A DNA stretch of 64,000 nucleotides from assembly GCA_013540605.1 (NCBI GenBank), contig JABVCK010000029.1:1-64000 (forward strand), read 5' to 3'. Positions 1 through 64,000 of the stretch are shown one piece after another; the first letter of the stretch is position 1, and each line of letters starts with the position of its first letter. Under the pieces are notes generated by a model. That model made no database searches. It was given only the letters and a program-made list of their open reading frames with translations, and had not been told where the DNA came from. Both the position numbers and the translations under genes were made by a program. This DNA comes from Bacillota bacterium. Lineage in GTDB: Bacteria > Bacillota > Clostridia > Ch29.

Positions 1-70
1 ACACAGGTAAAGTCCTCCAGCGCTGATGGTACTGGGGTGGAGACGCCCTGGGAGAGTAGGTCGCTGCCGG
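1..70 (+). rRNA. rrf: 5S ribosomal RNA, 3' end only
   Basis: The first 70 bases read as the 3' part of a bacterial 5S rRNA: the run GATGGTACTGGGG, a GGGAGAGTAGG segment and the closing GTCGCTGCCGG are the conserved helix IV/V and terminal-stem sequences. The 5' end of the gene lies outside the window, so this is the tail of an rRNA operon transcribed on the + strand. Confidence 0.9.
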
Positions 71-93
71 GTTTTTATATTTTAACAGTATTT

Positions 94-155
94 AACAGTA
101 GCCCACCCTTAAGGGTGGGCTACTGTTGTGGTATTTATGGGCATTTCTTTTTTTT
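94..155 (+). terminator. rRNA operon terminator
   Basis: A perfect 34-bp palindrome at 94-127 (arms containing CAGTAGCCCACCC / GGGTGGGCTACTG) follows the 5S rRNA. A T-rich run at about 146-155 lies a little downstream. It probably ends the rRNA transcript. Confidence 0.75.
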
Positions 156-243
156 GTAAATTGAGACGGGATTGAAGGAAAAGTCATAGGCCGTGTAGAA
201 TTAACATTTAGATCAGTGCAAGGAATAAAAAACAGAAAATATT

Positions 244-272
244 GGAACCTTTTCGATGGTCTATACGTCTAA
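244..272 (+). promoter_or_regulatory. ECF-sigma-type promoter for the GH26-like gene
   Basis: GGAACC at 244-249 and CGTCTAA at 266-272 are separated by 16 bases, matching the GGAACC/CGTC pattern used by ECF sigma factors of Firmicutes. The distance to the start codon at 321 suits a short leader. No ECF sigma gene is in the window, so the cognate factor is unknown. Confidence 0.6.
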
Positions 273-320
273 CTGATATAGCTATAATTGTGATTTTTTA
301 TTCGTATGGGGAGTGATTAT

Positions 321-2291
321 ATGAAGGCCAAGAAAGTTATACTATTAACAGCAATTTTATTGATTATGCTGACAGCTCGGACTGCAGAAGCAAAATCGAT
401 GGGAGAATGGACCTCTCAGCTTTCACCGCAGGGTAGTTCCTTTACTACTTTGCTGGACGGCCGCCTTGAATTCATTCTGATGGACGGGTGGAAGCTGTCA
501 AGGAGAAATTTATTTGAATATATAATAACAAAAGATATAAACGGCGTGGAAAAGGAAATAGGCGGTATAGAAGTGCTTACCAGAGACAGGAGCAGTTCTC
601 CCAGCAAAATATTCACCACTTTGAAGGACAGCGGGGGAAGCTATATATTAATTGAAGATAAGATGGTCGAGAAAACCAGACACAGCCAATATCATATTAA
701 ATGGATAAAGGACAAAAAGTATTATGTGGATGTGTACGTGATGAATGCAGGGGCTACTTCATACCACATAACCCTGACCACGGAATTGCAGTATTTTGAA
801 AAAGTATATCAGCAGTTTGAAGATTTCTTGAATACGCTTGATATAAGGGAATTTTTGGTAGATACCCAAATGATGGGGTACTATAATAATGTTGACAAAT
901 ACCTGGTTTATATACCCCAGGGCTGGAGTGTAGATAACAGCAAGGAATTCGCGAACACAACGTTCTCAAAACCCGGTACCGGTAAGCTGTATATCTATAA
1001 ACAGGAACTGGATGGAGTAAGCCCTAATACTTACATGTGGTACAGCAACAAAAAAATATTCGAGGGTACCGGCGGAGTTCAACTCATATATCGAAGGGAT
1101 ATTGAAGATAACGGTGCACGTCTGGTTGAATACATGTGGCGGAGGCCTGGTATAGAAAATTATGAGGAAGATTATAACTATTACTGGGAAATAAATATAA
1201 TACCCGAGAACCAGGATTATTTATATACATTTATAATGAAAACCGATAAGGAAAACATGGACGAAGCTTTCCAAGCCTATCAGGGAATTCTCAGCAGCTT
1301 TTATCCCATAGATTATAATATATATGTGAAACCCCGCAGCAATGATACCCCTGAAGAAGTTCATGAAATAAATATTGAAGGGAACAAGATGCATCTGAAT
1401 ATACCGAAGGACAAAACTCTGTGGGGCATATTCTCGGAACACACGCCCGGAGACTACTTGAACAGTTTAAAAGAGGTTGACAAGCTAATCGGACGAAAAT
1501 TGGAATTTGTGATGACTTACTCAAGTTTTGATTCTGATTTTCCAGAGAACGATGTTAAGGAGATATACAACGACGGAAGAATTATGATGCTGACGCTTCA
1601 TCCATGGTCATACGGTAATACGGACGATATACTGATACCAAAGATTATTGAAGGGAAATATGACGATTATATCAAGAGGTGGGCAGAGAAGACCAAAGAG
1701 CTGGGGGAGCCGGTTTTCATCAGGTTTGCCAACGAGATGAACGGCGATTGGGACCAATGGTGCGCCTGGTTCTACGGTAAGGACCATGACCTCTTCATAG
1801 AGGCTTGGAGGCATGTATATAACATTTTCAAGGAAGCGGGCGCCACAAACGCGTATTTTGTATGGAACCCCCATGACAGGTCCTATCCGAACTTTAAATG
1901 GAACAACCCGCACCTGTATTATCCAGGAGATGAATACGTGGACTGGATCGGATTGACGGGATACAACAACGGTACCAGCCATCCGGGGGACCAATGGAGG
2001 GAATTTGACGATATATATAATGACATATACTATGAGTACAGCAGTCTTTACCCTGAAAAACCGCTAATGATTACAGAGTTCTCGTCAAACGAGGTTGGTG
2101 GAGACAAGGAAGAGTGGATTAAGAGGACCTTTGAGAAGCTTGCACAGAAGTACCAGAGGATAAGAATTGCCGTATGGTTCAACCAGATGGACGGGAAGTG
2201 GGAGTACCCGATAAACTCTACCCCCGCTGCCAGGGAGGCCTTTGTGAACGGTATCAATAATGAGAGATATAACTTTGATGCTGTAAAATAG
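321..2291 (+). CDS. secreted glycoside hydrolase family 26-like protein (beta-mannanase-like)
   Basis: 656-residue exported protein. The start at 321 is preferred over an in-frame ATG at 306 because GGGGAG lies at 308-313. An N-terminal signal peptide ends near the sequence TARTAEA. Residues of roughly 40-330 look like two tandem alpha/beta modules of unknown role. The C-terminal 300 residues carry the GH26 pattern: RFANEMNG with the putative acid/base Glu472, a WNP segment, and MITEFSS with the putative nucleophile Glu586. GH26 enzymes are mainly endo-beta-mannanases, with some lichenases and xylanases. The substrate cannot be told here, and no carbohydrate-binding module is recognisable. 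The gene is monocistronic, with an ECF-type promoter upstream and a hairpin straight after the stop, which suggests a stress or envelope role as much as biomass degradation. Confidence 0.8.
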   Translation: MKAKKVILLTAILLIMLTARTAEAKSMGEWTSQLSPQGSSFTTLLDGRLEFILMDGWKLSRRNLFEYIITKDINGVEKEIGGIEVLTRDRSSSPSKIFTTLKDSGGSYILIEDKMVEKTRHSQYHIKWIKDKKYYVDVYVMNAGATSYHITLTTELQYFEKVYQQFEDFLNTLDIREFLVDTQMMGYYNNVDKYLVYIPQGWSVDNSKEFANTTFSKPGTGKLYIYKQELDGVSPNTYMWYSNKKIFEGTGGVQLIYRRDIEDNGARLVEYMWRRPGIENYEEDYNYYWEINIIPENQDYLYTFIMKTDKENMDEAFQAYQGILSSFYPIDYNIYVKPRSNDTPEEVHEINIEGNKMHLNIPKDKTLWGIFSEHTPGDYLNSLKEVDKLIGRKLEFVMTYSSFDSDFPENDVKEIYNDGRIMMLTLHPWSYGNTDDILIPKIIEGKYDDYIKRWAEKTKELGEPVFIRFANEMNGDWDQWCAWFYGKDHDLFIEAWRHVYNIFKEAGATNAYFVWNPHDRSYPNFKWNNPHLYYPGDEYVDWIGLTGYNNGTSHPGDQWREFDDIYNDIYYEYSSLYPEKPLMITEFSSNEVGGDKEEWIKRTFEKLAQKYQRIRIAVWFNQMDGKWEYPINSTPAAREAFVNGINNERYNFDAVK

Positions 2292-2316
2292 AGCAGGTTT
2301 TCCTGCTCTATTCTTT
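2289..2316. terminator. bidirectional terminator
   Basis: TAGAGCAGG-TTTT-CCTGCTCTA forms a hairpin at 2289-2310 between two convergent genes, followed by TTCTTTC on the + strand. It overlaps the stop codons of both neighbours. Confidence 0.7.
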
Positions 2317-2775
2317 CATCGATTTAATTCTGTCTTTCGTTTCATGCACTATATCTACCAAAGCCATATAGGCTTTCTGCGAGCCTTTTATTACAATGGG
2401 TCTTCCAATAGAGACAAGATTAATCCTTCGTGATAAAAATCCACCGATTTTCATCATAGTGTTAACCGCTGACCCGGCATTCACAAATATAACCTCAGTA
2501 TCGTTTCCGGTTAGGATAATACTAAGGTCTTCCAGCGCTTTTATCACGATCTGGGGGTAGAACTGGCGGCTTAGAGTATAAATACTATTGCCATATTCAT
2601 CTATTCCTCTCGGTATGATGCTTCCATATTCACTTCTGGTAATAGTATCAAAGTATGGTATGCTTAGGAGTTCCTGCGTTGTAGCAGTTCTGTCAGATGG
2701 GAGCATACCGAGGTGGAGTGCTGAAGCTATAGCCGAAGAATGAGTTCCGCCCACGCAGTGGTAAATAATGTGCAT
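2308..2775 (-). CDS. DUF3189 family protein
   Basis: 155-residue cytoplasmic protein. The start is set at 2775 because GGAGGTT lies seven bases upstream; a longer reading to 2823 has no ribosome site. It begins MHIIYHCVGGTHSS, followed by a segment ending in ALHLGMLP, the pattern of the clostridial DUF3189 family. The GGTHSS stretch resembles a nucleotide- or phosphate-binding loop, and a later segment reads TEVIFVNAGSAVN. The function of the family is unknown. The gene stands alone, convergent with the GH26-like gene, and nothing in the context adds to the assignment. Confidence 0.7.
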   Translation of the reverse strand: MHIIYHCVGGTHSSAIASALHLGMLPSDRTATTQELLSIPYFDTITRSEYGSIIPRGIDEYGNSIYTLSRQFYPQIVIKALEDLSIILTGNDTEVIFVNAGSAVNTMMKIGGFLSRRINLVSIGRPIVIKGSQKAYMALVDIVHETKDRIKSMKE

Positions 2776-2918
2776 AGCATAACCTCCGGGTGATGAATTA
2801 CTAATAAGTTTTCCCCAAACCATGCAATTTAATTATTTGAGAACAGCGGCTTTTTATTTGTCAATAGGGTATGATATAATTAATATAGAATTAACAATAC
2901 CGAAAGGGGCGATTGCCT

Positions 2919-3344
2919 ATGCTTTTTAGAAACTGTGCCGGCGGGGTAGTATTCAGCAAGGATAAGGTATTGATACTCAAAAATGAAAAGGGTGAATGGG
3001 TACTGCCTAAAGGAGTAATTCGAAAAGGGAACGTTTCAGTCGAAATTGCAAAAGACAGGGTAAAAAAAGAAGCAGGGGTTGATGCCGAAGTAGTTTCGCC
3101 GGCAGGAGAAACTAGCTACGAGTTTTTCTCAATAAGCCGCCAGAAACCTGTATGTAATCAGATAACATGGTTTATAATGGAGACGAACGATGAAGATACT
3201 GAAATAAATAAAGAAGAAGGTTTTACAGTTGGGGGCTTTTTTCCGATAGATGAGGCAATCGATAAAATTACATATAGCCAGGACAAATCACTCGTTAGAT
3301 TGTCCTACAGAAAGTACAAGAGACTTTGCGAGGAATGCGTGTGA
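2919..3344 (+). CDS. Nudix-fold protein with a degenerate Nudix box
   Basis: 141-residue Nudix hydrolase-like protein. ATG at 2919 is chosen because AAAGGGG lies nine bases before it; a TTG two codons earlier is too close. Nudix enzymes split nucleoside diphosphates linked to another moiety and need the box GX5EX7REUXEEXGU. Here the region WVLPKGVIRKG is followed by an altered box: the first Glu is replaced, the REUXEE core reads DRVKKE, and only the last acidic residue before AGV survives. The fold is probably kept, but metal-dependent hydrolysis may be lost or changed. A hairpin with a T-tract follows the stop, so it is a single-gene unit. Confidence 0.7.
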   Translation: MLFRNCAGGVVFSKDKVLILKNEKGEWVLPKGVIRKGNVSVEIAKDRVKKEAGVDAEVVSPAGETSYEFFSISRQKPVCNQITWFIMETNDEDTEINKEEGFTVGGFFPIDEAIDKITYSQDKSLVRLSYRKYKRLCEECV

Positions 3345-3350
3345 TTATAA

Positions 3351-3379
3351 CCTGCCCCATCCAGGGGCAGGATTTTTGT
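3351..3379 (+). terminator. rho-independent terminator
   Basis: CCTGCCCC-ATCC-GGGGCAGG followed by ATTTTTGTT, immediately after the Nudix-like gene. Confidence 0.85.
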
Positions 3380-3541
3380 TAGTGTGCCGCGTATTGCGTT
3401 AAATTATGGGTATCAAATGAAATTACAATATTGTACAGCCTGTTTGGCAGAATTATAGAATAAGGGACAAAAAGCGTGTAATATAGTAAAGATATATAGT
3501 TTCTGTCTGGCGATGCAGGATAAAACCGGAGGTGTGTTGTT

Positions 3542-3781
3542 ATGAACTACTTCAAGGTGCTGGTTTCCTGCGGTCACGTAGGAACTGCTAAGGAAATCAG
3601 TGTTCGAAGGTTTTTTACTGCAGACAATATTGTAGAAGCATTTGAAAGCGGCAACAGGATGCCCAGGGCCAAAAGAAAACAAACCCGTTCAGCTGTTCTA
3701 AGGGTAGAGCCTATTACCGAAAAGGAGTATATCCTGGGGAAATATGAGGAAACAACAAATGAATACCTGTGCATGGACTGA
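3542..3781 (+). CDS. conserved hypothetical small protein
   Basis: 79 residues, with start ATG 3542 preceded by GGAGGTG. It starts MNYFKVLVSCGHVG, has a basic central part (RAKRKQTR) and an acidic C-terminus. The even distribution of charged and hydrophobic residues and the good ribosome site support a real gene. I recognise no catalytic motif or membrane segment. It sits alone between the Nudix-like gene and a GGGGACA repeat. Confidence 0.6.
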   Translation: MNYFKVLVSCGHVGTAKEISVRRFFTADNIVEAFESGNRMPRAKRKQTRSAVLRVEPITEKEYILGKYEETTNEYLCMD

Positions 3782-3797
3782 AATACATAACCAATTT

Positions 3798-3844
3798 GGG
3801 GACATTCCGCGGCAAGGAATACCATCAAATAGCGGTGTGTCCCC
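3798..3844. repeat. short GGGGACA dispersed repeat
   Basis: A 47-bp copy running from GGGGACATTCCGCGG to GCGGTGTGTCCCC. The two ends are imperfect inverted repeats of each other. This is the shortest member of the family that recurs at 5920, 8134 and 57869. Confidence 0.75.
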
Positions 3845-3866
3845 ATACATTAAAAGGAGGTAGCAA

Positions 3867-4250
3867 ATGAAAAAGATTATGGAAGATATGCTGAAGGAAA
3901 AAGTGTGGGCAGTTGTTGGCGCCTCCAACAACAAAGAAAAATTCGGGTTTAAGGTATTCGAAAGGCTCATGGAAAAAGGTTACCGCGCTTATCCCGTAAA
4001 TCCCGGCTGCGAAGAGATTGAAGGCAAAAAGTGCTATAAGACCCTTTCGGAGATACCTGAGGTTCCCGGCTCGGTAAGCATGGTCATTCCACCACGGGCT
4101 GCAATCGGGGTCATGGAGGAAGCTGCTGTACTTGGCATCAAGAAGATATGGTTCCAACCCGGCGCAGAAAGTGAAGAAGCGATAGAGAAGGCAAAACTGT
4201 TACATTTGGATGTGGTATATGATAATTGTATTCTGGTGGAATTAGGATAG
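3867..4250 (+). CDS. CoA-binding domain protein (YccU-like)
   Basis: 127-residue single-domain protein with the CoA_binding_2 Rossmann fold. The N-terminus VWAVVGASNNKEKFGF is the characteristic nucleotide/CoA-binding loop. GYRAYPVNPG, followed by segments containing MVIPPRAA and KKIWFQPGAES, matches the YccU family. ATG at 3867 has GGAGGTAG upstream. The physiological role of these small stand-alone proteins is not settled. It is monocistronic, with a hairpin at the stop codon and a GGGGACA repeat just upstream. Confidence 0.85.
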   Translation: MKKIMEDMLKEKVWAVVGASNNKEKFGFKVFERLMEKGYRAYPVNPGCEEIEGKKCYKTLSEIPEVPGSVSMVIPPRAAIGVMEEAAVLGIKKIWFQPGAESEEAIEKAKLLHLDVVYDNCILVELG

Positions 4251-4269
4251 GGACGGCAGTCCCTATTTT
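4248..4269. terminator. bidirectional terminator
   Basis: TAGGGAC-GGCA-GTCCCTA followed by TTTTTT, lying between the convergent CoA-binding gene and the TauE pair and overlapping their stop codons. Confidence 0.75.
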
Positions 4270-4610
4270 TTCTTATACAGCATCTCATATCCGCCCATAA
4301 TAAATAAAAATACGGCAAAAAGCCTGGAAAGGATTTCGCCGGGGAGTCTTACGGCAAAGGCGGAACCTATATAAGCTCCCACAAACCCTGAAAATATTAA
4401 TATTAATGCGTGTTCTGTGTCAAGGTTGTTATTCCTGTAATGGATTATTAGAGCAATCGCAGCAACAGGGATGAAGCTAATTAGATTGACACTCTGGGCA
4501 ACGTGCTGTTTCGTCCCTGCAAAGAAGATCAACGCAGGTATAAGAATAGCTCCTCCTCCAATGCCCATCGCACTGATGATGCCGGTAAGCAATCCGATTA
4601 GAATAATCAT
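4263..4610 (-). CDS. TauE/SafE family half-transporter (second gene of pair)
   Basis: 115-residue very hydrophobic protein with about four membrane segments and the TauE/SafE signature GLLTGIISAMGIGGGAILIPAL near the N-terminus (here split by this description at MGIGGGAI). Usual TauE exporters have about 250 residues made of two such repeats; this gene encodes one repeat. It overlaps the upstream half by one base (TAATG), so the two are translationally coupled and probably assemble as a heterodimer. The family exports sulfite, sulfoacetate or related small anions; the substrate here is unknown. Confidence 0.8.
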   Translation of the reverse strand: MIILIGLLTGIISAMGIGGGAILIPALIFFAGTKQHVAQSVNLISFIPVAAIALIIHYRNNNLDTEHALILIFSGFVGAYIGSAFAVRLPGEILSRLFAVFLFIMGGYEMLYKKK

Positions 4611-4957
4611 TATATCACCATCCTGACAGCAGCGATTATCATAAATAACCCGAATACTTTTCTAAGAATCCATGAGGGGATTCTGTTCAATAGCTTTGCT
4701 CCTATAACACTTCCGGCGATTCCCCCTGATACTACCTTTAGGGTTAACGGCCAGCTTATATAGCTGCTTCTGTAATACACTAACGTACTCAGGATGGTAA
4801 GGGGAAGTATTACGAGTATTGCGGTTGCATGGGCTTTATGTTCTTCCGTGCCCATAATGAATATCATTGAAGGTACTAGTATGGTTCCTCCTCCTGAACC
4901 GAACAAACCGTTGCATAAGCCCGTAATCAGGCCGATCAGAACAAGTTTTACTATCAT
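4610..4957 (-). CDS. TauE/SafE family half-transporter (first gene of pair)
   Basis: 115 residues with the same one-repeat architecture: GLCNGLFGSGGGTILVPS at the N-terminus, then about three further hydrophobic segments. The start at 4957 has AGGAGGACC before it. Its stop codon shares one base with the start of the next gene. Together with the neighbour it has the length of one complete TauE protein, so either a two-gene split is the working form or the pair preserves the pre-fusion state. The membrane location is clear and the substrate is not. Confidence 0.8.
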   Translation of the reverse strand: MIVKLVLIGLITGLCNGLFGSGGGTILVPSMIFIMGTEEHKAHATAILVILPLTILSTLVYYRSSYISWPLTLKVVSGGIAGSVIGAKLLNRIPSWILRKVFGLFMIIAAVRMVI

Positions 4958-5107
4958 TTGGTCCTCCTTGTTTAGTGGAACTACTAATTTAATTTTTCCA
5001 TATATGGTTCATTTATTCGAAGGGGCGAGTGGGTTTACATGGGCATGGGCTTATGCTAATATATTTTTAATACAATACGTTTATTCCTATTGAAAAGGGG
5101 TGGAGAC

Positions 5108-5872
5108 TTGGTTTCATATAGTACACAGCAGCAAATAGAAAAAACTGTGGAATGGTTAAGGGAAAAGGTCAAGGAAGCCGGGGCGAACGGTTTGGTTGTG
5201 GGTATATCCGGAGGCATAGATTCAGCCGTTGCTGCTTTTCTGATAAAGAGAGCTTTTCCGCAGAATTCGTTGGGAATAATCCTTCCATGCGGCAGCAGCG
5301 TAGAGGATATTGAGGATGGGAAAGAGGTTGCAGGAGCTTGTGGGATTGACACATTTACCTTTGATATTACCTCAGCACACAGGTTGCTGGTGGATAAAGT
5401 ATTGCCTGATTTGGAAAAGGAAACAGAGATTAAAGAAGGGCACAGGCGTACGGCAGTAGCAAACCTTAAAGCAAGGTTGAGAATGAGCACCCTGTATACC
5501 ATAGCAAACTCACTCAACTATCTTGTGGTGGGGACAGACAATGCTGCAGAAACCATTACCGGCTATTTTACCAAATATGGTGATGGTGGGGTTGACATAC
5601 TTCCCATCTCCAATTTGACAAAGCGTGCGGTCAGGGAATGGGGCCGGGTACTGGGCGTACCTGAAAAGATCATCAATAGAACCCCTACTGCAGGACTGTG
5701 GGAAGGGCAGACCGATGAAGGGGAAATGGGGACTACTTACGATGCGGTTGATGATTATATAGAAGGAAAGGCTGTTCCTGCAAAAGACCGTGAAATAATT
5801 GAAAGGCTTCACGCAAGGTCGGAACATAAAAGGAAACTGCCTCCAAGCCCACCGGCTGAATGGTATAGGTAA
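5108..5872 (+). CDS. nadE: NH3-dependent NAD+ synthetase
   Basis: 254 residues. NadE amidates deamido-NAD with ammonia and ATP in the last step of NAD synthesis. The pyrophosphatase loop GISGGIDSAV is at the N-terminus, followed by the KARLRMSTLY and VVGTDNAAE segments and the PTAGLWEGQTDE motif of the family. There is no glutaminase domain, so free ammonia is the donor. TTG at 5108 is preferred because AAGGGGTGG ends five bases before it; a TTG at 5090 lies upstream of that site. It is a single gene followed by a GGGGACA repeat. Confidence 0.9.
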   Translation: MVSYSTQQQIEKTVEWLREKVKEAGANGLVVGISGGIDSAVAAFLIKRAFPQNSLGIILPCGSSVEDIEDGKEVAGACGIDTFTFDITSAHRLLVDKVLPDLEKETEIKEGHRRTAVANLKARLRMSTLYTIANSLNYLVVGTDNAAETITGYFTKYGDGGVDILPISNLTKRAVREWGRVLGVPEKIINRTPTAGLWEGQTDEGEMGTTYDAVDDYIEGKAVPAKDREIIERLHARSEHKRKLPPSPPAEWYR

Positions 5873-5919
5873 GATTGAACCTGTTATTACGCTATGCTAA
5901 AATATTAGGGTACTATATT

Positions 5920-6059
5920 GGGGACATTCCTAGATGCCAGATCACAGTTCGCAGATCACAGTTCACAGGTGTCCGGGTTAGGCCTTTGGGTTTTTACCCT
6001 TTAACCTTGCCATGACGTCTGTCATCTGTTAACTGGCAACTAATAAGCGGTGTGTCCCC
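5920..6059. repeat. GGGGACA dispersed repeat, long form
   Basis: A 140-bp element from GGGGACATTCC to GCGGTGTGTCCCC. The interior starts with 7-bp units ending in CAG (ATCACAG, TTCGCAG, ATCACAG, TTCACAG) and continues with a stretch that is nearly identical to 57941-58022. It fills the nadE-yebC gap and carries no gene. Confidence 0.8.
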
Positions 6060-6089
6060 TGACATATATTTTATCGGGAGGTCTGGGAT

Positions 6090-6827
6090 ATGTCAGGGCA
6101 TTCTAAATGGGCGAATATTCAGCATAGGAAAAGTAAACAGGATGCTAAGAGAGGGAAAGTTTTCACAAAGCTGGGCAGGGCGATAATGGTAGCAGCCAAG
6201 GAGGGCGGGGGAGACCCTGACTCTAACGCGGCTTTAAGAGATGCCGTTGCCAAGGCGAAGGCTGCCAATATGCCTAACGATACCATTGAGCGGGCTATCA
6301 AAAAAGCGTCCGGTGAGCTTGGAGATGCTGAATACCAGGAGGTTATTTATGAAGGTTACGGACCTGGAGGCGTGGCGGTTATAGTCCAAGCCCTTACCGA
6401 TAACCGCAATAGGACGGCGGGAGATATCCGCCATGCCTTTGATAAAAACGGTGGAAACCTTGGAACAACCGGATGCGTATCCTTTCTATTTGATAAGAAG
6501 GGTCAGATAATAATCGAGAGAGCAGAAGGATTGGACGATGAACAGGTTATGCTTTTGGCCATTGAAGGAGGAGCGCAGGACGTGGAGATTGACGAGGAGG
6601 GATACGAGATTGTTTCATCCCCCGAAGACTTTGGTACTGTCCTGAAGTTTGTTCAGGATAACGGTCTGGAACCGGTTTCCGCCGAGATAGCCATGCTTCC
6701 GCAGACCTATGTCAGTCTGCAGACCGAGGATGAGATAAAGCTTATGAACAGGCTTATAGACATGCTTGAGGATAACGATGACGTGCAGAACGTTTACCAC
6801 AACTGGGATATGCCGGAAGAGAACTAA
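6090..6827 (+). CDS. yebC: YebC/PmpR family protein
   Basis: 245 residues, the usual length of the family. The N-terminus [14 protein letters not shown] and the motif [10 protein letters not shown] are diagnostic. YebC/TACO1 proteins act in translation of difficult (polyproline) stretches, and some have been described as DNA-binding regulators. GGGAGGTCTGG lies before ATG 6090. It stands alone here, not next to ruvC as in many genomes. Confidence 0.95.
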
Positions 6828-6840
6828 AATTGCTTAAGAT

Positions 6841-6890
6841 AAAATTGCTGTGAATAAGAGTTGCAGGAAACTCTTATTCACAGCAATTTT
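6841..6890. terminator. strong bidirectional terminator
   Basis: A perfect 22-bp stem (arms 6841-6862 and 6869-6890) with A-rich and T-rich flanks. It separates the convergent yebC and M20 peptidase genes. Confidence 0.9.
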
Positions 6891-6895
6891 GATTA

Positions 6896-8107
6896 CTACG
6901 CTAGCCCACAGAATTTCATTGCGATCAAGCTGTATGCTTTGAAGCCGTCTATCAGTTCTTCTACGGTTATATATTCACCAGGAGTATGGGAGCGGGATAT
7001 ATCTCCCGGTCCGTATACTACTGTCGGTATCTTTCCATAATAGTTTAATATTGCCGCATCTGTCCATCCCCTGCGGGTTGTCATTTTAGGCTGTGCGCCG
7101 GTAATCAACTCAATCGAATCTTTTACTGCGCTGACAAGGGGATGATCCGGCGAGGTTTCCATGGGTACATGGTCAAACTTTTTCATTAAGCTGGACGGCA
7201 TTCGTCTCATTACCCCTTTGAAACCAGGATATTCCTTTGACAGCTCTTCCAGTATATCCTCATATTCTCTGAGAACCTCCTGCAGGCTTTCCGACGGAAT
7301 GTAACGCCGGTCTATCTGGATAATACATCTATCAGCAACGGTACTCGGCTGCGTACCTCCTTCTATTCTCCCGAAATTCATGACCGAAGGCCCCATAAAT
7401 GGGTGATCCAAGCCTTTTAGGCGCGGGACAACTTTTTCCTGTACCCGGAGTATAAACCTGGCTGCATTGACGATAGCGTTTATTCCTGCGTCCGGTATAC
7501 CTCCATGGGCGGATTTCCCTATTATTTCCACTTCCAGCCATTCCAGCCCCCTGTGGCCTATTGCGTACTCATGATTCGACGGCTCGCCTACGATGGCGCC
7601 ATCCGTTTTAAAGCCTGATGAAATAAGGGTTTCGCTTCCATCACTGTTTGTCTCTTCGGCAAGCACTCCGGTGAAAACCAGGTCTCCCTTAAGTTTTATA
7701 CCTGATCTTTTAAAGGCTAGAATTGTTGAAAGCATTGCAGCAACAGGCCCCTTCATATCTACGGCACCCCGTCCGTATATCCTGTTGCCCTCCATATTGG
7801 CTGCAAATGGTTCAACCGTCATGTTATACGGTGGAACCGTATCAAGGTGCCCGTTAAGGGCAAGGCTATTACCGTTACCTGTACCGGGTAGTTTTACAAT
7901 GATATTTGAGCGCTTATCGTCGACGGGCTGCAGTTCATAATCCAGTTCGTGGACTCTACAAAACCTTACTAATTCTTCTACCACTTCCTGTTCAAGGGAA
8001 GGAACATCCCAGTGGCTTGGAATGGAAATCAACTTTCTTGTTAAAGCAATGATTTCTTCAGTAGAGACAGCATCTTTGATTTCTTTCAACAAAGTTCTTT
8101 CATCCAC
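6896..8107 (-). CDS. M20 family metallopeptidase (ArgE/DapE/carboxypeptidase G2 type)
   Basis: 403-residue zinc-dependent amidohydrolase. The start is GTG 8107, with TGGAGG nine bases upstream; the longer reading to 8143 runs into a repeat. Metal and catalytic motifs are visible in order: GHLDTVPP, YGRGAVDMKG, AEETNSDGS, VGEPSN, then the dimerisation (lid) domain with GKSAHGG, and a C-terminal SHTPGEYI supplying the last metal ligand. The family deacylates N-acyl amino acids or removes C-terminal residues. It lies downstream of a YfcC transporter and a sigma-54 activator, so an amino-acid or N-acyl substrate linked to that module is likely. The exact substrate cannot be read. Confidence 0.85.
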   Translation of the reverse strand: MDERTLLKEIKDAVSTEEIIALTRKLISIPSHWDVPSLEQEVVEELVRFCRVHELDYELQPVDDKRSNIIVKLPGTGNGNSLALNGHLDTVPPYNMTVEPFAANMEGNRIYGRGAVDMKGPVAAMLSTILAFKRSGIKLKGDLVFTGVLAEETNSDGSETLISSGFKTDGAIVGEPSNHEYAIGHRGLEWLEVEIIGKSAHGGIPDAGINAIVNAARFILRVQEKVVPRLKGLDHPFMGPSVMNFGRIEGGTQPSTVADRCIIQIDRRYIPSESLQEVLREYEDILEELSKEYPGFKGVMRRMPSSLMKKFDHVPMETSPDHPLVSAVKDSIELITGAQPKMTTRRGWTDAAILNYYGKIPTVVYGPGDISRSHTPGEYITVEELIDGFKAYSLIAMKFCGLA

Positions 8108-8133
8108 TTCAAATCGCCTCCATGTTGATGTAA

Positions 8134-8261
8134 GGGGACACACCTTTAGCGGAAAGGGGACACACCGCTGCTATTAATGTCAGGGGACACACCTTCATAT
8201 TTGGTATTCCTTTGTGGCCAAGGAATGTCCCCATTAGAATTCCTTGCTGCGGAATGTCCCC
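8134..8261. repeat. GGGGACA dispersed repeat cluster
   Basis: Three GGGGACACACC copies (8134, 8156, 8183) followed by two GGAATGTCCCC copies (8222, 8251). It looks like two or three nested or head-to-tail copies of the repeat in reverse orientation to those at 3798 and 5920. It occupies the gap between the M20 and YfcC genes. Confidence 0.8.
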
Positions 8262-8268
8262 TTTTGAT

Positions 8269-8301
8269 TTGGAGGGTACCGGCATCCCTAGTACCCTCCA
8301 A
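8269..8301 (-). terminator. hairpin after the YfcC gene
   Basis: TTGGAGGGTAC and GTACCCTCCAA form a perfect 11-bp stem 17 bases beyond the stop codon of the minus-strand transporter. On the minus strand it is followed by AAATCAAAAGG, so the T-tract is weak. Confidence 0.55.
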
Positions 8302-8317
8302 TAAGTTCAAGCATATC

Positions 8318-9739
8318 TTAGAAAGGACCGTAATTGATTATTGCTGCGATCAGTACCATCACCGTACCGGCCAATATCCAGAAAACCATGAGCTTCCAGA
8401 TGAATTTGAACCAGCGCTCGTATGGTATTTTACCCATTGCCAACACACCCATTAGGGCTGCAGACGTTGGGATAATCTGGTTTGTAAATCCATCACCGTA
8501 TTGATATGCCAGAACAGCGGTTTGGCGGGTTATGCCAACCAGGTCTGAAAGGGGAGCCATTATTGGCATCGTTGTGGCAGCCTGGCCGCTTCCCGAGGGA
8601 ATAAAGAAGTTGATTATTACCTGCACCCAGAACATCCCGACTGCTGTTATTGATCCGGGTAAGGATGAAACCAGGCTTGCCAGGGCGGATATTACTGTGT
8701 CTATAATCTGTCCTTTGGTCATAACCACCAGTATAGCCCTTGCTATACCTACAACCAAAGCTCCGAAGGCAATATCCTTGGCCCCTGACACAAAAGATTT
8801 AGCAATATTGCTCGGACTTACACCACCAACAAGAGCGGCTATTATGCCCATAGATAGGAATATTGTAGACAGTTCAACAATATACCAGCCCATCTTCATA
8901 ACTCCATACACCATATAACCAAGGCTGAGCGCTACTACAAGCAAAACAACTTTATGGCGGGAGGTAAAATCTACATCGGTGGAGATTGCCTTTTCGCCTT
9001 TGTCTTCCTGCATTACATCATATACAAGGCTCTGAGTGGGATCTGCTTTGACCTTTGCAGCATATCGCATTACATAAACTACCGCAACTATATACAGGAC
9101 AATATAACCGACTATACGCAGTCCCATCCCTGAGAACAGGGGCAGCTCGGCTATACCCTGGGCGACTCCGACCGTAAACGGGTTGAGCATACCACCGCTG
9201 AACCCTATTGCTGCACCCGTTGACATCATCGATACACCGACGATATCATCGTATCCCATTGCCCGTGCCAGCGCAATTCCGATCGGAACAAAAACTATGA
9301 CCTCCTCTGCTGCTCCGTAAGTAAATCCCATGATCGAGAAAAGGAACATTATCAGGGGGATCATGATCTTTTCCTTACCCTTAAGACCGATGACCGCACG
9401 GGAAACACCCGAGTCAATAGCTCCTGTTGTTTGGATCATTGCGAAAGCTCCACCGCATATGAATATGAAGAATATTATGTCTGCTGTTTCCTTCATCCCC
9501 TGGGGCAAGGATTTCATCATCTCGAAGGGGCTTACCGGCGTTTGTTCAACATAGTGATAAGAAGTCGGGTCGACTACTGTCCTGCCGGTTTTTTCATCCT
9601 TTACCCTGTCATAGGTTCCTGCTGGCACCAAGTAGCTTGCAATAAATACCAGAAGAACAATGGCGAATAGAATGACATAGGTATGCGGGACTTTGATCCT
9701 CCTTTTGCTTTGTTTTTCTTCAGAAGCTGTAGTACTCAT
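8318..9739 (-). CDS. yfcC: YfcC family integral membrane transporter
   Basis: 473 residues with about 12 membrane segments. The YfcC/DcuC-type features are SYLVPAGTYDR after the first helix, GFTYGAAEEV in the centre, and IPSGSGQAATTMPIMAPL plus YQYGDGFTNQIIPTSA near the C-terminus. YfcC proteins are thought to move amino acids or C4-type carboxylates; no substrate is proven by sequence. ATG 9739 follows GGAGGTC. A sigma-54-type promoter lies 68 bases upstream and a sigma-54 activator gene lies next upstream, so expression is probably inducible. Confidence 0.85.
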   Translation of the reverse strand: MSTTASEEKQSKRRIKVPHTYVILFAIVLLVFIASYLVPAGTYDRVKDEKTGRTVVDPTSYHYVEQTPVSPFEMMKSLPQGMKETADIIFFIFICGGAFAMIQTTGAIDSGVSRAVIGLKGKEKIMIPLIMFLFSIMGFTYGAAEEVIVFVPIGIALARAMGYDDIVGVSMMSTGAAIGFSGGMLNPFTVGVAQGIAELPLFSGMGLRIVGYIVLYIVAVVYVMRYAAKVKADPTQSLVYDVMQEDKGEKAISTDVDFTSRHKVVLLVVALSLGYMVYGVMKMGWYIVELSTIFLSMGIIAALVGGVSPSNIAKSFVSGAKDIAFGALVVGIARAILVVMTKGQIIDTVISALASLVSSLPGSITAVGMFWVQVIINFFIPSGSGQAATTMPIMAPLSDLVGITRQTAVLAYQYGDGFTNQIIPTSAALMGVLAMGKIPYERWFKFIWKLMVFWILAGTVMVLIAAIINYGPF

Positions 9740-9806
9740 AAGAGACCTCCTTTTAGATTAGTTTTTCTTACGGGCTGGCTTTTTTCCTGAACCTAATAAT
9801 TATACT

Positions 9807-9823
9807 AGCAAAAAATATACCAA
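9807..9823 (-). promoter_or_regulatory. sigma-54 promoter for the YfcC gene
   Basis: On the minus strand the sequence reads TTGGTATATTTTTTGCT. The GG of the -24 element and the GC of the -12 element are exactly ten bases apart, as sigma-54 requires. It is 68-84 bases before the start codon. Confidence 0.65.
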
Positions 9824-9953
9824 CAGCTTGCCGAGGTAAGCCATAGGAGGGATACACCGCTAATAAAAACTGTTATGTTACAGCAAAGGTATACCTGTGC
9901 ACAACGGGCTTATTGCCCATAAAATTGCACCGGAAAGGTTCAACCCAAATCAC

Positions 9954-9995
9954 AACTGCCCATATAATTGCGCTACTGCAATAATATGGGCAGTT
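9954..9995. terminator. two-part hairpin after the activator gene
   Basis: AACTGCCCATAT pairs with ATATGGGCAGTT (12 bp), and inside it ATTGC pairs with GCAAT. It lies just past the activator stop codon. No clear T-tract follows on the minus strand, so termination is likely but not certain. Confidence 0.5.
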
Positions 9996-10014
9996 TGCTT
10001 CTGTAATCGTGGTA

Positions 10015-11448
10015 TTACACCAAGTCCAGGAATTCCGACTTATCGATCCCAAGCTTTTTTACCTTGTTCTGGAGGGTTTGCCTTTTAAGTTTCAGCATCC
10101 GGGCTGCTATTGATATATTTCCCCTTGATAACTCAAGAGCTTCGATAATCAGCTTTTTCTCCAGCGTTTCAATTGTATCTGCCAGGGAAGAGCCCGGTAT
10201 AATACTGTGCGCGGCTTGGAGGTCTGGCTTTTTCAGTTTTTCAAGGAGATAGTAGGGCAAATGCTCTAGTCTGATTTCTTCTTCATTTTCAATCGTATTA
10301 ATAACACTTTCAATTACATTCTCCAGCTCTCTCACATTACCATCCCAGGAGTATTTTAAGAACTCTTCTTTAACTTCCCGGGATACCCTCGGAGGAGTAC
10401 CACTGACAATGTGTTTGTATTTATTCATGAAGTGGTTTGTCAGGTATAGAATATCCTCTTTTCTTTCCCTGAGGGGAGGGATATAAATATAGATTACACT
10501 CAGCCTGTAAAACAGGTCTTCTCTAAGGGTCTTTTCCTGTATTAGGGCTAATGGGTTCGTATTAACCGTTGCAATAACCCTAACATCTACAGGCTTTTCG
10601 GTCGTAGCACCGACGCGCCTCACATACTTCTCCTGAAGGACACGGAGCAGCTTGCTCTGAAGCGAAATAGGCATAGAATTCAGTTCGTCCAGTAAAAGGG
10701 TCCCACCATCAGCCTGTTCAAAAAGGCCGGGCCGGTCGGAAGCGCCGGTAAAGCTGCCTTTGGTTGTGCCAAACAGGATAGATTCGAGCAGCGTTTCCGG
10801 AATGGCTGCACAGTTCTGGGCAATGAACGGCCGGTTATTCCGACCGCTGAGATTATGTATGCTTTGGGCTATGATTTCTTTCCCGGTACCCGTTTCCCCA
10901 AATATTAGAACATTAGAATCAGAGCCGGAAAGCCGTTTTGTCCTTTCTATTATTCCTTTAAGAAAATCATTCTGGGTTTTAAAATCATCGAAAGTATAAT
11001 AATTTGGTTTCCTCTGTTTAGGATCATCATTCTTCTTGTATGCTATATGCTGATTCTCCAGCCTGTTAATCGAGTCATACAGGTTTTTTGCCCTATAGAG
11101 GTCCTTTGCAAACTCGACTACTCCCAGCACTTTCCCGTTTTCTACGATTGGAATGTCTGTAACGACTGCAAATATCTTTTTACCTTTGTGATTTATGTAT
11201 TGCTGTTCCTGGTTGTATACCGGTTTGCCTGTAGATATGGCTTTTAGAAGGGTGCTGTTCTTTTTATTAAAAGTAGGGAACACGCTAAAAACAAACCTGT
11301 TTATAACTTCATCGTGGTCCATGCCCTCGATTTCCGACATCTGCTGATTATAATAGATAATTATCCCGTTGCTGTCGATTACTGCAATACCGCTGTCGGA
11401 ATTATCCGCTATGGCATCGAAGAGTAAACACTTTAAGTTGTCCTTCAT
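10015..11448 (-). CDS. sigma-54-dependent transcriptional activator (PAS-AAA-Fis)
   Basis: 477 residues. The start is ATG 11448, with GGGAGGTAGG upstream. Order of domains: an N-terminal PAS sensor (about residues 10-120, NSDSGIAVIDSNG), the AAA+ ATPase with Walker A GETGTGKE, the sigma-54 contact loop GSFTGA (canonical GAFTGA) and Walker B GGTLLLDE, then a C-terminal Fis-type helix-turn-helix (GNISIAARMLKLKRQTL). The layout is that of RocR-like activators of amino-acid catabolism in Gram-positive bacteria. Sigma-54 promoters face both flanking genes, so it probably switches on the YfcC transporter and the divergent dehydrogenase in response to a ligand of the PAS domain. Confidence 0.9.
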   Translation of the reverse strand: MKDNLKCLLFDAIADNSDSGIAVIDSNGIIIYYNQQMSEIEGMDHDEVINRFVFSVFPTFNKKNSTLLKAISTGKPVYNQEQQYINHKGKKIFAVVTDIPIVENGKVLGVVEFAKDLYRAKNLYDSINRLENQHIAYKKNDDPKQRKPNYYTFDDFKTQNDFLKGIIERTKRLSGSDSNVLIFGETGTGKEIIAQSIHNLSGRNNRPFIAQNCAAIPETLLESILFGTTKGSFTGASDRPGLFEQADGGTLLLDELNSMPISLQSKLLRVLQEKYVRRVGATTEKPVDVRVIATVNTNPLALIQEKTLREDLFYRLSVIYIYIPPLRERKEDILYLTNHFMNKYKHIVSGTPPRVSREVKEEFLKYSWDGNVRELENVIESVINTIENEEEIRLEHLPYYLLEKLKKPDLQAAHSIIPGSSLADTIETLEKKLIIEALELSRGNISIAARMLKLKRQTLQNKVKKLGIDKSEFLDLV

Positions 11449-11560
11449 AATCCTACCTCCCAGCATTCTAGTTATCCATTCGACATATTTTTCTTATTTC
11501 CTCCACGCTAATCAAAAGGAGGCATTGATAGCAAACAATTATTAAAAGAATAGAGCTGTC

Positions 11561-11576
11561 TGGCACAGGTGTTGCA
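11561..11576 (+). promoter_or_regulatory. sigma-54 promoter for the dehydrogenase gene
   Basis: TGGCAC at 11561 and TTGCA at 11572 match the -24/-12 consensus exactly (TGGCAC-N5-TTGCA). It lies about 50 bases before the start codon, in the divergent region next to the activator gene. Confidence 0.9.
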
Positions 11577-11627
11577 TGTAAACTATTACGGCAATCAAAA
11601 TTACAAATCACGGAGAGGTGAATCGAA

Positions 11628-12782
11628 ATGAAATACTTGGTACTGGGAAGCGGATTACAGGGGAGGACAGTGGCCTATGATTTATTGGAGCATGATAAGG
11701 GATGCCAGGTTATAATAGGTGATGTCAGTGAAGAAAATCTGGCATTGGCCAGGGAGGAAATCAAGAATGAGAACCTGCAGACTCTAAAAGTCGATATCTT
11801 TGATCTGGAATCAACTGCGAAGCTGATGGAAAGCGTAGACGTTGCTGTGAATTCACTGCCGCACGCATGGAAATTTACAGAAAGCTTTTATAAAGCCTGT
11901 GTAAAGTCACGGACAAACGGAGTTATAACGGATTACTGGGAATGGAAGAGACACTATGAGTTTGACGAAGCCCTTAAGGAAGTTGAAGCGATAGTGGTTC
12001 CGGGTATGGGCATAGTACCTGGATTCGGCAATATATGTATGGGACAACTGGCTTATGAGTTTGACCAGCTCGAAGAAGGAGCAATTTACTGCGGAGGTTT
12101 GCCCGTAGAAAAAGGCGTGGTTCCGCTCGATTATATGGTATTGTTTAACGTGGCATCATTGTTGGATCTGTATCTAACCGATCCGGAAGTGATTGAAAAT
12201 GGGAAGTCGGCTTTCGAAAAACACCTGACAAATTTAGAGACAATACTTATTCCCGGTATTGGACAGGTTGAGGCAATGAAGACCGATGGCCTGTACAGCC
12301 TGAATAAGACGATGAAAGAAAAGGGAGTCAAAAGGCTGTATGAGACTACATGCAGGTATCCTGGACACTATCAGACCATGAAACTGCTTGAAGACATCGG
12401 ATTCTTCGACAAGGAACCGGTTGAGGTAAACGGGGTAAAGGTAAGTCCTCGTCAGGTTTCGGAGGCAGTATTGACCAGAAAGCTCCAGAAGGTACCCGGA
12501 GTTAAGGATTTTACCTTCCTGCTGGTTGTCGGTAAGGGTATAAAGAACGGCAAGTATGTACAAAAGGCATATGAACTGCTGGATTACAGCGATGAAGAAG
12601 CAGGTGTAACTTCCATGAGAAGGACAACTGCGTATCCTTCCTCGATTGCGGCTTTGATCCTGGCGCACGAAAACGTGGGCAAGTATGGAGTGGTTGAACC
12701 GGAAAATGTATTTGTCGGTCCATTGTTTGACAAGATGGTAAGCGAACTGGCAAAAAGAGGTGTAATCGTTTACGAAAAATAA
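11628..12782 (+). CDS. saccharopine dehydrogenase family oxidoreductase, lysine 6-dehydrogenase-like
   Basis: 384 residues with an N-terminal NAD(P)-binding Rossmann fold (LVLGSGLQGRTVAYDLL). The C-terminal part holds segments CGGLPVEKG, PLDYMVLFN, CRYPGHYQTMKLL and ELAKRGVIVYEK, which from memory resemble Geobacillus lysine 6-dehydrogenase along the whole length. That enzyme oxidises L-lysine to the semialdehyde/piperideine with release of ammonia. Another amino-acid dehydrogenase of the saccharopine family is possible. AGAGGTG precedes ATG 11628. The sigma-54 promoter and the divergent activator point to induction by an amino acid, and the YfcC transporter may bring it in. Confidence 0.75.
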   Translation: MKYLVLGSGLQGRTVAYDLLEHDKGCQVIIGDVSEENLALAREEIKNENLQTLKVDIFDLESTAKLMESVDVAVNSLPHAWKFTESFYKACVKSRTNGVITDYWEWKRHYEFDEALKEVEAIVVPGMGIVPGFGNICMGQLAYEFDQLEEGAIYCGGLPVEKGVVPLDYMVLFNVASLLDLYLTDPEVIENGKSAFEKHLTNLETILIPGIGQVEAMKTDGLYSLNKTMKEKGVKRLYETTCRYPGHYQTMKLLEDIGFFDKEPVEVNGVKVSPRQVSEAVLTRKLQKVPGVKDFTFLLVVGKGIKNGKYVQKAYELLDYSDEEAGVTSMRRTTAYPSSIAALILAHENVGKYGVVEPENVFVGPLFDKMVSELAKRGVIVYEK

Positions 12783-12842
12783 GCTTATGTATAAGCAAAA
12801 TGCTTATATATATGACCCCAATTTATCCATTAATTATGACAT

Positions 12843-12886
12843 CGGGAGAAATATCACCAGGGTATTTCTCCCAATCTTTAAAATTT
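12843..12886 (+). terminator. rho-independent terminator
   Basis: GGGAGAAATA (12844) pairs with TATTTCTCCC (12863), followed by AATCTTTAAAATTTT. It ends the dehydrogenase transcript. Confidence 0.75.
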
Positions 12887-12888
12887 TG

Positions 12889-12916
12889 TTGAAAAATTTG
12901 GCGAAATTTGTATAAT
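12889..12916 (+). promoter_or_regulatory. sigma-A-type promoter of the chemoreceptor-like gene
   Basis: TTGAAA at 12889-12894 and TATAAT at 12911-12916 with a 16-base spacer, 36 bases before the TTG start codon. Confidence 0.65.
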
Positions 12917-12952
12917 ATTAATTATTAATTAAAAATATGCAGGAGGTATAAA

Positions 12953-14602
12953 TTGAAAAAACATATCTTAGTAAGCGCAATTTTTTCAATGGCTGTTGCA
13001 TTAGAATTCTATTTTATCAGCAATTATATTTCCGGCATTACCGGAATTGCGGTTATGTCTATAGCGGCTTTCTGCACAATCGTCCTGTTCGCCTACACCA
13101 GGGAAACTGCGTTCGGCAGGGGCGTTGGAAGGCTAATGGAAGAGCTGGAGACGGTCAAAGACGGGAATTTTTTCAAATCCATAGCAGGCCAGGACAGCGT
13201 TGTCCTTAATAAACTGGTTGCCGAACTCAACGAAATTTTCAATCAGGTAAGGAAACTGATTGCAAAGACGTCAAACGGCGTGGAGAGGACGGCCCTTCTG
13301 GCTGAACAGTTTGAACAGACGGTTGCCGAGATAGCGCTATACGCTGACAAAATAACAGATGGTAGTAGAAGGAGCTTTGATAGCGTAACCAATGTGTTTA
13401 GCATTGCCCAGCAAACGCTGTCGAAAATGGAGGAAGTAACAAGCGACATAGAGGTTATCGGGGCGGAAATGCAGTCGGTGAGCAATCTCACGCGCTCGGC
13501 CAGTTCCCAGGCTGCCGACAATAAGAGAGAACTTGCAGCGGTACAGGACCTTGCAAAATCAGCTTCTGTCAAAGAGAGGGATAACCTTGAAAAGATAAAG
13601 CAGATGTATAATGAGACGAAGAATATTACCCAGGTAATTGACAAGGTAACCGAAATCTCCGACCAGACAAACCTTCTCGCGCTTAATGCCGCAATAGAGG
13701 CAGCCAGGGCAGGACACTACGGCAGCGGGTTTGCCGTCGTAGCTGAAGAAATCAGGAAACTGGCCGAGCAGTCGGCGGCAATAGCTTTAAACATAAAGAA
13801 GAGTATTCTTGAGACGCTGAAATATATAGAAGATACCGTAACTACTTCCGAGATAGTACACGATGACATTAACAGGATGCTGGGGGCTATTGAAACAACA
13901 TACAGCCGGATAGACAGCCTGTTTGCGTCCTTCAACGATATCGACCAAAAGGCCGGAAAAGTTACATCCATCCTTGACCAGCAGTTTTCTGCCATAAAAG
14001 AAGTGACGGCCGTAACTGAAGGCCTTACCGACAGTATATCCGTAGCTTCTGAGGTTTCAGAAGGAAATATAGATATAGTTAATGAGGTCAAAGGCATAAT
14101 CGCCGACCTGACGGGCAAGGCAAATAACCTGAAAAACTTGTCAAAATCGATCGATGCTGCGCTTCAGGAGATGATTGAAAAGGGAAGCCAACTGGATGAC
14201 AAAGCCCAAAGAGACATAGAATTTGCAGCCAATGAGTTAAAGGCGCTTGCCGGAAAAGGGGAAGCTGCCGTTCAAGCAGGACAGCTTGACACTCTCCTCC
14301 GTAAATATATGGATACCAACAAAGGCGGCTTTAACGTTCTCTTTGGGCTTGACGGAAAAGGTTATCAAATAACTGAAGATATCTGGAGCAAAGCGCAGGA
14401 TACATCGAACGTTGAAAGCACCAAGGGTATCGACTACAGCGACAGGGAGTTTTTCACAGTCCCCAGAACCGGTAAGGCGTATATCTCAAAACCCAGGCTT
14501 AACGTTCAGACGAACAATTTTGTCGTAATTATCGCAATACCTCTAATAGATAAGCAGGGTAATTTTACCGGGGTCATCGCTGGCAGCAAAAAACTGGTAT
14601 AA
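12953..14602 (+). CDS. methyl-accepting chemotaxis-like protein with C-terminal Cache-like sensor
   Basis: 549 residues. TTG 12953 is the start, five bases after AGGAGGT. Two membrane helices (about residues 5-25 and 29-47) form a hairpin with almost no extracellular loop. A long coiled coil follows, with the receptor signalling tip [20 protein letters not shown] and [19 protein letters not shown]. After the coiled coil, the last 110 residues resemble the second half of a Cache domain: [15 protein letters not shown] and [18 protein letters not shown]. In usual receptors the Cache domain is outside the cell and before the helices; here it would be cytosolic and C-terminal. No che genes lie nearby, so the partner kinase is unknown. 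Confidence 0.85.
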
Positions 14603-14605
14603 AGG

Positions 14606-16183
14606 CTAAATCGAAATATTCCGCTTTATCCTTTGAGCCGTTTCCGTAACTGCCAGTCCTCCCAGGCCGGTACACCGAAGCTCTCTTGGGAGCATAACGC
14701 CGACGTCATACATGGATTTAATTACTTCGTCCAGCGGGATTATCGGATCCACACCCGCAATGGCCATATTTGCCGATGCGATGGCATTCGTCGCGGCCAT
14801 AACGTTCTTCCCGAGGCAAGGGACTTCAACCAGTTCGGCAACAGGATCGCATATAAGGCCCAGTACGTTTTGAAGCGCTATGGAGGCAGCGTTTACCGCC
14901 TGCTCGCTGCTCCCGCCGGCAAGTTGGACAATTCCTGCTGCGGCCATGCTTGAGGCTGCGCCGCATTCTGCCTGACAGCCGCAAACCTCTGCCGCGAAGG
15001 TCGCCTGTTCTGCGATAAGCAGCCCGATAGCGCCCGCCGCAAGCAAAGCCTTCGCTGTATCTTTATCGCTTAAGCCAAGGGCTTCCGCAGTCCCGAGTAT
15101 GGCGCCCGGCAATACCCCGCAGGAGCCGGCAGTTGGTGCGGCGACAACAACTCCCATGGATACGTTGACTTCCACAACTGCCATTGTCCGGGATATTACA
15201 TTGTTGATAACGCCTGTAGGGACCAGCCTGCCTTCTGCGGCGGCCTTATCAACCATTCCCGACTGGGGTTTAAGTATGGAGCCCCTTCCCGTGGTGCCGG
15301 AAAGCCCGGTATCGATAGACCTCTTCATAATAGACGCGATTTCTTCCATCCTGGACAGCACCTCTTCAACTTGCCACCCGCTTCTTGAGGATTCGTACAG
15401 GGCTGCAGCCTCCCAAGGCTGCAAGGACTGGCTGGAAGCCAGCCTTAATAATTCTACGGATGTTTTAAACGGAACCGTACAATTTCTTCTTGACATTACC
15501 GGCAGTACCGGTGCAATCTGTTTGATATCTGCAACCTGGGCTGCACTTTTAAGCTCAGATATGATTGATGCCGGAACAGGAGCGTTTGTCTTTATAAGTA
15601 TTAATGCCTTGCTGCCTGAAACGGAAAACTCACTGAACTGCACATCCAGACCGGATGACTTAATCTGTTTTTCAACCCAATCCTGAAGTTTTTCATCATT
15701 ATTATTAAGGAAAACCAGCAATTCATGAAAGTCTCCGGAAATTGAAACAGGGAAGCCGTTAACATCGATAATTTCCACCATCCCGCCTCCCACGGACAGG
15801 GCTGTCGCAGAGACACATTCACCGTCATCTCCCTGGAGATGCAAAACAGCGGTGTTTGGATGTTCAGCTTCAAAATCTTTAATTATAAATTCTATTTCAA
15901 TGCCCATTTTAGCTGCTTCAGTCAAAGACACGCTGATCCTTGCGTCTTCCGGGAGCCAGCCTAAAAGTCCCCCCGCCAGACCCTTGTCGGTCTTCTGGCC
16001 TTTGTAGCACATAGCAAAGGAACCGCTGGAAGAAAACTCAATCGTAGCTTTTCGCAAGTTTCCTGCAAGAAGCTGCCTGGCTATAAGCCCGATCCTTGTA
16101 GGGCCCGCAGTATGCGAACTTGATGGACCGGTCATTACAGGGCCAATAACGTCGTTAAAGATGCTGGGCGGCTGTTTTATCAT
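14606..16183 (-). CDS. sdaA: L-serine dehydratase, iron-sulfur type, fused beta-alpha chain
   Basis: 525 residues. It deaminates L-serine to pyruvate and ammonia using a 4Fe-4S cluster. The N-terminal beta part has GPVMTGPSSSHTAGPTRIG; the C-terminal alpha part has APTAGSCGVLPG, VCGCQAECGAA and a cysteine pair in the LICDPVAELVEVPC region that would hold the cluster. In Bacillus the two parts are separate genes; here they are one chain with beta first, and the protein is longer than the roughly 455-residue E. coli enzyme by an inserted linker region (about residues 150-240). ATG 16183 follows AGAGGTG. It is convergent with the chemoreceptor gene, only three bases apart. Confidence 0.92.
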   Translation of the reverse strand: MIKQPPSIFNDVIGPVMTGPSSSHTAGPTRIGLIARQLLAGNLRKATIEFSSSGSFAMCYKGQKTDKGLAGGLLGWLPEDARISVSLTEAAKMGIEIEFIIKDFEAEHPNTAVLHLQGDDGECVSATALSVGGGMVEIIDVNGFPVSISGDFHELLVFLNNNDEKLQDWVEKQIKSSGLDVQFSEFSVSGSKALILIKTNAPVPASIISELKSAAQVADIKQIAPVLPVMSRRNCTVPFKTSVELLRLASSQSLQPWEAAALYESSRSGWQVEEVLSRMEEIASIMKRSIDTGLSGTTGRGSILKPQSGMVDKAAAEGRLVPTGVINNVISRTMAVVEVNVSMGVVVAAPTAGSCGVLPGAILGTAEALGLSDKDTAKALLAAGAIGLLIAEQATFAAEVCGCQAECGAASSMAAAGIVQLAGGSSEQAVNAASIALQNVLGLICDPVAELVEVPCLGKNVMAATNAIASANMAIAGVDPIIPLDEVIKSMYDVGVMLPRELRCTGLGGLAVTETAQRIKRNISI

Positions 16184-16203
16184 GGAAATGCACCTCTTTC
16201 TAT

Positions 16204-16351
16204 CAGTTATCAGATCGCAGATGGCAGTCGGCAGGGATTCAGTTGTCAGTTGACAGATAACAGATAACAGACGTCAGGGAAGTGCTTATGGGAAAAAACC
16301 TGTATGACTTACCTTGGCAACTGTGATCTGTGAACTGTGATCTGTGAACTA
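16204..16351. repeat. array of 7-bp CAG-ended units, inverted at its end
   Basis: About nine 7-bp units ending in CAG (such as ATCGCAG, ATGGCAG, TCGGCAG, TTGTCAG, TTGACAG, ATAACAG twice) are followed, after a 50-base spacer, by inverted units CTGTGAT, CTGTGAA, CTGTGAT, CTGTGAA. The units match those inside the GGGGACA repeats, but the GGGGACA ends are missing. It accounts for most of the gap before the NSS transporter; the rest (16352-16606) is AT-rich with no gene. Confidence 0.75.
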
Positions 16352-16606
16352 TATTATAGCATCTTTTCACATTGGACACCACTTTATACGTTATCAGACT
16401 CTCGTCGTTATACTAAATATTTCTTTTTTATGGAAAATATGCTACAGAACAGAGATTAACTGATATAATCATGTCACTAATATATGTTTATTCTGAATTA
16501 CCCCTATTTTTAAAACTGGACAATTTTTGAGTTCTGGTGTAACATGTATAATAAGGTGTACTCTATAAATTATCGTCATAATAATTTAAAGGAGGGAATT
16601 ACTTAA

Positions 16607-18025
16607 ATGCAACAAGTAGAAAAGAAACAAAGAGAAAATTGGGGGTCACGGTTTGGTTTCCTTATGGCAGCAGCCGGTTCAGCCGTTGGGCTCGGAAACA
16701 TCTGGAGATTCCCCTACCTGACCGGCATGAACGGCGGTGGCGCATTCATCGTTATTTACTTGATTTGTGTATTTGTTGTGGGACTTAGTATCATGACCGC
16801 TGAGTTTGCCGTAGGTAGAAGAACCGGTCTTGCAGCTGTCGGAGCTTACAAAAGCTACAGCAACAGGTGGAGCTTTGCCGGGGCATTGGGAGTTCTCAGC
16901 GGCTTCTTTATCATGGGCTTCTACCCGGTAGTTGGCGGATGGGCGCTTGCCTATGCGTTCAAATCGGTTACCGGACTGCTTGCCAACCCCGGAGCGTTAG
17001 GAGACGCGTTCGGAGCCTTCATAACAAGCCCTGTTGAACCGCTGGTATGGACGCTTATCTTCTTGGCATTAAACGTGGTAATAGTTGCCAAAGGAGTTGC
17101 AGGCGGTATTGAGAAAGCAGGCAAGGTGCTGATGCCTACGCTATTTGTTCTTCTTATATTCATAATATTCAGAAGTGTCAGCCTTCCGGGTTCAGGCGCA
17201 GGACTTACGTTCCTGTTCAAGCCAGATTGGTCGCAAGTGAATGGCTCAACAGTTTTGGCTGCGTTGGGCCAGGCCTTCTTCTCGCTTAGCCTTGGCATGG
17301 GCTGCATGATCACCTATGGAAGCTACCTGAATAAAAAGGAAAATCTTCCTAGCAACGCTTTACTTGTAACTTCTATGGATACTGCTGTTGCTATTCTGGC
17401 AGGTATCGCAATATTCCCGGCGCTGTTTGCGTTTGGAATGGAACCGGCAGCCGGTCCTGGTCTTGTTTTCGTAGTCGTACCGTCGATATTCGCTGAGATG
17501 GGAGGCGCCGGCGTATTATTCTCCGTCCTATTCTTCGCCCTTTTGGTTGTTGCGGCGCTTACTTCCTCGGTATCCTTGCTGGAAGTTGTTGTTGCATACT
17601 TGATAGACCAGAAGAACATGGAAAGGAAACCCGCTGTTTATGCTTCTTCCGGCATCATGGTCGTGACATGTATCCTTTCATCTCTGTCGCTTGGAGTTAT
17701 GTCAGGGTTTACAATACTGGGTGTTGGCGTGTTTGACTTCTTCGATATACTTACCGACAAGATATTCCTGGCAATCGGAGGAATGCTCCTTGCAATCTTC
17801 GTTGGATGGGTTATCAAGAAGGAAGACCTTAAGGATGAGCTTACAAATGGCGGAACGGTAAAATTTGCGCTGTTTGAAGCATGGTATAACTTAACAAAAT
17901 ATGTAATACCCGTTGCAATCGCTATAGTTGCAATTTCGGGCATCACGGCAATAGCTCAAAAAAGCTTGATGATCTTTGGTCTTCTCGTTATAGTAGTGCT
18001 TGCACTGTTCTCCAAGAAACTATAA
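16607..18025 (+). CDS. neurotransmitter:sodium symporter (NSS/SNF) family transporter
   Basis: 472 residues with about 11-12 membrane helices. The N-terminus has the diagnostic WGSRFGFLMAAAGSAVGLGN and IWRFPYLTGMNGGGAF of LeuT/MhsT-type Na+-coupled amino-acid carriers, with unwound-helix residues at the sodium sites. ATG 16607 is preceded by GGAGGG. Bacterial NSS proteins take up hydrophobic or aromatic amino acids. It is a single gene ended by a strong hairpin. The serine dehydratase next to it is divergent and could use imported amino acids, but that is inference. Confidence 0.93.
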   Translation: MQQVEKKQRENWGSRFGFLMAAAGSAVGLGNIWRFPYLTGMNGGGAFIVIYLICVFVVGLSIMTAEFAVGRRTGLAAVGAYKSYSNRWSFAGALGVLSGFFIMGFYPVVGGWALAYAFKSVTGLLANPGALGDAFGAFITSPVEPLVWTLIFLALNVVIVAKGVAGGIEKAGKVLMPTLFVLLIFIIFRSVSLPGSGAGLTFLFKPDWSQVNGSTVLAALGQAFFSLSLGMGCMITYGSYLNKKENLPSNALLVTSMDTAVAILAGIAIFPALFAFGMEPAAGPGLVFVVVPSIFAEMGGAGVLFSVLFFALLVVAALTSSVSLLEVVVAYLIDQKNMERKPAVYASSGIMVVTCILSSLSLGVMSGFTILGVGVFDFFDILTDKIFLAIGGMLLAIFVGWVIKKEDLKDELTNGGTVKFALFEAWYNLTKYVIPVAIAIVAISGITAIAQKSLMIFGLLVIVVLALFSKKL

Positions 18026-18044
18026 TAGGTTGGACGTATACTCA

Positions 18045-18087
18045 AAATGGAACGCTCCGGAACTTTAAGTTCCGGAGCGTTCCATTT
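18045..18087 (+). terminator. strong hairpin terminator
   Basis: A perfect 20-bp stem (arms 18045-18064 and 18068-18087) with a three-base loop. The T-tract is short (ATTTGC), but the stem is long. Confidence 0.75.
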
Positions 18088-18163
18088 GCTTCCTACCCAA
18101 ATTGAATAAAATACGAAATTATGGAAATAATACCTCTTTAGATATACTAAGGAGGTATATTTT

Positions 18164-18757
18164 ATGAACAGATTTGTCCGGATGAAGGAATTAGCCTTCC
18201 TGTGCACTGTGCTTCTTATCGGAGGATTTGTCATAGGCTACCTTACAATGAGTGAAAAGAAGCCTGACACGCTGCAAAAACCGGATATATCGGAGATCGG
18301 CAGTGCGGAGGAACTGGGAGATAGTGAGGATTTAACCGTTGATAAGAGCGGAAGCGATAGAGTTTCCCCTAACACAAAGCTTATTTTCAAGTCAATATAC
18401 TCCGAATGCGGACATACTGTAGTTGAACGCAAGGACGTTCCTGAGGAAATCGTTGGCTTTGATGAAGAGGAATTGGCAGGTTATTACCAGCTTTGGCATA
18501 TAGAACGTTTTACAAAGGATGAGGTAGATTTGGTCAGAAGAATAGAGGGTATCTGTCCAAAGCATTACCTTTTGGGTGTACAGGACGGATATATTGCCTT
18601 ATATGAGTTCAGCGAAGACGGGAAGCCGGTTCTAAAGGAGATTACCGATACTCCGATATCGATACTCAGGCTCAATGACCAGCAAAGGCTTAGAAAAGGT
18701 ATTTTGCTTGACAATATGACTGAAGTCAATCAGTTACTTGAGGAATTCGGCAGTTGA
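18164..18757 (+). CDS. BofC C-terminal domain protein
   Basis: 197 residues. One N-terminal membrane anchor (about residues 8-28) is followed by a charged linker and a C-terminal BofC-like domain with KSIYSECGHTVVER, LAGYYQLWHIERFT, ICPKHYLLGVQDGYIALYEF and QQRLRKG. In Bacillus, BofC acts in the intermembrane space of the forespore and restrains SpoIVB signalling to the SigK checkpoint. The anchor instead of a cleaved signal and the position just before ruvCAB are common in Clostridia. AGGAGGTAT precedes ATG 18164. A sporulation role is likely by family but not shown here. Confidence 0.8.
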   Translation: MNRFVRMKELAFLCTVLLIGGFVIGYLTMSEKKPDTLQKPDISEIGSAEELGDSEDLTVDKSGSDRVSPNTKLIFKSIYSECGHTVVERKDVPEEIVGFDEEELAGYYQLWHIERFTKDEVDLVRRIEGICPKHYLLGVQDGYIALYEFSEDGKPVLKEITDTPISILRLNDQQRLRKGILLDNMTEVNQLLEEFGS

Positions 18758-18822
18758 TGCTGTACTTTAAGTATTTGTCAAGCCTAGATATATCAAAGGG
18801 AAGGAAGTTAAAGCATTACTTT

Positions 18823-18848
18823 AAGAACAGGCAAACTGTTCTTTTTTT
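18823..18848 (+). terminator. rho-independent terminator
   Basis: AAGAACAG-GCAAA-CTGTTCTTTTTTTG between the bofC-like gene and ruvC. Confidence 0.85.
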
Positions 18849-18921
18849 GTTACTTTTCAAACCAAATAAAAGGGATAACCGCATTGCTGTCGAATATATG
18901 TTTGTATAGGAGGTAACGGCA

Positions 18922-19416
18922 ATGAGAATAATCGGCATAGACCCCGGAATTGCGATTACCGGATACGGAATCATCGATAAGGTTGATAATAGCTATAAAC
19001 CTGTAACCTATGGTAAAATAAGTACAGAAGCGGATGCAAGCACCTTTGAACGGCTTCTGCTCCTATACAATAACCTTATAGAGATTTTTGCCGTATATCA
19101 CCCGGAATGCGCTGTAATTGAGGAACTGTTCTTTAATAAAAATGCTAAAACGGCTATGGTTATCGGACAAGCAAGGGGAGTAGCAATTTTGGCAGCAGCA
19201 AATTCCGGTCTCGAAGTATTTGAATATACGCCGCTTCAGGTGAAACAGGCAGTGGCCGGGTATGGAAGGGCTGATAAGAAACAAGTACAGAGAATGGTAA
19301 AACTCTTATTGAATCTAAAAGAGGTTCCAACACCCGATGATGTGGCCGATGCCTTGGCCGCGGCACTGTGCCACGGCAGTTCACAAAAGATGCGGACATT
19401 ACTGGACAGGAGTTGA
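18922..19416 (+). CDS. ruvC: Holliday junction resolvase RuvC
   Basis: 164 residues, normal length. RuvC cuts Holliday junctions together with the RuvAB motor. The acidic active site is visible: Asp7 in [14 protein letters not shown], a Glu in [12 protein letters not shown], and the C-terminal pair in [26 protein letters not shown] precedes ATG 18922. It heads the ruvC-ruvA-ruvB-DUF2905 operon with only five bases to ruvA. Confidence 0.97.
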
Positions 19417-19421
19417 AGTAA

Positions 19422-19997
19422 TTGATTTCCTTTTTAAAAGGGACCGTAGAGAGGATTGGGCAGGAATTCATCGATGTTGATATCCGAGGTGTGGGTTACA
19501 GGGTTTACACTTCAACGGCTACTATCGAAAGGGTTAGGCAGGGGGATGAAGTAAAGCTGTTAACCTATCTTGCCGTCAGGGAGGATGCAATAACCCTGTA
19601 TGGATTCGTAAAAGAAGATGAACTCGGTCTGTTTGAGAAACTTATCGGTGTCACCGGGGTTGGACCTAAGGTTGCCCTTGCCATCCTGTCAACCATGTCT
19701 CCTGCGGCCTTTAGCAGCTGCGTGCTGCATGATAATGTGGAACAGATAATGAAGGTGCCGGGTATAGGCAAAAAAACAGGGCAGAGAATAATCCTGGAAT
19801 TGAAGGATAAGCTTGATGAATATGCCGGGGAGGTAATAGAACAGGAGATATCGGGCAGCAAGAAAGAAGCTTACGAAGCTTTGGTTTCCCTCGGTTTCAA
19901 CCCGGGGCATGTCAAGCGGGTCCTTGAAGGTATAGATGAAACGGTCATGGACACGGCCGGACTTATTAAAGCGTGTCTTGGCAAGTTAAAATCATGA
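19422..19997 (+). CDS. ruvA: Holliday junction helicase subunit RuvA
   Basis: 191 residues. RuvA tetramers bind four-way junctions and load RuvB. The OB-fold N-terminus (FLKGTVERIGQ), two helix-hairpin-helix motifs (GVGPKVALAILS and VPGIGKKTGQRIILEL) and the C-terminal RuvB-contact domain (YEALVSLGF) are present. The start is TTG 19422, nine bases after AGGAG, so the gene overlaps closely with ruvC. Confidence 0.97.
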   Translation: MISFLKGTVERIGQEFIDVDIRGVGYRVYTSTATIERVRQGDEVKLLTYLAVREDAITLYGFVKEDELGLFEKLIGVTGVGPKVALAILSTMSPAAFSSCVLHDNVEQIMKVPGIGKKTGQRIILELKDKLDEYAGEVIEQEISGSKKEAYEALVSLGFNPGHVKRVLEGIDETVMDTAGLIKACLGKLKS

Positions 19998-20021
19998 AAA
20001 CTATCGGGGAGCGAATAAACT

Positions 20022-21029
20022 ATGGAAGAGAGGATAATTTCCGCTAGGTATAGCGACGAAGACGGTCTAATAGAAACCAGCCTGCGGCCAAAACTGCTGG
20101 CCGAGTATATTGGGCAGGAAAAGGTTAAAGAAAAGCTGTCCATTTTTATTGGGGCAGCAAAAAAACGGAATGAGGCCCTGGACCATGTACTGCTCTATGG
20201 GCCGCCCGGTCTTGGGAAAACTACCCTTTCCGGTATTATTGCCAATGAGCTGGGCGTAAGTATAAGAATAACCTCCGGCCCAGCCATTGAGAAACCGGGG
20301 GATTTGGCGGCTATACTTACTAATCTGGGTGAAAACGATGTATTGTTTATTGATGAGATTCACCGTCTGAACAGGAGCGTCGAGGAGATACTGTATCCTG
20401 CCATGGAAGATTATGCGTTGGATATTATTATCGGGAAGGGGCCAAGCGCAAGGTCCATTAGGTTGGACCTGCCTAAATTCACCCTGGTCGGGGCGACAAC
20501 AAGGGCAGGGATGCTGACGTCGCCTCTGAGGGACAGGTTCGGAGTGATATCGAGGCTGGACTTTTATTCGCCGGATGATCTGGAGAAAATAGTCATCCGC
20601 TCGGCAGGGATTTTGAACATCAGTATCAGTAAGGATGCAGCTGTAGAGATAGCAAAGAGGTCCAGGGGAACACCAAGGGTGGCGAACCGTATACTTAAGA
20701 GAATAAGGGACTACGCCCAGGTACGGGCAGATGGAAGCATAGACCTGGAGGTAACGCGGGAAGCCCTTGAACTGTTGGAAGTTGACCCGATGGGCCTTGA
20801 CGACGTCGACAGGAAGATACTGGATGTAATAATCAGGAAATTCGGCGGAGGCCCTGTTGGGCTGGATACTATCGGCGCCGCTGTGGGAGAAGAGAGTAAT
20901 ACAATTGAGGATGTGGTCGAGCCCTTCCTGCTTCAGATAGGTTTTATCAACAGGACATCAAGGGGAAGGCTGGCGACCCCTCTGGCCTATAAACACCTTG
21001 GAATACCTGTTAAGGGAGGAAGTTACTGA
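20022..21029 (+). CDS. ruvB: Holliday junction branch migration ATPase RuvB
   Basis: 335 residues. Hexameric AAA+ motor that drives branch migration on the RuvA-bound junction. Walker [13 protein letters not shown], Walker [12 protein letters not shown], sensor segment [12 protein letters not shown], arginine finger region LRDRFG and the C-terminal winged helix ([17 protein letters not shown]) are all seen. The stop overlaps the next start (TGATG), showing translational coupling. Confidence 0.97.
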
Positions 21030-21247
21030 TGGGTTTCGAATCGATTGGCAGGACAATAATTATGATAGGTGTGTTCCTGATAGTACTGGGAGTTGGGATT
21101 TCTTTCTTTGGAAAGATAGGACTGGGCAAACTGCCCGGTGATATTCTGATTAAAAGGGGTAATTTTACCTTTTATTTTCCCCTTGTAACGGGTATCGTAA
21201 TCAGCCTGGTGCTGTCAATAATCGCCAACCTCTTCCTCAGGAGGTAA
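21029..21247 (+). CDS. DUF2905 family small membrane protein
   Basis: 72 residues with two membrane helices (about 8-28 and 48-68) joined by the conserved LGKLPGDILIKRGNFTFYFP loop. DUF2905 genes follow ruvB in many Firmicutes and deltaproteobacteria; the function is unknown. It overlaps ruvB by one base. Confidence 0.9.
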   Translation: MGFESIGRTIIMIGVFLIVLGVGISFFGKIGLGKLPGDILIKRGNFTFYFPLVTGIVISLVLSIIANLFLRR

Positions 21248-21292
21248 CAATTTGGTATACTGCGGGTCAAATTTCTGCTGGGCTTTTTAGAT

Positions 21293-21321
21293 ACCCCCAG
21301 ATATTCCGGTTTTTTTGCGAA
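21293..21321 (+). promoter_or_regulatory. candidate SigI-type promoter of sigI
   Basis: ACCCCCA at 21293-21299 and CGAA at 21318-21321, 18 bases apart, lie 28 bases before the sigI start. Known SigI-dependent promoters have a C/A-rich -35 and a CGAA-like -10, and sigI-rsgI operons are usually self-regulated. The match is made by eye and is tentative. Confidence 0.45.
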
Positions 21322-21348
21322 ATTATATTATGAAGTGAGGTGCGGGGT

Positions 21349-22044
21349 GTGGAAGAACTGGCTAGGATTGTTGAGAGAGCGAAAAACGATGACGAAACCA
21401 GGAATGCCTTAATTCAGGATTACACCCCCTTCATATTAAAGACAGCTTCCGGGTTTTCAAAAAGGTATATCGATAAAAGGGTCGACGAAGAGTATAGCAT
21501 AGGCTTGATTGCGTTTAATGAAGCAATAGACAGATTTGAAAGCTCCCGGGGGATTTCGTTTTTAACATTTGCACGGACAATCATCCGAAGGCGTCTTATT
21601 GACCACTATCGTAAAGATGTCAAGGTGCGTAATCAGATTTACCTTGAGGTATCTGATGAAGAGAAGCCGGGTGTCGAATACAGCCTCTCCATGGAAAGGT
21701 TCAGGGCAAGAATCGAACAGGAAGAAAGAATGAATGAAATTACTGAGTACAGTAAAGACCTGCTCGGATTTGGAATAACCTTCAGCAGCCTGGTTAAGAT
21801 CTGCCCCAGGAAAAAAGACGCGAGGGAAAGGGCCGTTGAAGCAGCTAAAGCTGTGGCAGCGGACCCGGACCTTTACGGGTATCTTATTGAAAAAAAAATG
21901 CTTCCCTTGAAGGAGATAGAGAAGAGAGTGCCTCAAAGCAGAAAGACGCTGGAACGCCATAGAAATTACATAATAGCAATAGTGCTGATACTCGCAGGCG
22001 ACTATTATTACCTTCAGGATTATATTAAGGGGATAGAGGGGTGA
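21349..22044 (+). CDS. sigI: RNA polymerase sigma factor SigI
   Basis: 231 residues. GTG 21349 is taken as start because GAGGTG lies six bases before it; a GTG at 21340 overlaps that site. Region 2 is clear (QDYTPFILKTASGFSKRYID, and the -10-recognition segment SRGISFLTFARTIIRRRLID). The C-terminal SigI-specific part ends with the HTH KEIEKRVPQSRKTLERHRNYI. SigI factors control heat, cell-wall or polysaccharide responses and are held by RsgI. rsgI starts six bases downstream. Confidence 0.92.
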   Translation: MEELARIVERAKNDDETRNALIQDYTPFILKTASGFSKRYIDKRVDEEYSIGLIAFNEAIDRFESSRGISFLTFARTIIRRRLIDHYRKDVKVRNQIYLEVSDEEKPGVEYSLSMERFRARIEQEERMNEITEYSKDLLGFGITFSSLVKICPRKKDARERAVEAAKAVAADPDLYGYLIEKKMLPLKEIEKRVPQSRKTLERHRNYIIAIVLILAGDYYYLQDYIKGIEG

Positions 22045-22049
22045 GATAA

Positions 22050-23246
22050 ATGTCCAGGGGAATTATCATGGAACTGGAAGGCAGCAAGGCAATAGTTCTG
22101 ACTCCAACGGGTGAGTTTAAATCGACCCGCCTGCCTGCCGGTAAATACGAGCTGGGGCAGGAGGTTGATGTAAAGGGGAATTATGTCCATTCTATGCGCA
22201 AACTGGGCGCTGTTGCGGCTGTCCTTATCATAGCTCTGCTGGTGCCATATATTCTTAACATTGCAGTTTTGGACACAAAAGCTTACGCCTATGTGGACCT
22301 GGATATTAACCCCAGTGTTGAGTTCACCATAAACAAACAAAGCAGGATTATCCATGCCAGAGGATTGAACGGGGATGGGGAAAAGGTCTTATCGGATGCC
22401 GAACTTGTTGGTAAAAGCCTGGAATACGGTATAGAATACTTTGCCTTAAAGGCCATTGAACTTGGCTTCGCCGAAGGGGAGGGAAAGGATTACATCCTTG
22501 CAACCACTGTGTTTGAGGGCGTAGAGGATGCAAAGCTGGAGAGCAAAATAGCCCGTACATTGGAGAAAGTAATCGAAAAAAACGGCATAGCGGCTGACAT
22601 GGATACCCTGGTGGCTACCAAGGAGATAAAAAAGGAAGCTGATAAGGCGGGGGTTTCATCCGGAAAGTTCTTAATCCTTTTGCAGGCGACAGAAGAAGAT
22701 GTAGAGATAGATATCCACGATTTAAAAACCGAACCGGCAGCTAGAGCAATTAAGGAAGCCGGCGCTGATATCAAGAAAATTGTACAGGATGTAAACAGCA
22801 AAGATGCGGATCTGGACGAATTGCTGAAGAAAAACAAAGACAAGGTGCTGAACAAAGCCAATCCAGTACCAGGTAGCGATGATTCCCACGCAGACATTCC
22901 GGCGATTCCTGCTGATAAGCGGCCGGACAGCAATGGGAACGGCAATAACGACCCAGGACGGGACAAAGGCGCTCCTGCTCAAGGGAATAAGGAAAATCCC
23001 GGTGAAAGAAACAGCGGTGACAAGAATGAATCGAAGAACAATGCTAAGGATAGAGGTAATTCAACGGATGAAAAGAACTCCGGAGAAACTAAGAATAGAA
23101 AGACAGATGACCGTGAATCCAAAGCGGATAATGGCAAAGATGAACACGCCACTTCACCCGGAAAGCCCCGTGATAAAGCCGGACCCGCCAGGAAAGTTAA
23201 GACATCCGGTCTGGCAGAAGACATCATAATGCAGCTGTTTGATTAA
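22050..23246 (+). CDS. rsgI: anti-sigma factor RsgI
   Basis: 398 residues. The cytosolic N-terminus (about 1-50, SRGIIMELEGSKAIVLTPTG) is the SigI-binding RsgI_N domain. One membrane helix follows at about 50-70. The external part begins with AYVDLDINPSVEF; Asn87-Pro88 is the position of self-cleavage described for RsgI proteins. A helical region up to about 260 follows, then a 130-residue disordered tail rich in Asn, Gly, Lys, Asp and Pro. There is no carbohydrate-binding or hydrolase module of the kind found on cellulolytic RsgI paralogs, so this is probably the general envelope/heat type. GAGGGGTGAG precedes ATG 22050. Confidence 0.92.
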   Translation: MSRGIIMELEGSKAIVLTPTGEFKSTRLPAGKYELGQEVDVKGNYVHSMRKLGAVAAVLIIALLVPYILNIAVLDTKAYAYVDLDINPSVEFTINKQSRIIHARGLNGDGEKVLSDAELVGKSLEYGIEYFALKAIELGFAEGEGKDYILATTVFEGVEDAKLESKIARTLEKVIEKNGIAADMDTLVATKEIKKEADKAGVSSGKFLILLQATEEDVEIDIHDLKTEPAARAIKEAGADIKKIVQDVNSKDADLDELLKKNKDKVLNKANPVPGSDDSHADIPAIPADKRPDSNGNGNNDPGRDKGAPAQGNKENPGERNSGDKNESKNNAKDRGNSTDEKNSGETKNRKTDDRESKADNGKDEHATSPGKPRDKAGPARKVKTSGLAEDIIMQLFD

Positions 23247-23249
23247 CCG

Positions 23250-23283
23250 ATTCACCCGGCCATCCGGGTGAATTTTTGTTTTT
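23250..23283 (+). terminator. rho-independent terminator
   Basis: ATTCACCCGG-CCAT-CCGGGTGAAT followed by TTTTGTTTTT after rsgI. Confidence 0.9.
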
Positions 23284-23351
23284 TATAAAGGATTAAACGG
23301 ATTTATGTCGAAATAGTCAATCATGTATGGTCTGACAGGAGGATTATTTTG

Positions 23352-24995
23352 ATGAAAAAAATGTGTACCGCATTAGTCATAGCATTACTGGTTTTTTTTG
23401 TAATGCCCGCTAGAGCTCAAACCGTTGTCCCGGAAACTATAAGGGTTGGATTAAAATATGGCAGTACTGCCCCTGCATCCGTCAAGCTGAGTTCTGATTC
23501 CAACCTGGAATTTGGATATTACCAGGGTTCGACATTCTTCAGCCTGTTTGCTTATCAGGGCAAGAGCAGTATTTATATAAGGAAGGATAGTTTCTTTACA
23601 AATAAAAACGGACTTTTTATTGAGGTGCAGCCCGGGGAAATATCTTCGTCCTCTGACATTTCCTTTGGACCATATCATTTGCAAGTTTCATCTGCGTTTC
23701 CGGACAGGCAGCAGGCGGATGCACTGCTGGCCAGCGTACAGGGAGCAGGTGTGGAAGGATTTATTGCGTATGATGACGGATGGAGAGTCTGGGTGGGAAG
23801 ATACGCTTCTATTAGCGAGATGGAGAGCGAGAATTCAAAGCTCAGGTCAAGGCTTGGAGAAGCCTACCAGGTTTACCCTGTATACCCGACCGGAGGACGG
23901 CTGCAGATAAACGATGAAGCGGGCAGAATACTATTTATGTTTGAGGGCAAGGATCGCTTTCTTGTCGCCAGGACCGTCGAGCAAGGCCAATCATACTCGC
24001 TGATAAACGTGGATGGAAAACGATTTAGGGGAACTGTGGAATTTAAAAGACATGAAGGAGGAAACATAACTGTTGTCAACACGCTGTCGCTGCAGCAGTA
24101 CCTCTACGGAGTGGTTCCCAGGGAGATGAGCGCAGACTGGCATATTGAGGCGCTGAAAGCCCAGGCTGTAGCGGCAAGAAACTACGCCATAGTGAATATG
24201 AACAAGCACGCCAGCTATGGGTTTAACGTATGCAGCACCACCGACTGCCAGGTCTATGGAGGATACGATTCGGAAAAGCCGTCGAGCAATGCCGCGGTGG
24301 ATGATACGAAGGGGCAGCTGATATACTATAACGGTAATCCGATAACCGCATTTTTCCACGCAAGCAGCGGCGGGTATACCGAGAATGCTGAGAATGTGTG
24401 GAGCGTTTCTTTACCATATATTAAGGCGGTGGAAGACAGTTTCAGCGAGGGATCGCCGCACAACAGCTGGCAGAGGGTATATACTGCGGATGAGATTAAT
24501 TCAATCCTGGCAGCACAGCAGATAAATCTGGGAAGCATACAGAATATCAGTATTGATAGCTATACCCCTACCGGAAGGTCGCTATCTATGACCATTACCG
24601 GGTCAAGGGGAAGTACGGTTCTGGAAAAGGAAAAGAGCAGGGCGATTTTTGGATACGATGAGCTTAAAAGTACAATGTTTACGGTGGAAACGGACGCAGA
24701 CCTTTTTGTAATCGGCTCTGTAGGCCAACCGGTTCAGAAGATAAAGGGTGCTACAGCAAGGGTGGTTACCGCAGGAGGGCAAAAGTTGCTGTCGGAAGGC
24801 CCGGATATGCTTAGGATATATAACGGATCGCAGTATGCAACAGCGAGCAAGTATCCGACCAGGTTTATTTTCAACGGCAAAGGCTGGGGCCATGGTTTAG
24901 GCATGAGCCAATGGGGAGCAAAGGGCATGGCAGAAGCCGGGTATAGCTACGTGGAGATTTTACAATACTATTATCAGGGGACTGTCGTTCAATAA
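23352..24995 (+). CDS. SpoIID/LytB domain protein with SPOR-like domain
   Basis: 547 residues. ATG 23352 is eight bases after AGGAGG. A signal peptide ends at about PARAQT. A SPOR-like repeat (about 110-185, [19 protein letters not shown] and [11 protein letters not shown]) probably binds glycan. The SpoIID/LytB domain (about 235-547) has [10 protein letters not shown] with putative catalytic Glu258, then [21 protein letters not shown] and [17 protein letters not shown]. SpoIID is a lytic transglycosylase that trims denuded peptidoglycan during engulfment; LytB-type relatives modify amidase action. Its place next to sigI-rsgI and queA is shared by several Clostridia, so a role in vegetative cell-wall remodelling is also possible. 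Confidence 0.9.
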
Positions 24996-25012
24996 AGGAA
25001 GGAATGAAGCAA

Positions 25013-26038
25013 TTGAAGGTTAAGGATTTTGATTATTATTTGCCTGAAGAGCTTATCGCCCAAAGGCCTCTGGAACAGCGGGACATGTCCAGGCTCATGG
25101 TTCTTCACAGGCAGAACGGAAGCATTGAGCACAAAACTTTCAGGGATATTATTGATTATCTTAATCCGGGGGATTGCCTGGTGTTGAATGACACCCGCGT
25201 AATCCCTGCTCGTTTGATAGGGGAGAGGGAGGACACCGGGGGGCAGATTGAGTTTGTTCTATTGAACAGGCTCGACCGCGACCGGTGGGAGGTTCTTGTG
25301 AAACCCGGCAGAAGGGCAAGGATAGGCAGGAGATTTGTTTTTGGTTCCGGAGAATTAACGGCGGAAGTCATTGGAAATACGCCATCCGGTGAAAGAATAG
25401 TCCGGTTTGGTTTCAACGGTGTTTTTGAAGAGGTCCTGGATAGGTTGGGCAACATGCCATTGCCTCCATATATTAAGGAAAAGCTGGAGGATAAGGAGAG
25501 GTATCAGACGGTTTACTCAAAGGAAGAGGGTTCTGCCGCCGCACCTACGGCGGGGCTGCATTTTACGCATGACCTGTTGGACAGAATTAAAGCCAAAGGG
25601 GTGAATGTTGCCTTTATCACGCTTCATGTAGGTTTGGGTACTTTTCGCCCGGTCAAAGCCGAGGACGTTGAAGACCATAGGATGCACTCCGAATACTACA
25701 GGATAGGGAAGGATGCCGCCGGCACAATCAACCGCGCTAAGGATGGAGGGGGAAGGATAGTGGCAGTCGGGACAACCAGCTGTAGAACCCTGGAAACGGC
25801 CGCTGCAGATAACGGGATTGTGCAAGCAGGAAGCGGTTGGACCGATATATTCATATATCCGGGGTATAGGTTTAAAGCGATGGACGTGCTGCTGACAAAC
25901 TTTCACCTGCCCGAATCTACTTTGATAATGCTTGTCAGCGCCTTTGCCGGGAGGGAGAATATTATCAGGGCATACAATACTGCTGTAGATGAAAGATACA
26001 GGTTTTTCAGCTTTGGAGATGCAATGCTCATAGTTTAA
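25013..26038 (+). CDS. queA: S-adenosylmethionine:tRNA ribosyltransferase-isomerase QueA
   Basis: 341 residues. QueA transfers the ribosyl part of SAM to 7-aminomethyl-7-deazaguanine in tRNA to give epoxyqueuosine. TTG 25013 gives the canonical N-terminus [17 protein letters not shown] and lies ten bases after AGGAAGG; an ATG at 25004 is one base from that site. Family motifs are [41 protein letters not shown] and the C-terminal [15 protein letters not shown]. It normally forms an operon with tgt, but here 5.9 kb of accessory genes lie between them. Confidence 0.96.
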
Positions 26039-26059
26039 CAGATTTTTTTCAAAAGATAC

Positions 26060-26101
26060 AGAAGCCCGAAAGCCCTTATACCAAGCGGTATAGGGGCTTC
26101 T
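26060..26101 (+). terminator. hairpin after queA
   Basis: AGAAGCCC pairs with GGGGCTTCT, and TATACC-AAGC-GGTATA forms the inner stem. It is followed by TGTCATTCTTC rather than a clean T-tract. It marks the left border of the accessory block. Confidence 0.5.
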
Positions 26102-26271
26102 TGTCATTCTTCTGATTTGTATAAAAATCTGTGTTCAAGACCATTTTTGAAGCGAATTGATACGATTTTGCCGTTTTTTATACAGTTGATGATTAGAAGC
26201 AAAAACATCTATTTTTATTGCAGGAAAGAAACTGCAACATACAAATAGGCCAGGAGGAGGGGAATTAAAAA

Positions 26272-26538
26272 ATGAATAGAAAAAAGAGTTTTATTCTATA
26301 CCATGATTACCGACAACATTTAGAATTACTTTCCGATGAGGAAAAGGGGAAATTGCTCATGGCATTATTTGAGTATTCAGAAGATGGAGTAATCCCCGAT
26401 TTCGATGGCATGTTGAAAATGGCCTTCTCTTTTATCAAAGCACAGATTGACCGAGATGCGGCTAAATATGCTGCCGTATGTGAGAAAAACCGGGAAAACA
26501 TACAACGGAGATGGAAAAAAGAAGATGCCGAGGCATAG
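26272..26538 (+). CDS. DUF6291-like phage replication-associated protein, C-terminus frameshifted
   Basis: 88 residues beginning MNRKKSFILYHDYRQHLELL, with LSDEEKGKLLMALFEY and a CEKNRENIQRRWKK segment. This is the start of DUF6291-type proteins seen in prophages and integrative elements, often near replication genes. In the next reading frame (from about 26541) the usual continuation of the family appears: NVYQRIPLYTKHTDTD and a DTDKDKEN stretch, before running into non-coding sequence near 26660. A one-base change near 26530 therefore seems to have cut the gene. GGAGGAGGGG precedes ATG 26272. It is the first gene of the block inserted between queA and tgt. Confidence 0.65.
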   Translation: MNRKKSFILYHDYRQHLELLSDEEKGKLLMALFEYSEDGVIPDFDGMLKMAFSFIKAQIDRDAAKYAAVCEKNRENIQRRWKKEDAEA

Positions 26539-26722
26539 AAACGTATAGGAACGTATACCAGCGTATACCACTCTATACCAAACATACCGATACTGATATT
26601 TATAATGATACGGATAAAGATAAAGAAAATGGCACAGATAAGGGGGGTTATAGGGGGAGGTGCTTTGTAACAGTCCCAGGAATGTCCTACGGACTGTCCA
26701 TAGGACAAAATTTAATTAACAG

Positions 26723-26820
26723 CCACAAGCCGCTAAAACTGGTCCGGACGTTCATTTTACCGGGTTTTGATTGATTTACCGGTTGTCTCCTCTAATGAAT
26801 GCGGTTTTAGCGGTTTGTGG
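26723..26820. repeat. large inverted repeat, possible structured element
   Basis: A 17-bp arm at 26723-26739 (starting CCACAAGCCGCTAAAAC) is matched by the inverted arm 26804-26820 with one mismatch. Inside, TTCATT (26751) pairs with AATGAA (26794), and TTACCGG occurs twice directly. The 98-bp unit would fold into one long stem-loop. It lies between the broken DUF6291 gene and the next gene; no other content is seen in 26661-26860. Confidence 0.65.
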
Positions 26821-26860
26821 GTATTAATAAACCAAAAATAACAATTATGGAGGGTTTGAA

Positions 26861-27454
26861 ATGAGAATACCGGAAATTGTCCCACTAACGCATGACTTGT
26901 TTTCTCCATTGTTGGAATTGGAGGAACAGGCAAATAACAAAAAGGCAGAATTTCAACAAGCAGTTAATAAGCTCAATAAGCATGTCTTAAGAGTTGAGAC
27001 GAGGATTAACCAGGAACGAGAGACTATTAAAAATAGGTTGTTTGAGCTTGACCGGGAAGAAAAGGAGCTTCAAGAGATAATACGGGAAATAACAAAGAAA
27101 AAGCTTGAAGCGTCCTTACGCAATACCGCCTTTGATGATGAAGGAGAGCTTCAAACAGTCAAGGCGCGAATATCGGAGATTCCGCAGGAGCAGGAGGCAT
27201 TAAAAGAGCTTTTGGAAGAAATTAAGGTATCATCAGAAGAAAGGGAAAGATATAACGAGCTATACGACATAGCCAGGGGAAAAGGACAGGAAACCAATGA
27301 AGCGATGAAACAAAGATTTCCGGAGCTAAAAAAGGTTTTTACTGTCATTAACGACCAGTTTCAGGCCTCTATATGGAATGAGGGCGGCTTTTCTTACGAA
27401 AAGGCTTTAAGCAGTGCAAGCAGTAAAATATATGAATTACAGAAAGGGGAATAA
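26861..27454 (+). CDS. hypothetical coiled-coil protein
   Basis: 197 residues, almost wholly charged helix: long Glu/Lys/Arg-rich stretches from about residue 20 to 150 fit a coiled coil. It begins MRIPEIVPLTHDLFSPLLEL; near the C-terminus it has FTVINDQFQASIWNEGG. No enzymatic motif is recognised. GGAGGG precedes ATG 26861. The stop is four bases before the next start, so the two genes are co-translated. Small unknown proteins of this type are common in replication modules of integrative elements. Confidence 0.65.
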   Translation: MRIPEIVPLTHDLFSPLLELEEQANNKKAEFQQAVNKLNKHVLRVETRINQERETIKNRLFELDREEKELQEIIREITKKKLEASLRNTAFDDEGELQTVKARISEIPQEQEALKELLEEIKVSSEERERYNELYDIARGKGQETNEAMKQRFPELKKVFTVINDQFQASIWNEGGFSYEKALSSASSKIYELQKGE

Positions 27455-27458
27455 AACC

Positions 27459-27863
27459 ATGAAAAGAAAAACAAATACCGTCCGCCAGGCAATGGCGGAC
27501 AAAGCAAGGGAGCGCATGATTACCCGGCATGATGGAAGAACTACTTATCAAACGACAGCGGAGGAGGCAAGAAAACGAATGATTGCCAGGCATGACGGAA
27601 CCGCAGCCGAGGACACACAAAAGGCGATTGCTGATTCTATGAGGACCGTTACAGATGAGGAATACCGCGCCGCTATTGAAGGGCAGGACATAGAAACAAC
27701 GCTTGATGAGATGTTCAGACGCGCCTATAAGGACATATACGGCGGGAGCAGAGCGCAAGAGAAACCTGCAAGACAACAGCAGCGGACCGCAGACGAGGCC
27801 ATGGCAGCCATGATAGAGCGCATGAGCGGGAATTGCCCGGACAGGATACCAGGCAGTAAATAA
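27459..27863 (+). CDS. hypothetical protein with internal RHDG repeats
   Basis: 134 residues starting MKRKTNTVRQAMADKAR (ATG 27459, after GGGGAATA). Two similar segments, ARERMITRHDGR and ARKRMIARHDGT, lie about 25 residues apart, and a third more diverged copy (AAMIERMSGN) is near the end. The protein is basic and probably helical, and could bind nucleic acid, but nothing proves it. It is co-directional with the accessory block. Confidence 0.55.
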   Translation: MKRKTNTVRQAMADKARERMITRHDGRTTYQTTAEEARKRMIARHDGTAAEDTQKAIADSMRTVTDEEYRAAIEGQDIETTLDEMFRRAYKDIYGGSRAQEKPARQQQRTADEAMAAMIERMSGNCPDRIPGSK

Positions 27864-27872
27864 TATTCCGCG

Positions 27873-27894
27873 CAAATGTCACACCATAAAAAAG
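27873..27894 (+). repeat. 22-bp direct repeat, left copy
   Basis: The 22 bases from CAAATGTCACACC onward, ending in AAAAAAG, are identical to 30296-30317. The copies bracket four genes (27910-30282). Confidence 0.8.
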
Positions 27895-27909
27895 AGAGGA
27901 GAAAGGACC

Positions 27910-28188
27910 ATGAACAACGAGACCAATAAAACTTTTAAAGCGGCTTTTGCCGCTCTTGATGCGATGGAAAACGCAAAGGATTTACAATGGATTATGCCAG
28001 GCTTTGACCGTGCTTTTTTTGAGCTGGATATTACCGGAGATGCCGAGACAAAAGAAAAGATGATAGCTCAATTCAGTGCTTCATTTAACGAAGCCGTAAA
28101 GAGGATTGGCCGCGAGGCAATAAAAAAAGCCATTCAAGAAAACGAGGCTTTGACGATAGCCGGAATTTTGCAAACGCTGAACGACTAA
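27910..28188 (+). CDS. hypothetical protein
   Basis: 92 residues, mainly helical and acidic at the N-terminus, beginning MNNETNKTFKAAFAALDAM. GGAGAAAGG precedes ATG 27910. I recognise no family. It is flanked by the left 22-bp repeat and a phage-type sigma factor in the same direction, so it probably belongs to the same accessory operon. Confidence 0.55.
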   Translation: MNNETNKTFKAAFAALDAMENAKDLQWIMPGFDRAFFELDITGDAETKEKMIAQFSASFNEAVKRIGREAIKKAIQENEALTIAGILQTLND

Positions 28189-28272
28189 ACAAAAAGCAGG
28201 AGCCCCGAGCCCCCCGCCTGCTAAACATTATCAATTTATAAATATTATACCGTGAGGCGGGAGGGGTTGCAA

Positions 28273-29067
28273 GTGACAAATGAGGAATTGGCTTTGCTTA
28301 TACAAAGCGGATGCCGGGAGTACGTACCGCAGTTATGGACCCAGGTTAAACGCTTTGTTTTCATGAAGGCGGGACAATTTGAAAAGTATTTGCACGGATG
28401 CGCCGCCAATGTTGACGACCTTATACAATCCGGATATTTTGCCATGATAGAGGCAGTAAAATACTATAGTCCCGCCAAGGGTATAAAGTTTTTGTCTTAC
28501 CTTGACAATACCTTAAAAAAGGCTTTTTATGAGGTTGCCGGGATACAGAGCAGCCGCAGAGATGCCACTTATTCAGCGGTTAGCTTGGATGAGCCTATAG
28601 GGCCGGATGATAACGACATAAGGAGAATTGACCTCATAGAGGATACCGCCGCACAAGCCCCGTTTTATGAGTTTATGGAGCGGGATTCTCTTAACGAGGC
28701 AAGGAAAGCCATAGAAACAGCACTGGAGAGGGTAAACGAGCAAGCCCGGCAGCTTATATACTTAATCTACTATGAAGGGAAAAGCCTAACGGAAGCGGCA
28801 AGCATAGCGGGATATTCTTCACGGCAGGCAGCGGAGCAGGCGCATTATAACGCCTTGCGAAAAATCCAGAACAGCAGCGCAGCGGATAGACTTAAAACCG
28901 TTTTAAGTGACTTAGGCGAATTTGATTTATATTCTGAGGCATTAAAGGGAACCGGACTAAAGCCTTTCCGGGAACATTGGGAGAGCTCAACCGAAAGAAC
29001 AAGCATAAAGCATATGGCATATGAAAGGAGAAAAGCCCATGACAACCAACTTAACGAAAGGATATGA
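28273..29067 (+). CDS. phage-type RNA polymerase sigma-70 family factor
   Basis: 264 residues. GTG 28273 is the start, preceded by GGGAGGGG. A region 2-like segment is seen (VDDLIQSGYFAMIEAVKYY and KGIKFLSYLDNTLKKAFYEV), and a region 4 HTH follows at EGKSLTEAASIAGYSSRQAA. This layout is typical of sigma factors coded by prophages and conjugative elements of Clostridia, which turn on late or element-specific genes. It differs from SigI and the housekeeping factor. It overlaps the following HTH gene by 29 bases, indicating tight coupling. Confidence 0.75.
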   Translation: MTNEELALLIQSGCREYVPQLWTQVKRFVFMKAGQFEKYLHGCAANVDDLIQSGYFAMIEAVKYYSPAKGIKFLSYLDNTLKKAFYEVAGIQSSRRDATYSAVSLDEPIGPDDNDIRRIDLIEDTAAQAPFYEFMERDSLNEARKAIETALERVNEQARQLIYLIYYEGKSLTEAASIAGYSSRQAAEQAHYNALRKIQNSSAADRLKTVLSDLGEFDLYSEALKGTGLKPFREHWESSTERTSIKHMAYERRKAHDNQLNERI

Positions 29068-29350
29068 AATTCGTTTTCAGAGCCTTAAAAAGCTTATGGC
29101 CGACTATCACACAAACGAACAAGCAAAAAGGATAATTGACAAGGCATTAAAGATTTATAATTCTCTTTACCCTGATTCCGTGCCTTACAACACATTCATG
29201 AAATTTTATATTGAGCGGTCCGGCGTTTCCGTTCGCCAGATTTCCGAAGAATGCAATATTAATTCCCGGACGGTATATAAGCATATTGACAAAGTACTGC
29301 ATGACCTGATGCCCATTGTTTACGGCGTGGACGGTATTTTATTTGAATGA
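29039..29350 (+). CDS. small helix-turn-helix protein
   Basis: 103 residues. ATG 29039 follows AGGAGAAAAG inside the end of the sigma gene. The segment SGVSVRQISEECNINSRTVYKHIDKVL reads as a helix-turn-helix (described here by its key words RQISEECNINSRTVYKHI). It is similar in size to ArpU-like or other phage late regulators. It probably works with the adjacent sigma factor. Confidence 0.65.
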   Translation: MTTNLTKGYEIRFQSLKKLMADYHTNEQAKRIIDKALKIYNSLYPDSVPYNTFMKFYIERSGVSVRQISEECNINSRTVYKHIDKVLHDLMPIVYGVDGILFE

Positions 29351-29460
29351 CGCATTTAAAGCCTTTTTAGGCGTTATTATATGCTTAGGTTATATAACTG
29401 CTGCCCATGTCAAATAAAACGATGCCAGACGGCTATAAATTGATTTAAAGAGGTGAAAAG

Positions 29461-30282
29461 ATGCCCAAAATTAGCATTATTATTCCAGTTTACAATGTAG
29501 CTCCATATCTTAGGGAATGTTTAGATAGTATCCAGGAGCAGACATTTAAAGATTTTGAGGCAATTCTCATTGATGACGGCAGCACGGACGGCAGCGGGAA
29601 AATATGCGACTGGTACGCCAGCAAATACAAGCGTTTTAAAGTTATACATAAAAGTAACGGCGGCGTTTCCTCTGCCCGTAACATGGGATTAGATATAGCC
29701 CAGGGGGAATATATAGGATTCATTGACCCGGACGATTTTATAAGCCATAATTTTTATGAAATGTTATTTGATTCAATAGAGCGTAATAGTGCGGATATCT
29801 CAATAAGCGGTTTTAAGCTTGTAGACCAGCACGGGAAACTTGTACAATTTCCGGAATTCTTTCAAACTACAATAAAAGGAAAGCTTGAAGGTACTGAAAT
29901 TATGAGAGCTTATGCAAGGGGGGAAATTATTATGGCCGGCCTTGTAGATAAATTATATAAAAAATCCTGCTTTGATAATGTTCGAATGCCGGAGGGTATT
30001 TCTTTACTTGAAGATGGGGCAATAATGCCGCTTGTTCTATCTCATGCAAAAACGTTAGTAGAGGAACCAAGAGCGATTTATTATTATCGTCGGAGGCCTA
30101 ACAGCTTAACAAGTTCCAGTGTAGACATAAAGAGAATGGCCGAGCTCATAAAGGCAACAAATATGATGACAGACAGGATAATAAAGAATTGTCCCGAAGC
30201 AAGCAAAGACGCAAGTAAATTAAATTTGTTTTATAAGACAGCGGGTATTATAATGCTCTTTTCCAGTATCAAAAGGGAATAA
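29461..30282 (+). CDS. glycosyltransferase family 2 protein
   Basis: 273 residues. GT-A fold enzyme with ISIIIPVYNVAPYLRECLDS at the N-terminus, the nucleotide site LIDDGSTDGS, the metal-binding segment GFIDPDDF (DxD-like) and LLEDGAIMP. GT2 enzymes add sugars from UDP- or dTDP-sugars to polysaccharide or lipid acceptors. At 273 residues it lacks the C-terminal extension found in many capsule transferases and has no membrane helix, so it is either soluble or shortened. AGAGGTGAAAAG precedes ATG 29461. Its place in a phage-like block suggests a cargo (surface-modifying) gene. Confidence 0.85.
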   Translation: MPKISIIIPVYNVAPYLRECLDSIQEQTFKDFEAILIDDGSTDGSGKICDWYASKYKRFKVIHKSNGGVSSARNMGLDIAQGEYIGFIDPDDFISHNFYEMLFDSIERNSADISISGFKLVDQHGKLVQFPEFFQTTIKGKLEGTEIMRAYARGEIIMAGLVDKLYKKSCFDNVRMPEGISLLEDGAIMPLVLSHAKTLVEEPRAIYYYRRRPNSLTSSSVDIKRMAELIKATNMMTDRIIKNCPEASKDASKLNLFYKTAGIIMLFSSIKRE

Positions 30283-30295
30283 TAAAGCTGCTTTT

Positions 30296-30317
30296 CAAAT
30301 GTCACACCATAAAAAAG
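30296..30317 (+). repeat. 22-bp direct repeat, right copy
   Basis: Identical to 27873-27894. It lies 14 bases beyond the glycosyltransferase stop and runs into a terminator hairpin. Confidence 0.8.
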
Positions 30318-30350
30318 GGCGGTCCTACAAAAGAGGGCCGCTTTTTACTT
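30317..30350 (+). terminator. rho-independent terminator
   Basis: GCGGTCC pairs with GGGCCGC around an A-rich loop, followed by TTTTTA. It ends the accessory operon. Confidence 0.7.
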
Positions 30351-30543
30351 ACTCTTTTGACAAGAAAAATTGTAATTTGCGTAAGTTGGATTGTAAAATA
30401 GGTAACTTCAATTTACATCATAAAAGCCACAGGATAGAATGAGATTAACGGGAGCCCGTCGGCACAGGGGGAAAGATGCCGCCTCTTTTATATAGATTGT
30501 TCTTTGAAAATTCAATTATGGTAAGGTAAAAGGGGGCAGTAAA

Positions 30544-30753
30544 ATGGCAAAGATTGTTAATCTTTGTACAGTTAAGACATCAGAAAGGCGCAGCGAAGAA
30601 TACAAAGTGTCTCCAGATGCACTTTTGACCGTTCTTAAGAGGATTAAGGATACTGACCCGCACGGATACAAGAACATCATTAAGGCGGTTTGTATCTATG
30701 GAGACATTCCTATACAACATCTTATAAAGATGAGCAGGGAGGCGGCGCGATGA
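30544..30753 (+). CDS. hypothetical small protein
   Basis: 69 residues, MAKIVNLCTVKTSERRSEEY at the N-terminus, mostly helical, no known motif. GGGGGCAG lies before ATG 30544. Its stop overlaps the start of the next gene (ATGA), so the two form a pair. The 190 bases before it hold a terminator and AT-rich sequence without a recognisable gene. Confidence 0.5.
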   Translation: MAKIVNLCTVKTSERRSEEYKVSPDALLTVLKRIKDTDPHGYKNIIKAVCIYGDIPIQHLIKMSREAAR

Positions 30754-31052
30754 TAAGAGCTATTGATTACGCAAAGGTTGAGACGCTTTATCCGTTTCTT
30801 GCTAAACGGATTGACGAAAGTAAATTTCAAGACGCAAAAATCATAAGCATTTACCAAGACATGAAATATTCATGCCTTTGGATAGACCTGCAAGGGCCGA
30901 ATATAGGTTATGCAGGTTGGGCCGTTGCAAAAGTACAGATGACCCCAAATTGCAAGAAACCTGCAATGCTTTTGGAATTTGAGGAAGTGGACGGACCGTC
31001 TATCATGTGTCATGATATGGGAATTCATTATTTGCCCTTCAAATCGATTTAA
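30750..31052 (+). CDS. hypothetical protein
   Basis: 100 residues from ATG 30750, with GGGAGGCGG seven bases upstream; a reading from 30690 lacks a ribosome site. It starts MIRAIDYAKVETLYPFLAKR and has a beta-rich C-terminus with aromatic residues. No family is recognised. It is translationally coupled to the 69-residue protein before it. Confidence 0.5.
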   Translation: MIRAIDYAKVETLYPFLAKRIDESKFQDAKIISIYQDMKYSCLWIDLQGPNIGYAGWAVAKVQMTPNCKKPAMLLEFEEVDGPSIMCHDMGIHYLPFKSI

Positions 31053-31109
31053 GACCGCCAAGCAGCGTTTTATTTTGCACTGACGATATTTAATACCTGT
31101 TCAAGAAAA

Positions 31110-31134
31110 AATAGGCCGTATATGGCCTTTTTTT
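31110..31134 (+). terminator. rho-independent terminator
   Basis: AGGCC-GTATAT-GGCCT followed by TTTTTTG, between the small hypothetical pair and the toxin-antitoxin operon. Confidence 0.8.
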
Positions 31135-31184
31135 GTTTAATAAAAAATGAATGTCAAATTGGTAATAAGTGTATAGCTCTTTTC

Positions 31185-31213
31185 TTGACAGCATATCAAT
31201 ATTTCGATAAAAT
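31185..31213 (+). promoter_or_regulatory. sigma-A promoter of the toxin-antitoxin operon
   Basis: TTGACA at 31185-31190 and TAAAAT at 31208-31213 with a 17-base spacer, 30 bases before the antitoxin start. Confidence 0.75.
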
Positions 31214-31243
31214 TTGAATATAATAAATGTGGAGGTGGATAAA

Positions 31244-31507
31244 ATGCCGATTATTAGGCCAAGCTCAGACTTAAGAAACAACTACAATGAGATTTCGGAG
31301 TTTTGCCATAAATACAATGAACCAGTATATATCACGAAGAATGGTACAGGAGACCTTGCGGTTATGAGTATTGAAACATATGAAATGCTTGTGGGAAAAT
31401 TTGAGTTATATGCTATGCTTGAAAAGGGATTGGACGATGTTAAACATGGGCGCGTAAAACCTGTGCATGAAGTATTTGCAAGGATAGAAAGCAGGCTAAA
31501 GAAATGA
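31244..31507 (+). CDS. type II antitoxin, Phd/YefM family
   Basis: 87 residues starting MPIIRPSSDLRNNYNEISEF (ATG 31244 after GGAGGTGG). The segment EPVYITKNGTGDLAVMSIETYEML, here noted by its core VYITKNGTGDLAVMS, is the Phd/YefM DNA-binding fold; the C-terminal helix would wrap the toxin. It overlaps the toxin gene by four bases (ATGATGA) and is read first, as usual for such pairs. It probably represses its own promoter at 31185. Confidence 0.9.
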   Translation: MPIIRPSSDLRNNYNEISEFCHKYNEPVYITKNGTGDLAVMSIETYEMLVGKFELYAMLEKGLDDVKHGRVKPVHEVFARIESRLKK

Positions 31508-31818
31508 TGAAGTATAATTTAGTTATTGCAGAAGCTGCCGAAGCGGACCTTAATGGAATTGCGGACTATATTTCATATGAGCTGAAAGAGCCAAATACGG
31601 CTTTAAAGCAGCTTGCAAAAATACAAGAGGCTATGGCGACTTTGGAAGAACTACCGGAGCGTCATAGCCTTGTCCAAGATAAATACCTGGCAGCGAAAGG
31701 AATAAGGAAGCTGCCGACAGATAATTACCTTATATTTTATACCGTAAACAAAAGCACAAATACGGTTAATATTGTCCGTGTTCTGCACGGTAGGCGTGAT
31801 TGGGAAAGCATATTATAG
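31504..31818 (+). CDS. type II toxin, RelE/ParE family
   Basis: 104 residues with the RelE/ParE pattern: AEADLNGIADYISYEL, LEELPERHSLV, IRKLPTDNYLIFYTVN and the C-terminal VRVLHGRRDWESIL. ParE-like members poison gyrase and RelE-like members cut mRNA; the sequence alone does not decide between them. It is coupled to the Phd/YefM antitoxin. As the last gene before tgt it marks the right side of the accessory block. Confidence 0.9.
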   Translation: MMKYNLVIAEAAEADLNGIADYISYELKEPNTALKQLAKIQEAMATLEELPERHSLVQDKYLAAKGIRKLPTDNYLIFYTVNKSTNTVNIVRVLHGRRDWESIL

Positions 31819-31920
31819 TCCATATCCTGCTTCCCGTGAGCATGGGGGATGCGATGCTGGTTATCTGACAGCAGGTAAATATTCGGAAAGGATTTGGAAA
31901 TACTTATACTACTGGATTGA

Positions 31921-33054
<1,134 letters not shown>

Positions 33055-33143
33055 GATATACATAAAAAAGTACGCTTTCTTATAAAATAAAAAATGTCGC
33101 AGATAAGAGGATTTCATGGGTTTTTGGAGAATATTAAAAGGGT

Positions 33144-33177
33144 AAAACCAGATAAAATCAGATAAAACCAGATAAAG
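33144..33177 (+). repeat. 10-bp tandem repeat before yajC
   Basis: AAAACCAGAT, AAAATCAGAT, AAAACCAGAT and a partial fourth copy run into the yajC ribosome site. This may be slippage; no hairpin is formed. Confidence 0.6.
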
Positions 33178-33188
33178 GAGGAGTGTTG

Positions 33189-33461
33189 GTGCAGCAGTTT
33201 ATTCAGTCGTTCGGTTTGCCTCTGATACTAATACTTGTTTTCTATTTCCTTCTGATAGCTCCCCAGAGAAAAAAGGAGAAAAAGATTAAGGAAATGAGGG
33301 CGAACCTGAGAGAAGGGGATGAAGTTGTTACTATCGGGGGAGTAATGGGCAAGATAGTATCGATTAAGGAAGATGTCATTACAGTAGAAGTGGGTTCCGA
33401 CAAAGTTAAGCTTAAGTTTGCCCGGTGGGCTATCGGTAGTGTTTCCAATAAAAAGGACTGA
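33189..33461 (+). CDS. yajC: preprotein translocase accessory subunit YajC
   Basis: 90 residues. GTG 33189 is five bases after GGAGGAG; two earlier in-frame starts overlap that site. A single N-terminal membrane helix (FGLPLILILVFYFLLIAPQ) is followed by the conserved basic KEKKIKEMRANLREGDEVVT and GGVMGKIV segments. YajC binds SecDF in the membrane. secD and secF lie 3 kb downstream with scfAB and a carbonic anhydrase between. Confidence 0.93.
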   Translation: MQQFIQSFGLPLILILVFYFLLIAPQRKKEKKIKEMRANLREGDEVVTIGGVMGKIVSIKEDVITVEVGSDKVKLKFARWAIGSVSNKKD

Positions 33462-33462
33462 T

Positions 33463-33491
33463 AAAAAAGAGCATCAATGCTCTTTTTTATT
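33463..33491 (+). terminator. rho-independent terminator
   Basis: AAAAAAGAGCAT pairs with ATGCTCTTTTTT right after the yajC stop. Confidence 0.85.
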
Positions 33492-33552
33492 TGTAATAAA
33501 AATCAGCAGCGAGCATAAGTTTGCAATAAGAAAAATAATTGGAGGGATTATA

Positions 33553-33942
33553 ATGAAGGATAGCCGTGGCGACAACAGGCTGAGAGTATCGATAATGCTG
33601 AAATCAGTTATGGTAGGCTATATTTTTTCATTGGCTAGCTTTTTAATACTTGCACTGCTGGTTACGTTTACAAGCCTTTCGGAAAACGTCGTGCCAACGA
33701 TAACTCAAGTGGTTGTTATTATTGGAATTGCAATAACAGGGGCTTACTCAGCCATGAAATCGGGCAGCAAAGGTTGGCTGTATGGTATAATAAGCGGGAT
33801 ATTATACATAATTGTGCTCATAGCAATCAGTTGGATTGCCATAGATGGTTTCGCGTTTGACAAATATGTGTTGGCCAAACTGGCACTTGGAATAGTTGCC
33901 GGTGCAATAGGAGGAATGATTGGAATTAATTTGGTCAGATAG
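33553..33942 (+). CDS. TIGR04086 family membrane protein
   Basis: 129 residues from ATG 33553 (GGAGGGATT upstream); the longer reading from 33418 overlaps yajC without a ribosome site. Four membrane helices are evident, with the glycine-rich IAITGAYSAMKSGSKGWLYG in the middle and GIVAGAIGGMIGINL at the end. The family sits between yajC and the SCIFF genes in many Clostridia. Its function is unknown. Confidence 0.85.
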   Translation: MKDSRGDNRLRVSIMLKSVMVGYIFSLASFLILALLVTFTSLSENVVPTITQVVVIIGIAITGAYSAMKSGSKGWLYGIISGILYIIVLIAISWIAIDGFAFDKYVLAKLALGIVAGAIGGMIGINLVR

Positions 33943-33953
33943 CGCAAATTACT

Positions 33954-33981
33954 TTTACTAATGCGGTTATTATGCTATAAT
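33954..33981 (+). promoter_or_regulatory. probable sigma-A promoter of scfA
   Basis: TATAAT at 33976-33981 with a weak -35 TTTACT at 33954-33959 (16-base spacer), 36 bases before the scfA start. Confidence 0.55.
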
Positions 33982-34016
33982 CTTATAGGAAATACATAGG
34001 ATTAGGAGGATAAGTC

Positions 34017-34157
34017 ATGAAACATATAAAAACAATAAACGGTTCCAGCCTGTCAAAATCAGTTGAAAAGGGTGGATGCGGAGAATGCCAGTCTTCCTGC
34101 CAGTCTGCCTGTAAAACATCTTGTACCGTCGCTAATCAGGAATGCGAAAACAAATAG
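34017..34157 (+). CDS. scfA: SCIFF peptide (six cysteines in forty-five residues), RiPP precursor
   Basis: 46 residues with a leader MKHIKTINGSSLSKSVEKG and a C-terminal core holding all six cysteines (GGCGECQSSC, QSACKTSC, NQEC). Number and spacing match the SCIFF family, which is nearly universal in Clostridia. The maturase ScfB installs thioether bonds between Cys and neighbouring residues (Thr is the known acceptor). The final biological role is still open. AGGAGGATAAG precedes ATG 34017. A hairpin separates it from scfB, which would give more peptide than enzyme. Confidence 0.95.
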   Translation: MKHIKTINGSSLSKSVEKGGCGECQSSCQSACKTSCTVANQECENK

Positions 34158-34162
34158 TTTTT

Positions 34163-34187
34163 AAAAGCAGCTATGCTGCTTTTTTGT
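34163..34187 (+). terminator. terminator/attenuator between scfA and scfB
   Basis: AAAAGCAGC-TAT-GCTGCTTTTTTG directly after the peptide gene and 24 bases before scfB. No separate promoter is visible for scfB, so read-through is expected. Confidence 0.85.
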
Positions 34188-34210
34188 TTGAAAGGTGAAG
34201 GTGAGGTACT

Positions 34211-35596
34211 ATGAAACTTATACATAAGTTTATCAAGAACGGCGTGCCAATTGTATTGGATGTTAACAGCGGCTCGGTTCATGTTGTGGACATGCTGGTC
34301 TATGAAATACTTGACTGGTATCCGGAACTGAAGGCCGGAGATATTGAGCTGAAGCTTGAGAATAAATATTCAAGGGAGAAAATCCGGGAAGCCCTGGAAG
34401 AAATCAAACATCTTGAAAGCATAGGCCAGCTGTTTTCAGAAGATATATACGACGGCCTGACAGCTTCCAGGTTCGGAAAAAATGTGATCAAGGCTCTTTG
34501 CCTTCATGTAGCCCACGACTGCAATATAAGATGCGAATACTGCTTTGCATCCCAGGGTGATTTCAACAGCGGCAGACTGCTCATGGACGTGGAAGTGGCC
34601 AGGAAAGCTGTGGATTTCCTGATCAAGCATTCCGGTAAAAGGAAGAACATCGAAATTGATTTTTTCGGCGGAGAACCCCTTCTCAACTTCACTGTCGTTA
34701 AGGAGACGGTTGATTATGGGAATAGGATGGCGTCGGACGCAGGGAAAAATTTGAAGTTCACAATAACGACAAACGCTGTTTTGCTGAATGAGAAAATTAT
34801 CGACTATATAAATAAAAATATGTCCAATGTAGTGTTAAGTCTGGATGGAAATAGGGAAACTAACGATAGGATGAGGCATTTTGATGATGGCAGCGGCACC
34901 TACGACATCGTATCGGAAAATATTAAAAGCTTCATTGCCGAGCGAGGGGAAAAGAGCTATTATGTCAGGGGCACATTTACCAGATACAACGCAGATTTCA
35001 GTAAAGATGTGCTTCACCTGGCCGACATGGGATGCAAAAGCCTTTCGGTGGAACCGGTTGTCAGCGAAAAGGATAAAAGCTATGCCATCCGCGAAGAAGA
35101 TTTAGCGAATATCCTGAGCGAATATGATATTCTATTTAGCGAATGCATGGAAAGAATGGGTACGGATAGGGAATTTGACTTCTATCATTTCAAAATAAAC
35201 CTTGACCAGGGTCCCTGCGCGGTCAAACGGCTTACGGGCTGCGGTGCCGGATACCAGTATCTTGCGGTAACGCCGGAAGGTGACCTGTACCCATGCCACC
35301 AGTTTGTCGGGGACTCAAGGTTTATCATAGGAAATGTTTTCGACGGCATAATTAATGCTGAAATTCCGGAAACGTTCAAAGCTGCGCACGTGTATAACAA
35401 ACCCGGGTGCAGGAATTGCTGGGCGAAATTCTACTGCAGCGGCGGATGTCACGCTAATTCATATAAACTGACGGGAGATATTAATTCGTGTTATGAAGTC
35501 GGCTGTGAAATGGAAAAGAAACGGCTGGAGTGTGCGATAGCGCTGCAGGTTATAAAAAAACTTAAGGAGGAAAAAAATGATCAGGAAGTATCTTGA
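34211..35596 (+). CDS. scfB: radical SAM thioether maturase of SCIFF
   Basis: 461 residues. The N-terminal 90 residues form the precursor-binding (RRE-like) part. The radical SAM cluster motif is CNIRCEYC with Cys104, Cys108 and Cys111. The SPASM/auxiliary cluster region has CAVKRLTGCGAG, DLYPCHQFVGD, GCRNCWAKFYCSGGCHANS and later cysteines. This is the standard SCIFF maturase (family TIGR03974). GAAGGTGAGG precedes ATG 34211. The stop lies 20 bases inside the following gene. Confidence 0.96.
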   Translation: MKLIHKFIKNGVPIVLDVNSGSVHVVDMLVYEILDWYPELKAGDIELKLENKYSREKIREALEEIKHLESIGQLFSEDIYDGLTASRFGKNVIKALCLHVAHDCNIRCEYCFASQGDFNSGRLLMDVEVARKAVDFLIKHSGKRKNIEIDFFGGEPLLNFTVVKETVDYGNRMASDAGKNLKFTITTNAVLLNEKIIDYINKNMSNVVLSLDGNRETNDRMRHFDDGSGTYDIVSENIKSFIAERGEKSYYVRGTFTRYNADFSKDVLHLADMGCKSLSVEPVVSEKDKSYAIREEDLANILSEYDILFSECMERMGTDREFDFYHFKINLDQGPCAVKRLTGCGAGYQYLAVTPEGDLYPCHQFVGDSRFIIGNVFDGIINAEIPETFKAAHVYNKPGCRNCWAKFYCSGGCHANSYKLTGDINSCYEVGCEMEKKRLECAIALQVIKKLKEEKNDQEVS

Positions 35597-36086
35597 TAAA
35601 GAACCTGTCATTCATCCCACCGCATTCATTGCGGAGAGCGCCGATGTTATAGGAGAAGTTGAGATAGGTGAGCGCTCAAGCGTGTGGTATTCTACCGTTA
35701 TCCGGGGTGATGTAGACAGGATCGTGTTCGGGAATTTTACCAATATTCAGGACGGCAGTGTCGTTCATAGCAGTACCGGGCTTCCCACTATATTAGGCGA
35801 CTATGTATCCGTTGGACATGGCGTTATATTACATGGCTGCGTTATCGGTAACAATTGTTTGATCGGCATGGGGGCAATAATACTTGACGGAGTGGAAATA
35901 GGGGACAATGTCATTGTGGGAGCAGGTTCGCTGGTTACGCAGGGCAAAAAAATACCGTCCAATTCGCTGGTGCTGGGTGCGCCCGCCAAGGTGGTCCGGG
36001 AGCTTTCGGAAAGAGAGATCAACTCAATAAGGGAAACATCGGAACATTATTCGGACAAGATTGACGATTATAAAAATAGTCTGTAA
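35577..36086 (+). CDS. gamma carbonic anhydrase family protein
   Basis: 169 residues of left-handed beta-helix with hexapeptide repeats (GERSSVWYSTVIRGDVDRI, GNNCLIGMGAIILDG). The metal-site histidines are in QDGSVVHSS and GHGVILHGC. The C-terminal helix carries SEREINSIRETSEHY. Many such proteins of the YrdA/CaiE/PaaY type bind zinc but have unproven activity. AAGGAGGAAAAAA precedes ATG 35577, inside the end of scfB, so the pair is translationally coupled. Confidence 0.93.
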   Translation: MIRKYLDKEPVIHPTAFIAESADVIGEVEIGERSSVWYSTVIRGDVDRIVFGNFTNIQDGSVVHSSTGLPTILGDYVSVGHGVILHGCVIGNNCLIGMGAIILDGVEIGDNVIVGAGSLVTQGKKIPSNSLVLGAPAKVVRELSEREINSIRETSEHYSDKIDDYKNSL

Positions 36087-36206
36087 TAGAATTATTTGCT
36101 TATGTAATATCTACTAATATACTGTCGATTGATTGACTGGTCTTTACAGCAGTAATATAATATAATAGTTATTATGAACTGGAGATAAGAGGGGGAAGAA
36201 ACGGCG

Positions 36207-37484
36207 ATGAATATAAAAAGAACGATAATATTTATAGCTGTGGTTCTTTTAATAGGACTTTCGGCGTATGCCCTTTCCTTCGGCGCTGACATCGGCAAGT
36301 ATGATGTGGTGCCGATCAAGGAATTAATCAAGTACGGGCTGGATCTCAGAGGAGGAGTATATGTAGTACTTGAAGCAAAATCCGATGATGGAAAAGAAGT
36401 ATCCGACGAGACGATGTCAAGGGCAATAGCTACAATAAGAAAAAGAGTAGATGCGCTGGGTGTCAGTGAACCCGTCATTGCAAAACAGGGAAAGAACAGG
36501 ATACGGGTTGAACTTCCTGATATAACCGATAGTCAGAAAGCCATTGAGATTATCGGTAAAACCGCTCAGCTTAAATTCCTTGGGCCCGACGGACAGGTTA
36601 TATTGACAGGGGACAACGTTAAAAATGCCGAAGCTGTATACCAGAAGACAAGGTCCGGTTATGAGGAGCCGGTTGTCAGCCTTGAGCTTGACTCCGAAGG
36701 TGCTAAGAGTTTTTCCAGGGTAACAGGGGAAATCATGCAGATTCCCGACCAACCGGGACATCAGCCCGAAAGGTCCATAGCGATACTTCTGGATGAGAGC
36801 GTAATATCAGCTCCGGAAGTACAAGCCCATATAACGGATGGCAAAGCGATAATCAACGGGATGGTGGACCTGGAAGACGCTGCAAATCTTGCCACTCTTA
36901 TTAAAGCCGGTGCCCTTCCGGTGGATATGGAAGCTGTGGAAATAAGAGCAGTCGGGCCTACCCTCGGAGCGAACTCGCTTGAGAAGAGTATAAGCGCAGG
37001 CCTTTTAGGCATTCTGCTGGTTATGCTGTTCATGGCAGGATACTACCGTATACCCGGTTTGGTTTCAGCGCTGGCGCTGGCGGTGTATATAATGATAGTG
37101 CTTGCAGTTCTTGTTTCAATAAAGGCGACCCTGACGCTACCCGGTATCGCCGGTCTGATACTTTCGATAGGTATGGCCGTGGATGCCAATGTAATAATCT
37201 TCGAAAGGCTTAAGGAAGAGCTGAAAAACGGAAAGAGCCTGAGGGCTGCAATTGACTCCGGTTTTTCAAGGGCGCTTAGAACAATACTGGATTCAAATAT
37301 TACGACCCTTATAGCAGCAGCTGTATTGTTCTATTTTGGTACCGGGCCGGTACAGGGTTTTGCGGTGACACTGGCCATCGGTATTCTCTCAAGTATGTTC
37401 ACAGCGGTTATTGTGACAAAATACCTGCTCAAACTCGTTGTTGGTATGAATATAACCCGCAATACCAAGCTGTATGGGGCTTAA
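36207..37484 (+). CDS. secD: protein translocase subunit SecD
   Basis: 425 residues with six membrane helices: one at the N-terminus, a large external P1 domain (LRGGVYVVLEA, RKRVDALGVSEPVI, IRVELPDI) and five in the C-terminal half (TKAGALPV-type loop, GLILSIGMAVDANVIIFERL). SecDF uses the proton gradient to pull exported proteins across the membrane. AGAGGGGGAAG is upstream of ATG 36207. secF follows 14 bases downstream. Confidence 0.96.
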   Translation: MNIKRTIIFIAVVLLIGLSAYALSFGADIGKYDVVPIKELIKYGLDLRGGVYVVLEAKSDDGKEVSDETMSRAIATIRKRVDALGVSEPVIAKQGKNRIRVELPDITDSQKAIEIIGKTAQLKFLGPDGQVILTGDNVKNAEAVYQKTRSGYEEPVVSLELDSEGAKSFSRVTGEIMQIPDQPGHQPERSIAILLDESVISAPEVQAHITDGKAIINGMVDLEDAANLATLIKAGALPVDMEAVEIRAVGPTLGANSLEKSISAGLLGILLVMLFMAGYYRIPGLVSALALAVYIMIVLAVLVSIKATLTLPGIAGLILSIGMAVDANVIIFERLKEELKNGKSLRAAIDSGFSRALRTILDSNITTLIAAAVLFYFGTGPVQGFAVTLAIGILSSMFTAVIVTKYLLKLVVGMNITRNTKLYGA

Positions 37485-37498
37485 GGGGGTGCGTTTAA

Positions 37499-38374
37499 TT
37501 GAAAATAGTAGAAAGAAGTAAACTATGGTTTGGAATATCCGGACTGATTATGCTGATCGGACTCGTATTCATAATGGTATCAGGATTGAACCTGGGCATC
37601 GATTTTACCGGCGGTACGATCATTCAAATTGACCTGGGCAAGAATTTTACGACGCAGGAGATAAGAGAGATAACGGATCAGTTTGACCGCGAGGCGGCAA
37701 TAACCTATGCAGGAGAAGATAAAACCCAGGTTCAGATAAAGACAAAGCTAGACCTTTCGGAGACCGAAAGGGGAGAGATATTTGGCAAATTCCAGGAAAA
37801 GTATGATCTCAAACCCGAGGCGCTGGTTTCAATTCAGAAGGTAGGGCCTGTTATAGGCACACAATTGAAAAGGCAGGCTGTAATTTCGCTGATAATTGCG
37901 GGTATAGGAATGCTTGCATATATTACATTCAGGTTCGAGTTCAAATTTGGAGTAGCCGCTACTCTGGCCATTATCCACGATGTCCTGATCGTGCTCGCGG
38001 TGTTTGCGGTTATGCAGATACCGGTAAATACTTCATTTATAGCGGCTATGCTTACAATAGTGGGTTATTCGATAAACGATACAATCGTTGTGTTTGACAG
38101 GATAAGGGAGAACAGGGCCTATATGAAGAAAAACGATTTGTTTGAACTGGTAAATACCAGCGTATCACAAACAATGGCCCGTTCGATAAACACCTCTTTA
38201 ACAACGCTTATTACGATAACTATGATATACCTGCTTGGCGTAGACGCGATTAAGGATTTCGCGCTGCCGCTGATAGTAGGGATTATAAGCGGGACCTATT
38301 CGTCAATATTCATAGCCAGCACCCTTTGGGCCATATGGAAGTCCAAAGAAAGACCCAGATTCAAGAGAGCGTAG
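37499..38374 (+). CDS. secF: protein translocase subunit SecF
   Basis: 291 residues with six membrane helices. The motifs LNLGIDFTGGTIIQI, SIQKVGPVIGTQL and TIVGYSINDTIVVFDRIREN are typical. The start is TTG 37499, eight bases after AAGGGGGTG. SecF forms a complex with SecD and YajC. Separate secD and secF genes are usual in many Clostridia. Confidence 0.96.
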   Translation: MKIVERSKLWFGISGLIMLIGLVFIMVSGLNLGIDFTGGTIIQIDLGKNFTTQEIREITDQFDREAAITYAGEDKTQVQIKTKLDLSETERGEIFGKFQEKYDLKPEALVSIQKVGPVIGTQLKRQAVISLIIAGIGMLAYITFRFEFKFGVAATLAIIHDVLIVLAVFAVMQIPVNTSFIAAMLTIVGYSINDTIVVFDRIRENRAYMKKNDLFELVNTSVSQTMARSINTSLTTLITITMIYLLGVDAIKDFALPLIVGIISGTYSSIFIASTLWAIWKSKERPRFKRA

Positions 38375-38375
38375 T

Positions 38376-38402
38376 AAAGGACGGGATTTCCCGTCCTTTT
38401 TG
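38376..38402 (+). terminator. rho-independent terminator
   Basis: AAAGGACGGGA-TTT-CCCGTCCTTTTTGG after secF. Confidence 0.9.
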
Positions 38403-38437
38403 GTTTGGGGCAAGAAACCGCCCCTTGTACGGCATAA

Positions 38438-38977
38438 TATACAGATACGCTCGAGGATTTTGAAATGCTCTCGCAGGCTGACGCAGTGATAATTGCCTTC
38501 CCTCTTTACGTTTTTTGCCTGCCAGGCATCTTAATGCGTTTTTTAGAAGATTACTATAAATTTTATGCTGAAAGTGGAAAGGTTAAAGACAATGCCAAAG
38601 TATATGCCATCATCAACTGCGGTTTTCCCGAGCCGGAAATAAACCAAGAGGCAGTCCGGGTAATTCGGAGCTTTTGCAGGCATATAAACGCTGATTTTCG
38701 TTTCGGCGTGCTCGTCGGAGGCGGCGGCGTGATGCTTGCAGCCAAGGATGCGCCTTTTATGAAAAAAACCTTGAGCAAACTGGACAATGCCTTTTTAGCA
38801 ATTGCAAAGGACATGCAAAGCAACGATTGTGTAAATACAGATAACATCTATATTGCTATGAATTTTCCCAGGCGTCTTTACTTTTTCATGGGCGACAGAG
38901 GCTGGGCTTTTGCAGCCCGCAAAAACGGCCTGAAGAAAAAGGATCTTTATAGGAAACCTTACCGGTTAAATGAATAA
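38438..38977 (+). pseudogene. flavodoxin-fold NAD(P)H oxidoreductase, N-terminus deleted
   Basis: The reading frame is open from 38438 (after a stop at 38435-38437) and has no ribosome site before its only early ATG at 38465. It starts inside the protein at DTLEDFEMLSQADAVIIAFP, the segment that in flavodoxin-like NAD(P)H-dependent FMN reductases lies about 60-70 residues from the N-terminus; the flavin phosphate-binding loop (GSPR-type) is missing. The rest (LPGILMRFLEDYYKF, INCGFPEPEINQEA) is intact to the stop. I read it as a truncated remnant joined to the secDF border, not as a working gene. Confidence 0.7.
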
Positions 38978-39075
38978 CCGCCGGAATACCTAAAAAGTTT
39001 CACCGGCAGGGTCATAAACGATTCTGCCGGTGATTTTTGGTCTGGCATGTTTACTGCACTTATTCAAGCAGTGTG

Positions 39076-39151
<76 letters not shown>

Positions 39152-39193
39152 CAAGGTTCTGTCTGCGCCTTACTCCTTTTCAAATATTCAGTT

Positions 39194-39599
39194 TCAAAAA
39201 TCGTTTATAAACTCTGCTGCTGTTACAATTTTAGGATTATTTATACCGGATTCCAAAAAATCCTTATCTCCTGTGATTAAAATATCTATGTTTGCCGCTA
39301 ATGCTGCCCTAAGAATTGGCCTATCGTTAGTATCTCTTATAGCATTTTCCTTTTCATCCGATTTCTCTTGTCCGGGTGTACCTACCACTTCAAAAAGTGC
39401 CCAGGTAAAAAACCTTTCTATATAGAGGCACGCTATCGGGGAATTTTCTATTGAAAACTTTGCATATCTCATCAACAATTTGGTCACACAATATAATTTT
39501 GTGCGGCGGCTGAGCCGCCTTTACATATGCGGCAAAGGGAATACCATCCGGGTTGCGAATGGCAGAAATGATAATATTGCTATCAATCATTATCCTCAT
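39194..39599 (-). pseudogene. PIN-domain toxin, frameshifted
   Basis: The first frame gives MRIMIDSNIIISAIRNPDG and LCDQIVDEICKVFNRKFPD, the start of a PIN nuclease with its first metal Asp. The second frame continues with ERFFTWALFEVV, DRPILRAALAANIDILITGD and KDFLESGI, the rest of the same domain with the later acidic residues. The switch needs the loss of one base near the run TATATAGAAAGG at about 39424. The toxin therefore looks inactive. It overlaps the AbrB antitoxin gene by four bases (ATGA), the usual coupling of such pairs. Confidence 0.8.
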
Positions 39600-39874
39600 C
39601 TGCCTTCAATCTCCTGCCGTATTTCTTTTACCAAATCATTTATGTCATCGTCCGAATTGATGCCGGCGACTTCAAATTTGCCTTGCATTTCTTTCTGGAG
39701 CGTTTTCATTGCATAAAGGGCAGAGTTCATCACGATAGCGTAATCGCCCTGACAAATGAAGGTTACTCTTTCACCCTCAACTAATTTTAGCATATCCCGT
39801 ATATCTTTTGGAATCGTAACTTGGCCCTTTGCCATAATCTTAGCATTATCTACAAGTGGTTGCTTTGCAGCCAT
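39596..39874 (-). CDS. AbrB/MazE-type antitoxin
   Basis: 92 residues from ATG 39874, which follows GGGAGGC; a longer frame to 39988 has no ribosome site. The N-terminal segment KIMAKGQVTIPKDIRDML is a swapped-hairpin AbrB DNA-binding domain, then VEGERVTFICQGD. The C-terminal acidic helix (SDDDINDLVKEIRQEIEGR) would hold the PIN toxin. The antitoxin is intact while its toxin is broken. Confidence 0.85.
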   Translation of the reverse strand: MAAKQPLVDNAKIMAKGQVTIPKDIRDMLKLVEGERVTFICQGDYAIVMNSALYAMKTLQKEMQGKFEVAGINSDDDINDLVKEIRQEIEGR

Positions 39875-40075
39875 TTTAAAAGCCTCCCTATATTTTAATA
39901 GGAAATATCCTACTTTTCCTACTTTTATTATACCTTCTTTGTACAGTTCAGGCAACTTTTTTATCCCGATAACGTATAATATTTTCACGCAATTAGAATT
40001 GAAGAGGGAAACCTCCGAGAGATAATATTTATGAATATTCTTATAACCTTACTTATATCTATCAAATCCGTATTA

Positions 40076-40306
40076 TTACCAACAAATCCCTCTTCGAAGC
40101 TTATGTACCTTATCGAGCAATCTTGCAGGCATCCACCATGCCATTGCATTTACAAATTCGCCAAATTCCTTCTTAATCTCAATCCCTTGCTGTAAAACAA
40201 TTTCTTCAAGCGCTTCAATAAAATTTTTACCCGATACAATATAATCATCCGATGCATAAAGGGAACCAAGTAATTCTGCAACTACTTTCCATCGTTCAGG
40301 GTTCAA
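40076..40306 (-). pseudogene. fragment F of the decayed DUF4062-TPR-PIN locus
   Basis: 76 codons opening with TTG, overlapping the stop of fragment E (TTGA). It reads MNPERWKVVAELLGSLYASD in its first part and is helical. There is no ribosome site. I take it as the C-terminal end of one ancestral gene that runs leftwards from 44453. A separate small coupled gene is the alternative. Confidence 0.5.
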
Positions 40307-40515
40307 GATATATATATATTCTTTATATCCTCTTTAAACTTTTCTCTGAAATACTCTGCAACATCCTGCGAAAACCCATTTAGAACAGCAAAAGTCATTC
40401 TCCCTCTCAGCTTTAAATGTTCATCATCTAATTTGCTTGTTAAGCAGTTTTTTTCAAATATATCCCTGACCATAACTGCAAGTTCATCAGGAAAAGGCTG
40501 TCTTGCTAAAATCAA
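40303..40515 (-). pseudogene. fragment E of the decayed DUF4062-TPR-PIN locus
   Basis: 70 codons (ILARQPFPDELAVMVRDIF at the start), joined to fragment D by a TTGA overlap and a minus-one frame change, with no ribosome site. The helical, leucine-rich composition matches the neighbours. It is probably part of the same C-terminal helical region split by a frameshift. Confidence 0.5.
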
Positions 40516-40964
40516 ATCGATGCATCCTCAGGGTGTGAAACTTCGGGTATAAATTGAGACATGCTGCTTAGAGGACGCTTATTAGAAACAAATCTCTGTG
40601 CTAACTTGTTAAAAGTATCTGTGAAAGCCTTGACATCATGAGGAAATGATTTATCCTGTTTCAACTTCGCGCAAATTCTCAACACCCTGTCTGAATAAAT
40701 GTAGGACCACAGAATTTTATGCTCCTGGGAGCAAGAATCATATACCTGTATAGTCTCCATAAAGCGCCATGCTGTTTTCAACAGGGCAATGTATAGTCTG
40801 TGATATTGTATTATATCCTTGGTTGTCTCGCTCTCTACCTCTAATAAGTGTATAAGATTGTTCACGACTAAATCAAAATGCTCCTGGTTTAAAAGGCATG
40901 TATACTGAAGTAGGCAGGTAACTAGGTTCTGCTGCTTTACGGGGTTATAAGTTGTTTTCAGGCT
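40512..40964 (-). pseudogene. fragment D of the decayed DUF4062-TPR-PIN locus
   Basis: The frame is the same as that of the large PIN-like gene and is open without break from its TAA stop (40965-40967) onward. The first 33 codons after that stop read as normal helical protein (NPVKQQNLVTCLLQYTCLL, then LNQEHFDLVVNNLIHLL). The only start in the frame is GTG 40865, with no good ribosome site. This is what a point mutation to a stop inside a longer gene would look like. Confidence 0.55.
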
Positions 40965-42941
40965 TTACACACACCAGTCAAAAACAAAATACTCATCAAA
41001 TATATTCTTCGCCACCATTTTGTTTATAACAGCAGAAAAGGCCCAATTTTCGCCTAATGGTAGAGAAGCTAAAACCGAAAGGGTTCTTTCCACACCATAT
41101 TTTTCCGCATGTTCAATGCAATACTCCAGCCACTGCTCACCGACCCTATCCTCTTGCAAGGGTATTTTTAAAAGCTCATTCATGAATACCTCTGCTTTAT
41201 GGGGAAACAATTTTTCATCTTCAGGGAGCTTTTCAGTATCACTTTTTATCAATAATTCCAATCTGCTAAAATAGAATTCGGGAGAGTTTTCCGTCATTTC
41301 AATCAGCTCATTGATAATAACACCATATCCTTGAGAAGCTTTTAAGTTTTCTCTGTAATGATCCAATTCTTCTCCAAATTGTATATAGTTGCAAGCTAAA
41401 TCCAACCAACCTGAACGCACATCACTATTGGGATGGTAAAGCTGCGCATATGGTTGAAGTATGTTCATTTTATGAAGTTCCCCCTTTTCGTCCTGCCATT
41501 CAATGAAGGCATGCTGTGTAACAAGAGAGCCTTCGATAAATGCAATACTAACCTTGTTTCCATTAAAAAGTTCGGTGCCTTTTCTACCTGCTCCCCTTGT
41601 AATTGCGTCATTTATCCATTCATGCCATTTTTCAACTGGAACGCCGGAAAACATTCCTTTTATCATAACAACCTTCTTATAGTCACTTTTTAACAACCCT
41701 ACAATATCCGGATGTTCCATGAGGAGTTCTCTGAATCTATGAGGTATTTTACTTATAAACATATCAAAGAAATAGAGGAACGTCCTTCTGCTGTATTTAT
41801 CTTTGATATACCTTACATCTTTTTTTACAATGTCGGTAACAAAACTCACTACTGATTCTAAAGCTTCCATTTTTACCTCAGGGTTATACATCCAGTATCT
41901 CTCAAGCCATGCAAAAGGCCATTTTAAATATCCATTAGAAGCATAAATATTGTCCTGGGTAGATACCAGCATTCTAAAACCAAAGCATATCAGCCTAGAA
42001 TGCTTCGCTGCTACCAGTTTCTCAATCTGCACGGTATTTCCTATCAAATGAGTGACATCCCCGGCATAATCCGAACAATTCAGCAACAGCCATGTGGATG
42101 CAGCAGCACGCCATTTTTCATCCTTTCCAGGTTCAGTCCACACAAAAAATAAAGCATTCTCCAACATTTTTTGTAGGTTGAGTAAATAGCCGAATACCTC
42201 AGGATAACACACATGGCCAAGCTTCTGTTTCCCAATGTAAGAGCCCTCGGCTAATGAAGAAAGTACAGATTGTCTTATTACTCTTAACCGGCTTGTTTCA
42301 CTAAGTAATTCAGTATCTTCGTCAACCTGTGCCATTTTTAAAATCAATGTCATATATTTTACGGGAGGTGCCTTAAATTTAATTCCCGCTGAATAAAGCA
42401 AATGTATCTTGGTCCTGTATTCATCCTGTGTAATATAATTGCTCTCATACAGGTATTCCAGCACATCAAATACACCTACTAGCGGAGCTTTTTTCGTTTT
42501 GGAATAGCTGTTGACATTCCTGTCATCGCACCAAAAGGGTATATCGTTATTTTCGCCATATAAAAGCATCTCGGTAACTAGCCGTGATAACCCTATGCCT
42601 TCTTCAACTTCATCTGTCCGCAATACGGGAATAAAAGTCAACTTGCCTTCTTGTTTTAAGTCCATTAGTATTCGGTGTAGCTTCTTTAGCCATTCTGCAG
42701 CTTCCTGACGTTTCTTAAGTGCCTGCTGCTCATTTTTTATTAAGTCAAACTCACTGTTGAATGCCAATAAACGAAATACTTCATCCGCTGCATCAAGACA
42801 ATCCATATCTTGTAAAGTTTGAAGAAAAACAATATCCACCATGAGGCGTGGCTTCTTGTCTATCAATTTTTGGACAATTTCTCCACGTGCTATCTTATTC
42901 CCAATATACCTGCCTGTAGTGTGGTTACTTATATACCCCAT
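40965..42941 (-). CDS. large PIN-like domain protein (fragment C of decayed locus)
   Basis: 658 residues from ATG 42941 (TTG 42950 also possible); ribosome site poor. The frame is open for 48 further codons upstream (to about 43094) with coherent helical sequence, so the start is uncertain. An N-terminal helical/winged segment (EKMGYISNHTTGRYIGNKI) leads to a PIN-like region: RLMVDIVFLQTLQDMDCLDA, then IPFWCDDRNVNSYSK with the acidic DD, and PLVGVFDVLEYLYESNYIT. PIN domains are RNA or tRNA nucleases. About 400 residues of uncharacterised alpha-helical sequence follow. It is probably the middle of a single long gene with DUF4062 and TPR parts upstream, now broken by frameshifts. If functional, it would be an RNase-type effector. 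Confidence 0.6.
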   Translation of the reverse strand: MGYISNHTTGRYIGNKIARGEIVQKLIDKKPRLMVDIVFLQTLQDMDCLDAADEVFRLLAFNSEFDLIKNEQQALKKRQEAAEWLKKLHRILMDLKQEGKLTFIPVLRTDEVEEGIGLSRLVTEMLLYGENNDIPFWCDDRNVNSYSKTKKAPLVGVFDVLEYLYESNYITQDEYRTKIHLLYSAGIKFKAPPVKYMTLILKMAQVDEDTELLSETSRLRVIRQSVLSSLAEGSYIGKQKLGHVCYPEVFGYLLNLQKMLENALFFVWTEPGKDEKWRAAASTWLLLNCSDYAGDVTHLIGNTVQIEKLVAAKHSRLICFGFRMLVSTQDNIYASNGYLKWPFAWLERYWMYNPEVKMEALESVVSFVTDIVKKDVRYIKDKYSRRTFLYFFDMFISKIPHRFRELLMEHPDIVGLLKSDYKKVVMIKGMFSGVPVEKWHEWINDAITRGAGRKGTELFNGNKVSIAFIEGSLVTQHAFIEWQDEKGELHKMNILQPYAQLYHPNSDVRSGWLDLACNYIQFGEELDHYRENLKASQGYGVIINELIEMTENSPEFYFSRLELLIKSDTEKLPEDEKLFPHKAEVFMNELLKIPLQEDRVGEQWLEYCIEHAEKYGVERTLSVLASLPLGENWAFSAVINKMVAKNIFDEYFVFDWCV

Positions 42942-43084
42942 TTTCTCCAATGCAACTAATACCTCATATACTTTCTGATCAGGTACAGTCGGATTCGGAA
43001 TCTTTTCTAAGGTTAACTGTTCAATAGCCGACAGGAGCTTCTTTCTGCTCTCAATACGGGAAAGCTGGACAGTTGATATTTGAT

Positions 43085-43774
43085 CTATTTCCAGTAGTAA
43101 TGGTTAGGATTGGCTTTACCTTCCTCAACCAAGCGTTTTAGCTTAACAATGCATTCATCATTTAGTTCCAATTTTTGTTCCGCAGCATAAAGCAGGATAA
43201 CACTATTGTCAGGGTCGCATTTTAGCATCTCCAAAGCTGCTCTATCAGCATCTTTTTTCTTATACGGCAACAGGCATGCCGTTAAAATCCATGCTTGAGA
43301 AATTTCACTTAAAATCAAGCGATTACTATAAGAAGCTGTAAGTTCCCTCGCCCTGCCATAATGCTTCAGTGCTGCTTCCAGGTGTTCTGTTTGCTCAGCT
43401 GTAGGAACAAACGAATCCGTTCTTACAAAAACAGGAATGATTCCTTTTGCATCGCTTATATCCTCAGGTATAGCCCGCCAGTAATCTATGAGTCCGGCAA
43501 CAAGATGATATACAGGTGAGTTCGGAAAATCCGCTATGGCTTTTTGAATTTCTATTTCCGCCTTGGAAAGCTCACGTGCTTGTATATTGCAGAGGGAAAG
43601 GATATGCATGGTAGCATGGGTTAGTTTAACAGATACCTGCGCCAGTATATCTTCCGCCATATAACCCTTGCCTTGTTCAAAGAGTATATGTAATGCTGCA
43701 TTCAATACATTTTCTTTATCCAGAGGCTTAAGCATGGAAAGAGCCTCATCAAACTTACCTTCCCTGGCAAGCAT
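43085..43774 (-). CDS. TPR-rich protein (fragment B of decayed locus)
   Basis: 229 residues from the only ATG (43774), which lacks a ribosome site. The frame is open 23 codons further up, and that part (YFKRATTLNKGLDTRSFRAK) is the natural beginning of the tetratricopeptide array that continues with MLAREGKFDEALSMLKPLD, AGLIDYWRAIPEDIS, HLEAALKHYGRAREL and LLYAAEQKLELND. TPRs are protein-contact scaffolds. The open region overlaps the end of the DUF4062 frame by about 18 bases in the +1 frame, so a one-base indel explains the split. Confidence 0.6.
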   Translation of the reverse strand: MLAREGKFDEALSMLKPLDKENVLNAALHILFEQGKGYMAEDILAQVSVKLTHATMHILSLCNIQARELSKAEIEIQKAIADFPNSPVYHLVAGLIDYWRAIPEDISDAKGIIPVFVRTDSFVPTAEQTEHLEAALKHYGRARELTASYSNRLILSEISQAWILTACLLPYKKKDADRAALEMLKCDPDNSVILLYAAEQKLELNDECIVKLKRLVEEGKANPNHYYWK

Positions 43775-43826
43775 TTTCGCACGGAAAGACCTTGTGTCAA
43801 GTCCCTTATTGAGTGTGGTGGCACGC

Positions 43827-44453
43827 TTAAAATAACGGATTGATCAGTCTATTCAATTGTTCCTCATATACCTCGCCTAACTGCTCCCTATGATAATCGA
43901 TATCTATATTGACGTAGGAAACCTGATTGGTACTTTTTAGATTTCGTATATTCAATCCTGTAATATTGGTTCCAGCAGAAGTGTCTTGTAAATAGCCATT
44001 AGTCCATTGCCAATCTCCAAAATCACTTAGAACAAAATATTTCAATTCATCGGCATTCCCAAAATCCCTGGGAGAATGGTTTTCCCTCAACCTTTTCTTG
44101 AAAGCGTCCAGCCGTTCCTTGTCAGCAATACCTGTTAACAAAGCATCATTTCCCGGTTTATAAATATATATTTTCATGGGCATCTTCAATTCAATTGCCC
44201 ATTCATACTCAAGTTCTGTAATCGCTTTATCATACCCCGGAGGAATCCATCCATACCTGTTGTTCACAATTAGTATGTAATAGGAGGCCATTTCCAAGCG
44301 CTCCCGGCACAATTGCGGCGAAGCTTTCTCACTGCTTGGAAAGTCTTCCATAGTTATAAGCCGCACAGGCTTGCTCCTGAAAACTTCATAGACAGCATTC
44401 CTGAAATCTTCATTTTTCAAATATGTCCCGCTAACGAAAATGCCAACCTCCAT
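43827..44453 (-). CDS. DUF4062 domain protein (fragment A of decayed locus)
   Basis: 208 residues. ATG 44453 has GGGAG ten bases upstream, the only good start in the locus. The N-terminus MEVGIFVSGTYLKNEDFRNA with PSSEKASPQLCRERLEMASY, ILIVNNRYGWIPPG and SITELEYEWA-like ITELEYEWAIELKMP is the DUF4062 fold, a TIR-like alpha/beta domain found at the N-terminus of large NTPase/TPR sensor proteins in bacteria and eukaryotes. After about residue 170 the sequence no longer matches that domain and would lead into the TPR part one frame away. The 305 bases upstream hold AT-rich sequence and the left end of an IS element. Confidence 0.7.
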   Translation of the reverse strand: MEVGIFVSGTYLKNEDFRNAVYEVFRSKPVRLITMEDFPSSEKASPQLCRERLEMASYYILIVNNRYGWIPPGYDKAITELEYEWAIELKMPMKIYIYKPGNDALLTGIADKERLDAFKKRLRENHSPRDFGNADELKYFVLSDFGDWQWTNGYLQDTSAGTNITGLNIRNLKSTNQVSYVNIDIDYHREQLGEVYEEQLNRLINPLF

Positions 44454-44679
44454 TATTATTTCTCTCCCGTTTATTCCAACTTTTTATTCTTAACGTATCT
44501 GCTAATACCCTGCAGTCTTCACAATAGATAAATTTCACACTTTAAATATACCATATTATGGTGTATTGCAAAATATCTCAAGCTTATATACTTCGCTTTT
44601 AAGCATTAACACTGCTGACGCTGCTTTACATTTAGTTTTGAGAGGATGTAAATTTTTAGTATCAATGCACCAGGTCTAA

Positions 44680-45310
44680 ACCCTTCGCCTTTCAGGCGAA
44701 AAGCTTTGAGCATTGACAAGGCAGGAACTGTCATATAAGATAGCGCTGAGGTGAGAGAGGTGAAGGAATACAGAAAAAACAGTCATGCAGTATACGATAT
44801 AAAGTACCATGTAATCTGGACAACAAAGTACAGATATAAAGTACTTAAAGGGGAAATAGCCAAAAGGGCAAGAGACCTCATAATACAAGGGTGCGAGGCA
44901 AGAAACATAGTGATAATTAAAGGTAGTGTGGGAAAAGACCATATACATATACTAATATCATGCCCACCTACTATAGCCCCAGCGAAGATAATGCAGTATT
45001 TAAAAGGGAGATCATCAAGGATGCTACAGGATGATTTTCCAGAACTTAAGAAAAGATACTGGGGGCAGCATTTGTGGTCAAGAGGATATTTTTGTGCGAC
45101 AGTAGGGAGCGTAACAGAAGAGATGATAAAGCAGTATATAGAGAATCAGGGAAGGCAGGAGAATAATGATTTTAAAATTGAAGAATGATTTCAGTCGTAA
45201 ATTTAAGCTTGCATTTAGCAGATGGTCTTTAAGTGGGCTTAAGCCTAAAAAGCGAGTTTCACTCGCACAAAATTTATTTTGTAACCCACCTGCTTCAGCA
45301 GGTGGTAGTT
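44680..45310 (+). mobile_element. IS200-type insertion sequence
   Basis: A Y1 transposase gene is bracketed by subterminal hairpins: TTCGCC-TTTCA-GGCGAA at 44684-44700 on the left and CCACCTGC-TTCA-GCAGGTGG at 45286-45305 on the right. No tnpB is present. Such elements move as single strands and make no target duplication, so the outer borders given here are approximate. A further hairpin, GCGAG-TTTCA-CTCGC, lies at 45252-45266. Confidence 0.8.
44760..45188 (+). CDS. tnpA: IS200/IS605 family transposase TnpA
   Basis: 142 residues. GTG 44760 (GAGGTGAGAGAG upstream) gives the usual N-terminus VKEYRKNSHAVYDIKYHVIW (read with Met). The catalytic HUH motif is KDHIHILISCPP, and the single tyrosine nucleophile is in SVTEEMIKQYIENQ. 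WGQHLWSRGYFCATVG is also diagnostic. The gene is complete, so the element could still move. Confidence 0.92.
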   Translation: MKEYRKNSHAVYDIKYHVIWTTKYRYKVLKGEIAKRARDLIIQGCEARNIVIIKGSVGKDHIHILISCPPTIAPAKIMQYLKGRSSRMLQDDFPELKKRYWGQHLWSRGYFCATVGSVTEEMIKQYIENQGRQENNDFKIEE

Positions 45311-45552
45311 TAGTGTCTTGGACAACATGATATCACTTCCATCAGATTTCTAGCGGAGTGTCCATCGATAATTTATAGGCTAGCGGAAGCATAAATATCA
45401 ATGAGTTTTTAGGGGTATAACCATAAAAAATATATAAATTCTAAAGCTAAACAGGATATATGCTTGTTGTAGTATCATTACATATATACTCCATTTTCTC
45501 CAATGCCATTACATCCAAATCTAAGCTTGGACACCAAATCCAAGCCCTGGAT

Positions 45553-45581
45553 TTGACTAATTCCAAAAATTGTAGTATAAT
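45553..45581 (+). promoter_or_regulatory. sigma-A promoter of the ATP-grasp gene
   Basis: TTGACT at 45553-45558 and TATAAT at 45576-45581 with a 17-base spacer. The TTGTAGTATAAT core is identical to that of the promoter at 58205. Confidence 0.85.
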
Positions 45582-45587
45582 AAATTA

Positions 45588-45690
45588 CCAGGATTTACTT
45601 GTTTCCTGTAGCATAATTACATCCCGGCTTACTACATATCTGGGTTGTGCAAGTTAATATTCAATTCTTCGAATTACTTAATTAACCCTG
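45588..45690 (+). promoter_or_regulatory. conserved 5' leader shared with the opine-dehydrogenase unit
   Basis: The leader after the promoter is similar to 58240-58350: blocks ACATCCCGGCTT / GCATCCCTGGTTT, then ACATATCTGGGTTG / ACATGTCTGGGTTG, then CAATTCTTC in both, in the same order and at about the same distances. CCCGG and CTGGG could pair. It may be an RNA element or a binding site; no known riboswitch class is recognised in this copy. The remaining 130 bases before the start codon show no gene. Confidence 0.55.
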
Positions 45691-45821
45691 AAAAGAACAA
45701 TTACTAAGGAGCGCTGGTGATTTTTTGCTTTTCCTTGAAAACTAGCGTATCCTATTCCACACCGCTGCCAAATGCCAAATTGTGAGTTTAATGGTAACTA
45801 ATAGAATAGGAGGTAATGCCT

Positions 45822-46835
45822 ATGATTGAAAAAGTTTGTGTAATTAAAGACGGTTTAATGGAGACCCTAAAGAAGAACGAAGAATCAGAGCATATAGATC
45901 ATCAAAAGAGTGCCACTCTCAAGTCAGTCAAAAAGGTTTTGGAAAAAAGATATGAGGTTGTGGTGGTAAAGGCCGATAAGTTTTTGCCCATCAAGTTAGA
46001 ACAGGAAAAACCGGATATGGTGTTTAATCTGAGTTCCGGGGTAGAAGGAGAGAGCAGGCAATCACAGATACCGGCAATACTGGAGATGCTTAGAATACCG
46101 TATACAGGCTCAGGGACCCTGGCTCATTGCCTGGCCTTAAACAAAGGAATGGCAAAACAGATATTCATGCAGAATGGCGTGCCCACAGCTAATTTTCAGT
46201 TATTCTCCAGCCTGGAAGAAAAATTGCGGCCGGACATGCGGTTTCCCATGATAGTAAAACCATCCGCCGAGGGTTCGGGGATGGGAATTTACCGGGATAG
46301 CCTTGTGCATAATGAAGAAGAACTATATAGAATAGTAGGCGATAGATTGAAGGAATATGGCCAGGATATTCTGGTTGAAGAGTTTATAGACGGCCGGGAG
46401 TTTACGGTAGGCATAATCGGAAACGGAGATGACACAAAGGTCCTGCCCATACTGGAGATAAACTTTGATAACGTGCCTGACGAAAGCGGAAAATTTTATA
46501 CCTTTGAAACCAAAACAAAGATGAGCCGCTTAACGAATTTTTACTGTCCTGCACCCATTTCCGAAGAACTTAAAAAGAGAATTGAAAGGGCGGCGCTGGG
46601 CGCGTTCAATTCATTGAAGTGCAGGGATGTCTCCAGGGTTGATATAAGAGTTTCAGATGAAAACCCCTATGTTCTAGAGATTAATACGCTTCCCGGCATG
46701 CAAAAGGGTTTCAGCGATCTTCCTAGAATGGCAGAGGTTGACGGGATGTCCTATGAAGACCTTATATATTTTATAATAGAGTCTGCAGCGAAACGATACG
46801 AGATTCCGCCCTTCGGTGAAGGGATGGCTAGTTAG
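45822..46835 (+). CDS. D-alanine-D-alanine ligase-like ATP-grasp protein
   Basis: 337 residues. ATG 45822 is eight bases after AGGAGG; an ATG two codons earlier is too close. The ATP-grasp/Ddl pattern is clear: PDMVFNLSSGVEGESRQSQ, LEMLRIPYTGSG, MIVKPSAEGSGMGI, ILVEEFIDGREFTVG and YVLEINTLPGM. It forms an amide bond between an amino acid and another carboxylate with ATP. It is unlikely to be the main Ddl, because it heads a catabolic/transport island with a GntR regulator rather than cell-wall genes; a small peptide or amino-acid conjugate is a possible product. It shares a promoter and leader type with the opine-dehydrogenase unit. Confidence 0.8.
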   Translation: MIEKVCVIKDGLMETLKKNEESEHIDHQKSATLKSVKKVLEKRYEVVVVKADKFLPIKLEQEKPDMVFNLSSGVEGESRQSQIPAILEMLRIPYTGSGTLAHCLALNKGMAKQIFMQNGVPTANFQLFSSLEEKLRPDMRFPMIVKPSAEGSGMGIYRDSLVHNEEELYRIVGDRLKEYGQDILVEEFIDGREFTVGIIGNGDDTKVLPILEINFDNVPDESGKFYTFETKTKMSRLTNFYCPAPISEELKKRIERAALGAFNSLKCRDVSRVDIRVSDENPYVLEINTLPGMQKGFSDLPRMAEVDGMSYEDLIYFIIESAAKRYEIPPFGEGMAS

Positions 46836-46871
46836 CTGCCACTGCAGCTAATACCAGTTAACATAATTCAT

Positions 46872-46886
46872 ATAATATGTTATAAT
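46872..46886. promoter_or_regulatory. putative GntR operator 1 (before gntR)
   Basis: ATAATATGTTATAAT, a near-palindrome that matches the sites at 47822 and 49824 at most positions. It lies 68 bases before the regulator gene, suggesting autoregulation. Confidence 0.55.
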
Positions 46887-46953
46887 AAGTCATCAGCTAG
46901 TAACTGTGTCTCCTTTTACCTAAACCAATTAATAGGGAAGGATATGATGCTGA

Positions 46954-47724
46954 GTGAATAATTCAAAATTTGATTCAACTAAGCCGTTGTATATGCAAAT
47001 TAAAGACAGGATTAGAGAACATATAATATCCGGAAAGTTAAAAGAGGGAGAGAAGATCCCGTCCGAAAGGGAACTTTGCCAGATGTTCGATGTAAGCAGG
47101 ATTACAGCAAGGCAGGCCATAGCTGAGGCAGTGAACGAGGGACTACTGTTTACGGTGCAGGGTAAGGGCACCTTTGTGCGCAAGAACGATGATTATATGA
47201 TTGACCAGGGCCTGGTTAGAGTGACGTCCTTTGAAAGCACTCTTGCAAGCAAAGGATTGGCAGCAGGAACCAAGGTACTGGGACATAAAATTCAGCCGGC
47301 TGATTTTGCTCTGTGCAGAATACTGAATCTGAGAGTTACCGACCATGTATTTAATCTGGATCTTTTAGGGACAGGGGACAATCATCCCGTTGTACTATAC
47401 AAGTCCTATTTTGAACCGGAGCTAGGCATGGAGGTCTATAAGCGGGCTGTAGAGAGGGAGGCGCATGGAACAGCCTTTTCAACCATAGATCTGTACAGGG
47501 ATTATTTGCCATCACCTCCCCGGTATATAGAGCAGACCTTTGAGGCAATAAGCGCTAGTGGATCGCTGGCTGATACACTGGAAATAGGGAAGCAGCAACC
47601 GCTTTTTCTTGTAAGCTCAATAATTTACGATAGCAACAGCAATCCAATCGAATACAGGAAGACCTATTACCGTGCCGACAAGTATAAATTTCATATTAGA
47701 AGGGACATACAGAGCAAATCCTGA
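46954..47724 (+). CDS. GntR family transcriptional regulator (HutC/UTRA type)
   Basis: 256 residues. GTG 46954 is the start; an upstream ATGATG ends after five codons. The N-terminal winged helix is typical (LYMQIKDRIREHIISGKLKE, KIPSERELCQMFDVSRITAR, VQGKGTFV). The C-terminal UTRA domain (residues about 95-250) binds the effector: GTAFSTIDLYRDYL and NPIEYRKTYYRADKYKFHI. HutC-type regulators mostly repress uptake and breakdown genes for a small molecule. The same 15-bp palindrome before this gene, the AtuA unit and the C26-Opp operon makes it the likely local regulator. Confidence 0.9.
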   Translation: MNNSKFDSTKPLYMQIKDRIREHIISGKLKEGEKIPSERELCQMFDVSRITARQAIAEAVNEGLLFTVQGKGTFVRKNDDYMIDQGLVRVTSFESTLASKGLAAGTKVLGHKIQPADFALCRILNLRVTDHVFNLDLLGTGDNHPVVLYKSYFEPELGMEVYKRAVEREAHGTAFSTIDLYRDYLPSPPRYIEQTFEAISASGSLADTLEIGKQQPLFLVSSIIYDSNSNPIEYRKTYYRADKYKFHIRRDIQSKS

Positions 47725-47744
47725 CGGGTTTGCTCTTTTTTTTT
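47711..47744 (+). terminator. rho-independent terminator
   Basis: AGAGCAAA-TCCTGACGGG-TTTGCTCT followed by TTTTTTTT, at the end of the gntR gene. Confidence 0.85.
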
Positions 47745-47821
47745 AAAAAAAATTTTAAAAAATTTTTTTTGTTTAAGCAGGAACTTCTAAAAATATGTTG
47801 AATAGAATATACCGAAAGGTA

Positions 47822-47836
47822 ATAACATGTAATAAC
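47822..47836. promoter_or_regulatory. putative GntR operator 2 (before the AtuA gene)
   Basis: ATAACATGTAATAAC, differing from the site at 49824 at one position. It lies 45 bases before the AtuA start, where it could block transcription. Confidence 0.6.
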
Positions 47837-47880
47837 AAGTTGTGTGTTAGTTATCTATATTTGAAAGGAGTATCAACATA

Positions 47881-49251
47881 ATGAGCAAAGATGAACTACG
47901 GATACTCTGCCCAAATGGACACCTGGGTTTTGCTCCTACTAAAGAGGCAAGCTTCTACATCGGGGCTAAAACAAAACCGGACTATTATTGCTGCGATTCC
48001 GGCAGTGATGATATAGGGCCGGGACCCCTGGGGGCAGATATTTCAGTAAGCCATTACCAATGGCAGAAGCACGACCTTAAACTAATGTTATTGGCGTCCA
48101 GGGAACAGGGGGTTCCTATGATTGTTGGTTCTGCGGGGGATACCGGAACCAGAAGCCGGGTTGACATGTATGTGAGAATAATTAAAGAACTGGCAAAGGA
48201 ACACAACATACCTGATTTTAAACTTGCTTATTTTTATTCGGATGTGGACAAGGGATACCTGAAGGAAAAACTGGATAAAGGAGTGGTAATAGAGGGATTG
48301 GACGGAAGGGATAGCTTAACCCATGAGGTCCTGGAAAGAACCGATAGGATTGTTGCAGTCGCCGGAATCCACCCGTTTGTGAAAGCCCTGGATATGGGCG
48401 CTGATGTAATCATCGGAGGTCGGTCCAGTGACTGTGCGATATTTGCAGCACCGGCCATATGGGAGGGTTTCCCCGAGAACCTGTCGTATTATCTTGGGAA
48501 AGTACTTGAATGTGCGTCCTTTTGCGCTGAGCCATACGGGGCAAAGGAAACTGTAATCGGTACTATAACGCAGAGCGACGTGAAGGTAACCGCAATGCAT
48601 CCGGATCAAAGATGTACAGTCGCTTCGGTTGCAGGGCATGCAATGTACGAGAGGGCTAATCCCTTTTACGAATATTTTGCAGGCGGTATGCTGGACATGA
48701 CGAATTGCATATACGAGCAATATGATGAAAAGACCTGCAGGATCAAAGGCCCAAAATTTGTTCCTGTAGAGGGCAAGGTTAAAGTGAAGCTGGAGGGGTC
48801 AGGAAAAGTAGGGGAAAGGTATATAGGCATTGCCGGCGTAAGGGATCCATATACCATAAAAAATATCGATCAGGTTGTTGAATGGTCAAGGCAGCAGGTG
48901 AGGGAAAGGTTCGGTGATACGGGTTATCAGCTCAACTACCGTATCTTTGGGAAAAATGGTGTTATGGGCGAATATGAGCCTATTAAGAAGATAAAGTCCC
49001 ATGAGCTTTGTTTAGTTGTCGAGGGCATAGCTCCAACCAGGGAGATGGCTGAGGAAGTGACCATGATAGCAACAAGGCAGGTATTCTATGCGCGCCTTCC
49101 GGAGGTGAAGGGGACGGCAGGCACCGCTGCCTTTGTCGTTGACGAGGTTATGCCGGCAAGCCCTGCATATGAGTGGACTATGAATCATGTAATACCCGTT
49201 GATGATCCAATGGAACTGTTTGAAGTGAATCTCATCGAGGTTAAACGATAG
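47881..49251 (+). CDS. AtuA/DUF1446 family protein
   Basis: 456 residues beginning MSKDELRILCPNGHLGFAPT, with the family segments DYYCCDSGSDDIGPGPLG, VGSAGDTGTRSRVD, ADVIIGGRSSDCAIFAAPAI and CLVVEGIAPTREMAEEV. The acyclic-terpene-utilisation (AtuA) family is named from Pseudomonas citronellol genes, but most members sit in unrelated catabolic clusters and their reaction is unknown. GAAAGGAG is upstream of ATG 47881. It forms a pair with the DUF4387 gene 15 bases downstream, an association seen widely, and an operator-like palindrome lies before it. Confidence 0.85.
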   Translation: MSKDELRILCPNGHLGFAPTKEASFYIGAKTKPDYYCCDSGSDDIGPGPLGADISVSHYQWQKHDLKLMLLASREQGVPMIVGSAGDTGTRSRVDMYVRIIKELAKEHNIPDFKLAYFYSDVDKGYLKEKLDKGVVIEGLDGRDSLTHEVLERTDRIVAVAGIHPFVKALDMGADVIIGGRSSDCAIFAAPAIWEGFPENLSYYLGKVLECASFCAEPYGAKETVIGTITQSDVKVTAMHPDQRCTVASVAGHAMYERANPFYEYFAGGMLDMTNCIYEQYDEKTCRIKGPKFVPVEGKVKVKLEGSGKVGERYIGIAGVRDPYTIKNIDQVVEWSRQQVRERFGDTGYQLNYRIFGKNGVMGEYEPIKKIKSHELCLVVEGIAPTREMAEEVTMIATRQVFYARLPEVKGTAGTAAFVVDEVMPASPAYEWTMNHVIPVDDPMELFEVNLIEVKR

Positions 49252-49266
49252 GGAAGGTAGATCAGA

Positions 49267-49590
49267 ATGAAAACTTTAAAGCTGGCTCAATTAGCAAAGA
49301 CGATAAGAAGCAAGAACGCCGGTACCGATAAAATAACCTTTGACATAATATTTAAGGAAAGGGAAAAGTACGAGCTCGTAAAGAAAAGTAAATGCATCAC
49401 CAGGGAAACAATAGCGGGCCTTTACGGAATTGAGCCTTCTAGAATCAGTGATTTTGTAGAGTTTGATCCTGCCTATGCGATTAAGTTTACCATAGTCAGA
49501 TCCAAACCCAGCGGCAGCCCGGGAGAGGGGGACCTGTTCGGGTGCCAGCAATATCCCCCGCTTCTGAATATTCAGATTCCTGTAGCATAA
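49267..49590 (+). CDS. DUF4387 domain protein
   Basis: 107 residues starting MKTLKLAQLAKTIRSKNAG, then TFDIIFKEREKYELVKKS and the C-terminal DLFGCQQYPPLLNIQIP. This is the usual small partner of AtuA/DUF1446 proteins, either as a separate gene or fused. The function is unknown; it is probably a subunit of the same enzyme. GGGAAGG precedes ATG 49267. The 277 bases after it hold only AT-rich sequence and the operator at 49824. Confidence 0.85.
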   Translation: MKTLKLAQLAKTIRSKNAGTDKITFDIIFKEREKYELVKKSKCITRETIAGLYGIEPSRISDFVEFDPAYAIKFTIVRSKPSGSPGEGDLFGCQQYPPLLNIQIPVA

Positions 49591-49823
49591 ATGCCGGCGT
49601 CCCTGGGTGTATGGTTATGATCTCGTAAAATCAATTGAATATAGAGAATATATATTATAATATATATATATCACCATAAATATCACCATAAATTACCTGT
49701 TGCACTACCATATCGATAAAAAGCATTTCGTAGTAATTGTGGAAAAATGTTTAAATTAAGAACAGGATGATGAAATTTTCTGTTTTCCTGCTGTGGGTGG
49801 ATTTTACTCTTTTCTATAACATT

Positions 49824-49838
49824 ATAACATGTTATAAC
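49824..49838. promoter_or_regulatory. putative GntR operator 3 (before the C26-Opp operon)
   Basis: ATAACATGTTATAAC, part of the longer palindrome TTATAACATGTTATAA. It is the most symmetrical of the three sites and lies 30 bases before the start codon. Confidence 0.65.
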
Positions 49839-49867
49839 AATAATAATAATTATTATGAGGTGAAAAA

Positions 49868-50602
49868 ATGAGACCTGTAATTGGCCTAAGCTCCGCATTA
49901 AGTGTAGAAACAAGAGGATATACTTCATCCGATTCAGGAGGGTACGAGTATGTCGGTACACCGTACAACTGGTCCATATATAAATGCGGTGGAATACCAA
50001 TAATGCTTGTTCCGCCTGTGGAGAATGGGAATCCGGTAGATGAAAAACTTGCCGAGAACCTTCTTAACAGGGTTAATGGCCTGCTTCTAACCGGTGGCGG
50101 CGAAGCCCGGCGGTTTACGCCGTACGGTATGACCAAGCTATCACAGCAGCAGCCGCTCAGGTATGAATTTGAGACCCTGTTGATCAAAGAGGCCTGGCGA
50201 AGAAATATGCCATTACTGGGCATATGCAGGGGGTATCAGACGGTTACCGAGGTCCTTGGAGGTTCAATAAAGGAACAGCTTACAAGCAGGCACAAGCAGA
50301 ACCTTCCCGGGACGGATACATGGCATTATGTTGATATTGTTCAGGGAACCAAGCTGCATGAAATCATAGAGGTGGACAGGTGGGACGTTAACAGTTTCCA
50401 TTACCAGGTCGTTGAAAGACCGCCGGAAGGCTTTGTCGTATCTGCCGTAAGCCAGGATGGCGCCATTGAAGCTATCGAGGCAACAGATAAACTTTTCTTC
50501 ATGGGAGTGCAGTTCCATCCGGAAATGCTTTTGCCTGTTGATCCGATTGCCAAAAAAATATTTACGAGGTTTATTAAGGCTGCCGGAGAGTATTCGCAGT
50601 AG
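49868..50602 (+). CDS. gamma-glutamyl-gamma-aminobutyrate hydrolase family protein (peptidase C26)
   Basis: 244 residues, class I glutamine amidotransferase fold. Catalytic Cys in MPLLGICRGYQTV, then His and Glu in FMGVQFHPEML; the oxyanion segment is LLTGGGEA. PuuD-type members split gamma-glutamyl amides such as gamma-glutamyl-GABA. Here it starts an operon with an Opp/Dpp transporter and a D-aminoacylase, so its substrate is probably an imported gamma-glutamyl or related conjugate. GAGGTGAAAAA precedes ATG 49868. Confidence 0.88.
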   Translation: MRPVIGLSSALSVETRGYTSSDSGGYEYVGTPYNWSIYKCGGIPIMLVPPVENGNPVDEKLAENLLNRVNGLLLTGGGEARRFTPYGMTKLSQQQPLRYEFETLLIKEAWRRNMPLLGICRGYQTVTEVLGGSIKEQLTSRHKQNLPGTDTWHYVDIVQGTKLHEIIEVDRWDVNSFHYQVVERPPEGFVVSAVSQDGAIEAIEATDKLFFMGVQFHPEMLLPVDPIAKKIFTRFIKAAGEYSQ

Positions 50603-50662
50603 CTAAACAGCAGGGAATAGAAAGTTTTGCGGTCATATTGTCCAGGTTTGGGAGGTGAGGTT

Positions 50663-51649
50663 GTGGCTGAAGAATTACTGGAAGTGAAGGACCTTAGGAC
50701 AGTATTCTACAGCGATGGTGAAGCAATACCTGCGGTTGACGGTGTAAGTTTTGGTTTGAAAAAAGGGGAAACCCTGGGTATAGTTGGAGAATCGGGCTCG
50801 GGAAAGAGCGTGACATCCCTTTCGATAATGAGGCTCATTCCCAGCCCTCCGGGTAAGGTTGTGGGTGGAAGTATTCTGTTCAAAGGGCAGGACTTGTTGG
50901 AAAAAACCGATAGTGACATGAGGAAGATCAGGGGAAACAACATATCCATGATATTTCAAGAGCCGATGACATCTTTAAACCCTGTATACACTATCGGGAA
51001 GCAGATCTCCGAGACCCTGATGCTCCATCAGAACCTATCGAAAAAGGAAGCTACCGATAGGGCAGTGGAAATGCTGAAACTGGTAAAAATACCCTTGCCC
51101 GACAAGAGGATAAAACAATATCCGCATCAATTAAGCGGAGGAATGAGGCAGAGGGTAATGATCGCTATGGCTCTTTCCTGCAGACCTGAGCTGCTGATTG
51201 CGGATGAGCCTACCACAGCCCTTGACGTTACTATTCAGGCGCAAATACTGGAAATAATCAAAGAACTGAAAGAAAAAACGGGGACGGCAGTTATTTTGAT
51301 AACGCATGATCTGGGAGTGGTCGCAGAAATAGCCGATAACGTACTGGTGATGTATTGTGGCAGGGCAGTAGAATATTCAAGCGTAAGGAATATTTTTTTC
51401 AATCCAAGGCACCCGTATACATCCGGGCTGTTGAATTCCATACCCAGAGTAGAAGGACCTAAAAAAAAGCTGCAGGCTATTAAGGGTGTAGTCCCGTCCC
51501 CTAACCAGATTACCAAAGGATGCAGGTTTAAGACCCGCTGTGATTATGTACATAAAAGGTGCATGGATGAGGAGCCTCCCCTTTTGGAAGTAGGGCAAAG
51601 CCTTGTAAGATGCTGGAGATACTGTGGGGGAGGGGAATGCGATGGATAG
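50663..51649 (+). CDS. oligopeptide/dipeptide ABC transporter ATPase (DppD/OppD-like)
   Basis: 328 residues. GTG 50663 follows GGAGGTGAGG; the longer frame from 50627 has none. Walker A GESGSGKSVTS, signature LSGGMRQRVMIA, Walker B LLIADEPTTALD, and the peptide-transporter C-terminal motif GCRFKTRCDYVHKRC. This cytosolic subunit drives uptake together with the second ATPase, whose start lies inside the end of this gene (8-base overlap). Confidence 0.95.
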   Translation: MAEELLEVKDLRTVFYSDGEAIPAVDGVSFGLKKGETLGIVGESGSGKSVTSLSIMRLIPSPPGKVVGGSILFKGQDLLEKTDSDMRKIRGNNISMIFQEPMTSLNPVYTIGKQISETLMLHQNLSKKEATDRAVEMLKLVKIPLPDKRIKQYPHQLSGGMRQRVMIAMALSCRPELLIADEPTTALDVTIQAQILEIIKELKEKTGTAVILITHDLGVVAEIADNVLVMYCGRAVEYSSVRNIFFNPRHPYTSGLLNSIPRVEGPKKKLQAIKGVVPSPNQITKGCRFKTRCDYVHKRCMDEEPPLLEVGQSLVRCWRYCGGGECDG

Positions 51650-52607
51650 CAATATTCTAGAGATAAAAAACCTCAAAGTATATTTTCCCGTTAAAGGCGG
51701 TCTACTGCCGAAGGCAGTCGGGTTTGTTAAGGCAGTGGATGGAATCGACCTGACAATAAAACGCGGAGAGACCCTGGGGCTTGTCGGGGAAAGCGGCTGC
51801 GGCAAATCAACGACAGGCAGGGCCATATTGAGGCTGATAGAGCCAAATGAAGGGAATGTGCTGTTTGAGGGAATAGACATACTAAAATTAAATAAAATCG
51901 GGCTAAAACCATTGAGGAAAAAAATGCAGCTTATATTTCAAGACCCCTACGCATCCCTGAATCCAAGGATGACAGTGGGAGATGCACTCAATGAGGTGTT
52001 ATATGTACATAAACTGGGAAATCAGAACGAGAGAAAAAAACGGACGATAGAACTGCTGGAGATGGTTGGGTTGACCAAAGGCTATCTTTCAAGGTATCCC
52101 CACGAGTTCAGTGGCGGTCAACGGCAGAGAGTAGTTATCGCAAGAGCCTTGGCTGTAAACCCAAAGCTGATAATATGTGATGAACCGGTATCCGCTCTAG
52201 ATGTTTCAATTCAAGCACAGATAATAAACCTTATGGAAGAACTCCAAAAAGACCTAAAACTGACATATCTGTTTATAGCCCATGACCTAAGCGTAGTTAA
52301 GCATATCAGCGACAGGGTTGCCGTGATGTATCTCGGAAGGATTGTTGAAGCCGCCGGGAAGGAAGAATTGTTTGACAATCCGCGCCATCCGTATACACAG
52401 GCCCTGCTTTCAGCTATTCCGGTCAGCAATCCTGACTCAAAGAGACAAAGAATCATTCTGGAGGGAGACATGCCAAGCCCTGTTAATCCTCCCGGCGGAT
52501 GCAGATTTCATACCCGATGCCATAGGGCAAAGGATATCTGCTCAAAGAGTGAACCTGAGACCAAAATGCTGGGGGGTGGTCATACTGTAGCCTGTCACTT
52601 TGCGTAA
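51642..52607 (+). CDS. oligopeptide/dipeptide ABC transporter ATPase (DppF/OppF-like)
   Basis: 321 residues from ATG 51642 (GGGGAGGGG upstream). Walker A GESGCGKSTTGRA, signature FSGGQRQRVVIA, Walker B LIICDEPVSALDVS, and C-terminal GCRFHTRCHRAKDIC. It pairs with the preceding ATPase as in standard Dpp/Opp systems. A ribosome site for the lipoprotein gene follows 33 bases later. Confidence 0.95.
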   Translation: MDSNILEIKNLKVYFPVKGGLLPKAVGFVKAVDGIDLTIKRGETLGLVGESGCGKSTTGRAILRLIEPNEGNVLFEGIDILKLNKIGLKPLRKKMQLIFQDPYASLNPRMTVGDALNEVLYVHKLGNQNERKKRTIELLEMVGLTKGYLSRYPHEFSGGQRQRVVIARALAVNPKLIICDEPVSALDVSIQAQIINLMEELQKDLKLTYLFIAHDLSVVKHISDRVAVMYLGRIVEAAGKEELFDNPRHPYTQALLSAIPVSNPDSKRQRIILEGDMPSPVNPPGGCRFHTRCHRAKDICSKSEPETKMLGGGHTVACHFA

Positions 52608-52640
52608 GCGTGTGCTATACCAAAAAAAAAGGAGGTTGAA

Positions 52641-54233
52641 ATGATGAGTATGAAAAGGGGACGATTGCTGACATTAATAGTGGTTGCCTGCCTTGTTTCA
52701 GGTCTGATAATGACCGGGTGTTCTAAGCCGCCTGCAGGGAACGACGCATCCAATCAACCGCAGGCGCAGGAAAAGGTGCTGGTTCTTGGATATGACAGGG
52801 ATGCGGAGACACTGAACCATATCAAGACTTCATGGTATTCAGATGCTTTGATTTATATCTATGACAGGTTGGTGAGCAGGGATTACAACTTTAACTATAA
52901 GCCCGGCCTTGCAGAGAGCTGGGATACTTCAGAGGATGGGCTGACATGGACATTCCATCTGAGAAAGGGCGTAAAATTCCATGATGGTAAGCCCTTCACT
53001 GCGGAGGATGTAAAGTTTACGATTGATACCATCAAGAATCCGGATACCGCCTCGCCCTTTGCCGGTGACCTTGCTGCCATCAACGAAGTTGTAGTTAAGG
53101 ACGATCATACGGTGGACATCATACTGGACTATCCTTTCCCGAACCTGCTGTTTAATCTCTCCAACACTGCAGCAGGAATAGTAAACAAAGAAGCTTACGA
53201 AAAATACGGTGATGAATACGGTTCCAAATACGTTGTCGGAACGGGGCCGTATATATTCCAGGAATGGGTGAAGGGGGACAAAATCGTACTGGTCAAGAAT
53301 CCTGAGTATAACTGGGGTCCTGAGTGGATGTCCAACAGAGGTCCCGCCCTTATAGACAAAATCGTACTCAGGACAATTCCGGAAGAAAACTCCCGTTTGA
53401 TGGAGCTTGAAACCGGCGGTGTACATATACTCAGGAACGTTCCCGCGGCCTTCGTGGAAAAACTGGAAAACAACGCGGAAATAGAAATAGTAAAAGGTTC
53501 GGCCACTAAGCTGGGGTATCTTGCGTATGCCTGTGACAAGAAGCCATTTACCGATGTCAGGGTAAGGAGAGCAATCAATCATGCAATAAACAGGGAAGAG
53601 ATCATTCAATACGTCTTCCGCGGCGTAGGACAGCCTGCTTATGGTTATCTTCCGCCCGCACTTCAGGACGAGTATTACCAGGACAGCGAAAAGGACGCAT
53701 ATAAGTACGATCCCGATAAAGCCAAGCAGTTACTTGCGGAAGCCGGGTTTGCCGGAGGGTTGAAGCTAACTCTGTCATCAGACAACTCAACCGAAAACAG
53801 CAGGCTGGCCCAGGTCTTACAGAATCAGCTGAAACAGGTAGGAATAGACGTGGAAATCCAGCTTTATGACAGTTCCAGTTACACGGCTATGCTTAAGGAA
53901 GGTAAGCAGGAGCTGTTTATCAGGCTGTATAGCTGGCCTAATGCGGACATTCTTGACTGGTTCCTTCTTTCCAGCCAGTCCCCGTATCCAAATCATTCCA
54001 GATGGGTGGATAACAAGACGGACGAAATGCTGACCAAGGCAGCAAGGATGGCAACCTGGGAAGAAAGGGCGGAGGAGTATAAGAAGGCGCAGAAGTATCT
54101 GATAGAACAGGCCGTATGGTGCCCCATATATGTTCCGGATAACCTGATTGCCGTTAGGAAGGAAGTAAAGAATTTTAAATACCATCCGTGGATGCTGCAG
54201 TACAACGACGGTTTTGATCTGGAAGTCAAGTAG
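52641..54233 (+). CDS. ABC transporter substrate-binding lipoprotein (SBP family 5)
   Basis: 530 residues. A lipoprotein signal ends at LIMTGCSK with Cys27 as the lipid site. The mature part has the family 5 pattern: NDASNQPQAQEK linker, LAESWDTSEDGLTWTFHLRKG, VKFHDGKPFTAEDVKFT, VGTGPYIFQEWVKGD and VRRAINHAINREEI. These proteins bind di- and oligopeptides or other small polar ligands such as glutathione or nickel chelates; the ligand is not readable. AAAGGAGGTTG precedes ATG 52641. Its order (after the ATPases, before the permeases) is consistent with one five-gene transporter. Confidence 0.94.
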   Translation: MMSMKRGRLLTLIVVACLVSGLIMTGCSKPPAGNDASNQPQAQEKVLVLGYDRDAETLNHIKTSWYSDALIYIYDRLVSRDYNFNYKPGLAESWDTSEDGLTWTFHLRKGVKFHDGKPFTAEDVKFTIDTIKNPDTASPFAGDLAAINEVVVKDDHTVDIILDYPFPNLLFNLSNTAAGIVNKEAYEKYGDEYGSKYVVGTGPYIFQEWVKGDKIVLVKNPEYNWGPEWMSNRGPALIDKIVLRTIPEENSRLMELETGGVHILRNVPAAFVEKLENNAEIEIVKGSATKLGYLAYACDKKPFTDVRVRRAINHAINREEIIQYVFRGVGQPAYGYLPPALQDEYYQDSEKDAYKYDPDKAKQLLAEAGFAGGLKLTLSSDNSTENSRLAQVLQNQLKQVGIDVEIQLYDSSSYTAMLKEGKQELFIRLYSWPNADILDWFLLSSQSPYPNHSRWVDNKTDEMLTKAARMATWEERAEEYKKAQKYLIEQAVWCPIYVPDNLIAVRKEVKNFKYHPWMLQYNDGFDLEVK

Positions 54234-54250
54234 AACGGTATCGCGGCATA

Positions 54251-54282
54251 CAGCCTTCCGGCAGCGGACTGCCGGGAGGCTG
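54251..54282 (+). terminator. hairpin between the binding protein and the permeases
   Basis: CAGCCTTCCGGCAG pairs with CTGCCGGGAGGCTG (one wobble) around a four-base loop. There is no T-tract, so it more likely protects or partly attenuates the mRNA, which would keep binding protein in excess over permease. Confidence 0.6.
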
Positions 54283-54308
54283 TATCCTAAAGTATGGGGG
54301 TGCAGGCT

Positions 54309-55229
54309 TTGCTTAAATACATAATAAAAAAAATAGTTACGATGATACCGGTCCTGGTGTGTATTACCGTTATAGTCTTCTTAATCCTTCACTTAGCGCC
54401 GGGCGATCCCGTAGACCTTATTGTGGGACCGAATGTAACACCGGAAGTATACGAGAACATAAGGAATAAGCTCGGATTGGACCAACCGCTTACAGTACAG
54501 TATTTTAAATTCATGTCAAATCTTTTGAGAGGCGACCTCGGAACATCCATATTGCAGCAGAGGCCGGTATCGGAGATAATCATCGAACGCTTTCCGGTTA
54601 CCCTTGAACTGGGATTATCTGCGCTGGTTATTTCCTTTGCAATAGCGCTGCCTGCGGGTATAATTGCAGCGGTCAACAGGAATTCATGGCCGGATTATGC
54701 CTGTATGTCCGGAGCGCTGGTCGGCATGTCCATGCCCACCTTTTGGTTCGGAATTCTTCTCATGTATTTCTTTGCGTACAAAATGAGATTATTCCCGATA
54801 TCCGGATACGGGACCCTACGGCACCTGGTATTGCCCGCCTTTGCCATGGGACTGACCGACGCCGCAGTTACCGCAAGAATGGTCAGGTCAAGCATGCTGG
54901 AGGTTATTAGACAGGATTATATCAGGACTGCAAGGAGCAAGGGGCTGGCGGAGAAAGTTGTTATAAACCAGCATGCGTTGAAAAACGCTTTAATTCCGAT
55001 AGTTACGCTGCTTGGGCTGAGGATGGGCTGGCTATTGGGCGGTTCGGTAATCCTGGAGAATGTATTCAGCAGGCCAGGGCTTGGCCGGCTTATAGTGGAT
55101 TCAATACTTGCCAGGGATTATCCCGTGGTGCAGGGCGCCATGATTGTGCTCACCGCTTCAATTATGGCGGGCAATATTCTGGCCGACATTCTATACGCCG
55201 TTGTCGACCCGAGGATTAAATACAACTAA
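54309..55229 (+). CDS. ABC transporter permease (DppB/OppB-like)
   Basis: 306 residues with six membrane helices. TTG 54309 is favoured since GGGGGTG lies seven bases upstream; ATG 54294 has its nearest site too far away. The N-terminus IKKIVTMIPVLVCITVIVFL and LAPGDPVDLIVGP are typical; the coupling motif is DYIRTARSKGLAEKVV (EAA loop). It forms the channel with the second permease. Confidence 0.92.
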   Translation: MLKYIIKKIVTMIPVLVCITVIVFLILHLAPGDPVDLIVGPNVTPEVYENIRNKLGLDQPLTVQYFKFMSNLLRGDLGTSILQQRPVSEIIIERFPVTLELGLSALVISFAIALPAGIIAAVNRNSWPDYACMSGALVGMSMPTFWFGILLMYFFAYKMRLFPISGYGTLRHLVLPAFAMGLTDAAVTARMVRSSMLEVIRQDYIRTARSKGLAEKVVINQHALKNALIPIVTLLGLRMGWLLGGSVILENVFSRPGLGRLIVDSILARDYPVVQGAMIVLTASIMAGNILADILYAVVDPRIKYN

Positions 55230-55234
55230 TTACG

Positions 55235-55312
55235 TAGTGGCCAGTGATCAGTGGGCAGTGTCTAGTACCTAGCACCTGCGATCTGCGATCTGCCGACTGC
55301 GATCTATGACAG
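55235..55312. repeat. array of 7-bp units between permease genes
   Basis: Units GCCAGTG, ATCAGTG, GGCAGTG, then inverted-type CTGCGAT, CTGCGAT, CTGCCGA, CTGCGAT. It resembles the heptamer arrays at 16204 and inside the GGGGACA repeats, and it separates the two co-directional permease genes without a promoter. Confidence 0.7.
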
Positions 55313-55331
55313 TGTAAAGGCAGGTGAAAGC

Positions 55332-56213
55332 ATGGCTGATAATAATTACTTGATTGATATCCAGGATAAACCAAGCAGCAGCTTCAGCGATTTCAGAAAA
55401 AGGCTGTTGAGGAGCAAGGGGGCTGTGTTTGGCGCATCTATAATCATTCTTTTGATTGTATGCGCAATCTTGGCTCCGCTCATTGCTCCCTATGGGTATG
55501 ATGAGATGAACCTGCCCGAAGGACTCCAAGCCCCTTCACAGAAGCATTTGTTCGGCACCGATGAGCTGGGAAGGGATATATTCAGCAGGGTAGTGTTCGG
55601 CTCCAGGATTTCACTTCAGATAGCAACGATAGCGGTAGGGGTTTCATTGATAATAGGGCTGGTGCTGGGGGCTCTGGCCGGATACTATGGCGGTATAGTG
55701 GACTTTGGGATATGCGCCCTAACCGATACCGCATGGGCTTTCCCTATGACGCTGCTGGCAATAGCTTTCATAGCGGCTCTCGGGCCTGGGCTCGTAAACG
55801 TTATGATTGCGGTGGCGCTGGTTAGCTGGGCCGGTTATGCCCGTCTGGTAAGGGGACAGTTCCTGTCGCTGAGGGAACAGGAGTTTGTTGAAGCGGCGCG
55901 TGTATTGGGAATGAGTGACATGAGAATAATATTCAGGCATATATTGCCGAACTCCCTTGCGCCTATAATCGTATTGACTACTCTGGAGGTGCCGAAGGCA
56001 ATAATTGTGGAATCGTCATTAAGCTTCCTCGGCCTGGGGGCACAGCCGCCCACACCCAGCTGGGGGTCTATTATAAGTTCAGGAAGGTCGTTCATTGATA
56101 CTGCTCCATGGATATCTTTTTTCCCTGGATTAATGATTATGCTGGTGGTTCTGGGCTTCAACCTGTTCGGTGATGCGCTAAGAGATGCCCTTGACCCCAG
56201 GCTTAAGGATTAG
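55332..56213 (+). CDS. ABC transporter permease (DppC/OppC-like)
   Basis: 293 residues with six membrane helices, one after a 30-residue cytosolic N-terminus. Marks are LFGTDELGRDIFSRVVFG, the EAA loop EFVEAARVLGMSDMRIIF and SSLSFLGLGAQPPTPSWG, near-invariant in DppC/OppC. GCAGGTGAAAG precedes ATG 55332. It completes the transporter; the D-aminoacylase follows 11 bases after. Confidence 0.94.
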   Translation: MADNNYLIDIQDKPSSSFSDFRKRLLRSKGAVFGASIIILLIVCAILAPLIAPYGYDEMNLPEGLQAPSQKHLFGTDELGRDIFSRVVFGSRISLQIATIAVGVSLIIGLVLGALAGYYGGIVDFGICALTDTAWAFPMTLLAIAFIAALGPGLVNVMIAVALVSWAGYARLVRGQFLSLREQEFVEAARVLGMSDMRIIFRHILPNSLAPIIVLTTLEVPKAIIVESSLSFLGLGAQPPTPSWGSIISSGRSFIDTAPWISFFPGLMIMLVVLGFNLFGDALRDALDPRLKD

Positions 56214-56223
56214 GAGAAGAGCT

Positions 56224-57843
56224 ATGTTTGATATTGTGATTAAGGGCGGAAAAATACTGGACGGCTCTGGGGGTAAGGCCTATAGGGCGGATATAGGCAT
56301 TAAGAATGAAATTATTTGTGAGATAGGCAGCGAAATAGATACCGGGTGTGCTGATCTTATCCATGCAGATGGGTATACAGTATGTCCGGGCTTTATAGAC
56401 ATACATTCCCATTCCGATTTTTCACTTATACATAACCCAAGGGCGGAAAGCAAGGTAATGCAGGGAGTGACCACAGAAATAGTGGGAAACTGCGGGTTTT
56501 CTCCCGGGCCGGTGAACCCTTCGCGCTTTGATGAGCTTATGCAGTATCTTGTTAACACGGTTGCCATAAGCGAAGAAGAAAAAAAGGCCTGGAAATACAG
56601 GAGCCAGGGAGAGTTTTTATGCCAATTGGAGAACTGCGGGATAGCGGTAAATATCGCTTCCCTTGTGGGACACGGCACTATTAAGGTTGCAGCGATGGGG
56701 TTCAAAAAAGAAGAGCCTTCCCGGAGAGAACACGCCCACATGGCCGAAATGCTTATTAATGAGTTGGAACAGGGCGTATTTGGGTTATCATCCGGGCTTC
56801 AATACGAGCCGGGTGTTTTCAGCACCTTTGATGAGATGGAGAAGTTGCTCACAGTTTTAAAAGGGTATAACGGCATATACTCCACACATTTAAAAAGTGA
56901 GGGCAAGCACTTGCTGGAGTGTTTGGATGAGGCTGCCAGACTTGCGGCTTTAACCGGAGTATCCCTGGAGATATCTCACCTGAAGGCAGAGGGCAGATCT
57001 AACTGGGGCAAGGTTGAACAGGCCCTGGAACTGATAGATGAAGCATATGGCAGGGGTGTCGATGTAGGGTTTGACCTGTACCCCTATACCGCATTCGGCA
57101 GCGGGCTGATGGACCTGCTGCCGCCATGGACGAGGGAGCTCGGCTCCGGGAGAATGGTTGATATTATTAACGATGCAGTGCTTAAGGAAAGAATCCTGAG
57201 GGATATGAAAAGCGGGCTTCCGGGATGGGAAAACCCTATGGAAGGTATGTCGTGGGACAGGGTAAGAATTGCTTCGGTTGCCAGCGATAAAAACAAGAAA
57301 TATGAAGGTTTAAACCTGATGCAAATATCCGAGGAAATCGGCTGCATACCGGCCGACGCGGTGCTAAGGCTTGTTGCGGATGAAAGAGGAGCGGTTAAGA
57401 TGGTGTTCTTCGGCATGAGGGAGGAAGATATAATAACAGTAATGAAGCATCCGAGAACAATGTTTTGCACCGACGGAAGGGCCGTAGCGCCCTATGGGAG
57501 AACCGGCAAGGGTAAGCCGCACCCAAGGTATTACGGCACTTACCCGAGAATACTCGGGCATTACGTAAGGGATTTGCGTGTAATTCCCATCGAAGAAGCG
57601 GTTAAGAAAATGACGCTCCTGCCTGCGGAGAAGATGAATTTGAAGAGAAGGGGACAGTTGAAGAAAGGCAATTTTGCTGATATCGTGGTGTTTGATGAAA
57701 ATACCGTAATGGATAGGGCAACCTTCGATGAGCCCCACAGTTTTCCGCAGGGAATTATGTATGTGCTTGTTAATGGCCAGGCTGTAGTTTGGAAAGGGGA
57801 GCATACCGGACGGCTCCCCGGAAAGATATTAAGAAAAACTTAA
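56224..57843 (+). CDS. N-acyl-D-amino-acid deacylase family protein (D-aminoacylase)
   Basis: 539 residues from ATG 56224 (AGGAG 11 bases upstream); a longer frame from 56185 lies within the permease gene. Metal-dependent amidohydrolase: VCPGFIDIHSHSDFS gives the first metal His pair, EIVGNCGFSPGPV the Cys ligand typical of D-aminoacylases, STHLKSEG and ISHLKAEG the further His ligands, and CTDGRAVAPYG the catalytic Asp. The family removes acyl groups from N-acyl-D-amino acids or acts on related D-residue amides. Being the last gene after a peptide transporter and a C26 hydrolase, it probably acts on the imported compound. Confidence 0.9.
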   Translation: MFDIVIKGGKILDGSGGKAYRADIGIKNEIICEIGSEIDTGCADLIHADGYTVCPGFIDIHSHSDFSLIHNPRAESKVMQGVTTEIVGNCGFSPGPVNPSRFDELMQYLVNTVAISEEEKKAWKYRSQGEFLCQLENCGIAVNIASLVGHGTIKVAAMGFKKEEPSRREHAHMAEMLINELEQGVFGLSSGLQYEPGVFSTFDEMEKLLTVLKGYNGIYSTHLKSEGKHLLECLDEAARLAALTGVSLEISHLKAEGRSNWGKVEQALELIDEAYGRGVDVGFDLYPYTAFGSGLMDLLPPWTRELGSGRMVDIINDAVLKERILRDMKSGLPGWENPMEGMSWDRVRIASVASDKNKKYEGLNLMQISEEIGCIPADAVLRLVADERGAVKMVFFGMREEDIITVMKHPRTMFCTDGRAVAPYGRTGKGKPHPRYYGTYPRILGHYVRDLRVIPIEEAVKKMTLLPAEKMNLKRRGQLKKGNFADIVVFDENTVMDRATFDEPHSFPQGIMYVLVNGQAVVWKGEHTGRLPGKILRKT

Positions 57844-57868
57844 GTCACTGATCACTAGCCACTACATC

Positions 57869-58035
57869 GGGGACATTCCGCGGCAAGGAATACATCGGGG
57901 ACATTCCTAGATGCTAGATCATAGATCACAGATCACAGGTGACCGGGTTAGGCCTTTAGGTTTTACCCTATAGCCTTGCCCTGATGTCTGTCATCTGGTC
58001 ACTGATCACTGGCAACTGATAAGCGGTGTGTCCCC
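57869..58035. repeat. GGGGACA dispersed repeat, long form with doubled left end
   Basis: Two GGGGACATTCC left ends (57869 and 57897), heptamers ATCATAG, ATCACAG, ATCACAG, then a central part nearly identical to 5968-6046, ending with GCGGTGTGTCCCC at 58023-58035. The doubled end looks like one copy inserted into or next to a short copy. Confidence 0.8.
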
Positions 58036-58098
58036 TTTCCTGTTTTTTCTCAAAAATATAACATATCTTGTCCTGCGGATTAATATTCATAATATTAG

Positions 58099-58203
58099 GA
58101 GTACTATATGTAGAAGTACTATATGTGCAAAATGCAAAAGGAAAGTAAATAGCAAAGGAAAGTAAATAGCAAAATAGCAAAATAACAAAGGAAAGTAAAT
58201 AGC
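58099..58203 (+). repeat. short tandem repeats before the opine-dehydrogenase promoter
   Basis: AGTACTATATGT occurs twice (58100-58127), then GGAAAGTAAATAGCAAA is repeated three times with interruptions (58140-58203), ending at the promoter. It codes for nothing. An A-rich direct array of this kind could affect promoter strength. Confidence 0.65.
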
Positions 58204-58204
58204 A

Positions 58205-58233
58205 TTGACAGAATTTCAGATTTGTAGTATAAT
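58205..58233 (+). promoter_or_regulatory. consensus sigma-A promoter of the opine-dehydrogenase unit
   Basis: TTGACA (58205-58210), a 17-base spacer, then TATAAT (58228-58233): a perfect match to the consensus. Transcription would start near 58240, leaving a 300-base leader with the conserved block (to about 58350) and a riboswitch. Confidence 0.9.
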
Positions 58234-58371
58234 CTAAAAACAACGTCTGCATGTGGTTTACATATTTTCATTGCATCCCTGGTTTGAATTACATGTCTGG
58301 GTTGCACAAATTTCATCTACAATTCTTCATTGGTATTTATTTAAATCAAAAACCACAAATTCATAGTGTAT

Positions 58372-58418
58372 GGTGATGGAGCTCACCGGAAATGCAATTA
58401 ATTGCTGATGGCTCCTGC
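58372..58418 (+). promoter_or_regulatory. fluoride riboswitch (crcB motif) aptamer
   Basis: The RNA fits the crcB/fluoride aptamer closely. P1 is GGTG/CACC with the 8-base loop ATGGAGCT. An AAA-containing joiner leads to stem GCAAT-TA-ATTGC, then the conserved TGATG, then GGCTCC, which pairs with the P1 loop (GGAGCT) as the pseudoknot, then CTGC where the consensus has CUAC. Downstream, GCTAAC-ATCAA-GTTAGC (58417-58433) overlaps the aptamer end, and CGCAG-AGAATTG-CTGCG-ATTTTG (58452) could be a weak terminator. Known examples activate fluoride exporters (crcB/fluc, eriC-F); no such gene is visible here. Confidence 0.82.
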
Positions 58419-58539
58419 TAACATCAAGTTAGCTTGGGAAAGCGTCTTTTTCGCAGAGAATTGCTGCGATTTTGTTACCGCTCTCCGCATTCTAGTTCTA
58501 TCTTCACATAAAGTAAAAAAATGGAAAAGGAGGGATTGT

Positions 58540-59679
58540 ATGCAGGACTTATTCAGAAATTTCCCGAAATTTGCCGTAGTCGGCGGAGGGAATGGAGGGC
58601 TTGCAACCGCTGGGTATCTGGCCAGCATGGGTTACCACGTGAATCTTTTTAACAGGTCTCCGGATAAAATTCGAGATATTTTGAACAACAAAAAGATAAT
58701 TCTTGAAGGAGCAATACAAGCCGAAGGATGCGTGGATATTGCCACATCGAATATGCAGGAGGCTGTTGAAGATGTTGACATAGTAATGGTTGTGGTTCCG
58801 GCATCCGCCCACCGGCAGATAGCCAGAGAAATGTCACCGTACCTGAAGGACGGCCAGATTGTAATCCTTAACCCGGGGAGAACCGGTGGGGCCCTTGAAT
58901 TCAGGAACACATTGCATGAGACGGGAAACAAATCGAGGATAACCGTAGCGGAAGCACAGACGTTGCTGTATGCTTGCAGGAAGACAGGAAATCAAAGGGT
59001 GAATATTTTCAGTATTAAGGAAAGGGTTGCTATTGCTGCAATACCCGCTACCCGCACACAAAAGATAATAAAGATGCTTTCCCAGGCTTTTCCCCAGTTT
59101 TATTCAGCGAGAAATGTTCTGGAAACCAGCTTTAACAATATAGGAGCAATCTTTCATCCGGCTCCGACGCTGCTCAACGCAGGCCGCATCGAGACGACCG
59201 GGGGGGATTTCGAGTACTACATTGAAGGAATATCCCCAACAGTGGCAAGGATTCTGGAAGAGATGGATTGTGAAAGGATAAGGGTAGCTGAAACACTGGG
59301 TGTGAAAGCAATATCGGCAATAAAGTGGCTAGAACAATCGTATAACGCTGTGGATGAAAGCCTGTACGGAGCAATCCAGAAAACCGTAGCATACAAAGGA
59401 ATAAAGTCGCCGGCGACAGTCAACAACAGGTATATATTCGAAGACGTTCCAGTTAGTTTAGTGCCAATATCTTCAATAGGTAAAATGTTTGGAATACCTA
59501 CACCCACGATAGACTCGATAATACAGCTGGCATGCGCGGCTCAGGATGAGGATTATTGGGAGATCGGCAGGACTGTCGAGACTCTTGGATTATCAGGGAA
59601 ATCCGCCAAAGAGATAAACAGACTGGTTATGGAGGAAGAGATTGACATCATGGATGACTCGGAAGGAGTGGTGGCTTAA
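58540..59679 (+). CDS. NAD/NADP octopine/nopaline dehydrogenase family protein
   Basis: 379 residues from ATG 58540 (AAAAGGAGGG upstream). A reading from 58402 overlaps the riboswitch and is rejected. The N-terminal Rossmann fold has FAVVGGGNGGLATAGYLAS. The C-terminal opine-dehydrogenase domain has IFHPAPTLLNAGRIE with the conserved catalytic His region and EYYIEGISPTVARILEE. Opine dehydrogenases reversibly join an amino acid and a 2-keto acid through an imine. The partner gene overlaps the last base (TAATG), so the two products very likely act together. Control by fluoride is predicted by the leader, not by the enzyme itself. Confidence 0.88.
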   Translation: MQDLFRNFPKFAVVGGGNGGLATAGYLASMGYHVNLFNRSPDKIRDILNNKKIILEGAIQAEGCVDIATSNMQEAVEDVDIVMVVVPASAHRQIAREMSPYLKDGQIVILNPGRTGGALEFRNTLHETGNKSRITVAEAQTLLYACRKTGNQRVNIFSIKERVAIAAIPATRTQKIIKMLSQAFPQFYSARNVLETSFNNIGAIFHPAPTLLNAGRIETTGGDFEYYIEGISPTVARILEEMDCERIRVAETLGVKAISAIKWLEQSYNAVDESLYGAIQKTVAYKGIKSPATVNNRYIFEDVPVSLVPISSIGKMFGIPTPTIDSIIQLACAAQDEDYWEIGRTVETLGLSGKSAKEINRLVMEEEIDIMDDSEGVVA

Positions 59680-61334
59680 TGAGAAAGATTGTCGCAGCAT
59701 CGATAGGGAATTGCGTCCATGTGGCGGGTGTAGTGAATTTTTTGAGAATCGCGGAGGACCAGGGTTATAATTGTATATTCCTGGGGCCTGCGGTCGGTGT
59801 CGATGAGTTGATCGACAGGGTTAAAAAAGAAAAGCCCGAGATAGTAGGAGTTAGCTACAGGCTGACGCCTGAAGCCCTGAAACCTTTGCTGATACATTTG
59901 AAGAAAAGAGTGGATGAGGAAGGCATCAAAAAAATCAAGTGGGTATTTGGCGGGACCGAGCCCACCGCACAGGTAGCGGAAGAAGCAGGTTTCTTCTCCA
60001 GGGTTTTCGACGGGACCGGGGGCATGGATAAAACCATCAGCTTCCTGAAGGGAAAGGCGTCCCTTGAAGTAAAGCAAAACTACGCAGATAACCTGGCAGA
60101 CAGGATAGAGGCAAAGTACCCGTATCCGGTCATCAGGCACCATTTCGGCTTGCCGGACCTCGAAAGTACGGTAAGGGGCATTGAAGAAATTGCCTTATCC
60201 GAGGTCCTGGATATAATCTCCCTGGCCCCTGACCAGAACGCCCAGCAGTTTTTCTTCAGACAGGAGAAGATGAATAAAGAGCTTGATGGCGCCGGCGGGG
60301 TTCCGATAAGAAGCGAAAAGGATCTGTCCGATATGTACAGCGCTTCACGAAGAGGGAATTATCCGCTGTTAAGGAGCTACAGCGGCACAGCTGACCTGGA
60401 AAAAATGGCGGATATGTTTATCCGTACCATCAACAATGCATGGTGCGCCGTACCTCTCTGCTGGTATAACGTGCTGGACGGCAGGGGAGACAGGAAGGTT
60501 GAGACTGCGATAAAGGAAAACCAGGCCTTGATGAGATGGCACGCCCGGAGGAATGTGCCTGTTGAAGTCAACGAGGCGCACCACTGGAGTCTCAGGGATG
60601 CCCATGATGTGGTCGGAGTGGTAGCTGCCTTTCTTGCCGCGTACAACGCGAAGAAAGCCGGTGTGAAGAATTACATTGCGCAGTACATGTTCAACGTGCC
60701 GCCGGCAATCTCGCCCAAGATGGACCTGGCAAAGATGGTGGCCAAGATTGAGCTGATCGAATCGCTGCATGATGAGACCTTCACCTCCTACAGGCAGGCA
60801 AGGGCAGGGCTGGCAAGGTTTTCAACCGACCTGAACCTGGCGAAGGGGCAGCTTGCATCTTCGACACAGCTGGCCATGGCAATCAAACCGCACATCTATC
60901 ACGTTGTGGGTTATTGTGAGGCCCATCATGCGGCAACCGCTCAAGATGTCATTGAGAGCGTCAAGATTGCCAGGGGTGTGATTGAAGGATGCCTGTCCGG
61001 GTACCCCGATATAACCAATGACCCGCAAGTGGTGTCAAGGAAAGAATGGCTGATTGTTCAGGCTCTGTACACCCTGAATTTTATAAGGGAGACCTTCGAT
61101 GAGCACGAAGACCCGTGGAGTTCACCGGAGGTAATAGCCCGCTGCATAAAGCTGGGCATACTGGATGCGCCTCACCTGAAGGGCAACCCTTCAGCGTGTG
61201 GAAAGCTCCAGACCCGGATAGTGAACGGCGCACTCGAGGCATACGACAGGGCAGCCGGCAGGGTGATCTATGAAGAGGAGAGGCTGGAAAGGATATTGGA
61301 AGACGGCAAGAGGGTCTTGCATAGCTCTGCATAA
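59679..61334 (+). CDS. cobalamin-binding protein with mutase-like C-terminal domain
   Basis: 551 residues. The first 120 residues look like a B12-binding Rossmann domain: MRKIVAASIGNCVHVAGVVN holds a His in the place of the DxHxxG lower ligand (here the motif reads NCVHVAG), and GLSYRLTP-like VGVSYRLTPEALKPLL and WVFGGTEPTAQVAEEAGF follow. The remaining 420 residues (VLDIISLAPDQNAQQFFF, WCAVPLCWYNVLDGRGD, HARRNVPVEVNEAHHWSLRD) seem to form a barrel like those of B12 mutases or aminomutases, but I cannot name the reaction. It is coupled to the opine dehydrogenase by a one-base overlap. An amino-acid-type substrate is likely. Confidence 0.7.
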   Translation: MRKIVAASIGNCVHVAGVVNFLRIAEDQGYNCIFLGPAVGVDELIDRVKKEKPEIVGVSYRLTPEALKPLLIHLKKRVDEEGIKKIKWVFGGTEPTAQVAEEAGFFSRVFDGTGGMDKTISFLKGKASLEVKQNYADNLADRIEAKYPYPVIRHHFGLPDLESTVRGIEEIALSEVLDIISLAPDQNAQQFFFRQEKMNKELDGAGGVPIRSEKDLSDMYSASRRGNYPLLRSYSGTADLEKMADMFIRTINNAWCAVPLCWYNVLDGRGDRKVETAIKENQALMRWHARRNVPVEVNEAHHWSLRDAHDVVGVVAAFLAAYNAKKAGVKNYIAQYMFNVPPAISPKMDLAKMVAKIELIESLHDETFTSYRQARAGLARFSTDLNLAKGQLASSTQLAMAIKPHIYHVVGYCEAHHAATAQDVIESVKIARGVIEGCLSGYPDITNDPQVVSRKEWLIVQALYTLNFIRETFDEHEDPWSSPEVIARCIKLGILDAPHLKGNPSACGKLQTRIVNGALEAYDRAAGRVIYEEERLERILEDGKRVLHSSA

Positions 61335-61359
61335 TGGTACTTCCCTTTGCATTAGCATC

Positions 61360-61394
61360 AAAGCTTCCGAGGTTTAGGCTTCGGGAGCTTTTTG
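61360..61394 (+). terminator. rho-independent terminator
   Basis: AAGCTTCCGAGG pairs with CTTCGGGAGCTT, followed by TTTGTT. It ends the opine-dehydrogenase/B12 operon. The next 230 bases contain no gene. Confidence 0.8.
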
Positions 61395-61628
61395 TTGTTT
61401 ATTACTGCTTTACTACTGTGCTCTCAATGTGGTATGTAGCTTTTCCCTGGATAATATTGTATAATCATATATCCTTAGGATTTTCAATTATAAAGAATTA
61501 AGTAGTTCCCTCTGAAAAACAGGGGCTTTGAGCCTTGAAAAATCAACATCTCAGCAGGATTTTTGCGGTAAAATGTCGAATATATACAATATACAACAAA
61601 TAAGTTAAATCCTGAGAGGTGTTTGCTA

Positions 61629-62259
61629 ATGTTAAGACTGGACTACCCCGAAATCGCAGCTAATCAAATTTCAATGGTTGAACTGCTGCTGCCTCCGGAA
61701 ATATTAAAATTACCGTCGGATCTTGCTAAGGTAGACCAAATCCTTAATGATGAAAGGTTTGAAGAACCTTTTATCGAGAGATTCAATGTGACTATCGGTA
61801 GAGGTTCAGTGCCAATTCGGCCATATATAAGGCTTATGGTGTTAAAGTATTCAAATGAGTGGGGTTACGAAACTCTTGAAAAGAAAGTAAATGATAGTAT
61901 CACTCTCAAGAAATTCTGCCGCATCCCCCTGGATAAACCCGCACCGGATAGTACAACATTGATAAAGCTAAACCAAAAGTACGGTGAAGACGTCATAAAG
62001 GATTTGAATCAAAGCAGGAATAAAGAAAGTAGCCATACCTGCAAAGGGAAAGAAATCCAAAGCCCGGGCGGAACTGGAAAAAAGCCGATGGTTTAAAAGA
62101 CTGGTGCACTGGAGAGCAGGGTCAGAAGCAAAAATCAGTCTTCTCAAACGCAAATACGGGCTTGACCGTAGTCTTTTCCGTGGGTACAGTGGAACAAGCA
62201 CATGGGTAGGTTGGGGTATTTTGACCCATAACCTGTTTAATGCAGTAAAATATGCGTAA
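61629..62259 (+). pseudogene. transposase with internal deletion and frameshift
   Basis: The N-terminal frame (from ATG 61629) has the DUF772-type start of IS1182/IS5-like transposases: LPSDLAKVDQILNDERF, RPYIRLMVLKYSNEWGYETL, KPAPDSTTLIKLNQKYG. After about residue 125 it jumps into another frame that gives the family C-terminus: KKSKARAELEKSRWFKRLVH, WRAGSEAKISLLKRKYGLDR, GTSTWVGWGILTHNLF, ending at TAA 62257-62259. The catalytic middle part (about 200 residues) is missing. It is a dead copy; no inverted repeats were identified. Confidence 0.85.
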
Positions 62260-62371
62260 TATCGGGGATAGTGGCCACGAATAACCGATATGAAATTGTC
62301 AAGGAACTAAAATTCTATATTCAACCCCTGAGGGTTTTATCAAAAAATCATTTTTCAGGGGATACTACTTA

Positions 62372-62524
62372 ATGCAGGATAGCAAAGCTGCGGCTGAATA
62401 TGCAGATATAAAGGTTAAGCTTGAAAAAGAGTTTAGAACAAACAGAGATATGTATAGACTGTTTAAATCAGAATTTGGTGATAAAACTGTCAACGAATTA
62501 AAAGAGAAAAGTCCAGAACAATAG
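62372..62524 (+). pseudogene. possible remnant of a GrpB-family protein C-terminus
   Basis: A 50-codon frame from ATG 62372 without a clear ribosome site. The sequence AEYADIKVKLEKEFRTNRDM is like the C-terminal helix of GrpB/UPF0157 nucleotidyltransferase-fold proteins (pattern YxxLKxxL..KF..dR..Y). The rest of such a gene is absent upstream, where the dead transposase lies. The assignment is weak. Confidence 0.35.
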
Positions 62525-62644
62525 AGTCACCATAGTAGAGAAAAAGCGACCTATAAATATAGCCAATGACCAGACAAATATTTTGGTGACGATGCTGATT
62601 GGATGGTATAATATAACTATAAACTGATAAATGGAGCTGTTTTT

Positions 62645-62929
62645 ATGACTATGGAAAAAATAAAACTGAATGAAGACTTGACAGCATTTATGAACAAGCT
62701 GGCTTTTCTAGGGGACAGTTTGGAAGAAAAAGTAAATGTTTCACTTTCAATTAGCCTCTTTGCCGGCAAACAGGTATCTCTGGCAAAAGCTGCTGAGTTG
62801 GCGAATAAATCCTTGACTGATTTCATGGATATATTGAAAAAGATCAACATCCCTTGGTGCGAATATACTGAAGATATGAAGAATTCGGATGACCTTGCAG
62901 TAAAGCTGATATTACATGAATTTGTATAA
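62645..62929 (+). CDS. UPF0175 family protein
   Basis: 94 residues. TGGAGC lies about nine bases before ATG 62645. ISLFAGKQVSLAKAAELANK, then SLTDFMDILKKINIPWCEY, is the UPF0175 pattern, a short helix-turn-helix-like fold whose members are often the antitoxin half of a pair with a PIN-type (DUF3368) toxin. No toxin gene follows here; a terminator hairpin comes directly after the stop. It is either an orphan antitoxin or a stand-alone regulator. Confidence 0.75.
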   Translation: MTMEKIKLNEDLTAFMNKLAFLGDSLEEKVNVSLSISLFAGKQVSLAKAAELANKSLTDFMDILKKINIPWCEYTEDMKNSDDLAVKLILHEFV

Positions 62930-62970
62930 AGGGGTTTCAAGGCCTTGGCCTCGAAATCCTTTATGTTTTT
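62928..62970 (+). terminator. rho-independent terminator
   Basis: AAAGGGGTTTC pairs with GAAATCCTTT around an inner AGGCC/GGCCT stem, followed by ATGTTTTT. Confidence 0.7.
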
Positions 62971-63184
62971 ACTACTAATTTTGCGACTAACTACGGGGGC
63001 ATAAAATAAATATGATCCTCATGGAAACAGATTTTTTATCTTATGCAAAGTTTTGTACACTTTTGTACTATTTGATAATATATAATCAGTGATTACCCAA
63101 GGTCAAAATTTATGTGGATGTGTGACTTTGATGAATGGTAAAAGAGGTTTGTGAATAGATGAAAAGGGATTGGAGGAAAAAATA

Positions 63185-63736
63185 ATGCATCTGAATAAAG
63201 ATGATATAAGGAAATTCTATAGAATATGGTTTGGAATACTTGAATACACAAACCAGAAATATAATGTGGCTTCAAAGCTTAAATTGCTAGGAGCGACAAA
63301 ACCAATCAATCCGAATGATGTTGTGCCTGTAAGGAATGCACTATGGGAGCATGATAATATAATAGATGAATATATCAACACAAATCCAAATAATCTTGAT
63401 GAAGATGAAATTCGGATTTTATCCAGCTGGAAAACAAGAATTTCTGGAACATTTTTGATTCTTAAACACTTAAAAAACGATTCGGTGTTCATGCATGCTG
63501 AAAAGGGCGGGAAAGCATATGGAGTAATCGGTATTTCGGAGCCTATTGCTGAAATGTTCCATCCTTCACATTTGCCATTGCTTGTAGAAACTGCGTTGAT
63601 TCCGTTCAAAGACAAAATTATTTACGACAGTCTGCTGATGCCATACAACATGCATATAGGAAGCAATATGAGAAGAGATTTAAATGGAGAATATAAGGCG
63701 TTGAAAGAGAGATATGGTATTATCAGAACGTTGTGA
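63185..63736 (+). CDS. hypothetical protein
   Basis: 183 residues starting MHLNKDDIRKFYRIWFGIL (ATG 63185, eight bases after TTGGAGG). The protein has no signal or membrane segment. Visible stretches are TKPINPNDVVPVRNALWEHD, GKAYGVIGISEPIAEMFHPS and MHIGSNMRRDLNGEYKAL, the last resembling a small beta-domain followed by a helix. It looks like a conserved protein of Firmicutes, but I cannot assign a family or function. It stands alone before the SPL-like gene. Confidence 0.6.
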   Translation: MHLNKDDIRKFYRIWFGILEYTNQKYNVASKLKLLGATKPINPNDVVPVRNALWEHDNIIDEYINTNPNNLDEDEIRILSSWKTRISGTFLILKHLKNDSVFMHAEKGGKAYGVIGISEPIAEMFHPSHLPLLVETALIPFKDKIIYDSLLMPYNMHIGSNMRRDLNGEYKALKERYGIIRTL

Positions 63737-63784
63737 TAAACGCTGCAAGGAGTAATAGCGCGAAAAATATAGGGGAATAGAAAA

Positions 63785-64000
63785 ATGGTTCAGGAAATCC
63801 AGGCCAAAACATTGCTTTCCAGGGTAAAAAAACCGGAAGACTGGTTTGGCGTCACTTATAATATGAATATCTACCGTGGCTGCCAGCACGGGTGCATTTA
63901 CTGCGATTCCCGCAGCTTATGCTATGGGATTGAGGATTTCAGCCGGGTTCAGGTGAAGATAAATGCTCCGGACCTGCTGCGCAAAGAGCTTTCGGGAAAA
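63785..64000 (+). CDS. SPL-family radical SAM protein, 5' part
   Basis: 72 codons to the window edge. ATG 63785 follows TAGGGGAATAG. The radical SAM motif is CQHGCIYCDSRS, preceded by SRVKKPEDWFGVTYNMNIYR, the N-terminal pattern of stand-alone proteins related to spore photoproduct lyase (SplB) and Rv2578c-like radical SAM proteins. The family sits in DNA repair and unknown modification roles; the rest of the gene is needed to choose. The gene continues beyond base 64000. Confidence 0.8.
   Translation, partial: MVQEIQAKTLLSRVKKPEDWFGVTYNMNIYRGCQHGCIYCDSRSLCYGIEDFSRVQVKINAPDLLRKELSGK

Follow-up and report, generated by a model that had tools for sequence, protein, structure and literature searches.

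The leader of an opine dehydrogenase and B12 operon

Why does a fluoride riboswitch stand in front of genes for an opine dehydrogenase-family enzyme (ODH) and a B12-dependent mutase-like protein? This question is raised by one operon in the window, by which we mean the whole stretch of 64,000 nucleotides that was analyzed. The explanation we favor, to which we give a probability of about two in three as a whole, is that a transcription-terminating ON switch for fluoride took the place of a c-di-AMP switch and gates an osmolyte-like ODH-B12 operon.

A preliminary description of this DNA had proposed a crcB-type aptamer at 58372-58418, with a stem, a second stem and a GGAGC/GCTCC pseudoknot. A covariance scan with Rfam RF01734 bore this out. 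The proposed interval is exactly the core of a match that spans the full model (1-64/64; E 5.6e-11 in a search of the 64 kb window) and scores above the family's gathering threshold, as listed in Table 1. It is the single fluoride aptamer in the window by this model, and it was recovered again by a genome-wide search and by R1, a model built partly from the window aptamer sequence itself. P1 (58372-58375/58384-58387) and P3 (58394-58397/58402-58405) are both present, and the pseudoknot forms five of five pairs. All five pairs of the pseudoknot survive in 20 of the 21 aptamers parsed despite changes of sequence, for example from GGAGC/GCTCC to GAAGT/ACTTC, and every position that is invariant among the 21 is retained in the window aptamer. 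By these measures the window aptamer is genuine and, as an RNA, ordinary; what is unusual is its target genes and the contrast with relatives.

The UGC that replaces UAC near the end of the aptamer had suggested drift to a ligand other than fluoride. This was rejected as an argument for drift. UGC after the pseudoknot is common, being found in aptamers of several relatives and also in the one that precedes crcB in this genome, and is therefore no sign of another ligand. The odd gene association is the one point left for such drift, which is very improbable given a full-length match of 50.3 bits with all of the invariant positions kept.

Table 1. Features of the window and the other fluoride aptamers of the same genome (window positions unless prefixed C15 or C25)
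Feature	Position	Strand	Evidence
Predicted promoter, TTGACA-17-TATAAT	58205..58233	+	12/12 consensus match
Fluoride riboswitch aptamer (RF01734)	58363..58424	+	50.3 bits, gathering 34
Pseudoknot 5' strand GGAGC	58378..58382	+	complementary to 58411-58415
Pseudoknot 3' strand GCTCC, doubling as terminator stem base	58411..58415	+	sequence; folding
Intrinsic terminator overlapping aptamer 3' end; 12 bp with two bulges, then GUCUUUUU	58411..58451	+	-11.9 kcal/mol
Putative second terminator-like hairpin, then TTTTGTT	58451..58469	+	pattern scan; -7.8 kcal/mol
Ribosome-binding site AAAGGAGGG	58526..58534	+	sequence; 5 nt before ATG 58540
ODH gene (opine dehydrogenase family), 379 aa	58540..59679	+	PF02317 E 3.9e-50
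B12-dependent mutase-like gene, 551 aa	59679..61334	+	PF02310 N-terminal B12-binding domain, fused glutamate-mutase-like barrel
Operon terminator, 14-pair stem, T tail, after second gene	61360..61391	+	pattern scan; strong
Fluoride aptamer	C15:16636-16695	-	49.3 bits
Fluoride aptamer	C15:11467-11529	+	41.0 bits
Fluoride aptamer before two CrcB genes, DUF190, dynamin-like GTPase	C25:203100-203170	-	40.2 bits

The aptamer and the expression platform are mutually exclusive, since the terminator takes up the GCTCC strand of the pseudoknot. Upon folding, all five bases of this strand also pair within the terminator. Only 2 of 200 shuffles reached the stability of the whole stretch to 58470. This is the usual ON design, where the bound ligand keeps the terminator from forming (PMC2864571). 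When fluoride is absent, GCTCC would pair into the terminator and transcription would stop. With fluoride and Mg2+, GCTCC would be held by GGAGC in the pseudoknot, the terminator would stay unformed and the ODH-B12 operon would be transcribed up to the terminator at 61360. Folded without constraints, the leader as a whole does not stand out (z -0.96, an uninformative statistic), and the terminator is imperfect, so the gate may leak. Short direct repeats lie just upstream of the promoter at 58096-58204 (GGAAAGTAAATAGCA three times and TAGGAGTACTATATG twice).

In its aptamer, pseudoknot, overlapping terminator and ON logic, the leader is like the crcB motif RF01734 (Weinberg 2010; PMC2864571, PMC7266159). 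However, its targets, ODH and the B12 mutase, are absent from the association lists consulted, which name crcB, eriC, antiporters, mutS, formate hydrogen lyase, enolase and pyrophosphatase. The usual known fluoride-response gene downstream, which is a habit of the class rather than a defining feature, is thus not found here.

The two enzymes

The two downstream genes were identified as an opine dehydrogenase and a cobalamin-binding protein, as the preliminary description had stated. ODH has the Octopine_DH domain of PF02317 together with an N-terminal NAD domain. Its closest solved relative is N-(1-D-carboxylethyl)-L-norvaline dehydrogenase (CENDH; 1bg6, E 1.3e-85), which it resembles over the whole length but from which it differs in being partnered with a B12 mutase gene. 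The ATG of the latter overlaps the ODH stop codon (TAATG, 59679).

Beyond its N-terminal domain, the B12 protein had no match in Pfam or NCBIfam. For its AlphaFold2 model (pLDDT 89.5, pTM 0.82), the closest PDB fold found by Foldseek was the glutamate mutase E subunit (6h9e/1cb7, probability 1.00; E 3e-16 for 6h9e), and ornithine and lysine aminomutases came next. The protein shares with glutamate (methylaspartate) mutase E/S a B12-binding domain and a barrel fold that is nearest MutE. In contrast to that enzyme, it has its B12 domain fused at the N-terminus and Cys for Asp in the DxHxxG motif, and identity is 14-15%. No MutE model matched the protein, and the model of subunit S gave 20.8 bits against a cut-off of 110. 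Across 25 aligned rows the cobalamin motif is CxHxxG, with H14 and G17 invariant and C12 at least 90% conserved. Going by the modeled fold, the second protein is a B12 mutase with a rearranged domain order.

The fluoride regulon of the same genome

Four fluoride aptamers were found by an RF01734 search of the whole genome, and the one in the window scores highest. The three further aptamers mean that a fluoride regulon exists; it is an ordinary one, to which the window operon is an added member. It had been remarked that there is no CrcB in the window. This is true of the window, but the genome does have crcB, under its own fluoride aptamer (Table 1). The two C15 aptamers precede a MutS_V (MutS-like) protein pair and a DUF6062 protein, and mutS is a known target of the crcB motif (PMC2864571).

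DUF6062-like genes follow fluoride aptamers both in this genome (L005:6468-6530, 6759-7193) and, as seen by eye only, in another genome of the class (L007), where the gene comes ahead of two CrcB genes. DUF6062-like proteins are likely a fluoride-response family. The dynamin-like GTPase of the CrcB operon (L006:6124-7857) has its own fluoride aptamer in the relatives L017, L029 and L031, that of L031 being below the gathering score. Next to the MutS fluoride leader there is a Y1_Tnp transposase (L005:11826-12617).

Relatives carry a c-di-AMP riboswitch at the same place

Among 84,980 species genomes scanned, 398 loci with a relative of the B12 protein were found. Among the best 80 of these 398, which were examined, ODH adjoins the B12 gene in at least 74. 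By its gene order, then, the ODH-B12 pair is a conserved and widespread module. Besides ODH and B12, no gene that could give a clue to function is common to the window and the relatives' loci. An ATP-grasp gene like D-Ala-D-Ala ligase (Ddl) adjoins ODH-B12 in L060 (5397-6398) and about 11 other relatives, and possibly provides a third step of the pathway.

The messenger of osmotic stress, c-di-AMP, is the ligand of the riboswitch that most close relatives have in this position. The Rfam scan placed RF00379 (ydaO) just upstream of ODH in 12 of 13 loci from among the closest, the exception being L077, which is without a recognized ODH, and in 6 of 14 in a second, more distant set. A model built from the c-di-AMP riboswitches that Rfam found in these two sets detected one before ODH in 43 of 72 scorable loci; in L071 (of the series L071-L150), for example, the riboswitch is at 3666-3798 and ODH at 3898-5004. 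The phylum was also sampled independently: the B12 gene was present in 84 of 399 genomes, 80 of which were scored for riboswitches. A c-di-AMP riboswitch was found upstream on the same strand in 37 of the 80, mostly 1.1-1.6 kb before the B12 gene, which is before ODH. Two c-di-AMP aptamers were seen upstream of the same operon in L138 (3509-3632 and 3772-3898) and G434 (C37:42548-42937), in close tandem in both, and in G721 (C1:2840663-2843205).

None of the 80 phylum genomes had a fluoride riboswitch within 20 kb upstream of the B12 gene on the same strand, and 36 of them carry one somewhere. No co-located fluoride riboswitch was found in 16 B12-positive genomes of the same class, and the B12 gene was absent from five genomes of the same family that were searched. 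With the three sets summed, in which a few genomes may be counted twice, a fluoride aptamer before ODH-B12 was seen in 0 of about 175 relatives. Regular expressions (which recover most known aptamers), model R1 and Rfam were all used in looking for a conserved fluoride association in relatives, and none was found. The homologous operons examined thus lack the aptamer, an outcome that the preliminary description had named as a refutation. The association, seen in one genome only, is not conserved; this does not make the aptamer itself unreal.

The window leader, for its part, had no match to RF00379, and no c-di-AMP remnant was found in it by Rfam at a low threshold or by model R2 unfiltered. 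The one c-di-AMP riboswitch elsewhere in the genome (C25:199280-199415) is near an MntP-family gene. RF00379 (ydaO/yuaA) holds the same position before the orthologous operon as the window fluoride switch, but differs from it in fold, in ligand and in sign, being OFF at high c-di-AMP.

These results bear on the suggestion that fluoride controls the pair. A genuine aptamer is placed to control ODH-B12, and that much of the suggestion stands, whereas the association with the pair is not shared by relatives. Another possible explanation is that fluoride control is conserved or adaptive for the chemistry of ODH-B12, for example because the substrate or product is an organofluorine compound or because the enzymes relieve the inhibition of central metabolism by fluoride. 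The pair does lie under a genuine fluoride switch, and fluoride is known to target the metabolic enzymes enolase and formate hydrogen lyase (PMC11139923). We nevertheless consider this explanation improbable, as the relatives use c-di-AMP at the operon instead and the operon is without a dehalogenase-like gene. The proposal that the operon releases fluoride fares no better: its genes give no hint of organofluorine chemistry, and the aptamer is missing from homologous operons, which mostly have the c-di-AMP switch.

Osmotic-stress genes are found under c-di-AMP riboswitches, such as that for the osmolyte enzyme lysine 2,3-aminomutase, where the riboswitch is in tandem with a Na+ switch (PMC9337991). 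By analogy, because a c-di-AMP riboswitch precedes the pair in relatives, ODH-B12 may produce or process an amino-acid derivative of the osmolyte type. The open-access literature yielded no paper on a fluoride or c-di-AMP riboswitch with opine dehydrogenase, though prior notice in riboswitch-association tables is possible, and no description of a c-di-AMP-linked ODH-B12 enzyme module was found in the literature searched.

Origin of the fluoride leader

A tree of ODH and B12 joined, built after the longest rows were taken out, groups the window with 38 loci that form its sister clade (support of the joint clade 94), and all 38 have the c-di-AMP switch. In a tree of B12 only, the window is inside a group of 40 rows (support 89), where 38 of the 39 others have it. 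The joined tree with the long rows kept did not resolve the placement of the window. The c-di-AMP switch also occurs outside the window's group, in L094, L105, L139, L146 and L150. These trees do not settle the position of the window, and we can only infer, not prove, that its own ancestor was under c-di-AMP control. The simplest history would be that the c-di-AMP riboswitch of the ancestral operon was replaced by the fluoride leader in the window's lineage.

The nearest of the 21 other aptamers is the leader of the DUF6062 gene in the same genome (L003, on C15), at 85% identity in the core and 80% over aptamer and terminator. Copying of the window leader within the genome is plausible from this resemblance, which may come partly from the conserved aptamer. 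Probably a copy of an aptamer-terminator unit already in the genome landed upstream of ODH; the DUF6062 leader is its closest relative. Of the readings in the preliminary description, movement here by rearrangement is thus the favored one, because relatives carry a c-di-AMP riboswitch there and because this genome itself contains the closest aptamer, a paralogue.

The genome has a dispersed repeat of 25 nt, GGGGACATTCCGCGGCAAGGAATAC, with 65 copies at up to 2 mismatches, some in tandem, and 0 in a reversed control. One copy is in the window at 57869-57893, about 490 nt upstream of the aptamer, and another sits between the crcB aptamer and crcB. Shortly after the operon comes a truncated ISNCY-type transposase (61623-62096), a sign of nearby rearrangement.

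A rearrangement could also have placed the aptamer by chance. The leader would now serve chiefly as a strong promoter followed by a leaky terminator, c-di-AMP repression would have been lifted, and fluoride control would be incidental or decaying. The repeat copies fit this explanation, as do the perfect promoter before the aptamer and the restriction of the association to a single genome. The terminator is also weaker, at -11.9 kcal/mol, than those of two other fluoride leaders of the genome, L003 (-22.5) and another (-15.2). On the other hand, decay would be expected of an aptamer without use, but the window aptamer is the best-scoring one in the genome, and all five of its pseudoknot bases are still paired within the terminator. 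Chance placement without lasting fluoride control is therefore unlikely in our judgment, though worth serious consideration.

Under the replacement of c-di-AMP control by a working fluoride switch, the enzymes, which probably produce or process an osmolyte-like amino-acid derivative, would be induced here as part of the fluoride-stress response. Such control might reflect a need that ionic stresses have in common, habitats that are both salty and rich in fluoride, or just the loss of the earlier control.

Implications

What is new here is that ODH-B12 is a conserved module and that, in most close relatives, a c-di-AMP (ydaO) riboswitch immediately precedes it. This osmotic-stress-type operon seems to have come under fluoride control in one lineage. 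We would give even odds to the broader idea of riboswitch exchange, in which an orthologous osmotic-stress-type operon passes from c-di-AMP OFF to fluoride ON control, fluoride and osmotic-stress responses can share effectors, and a leader can move between regulons as a unit.

If our explanation is true, the fluoride regulon gains an unexpected metabolic target, and the locus would be a clear natural case of orthologous genes switching riboswitch class. The comparison with relatives is a strong clue to an uncharacterized enzyme pair. Widespread and often controlled by c-di-AMP, the ODH-B12 module is a candidate new osmolyte pathway of the Firmicutes.
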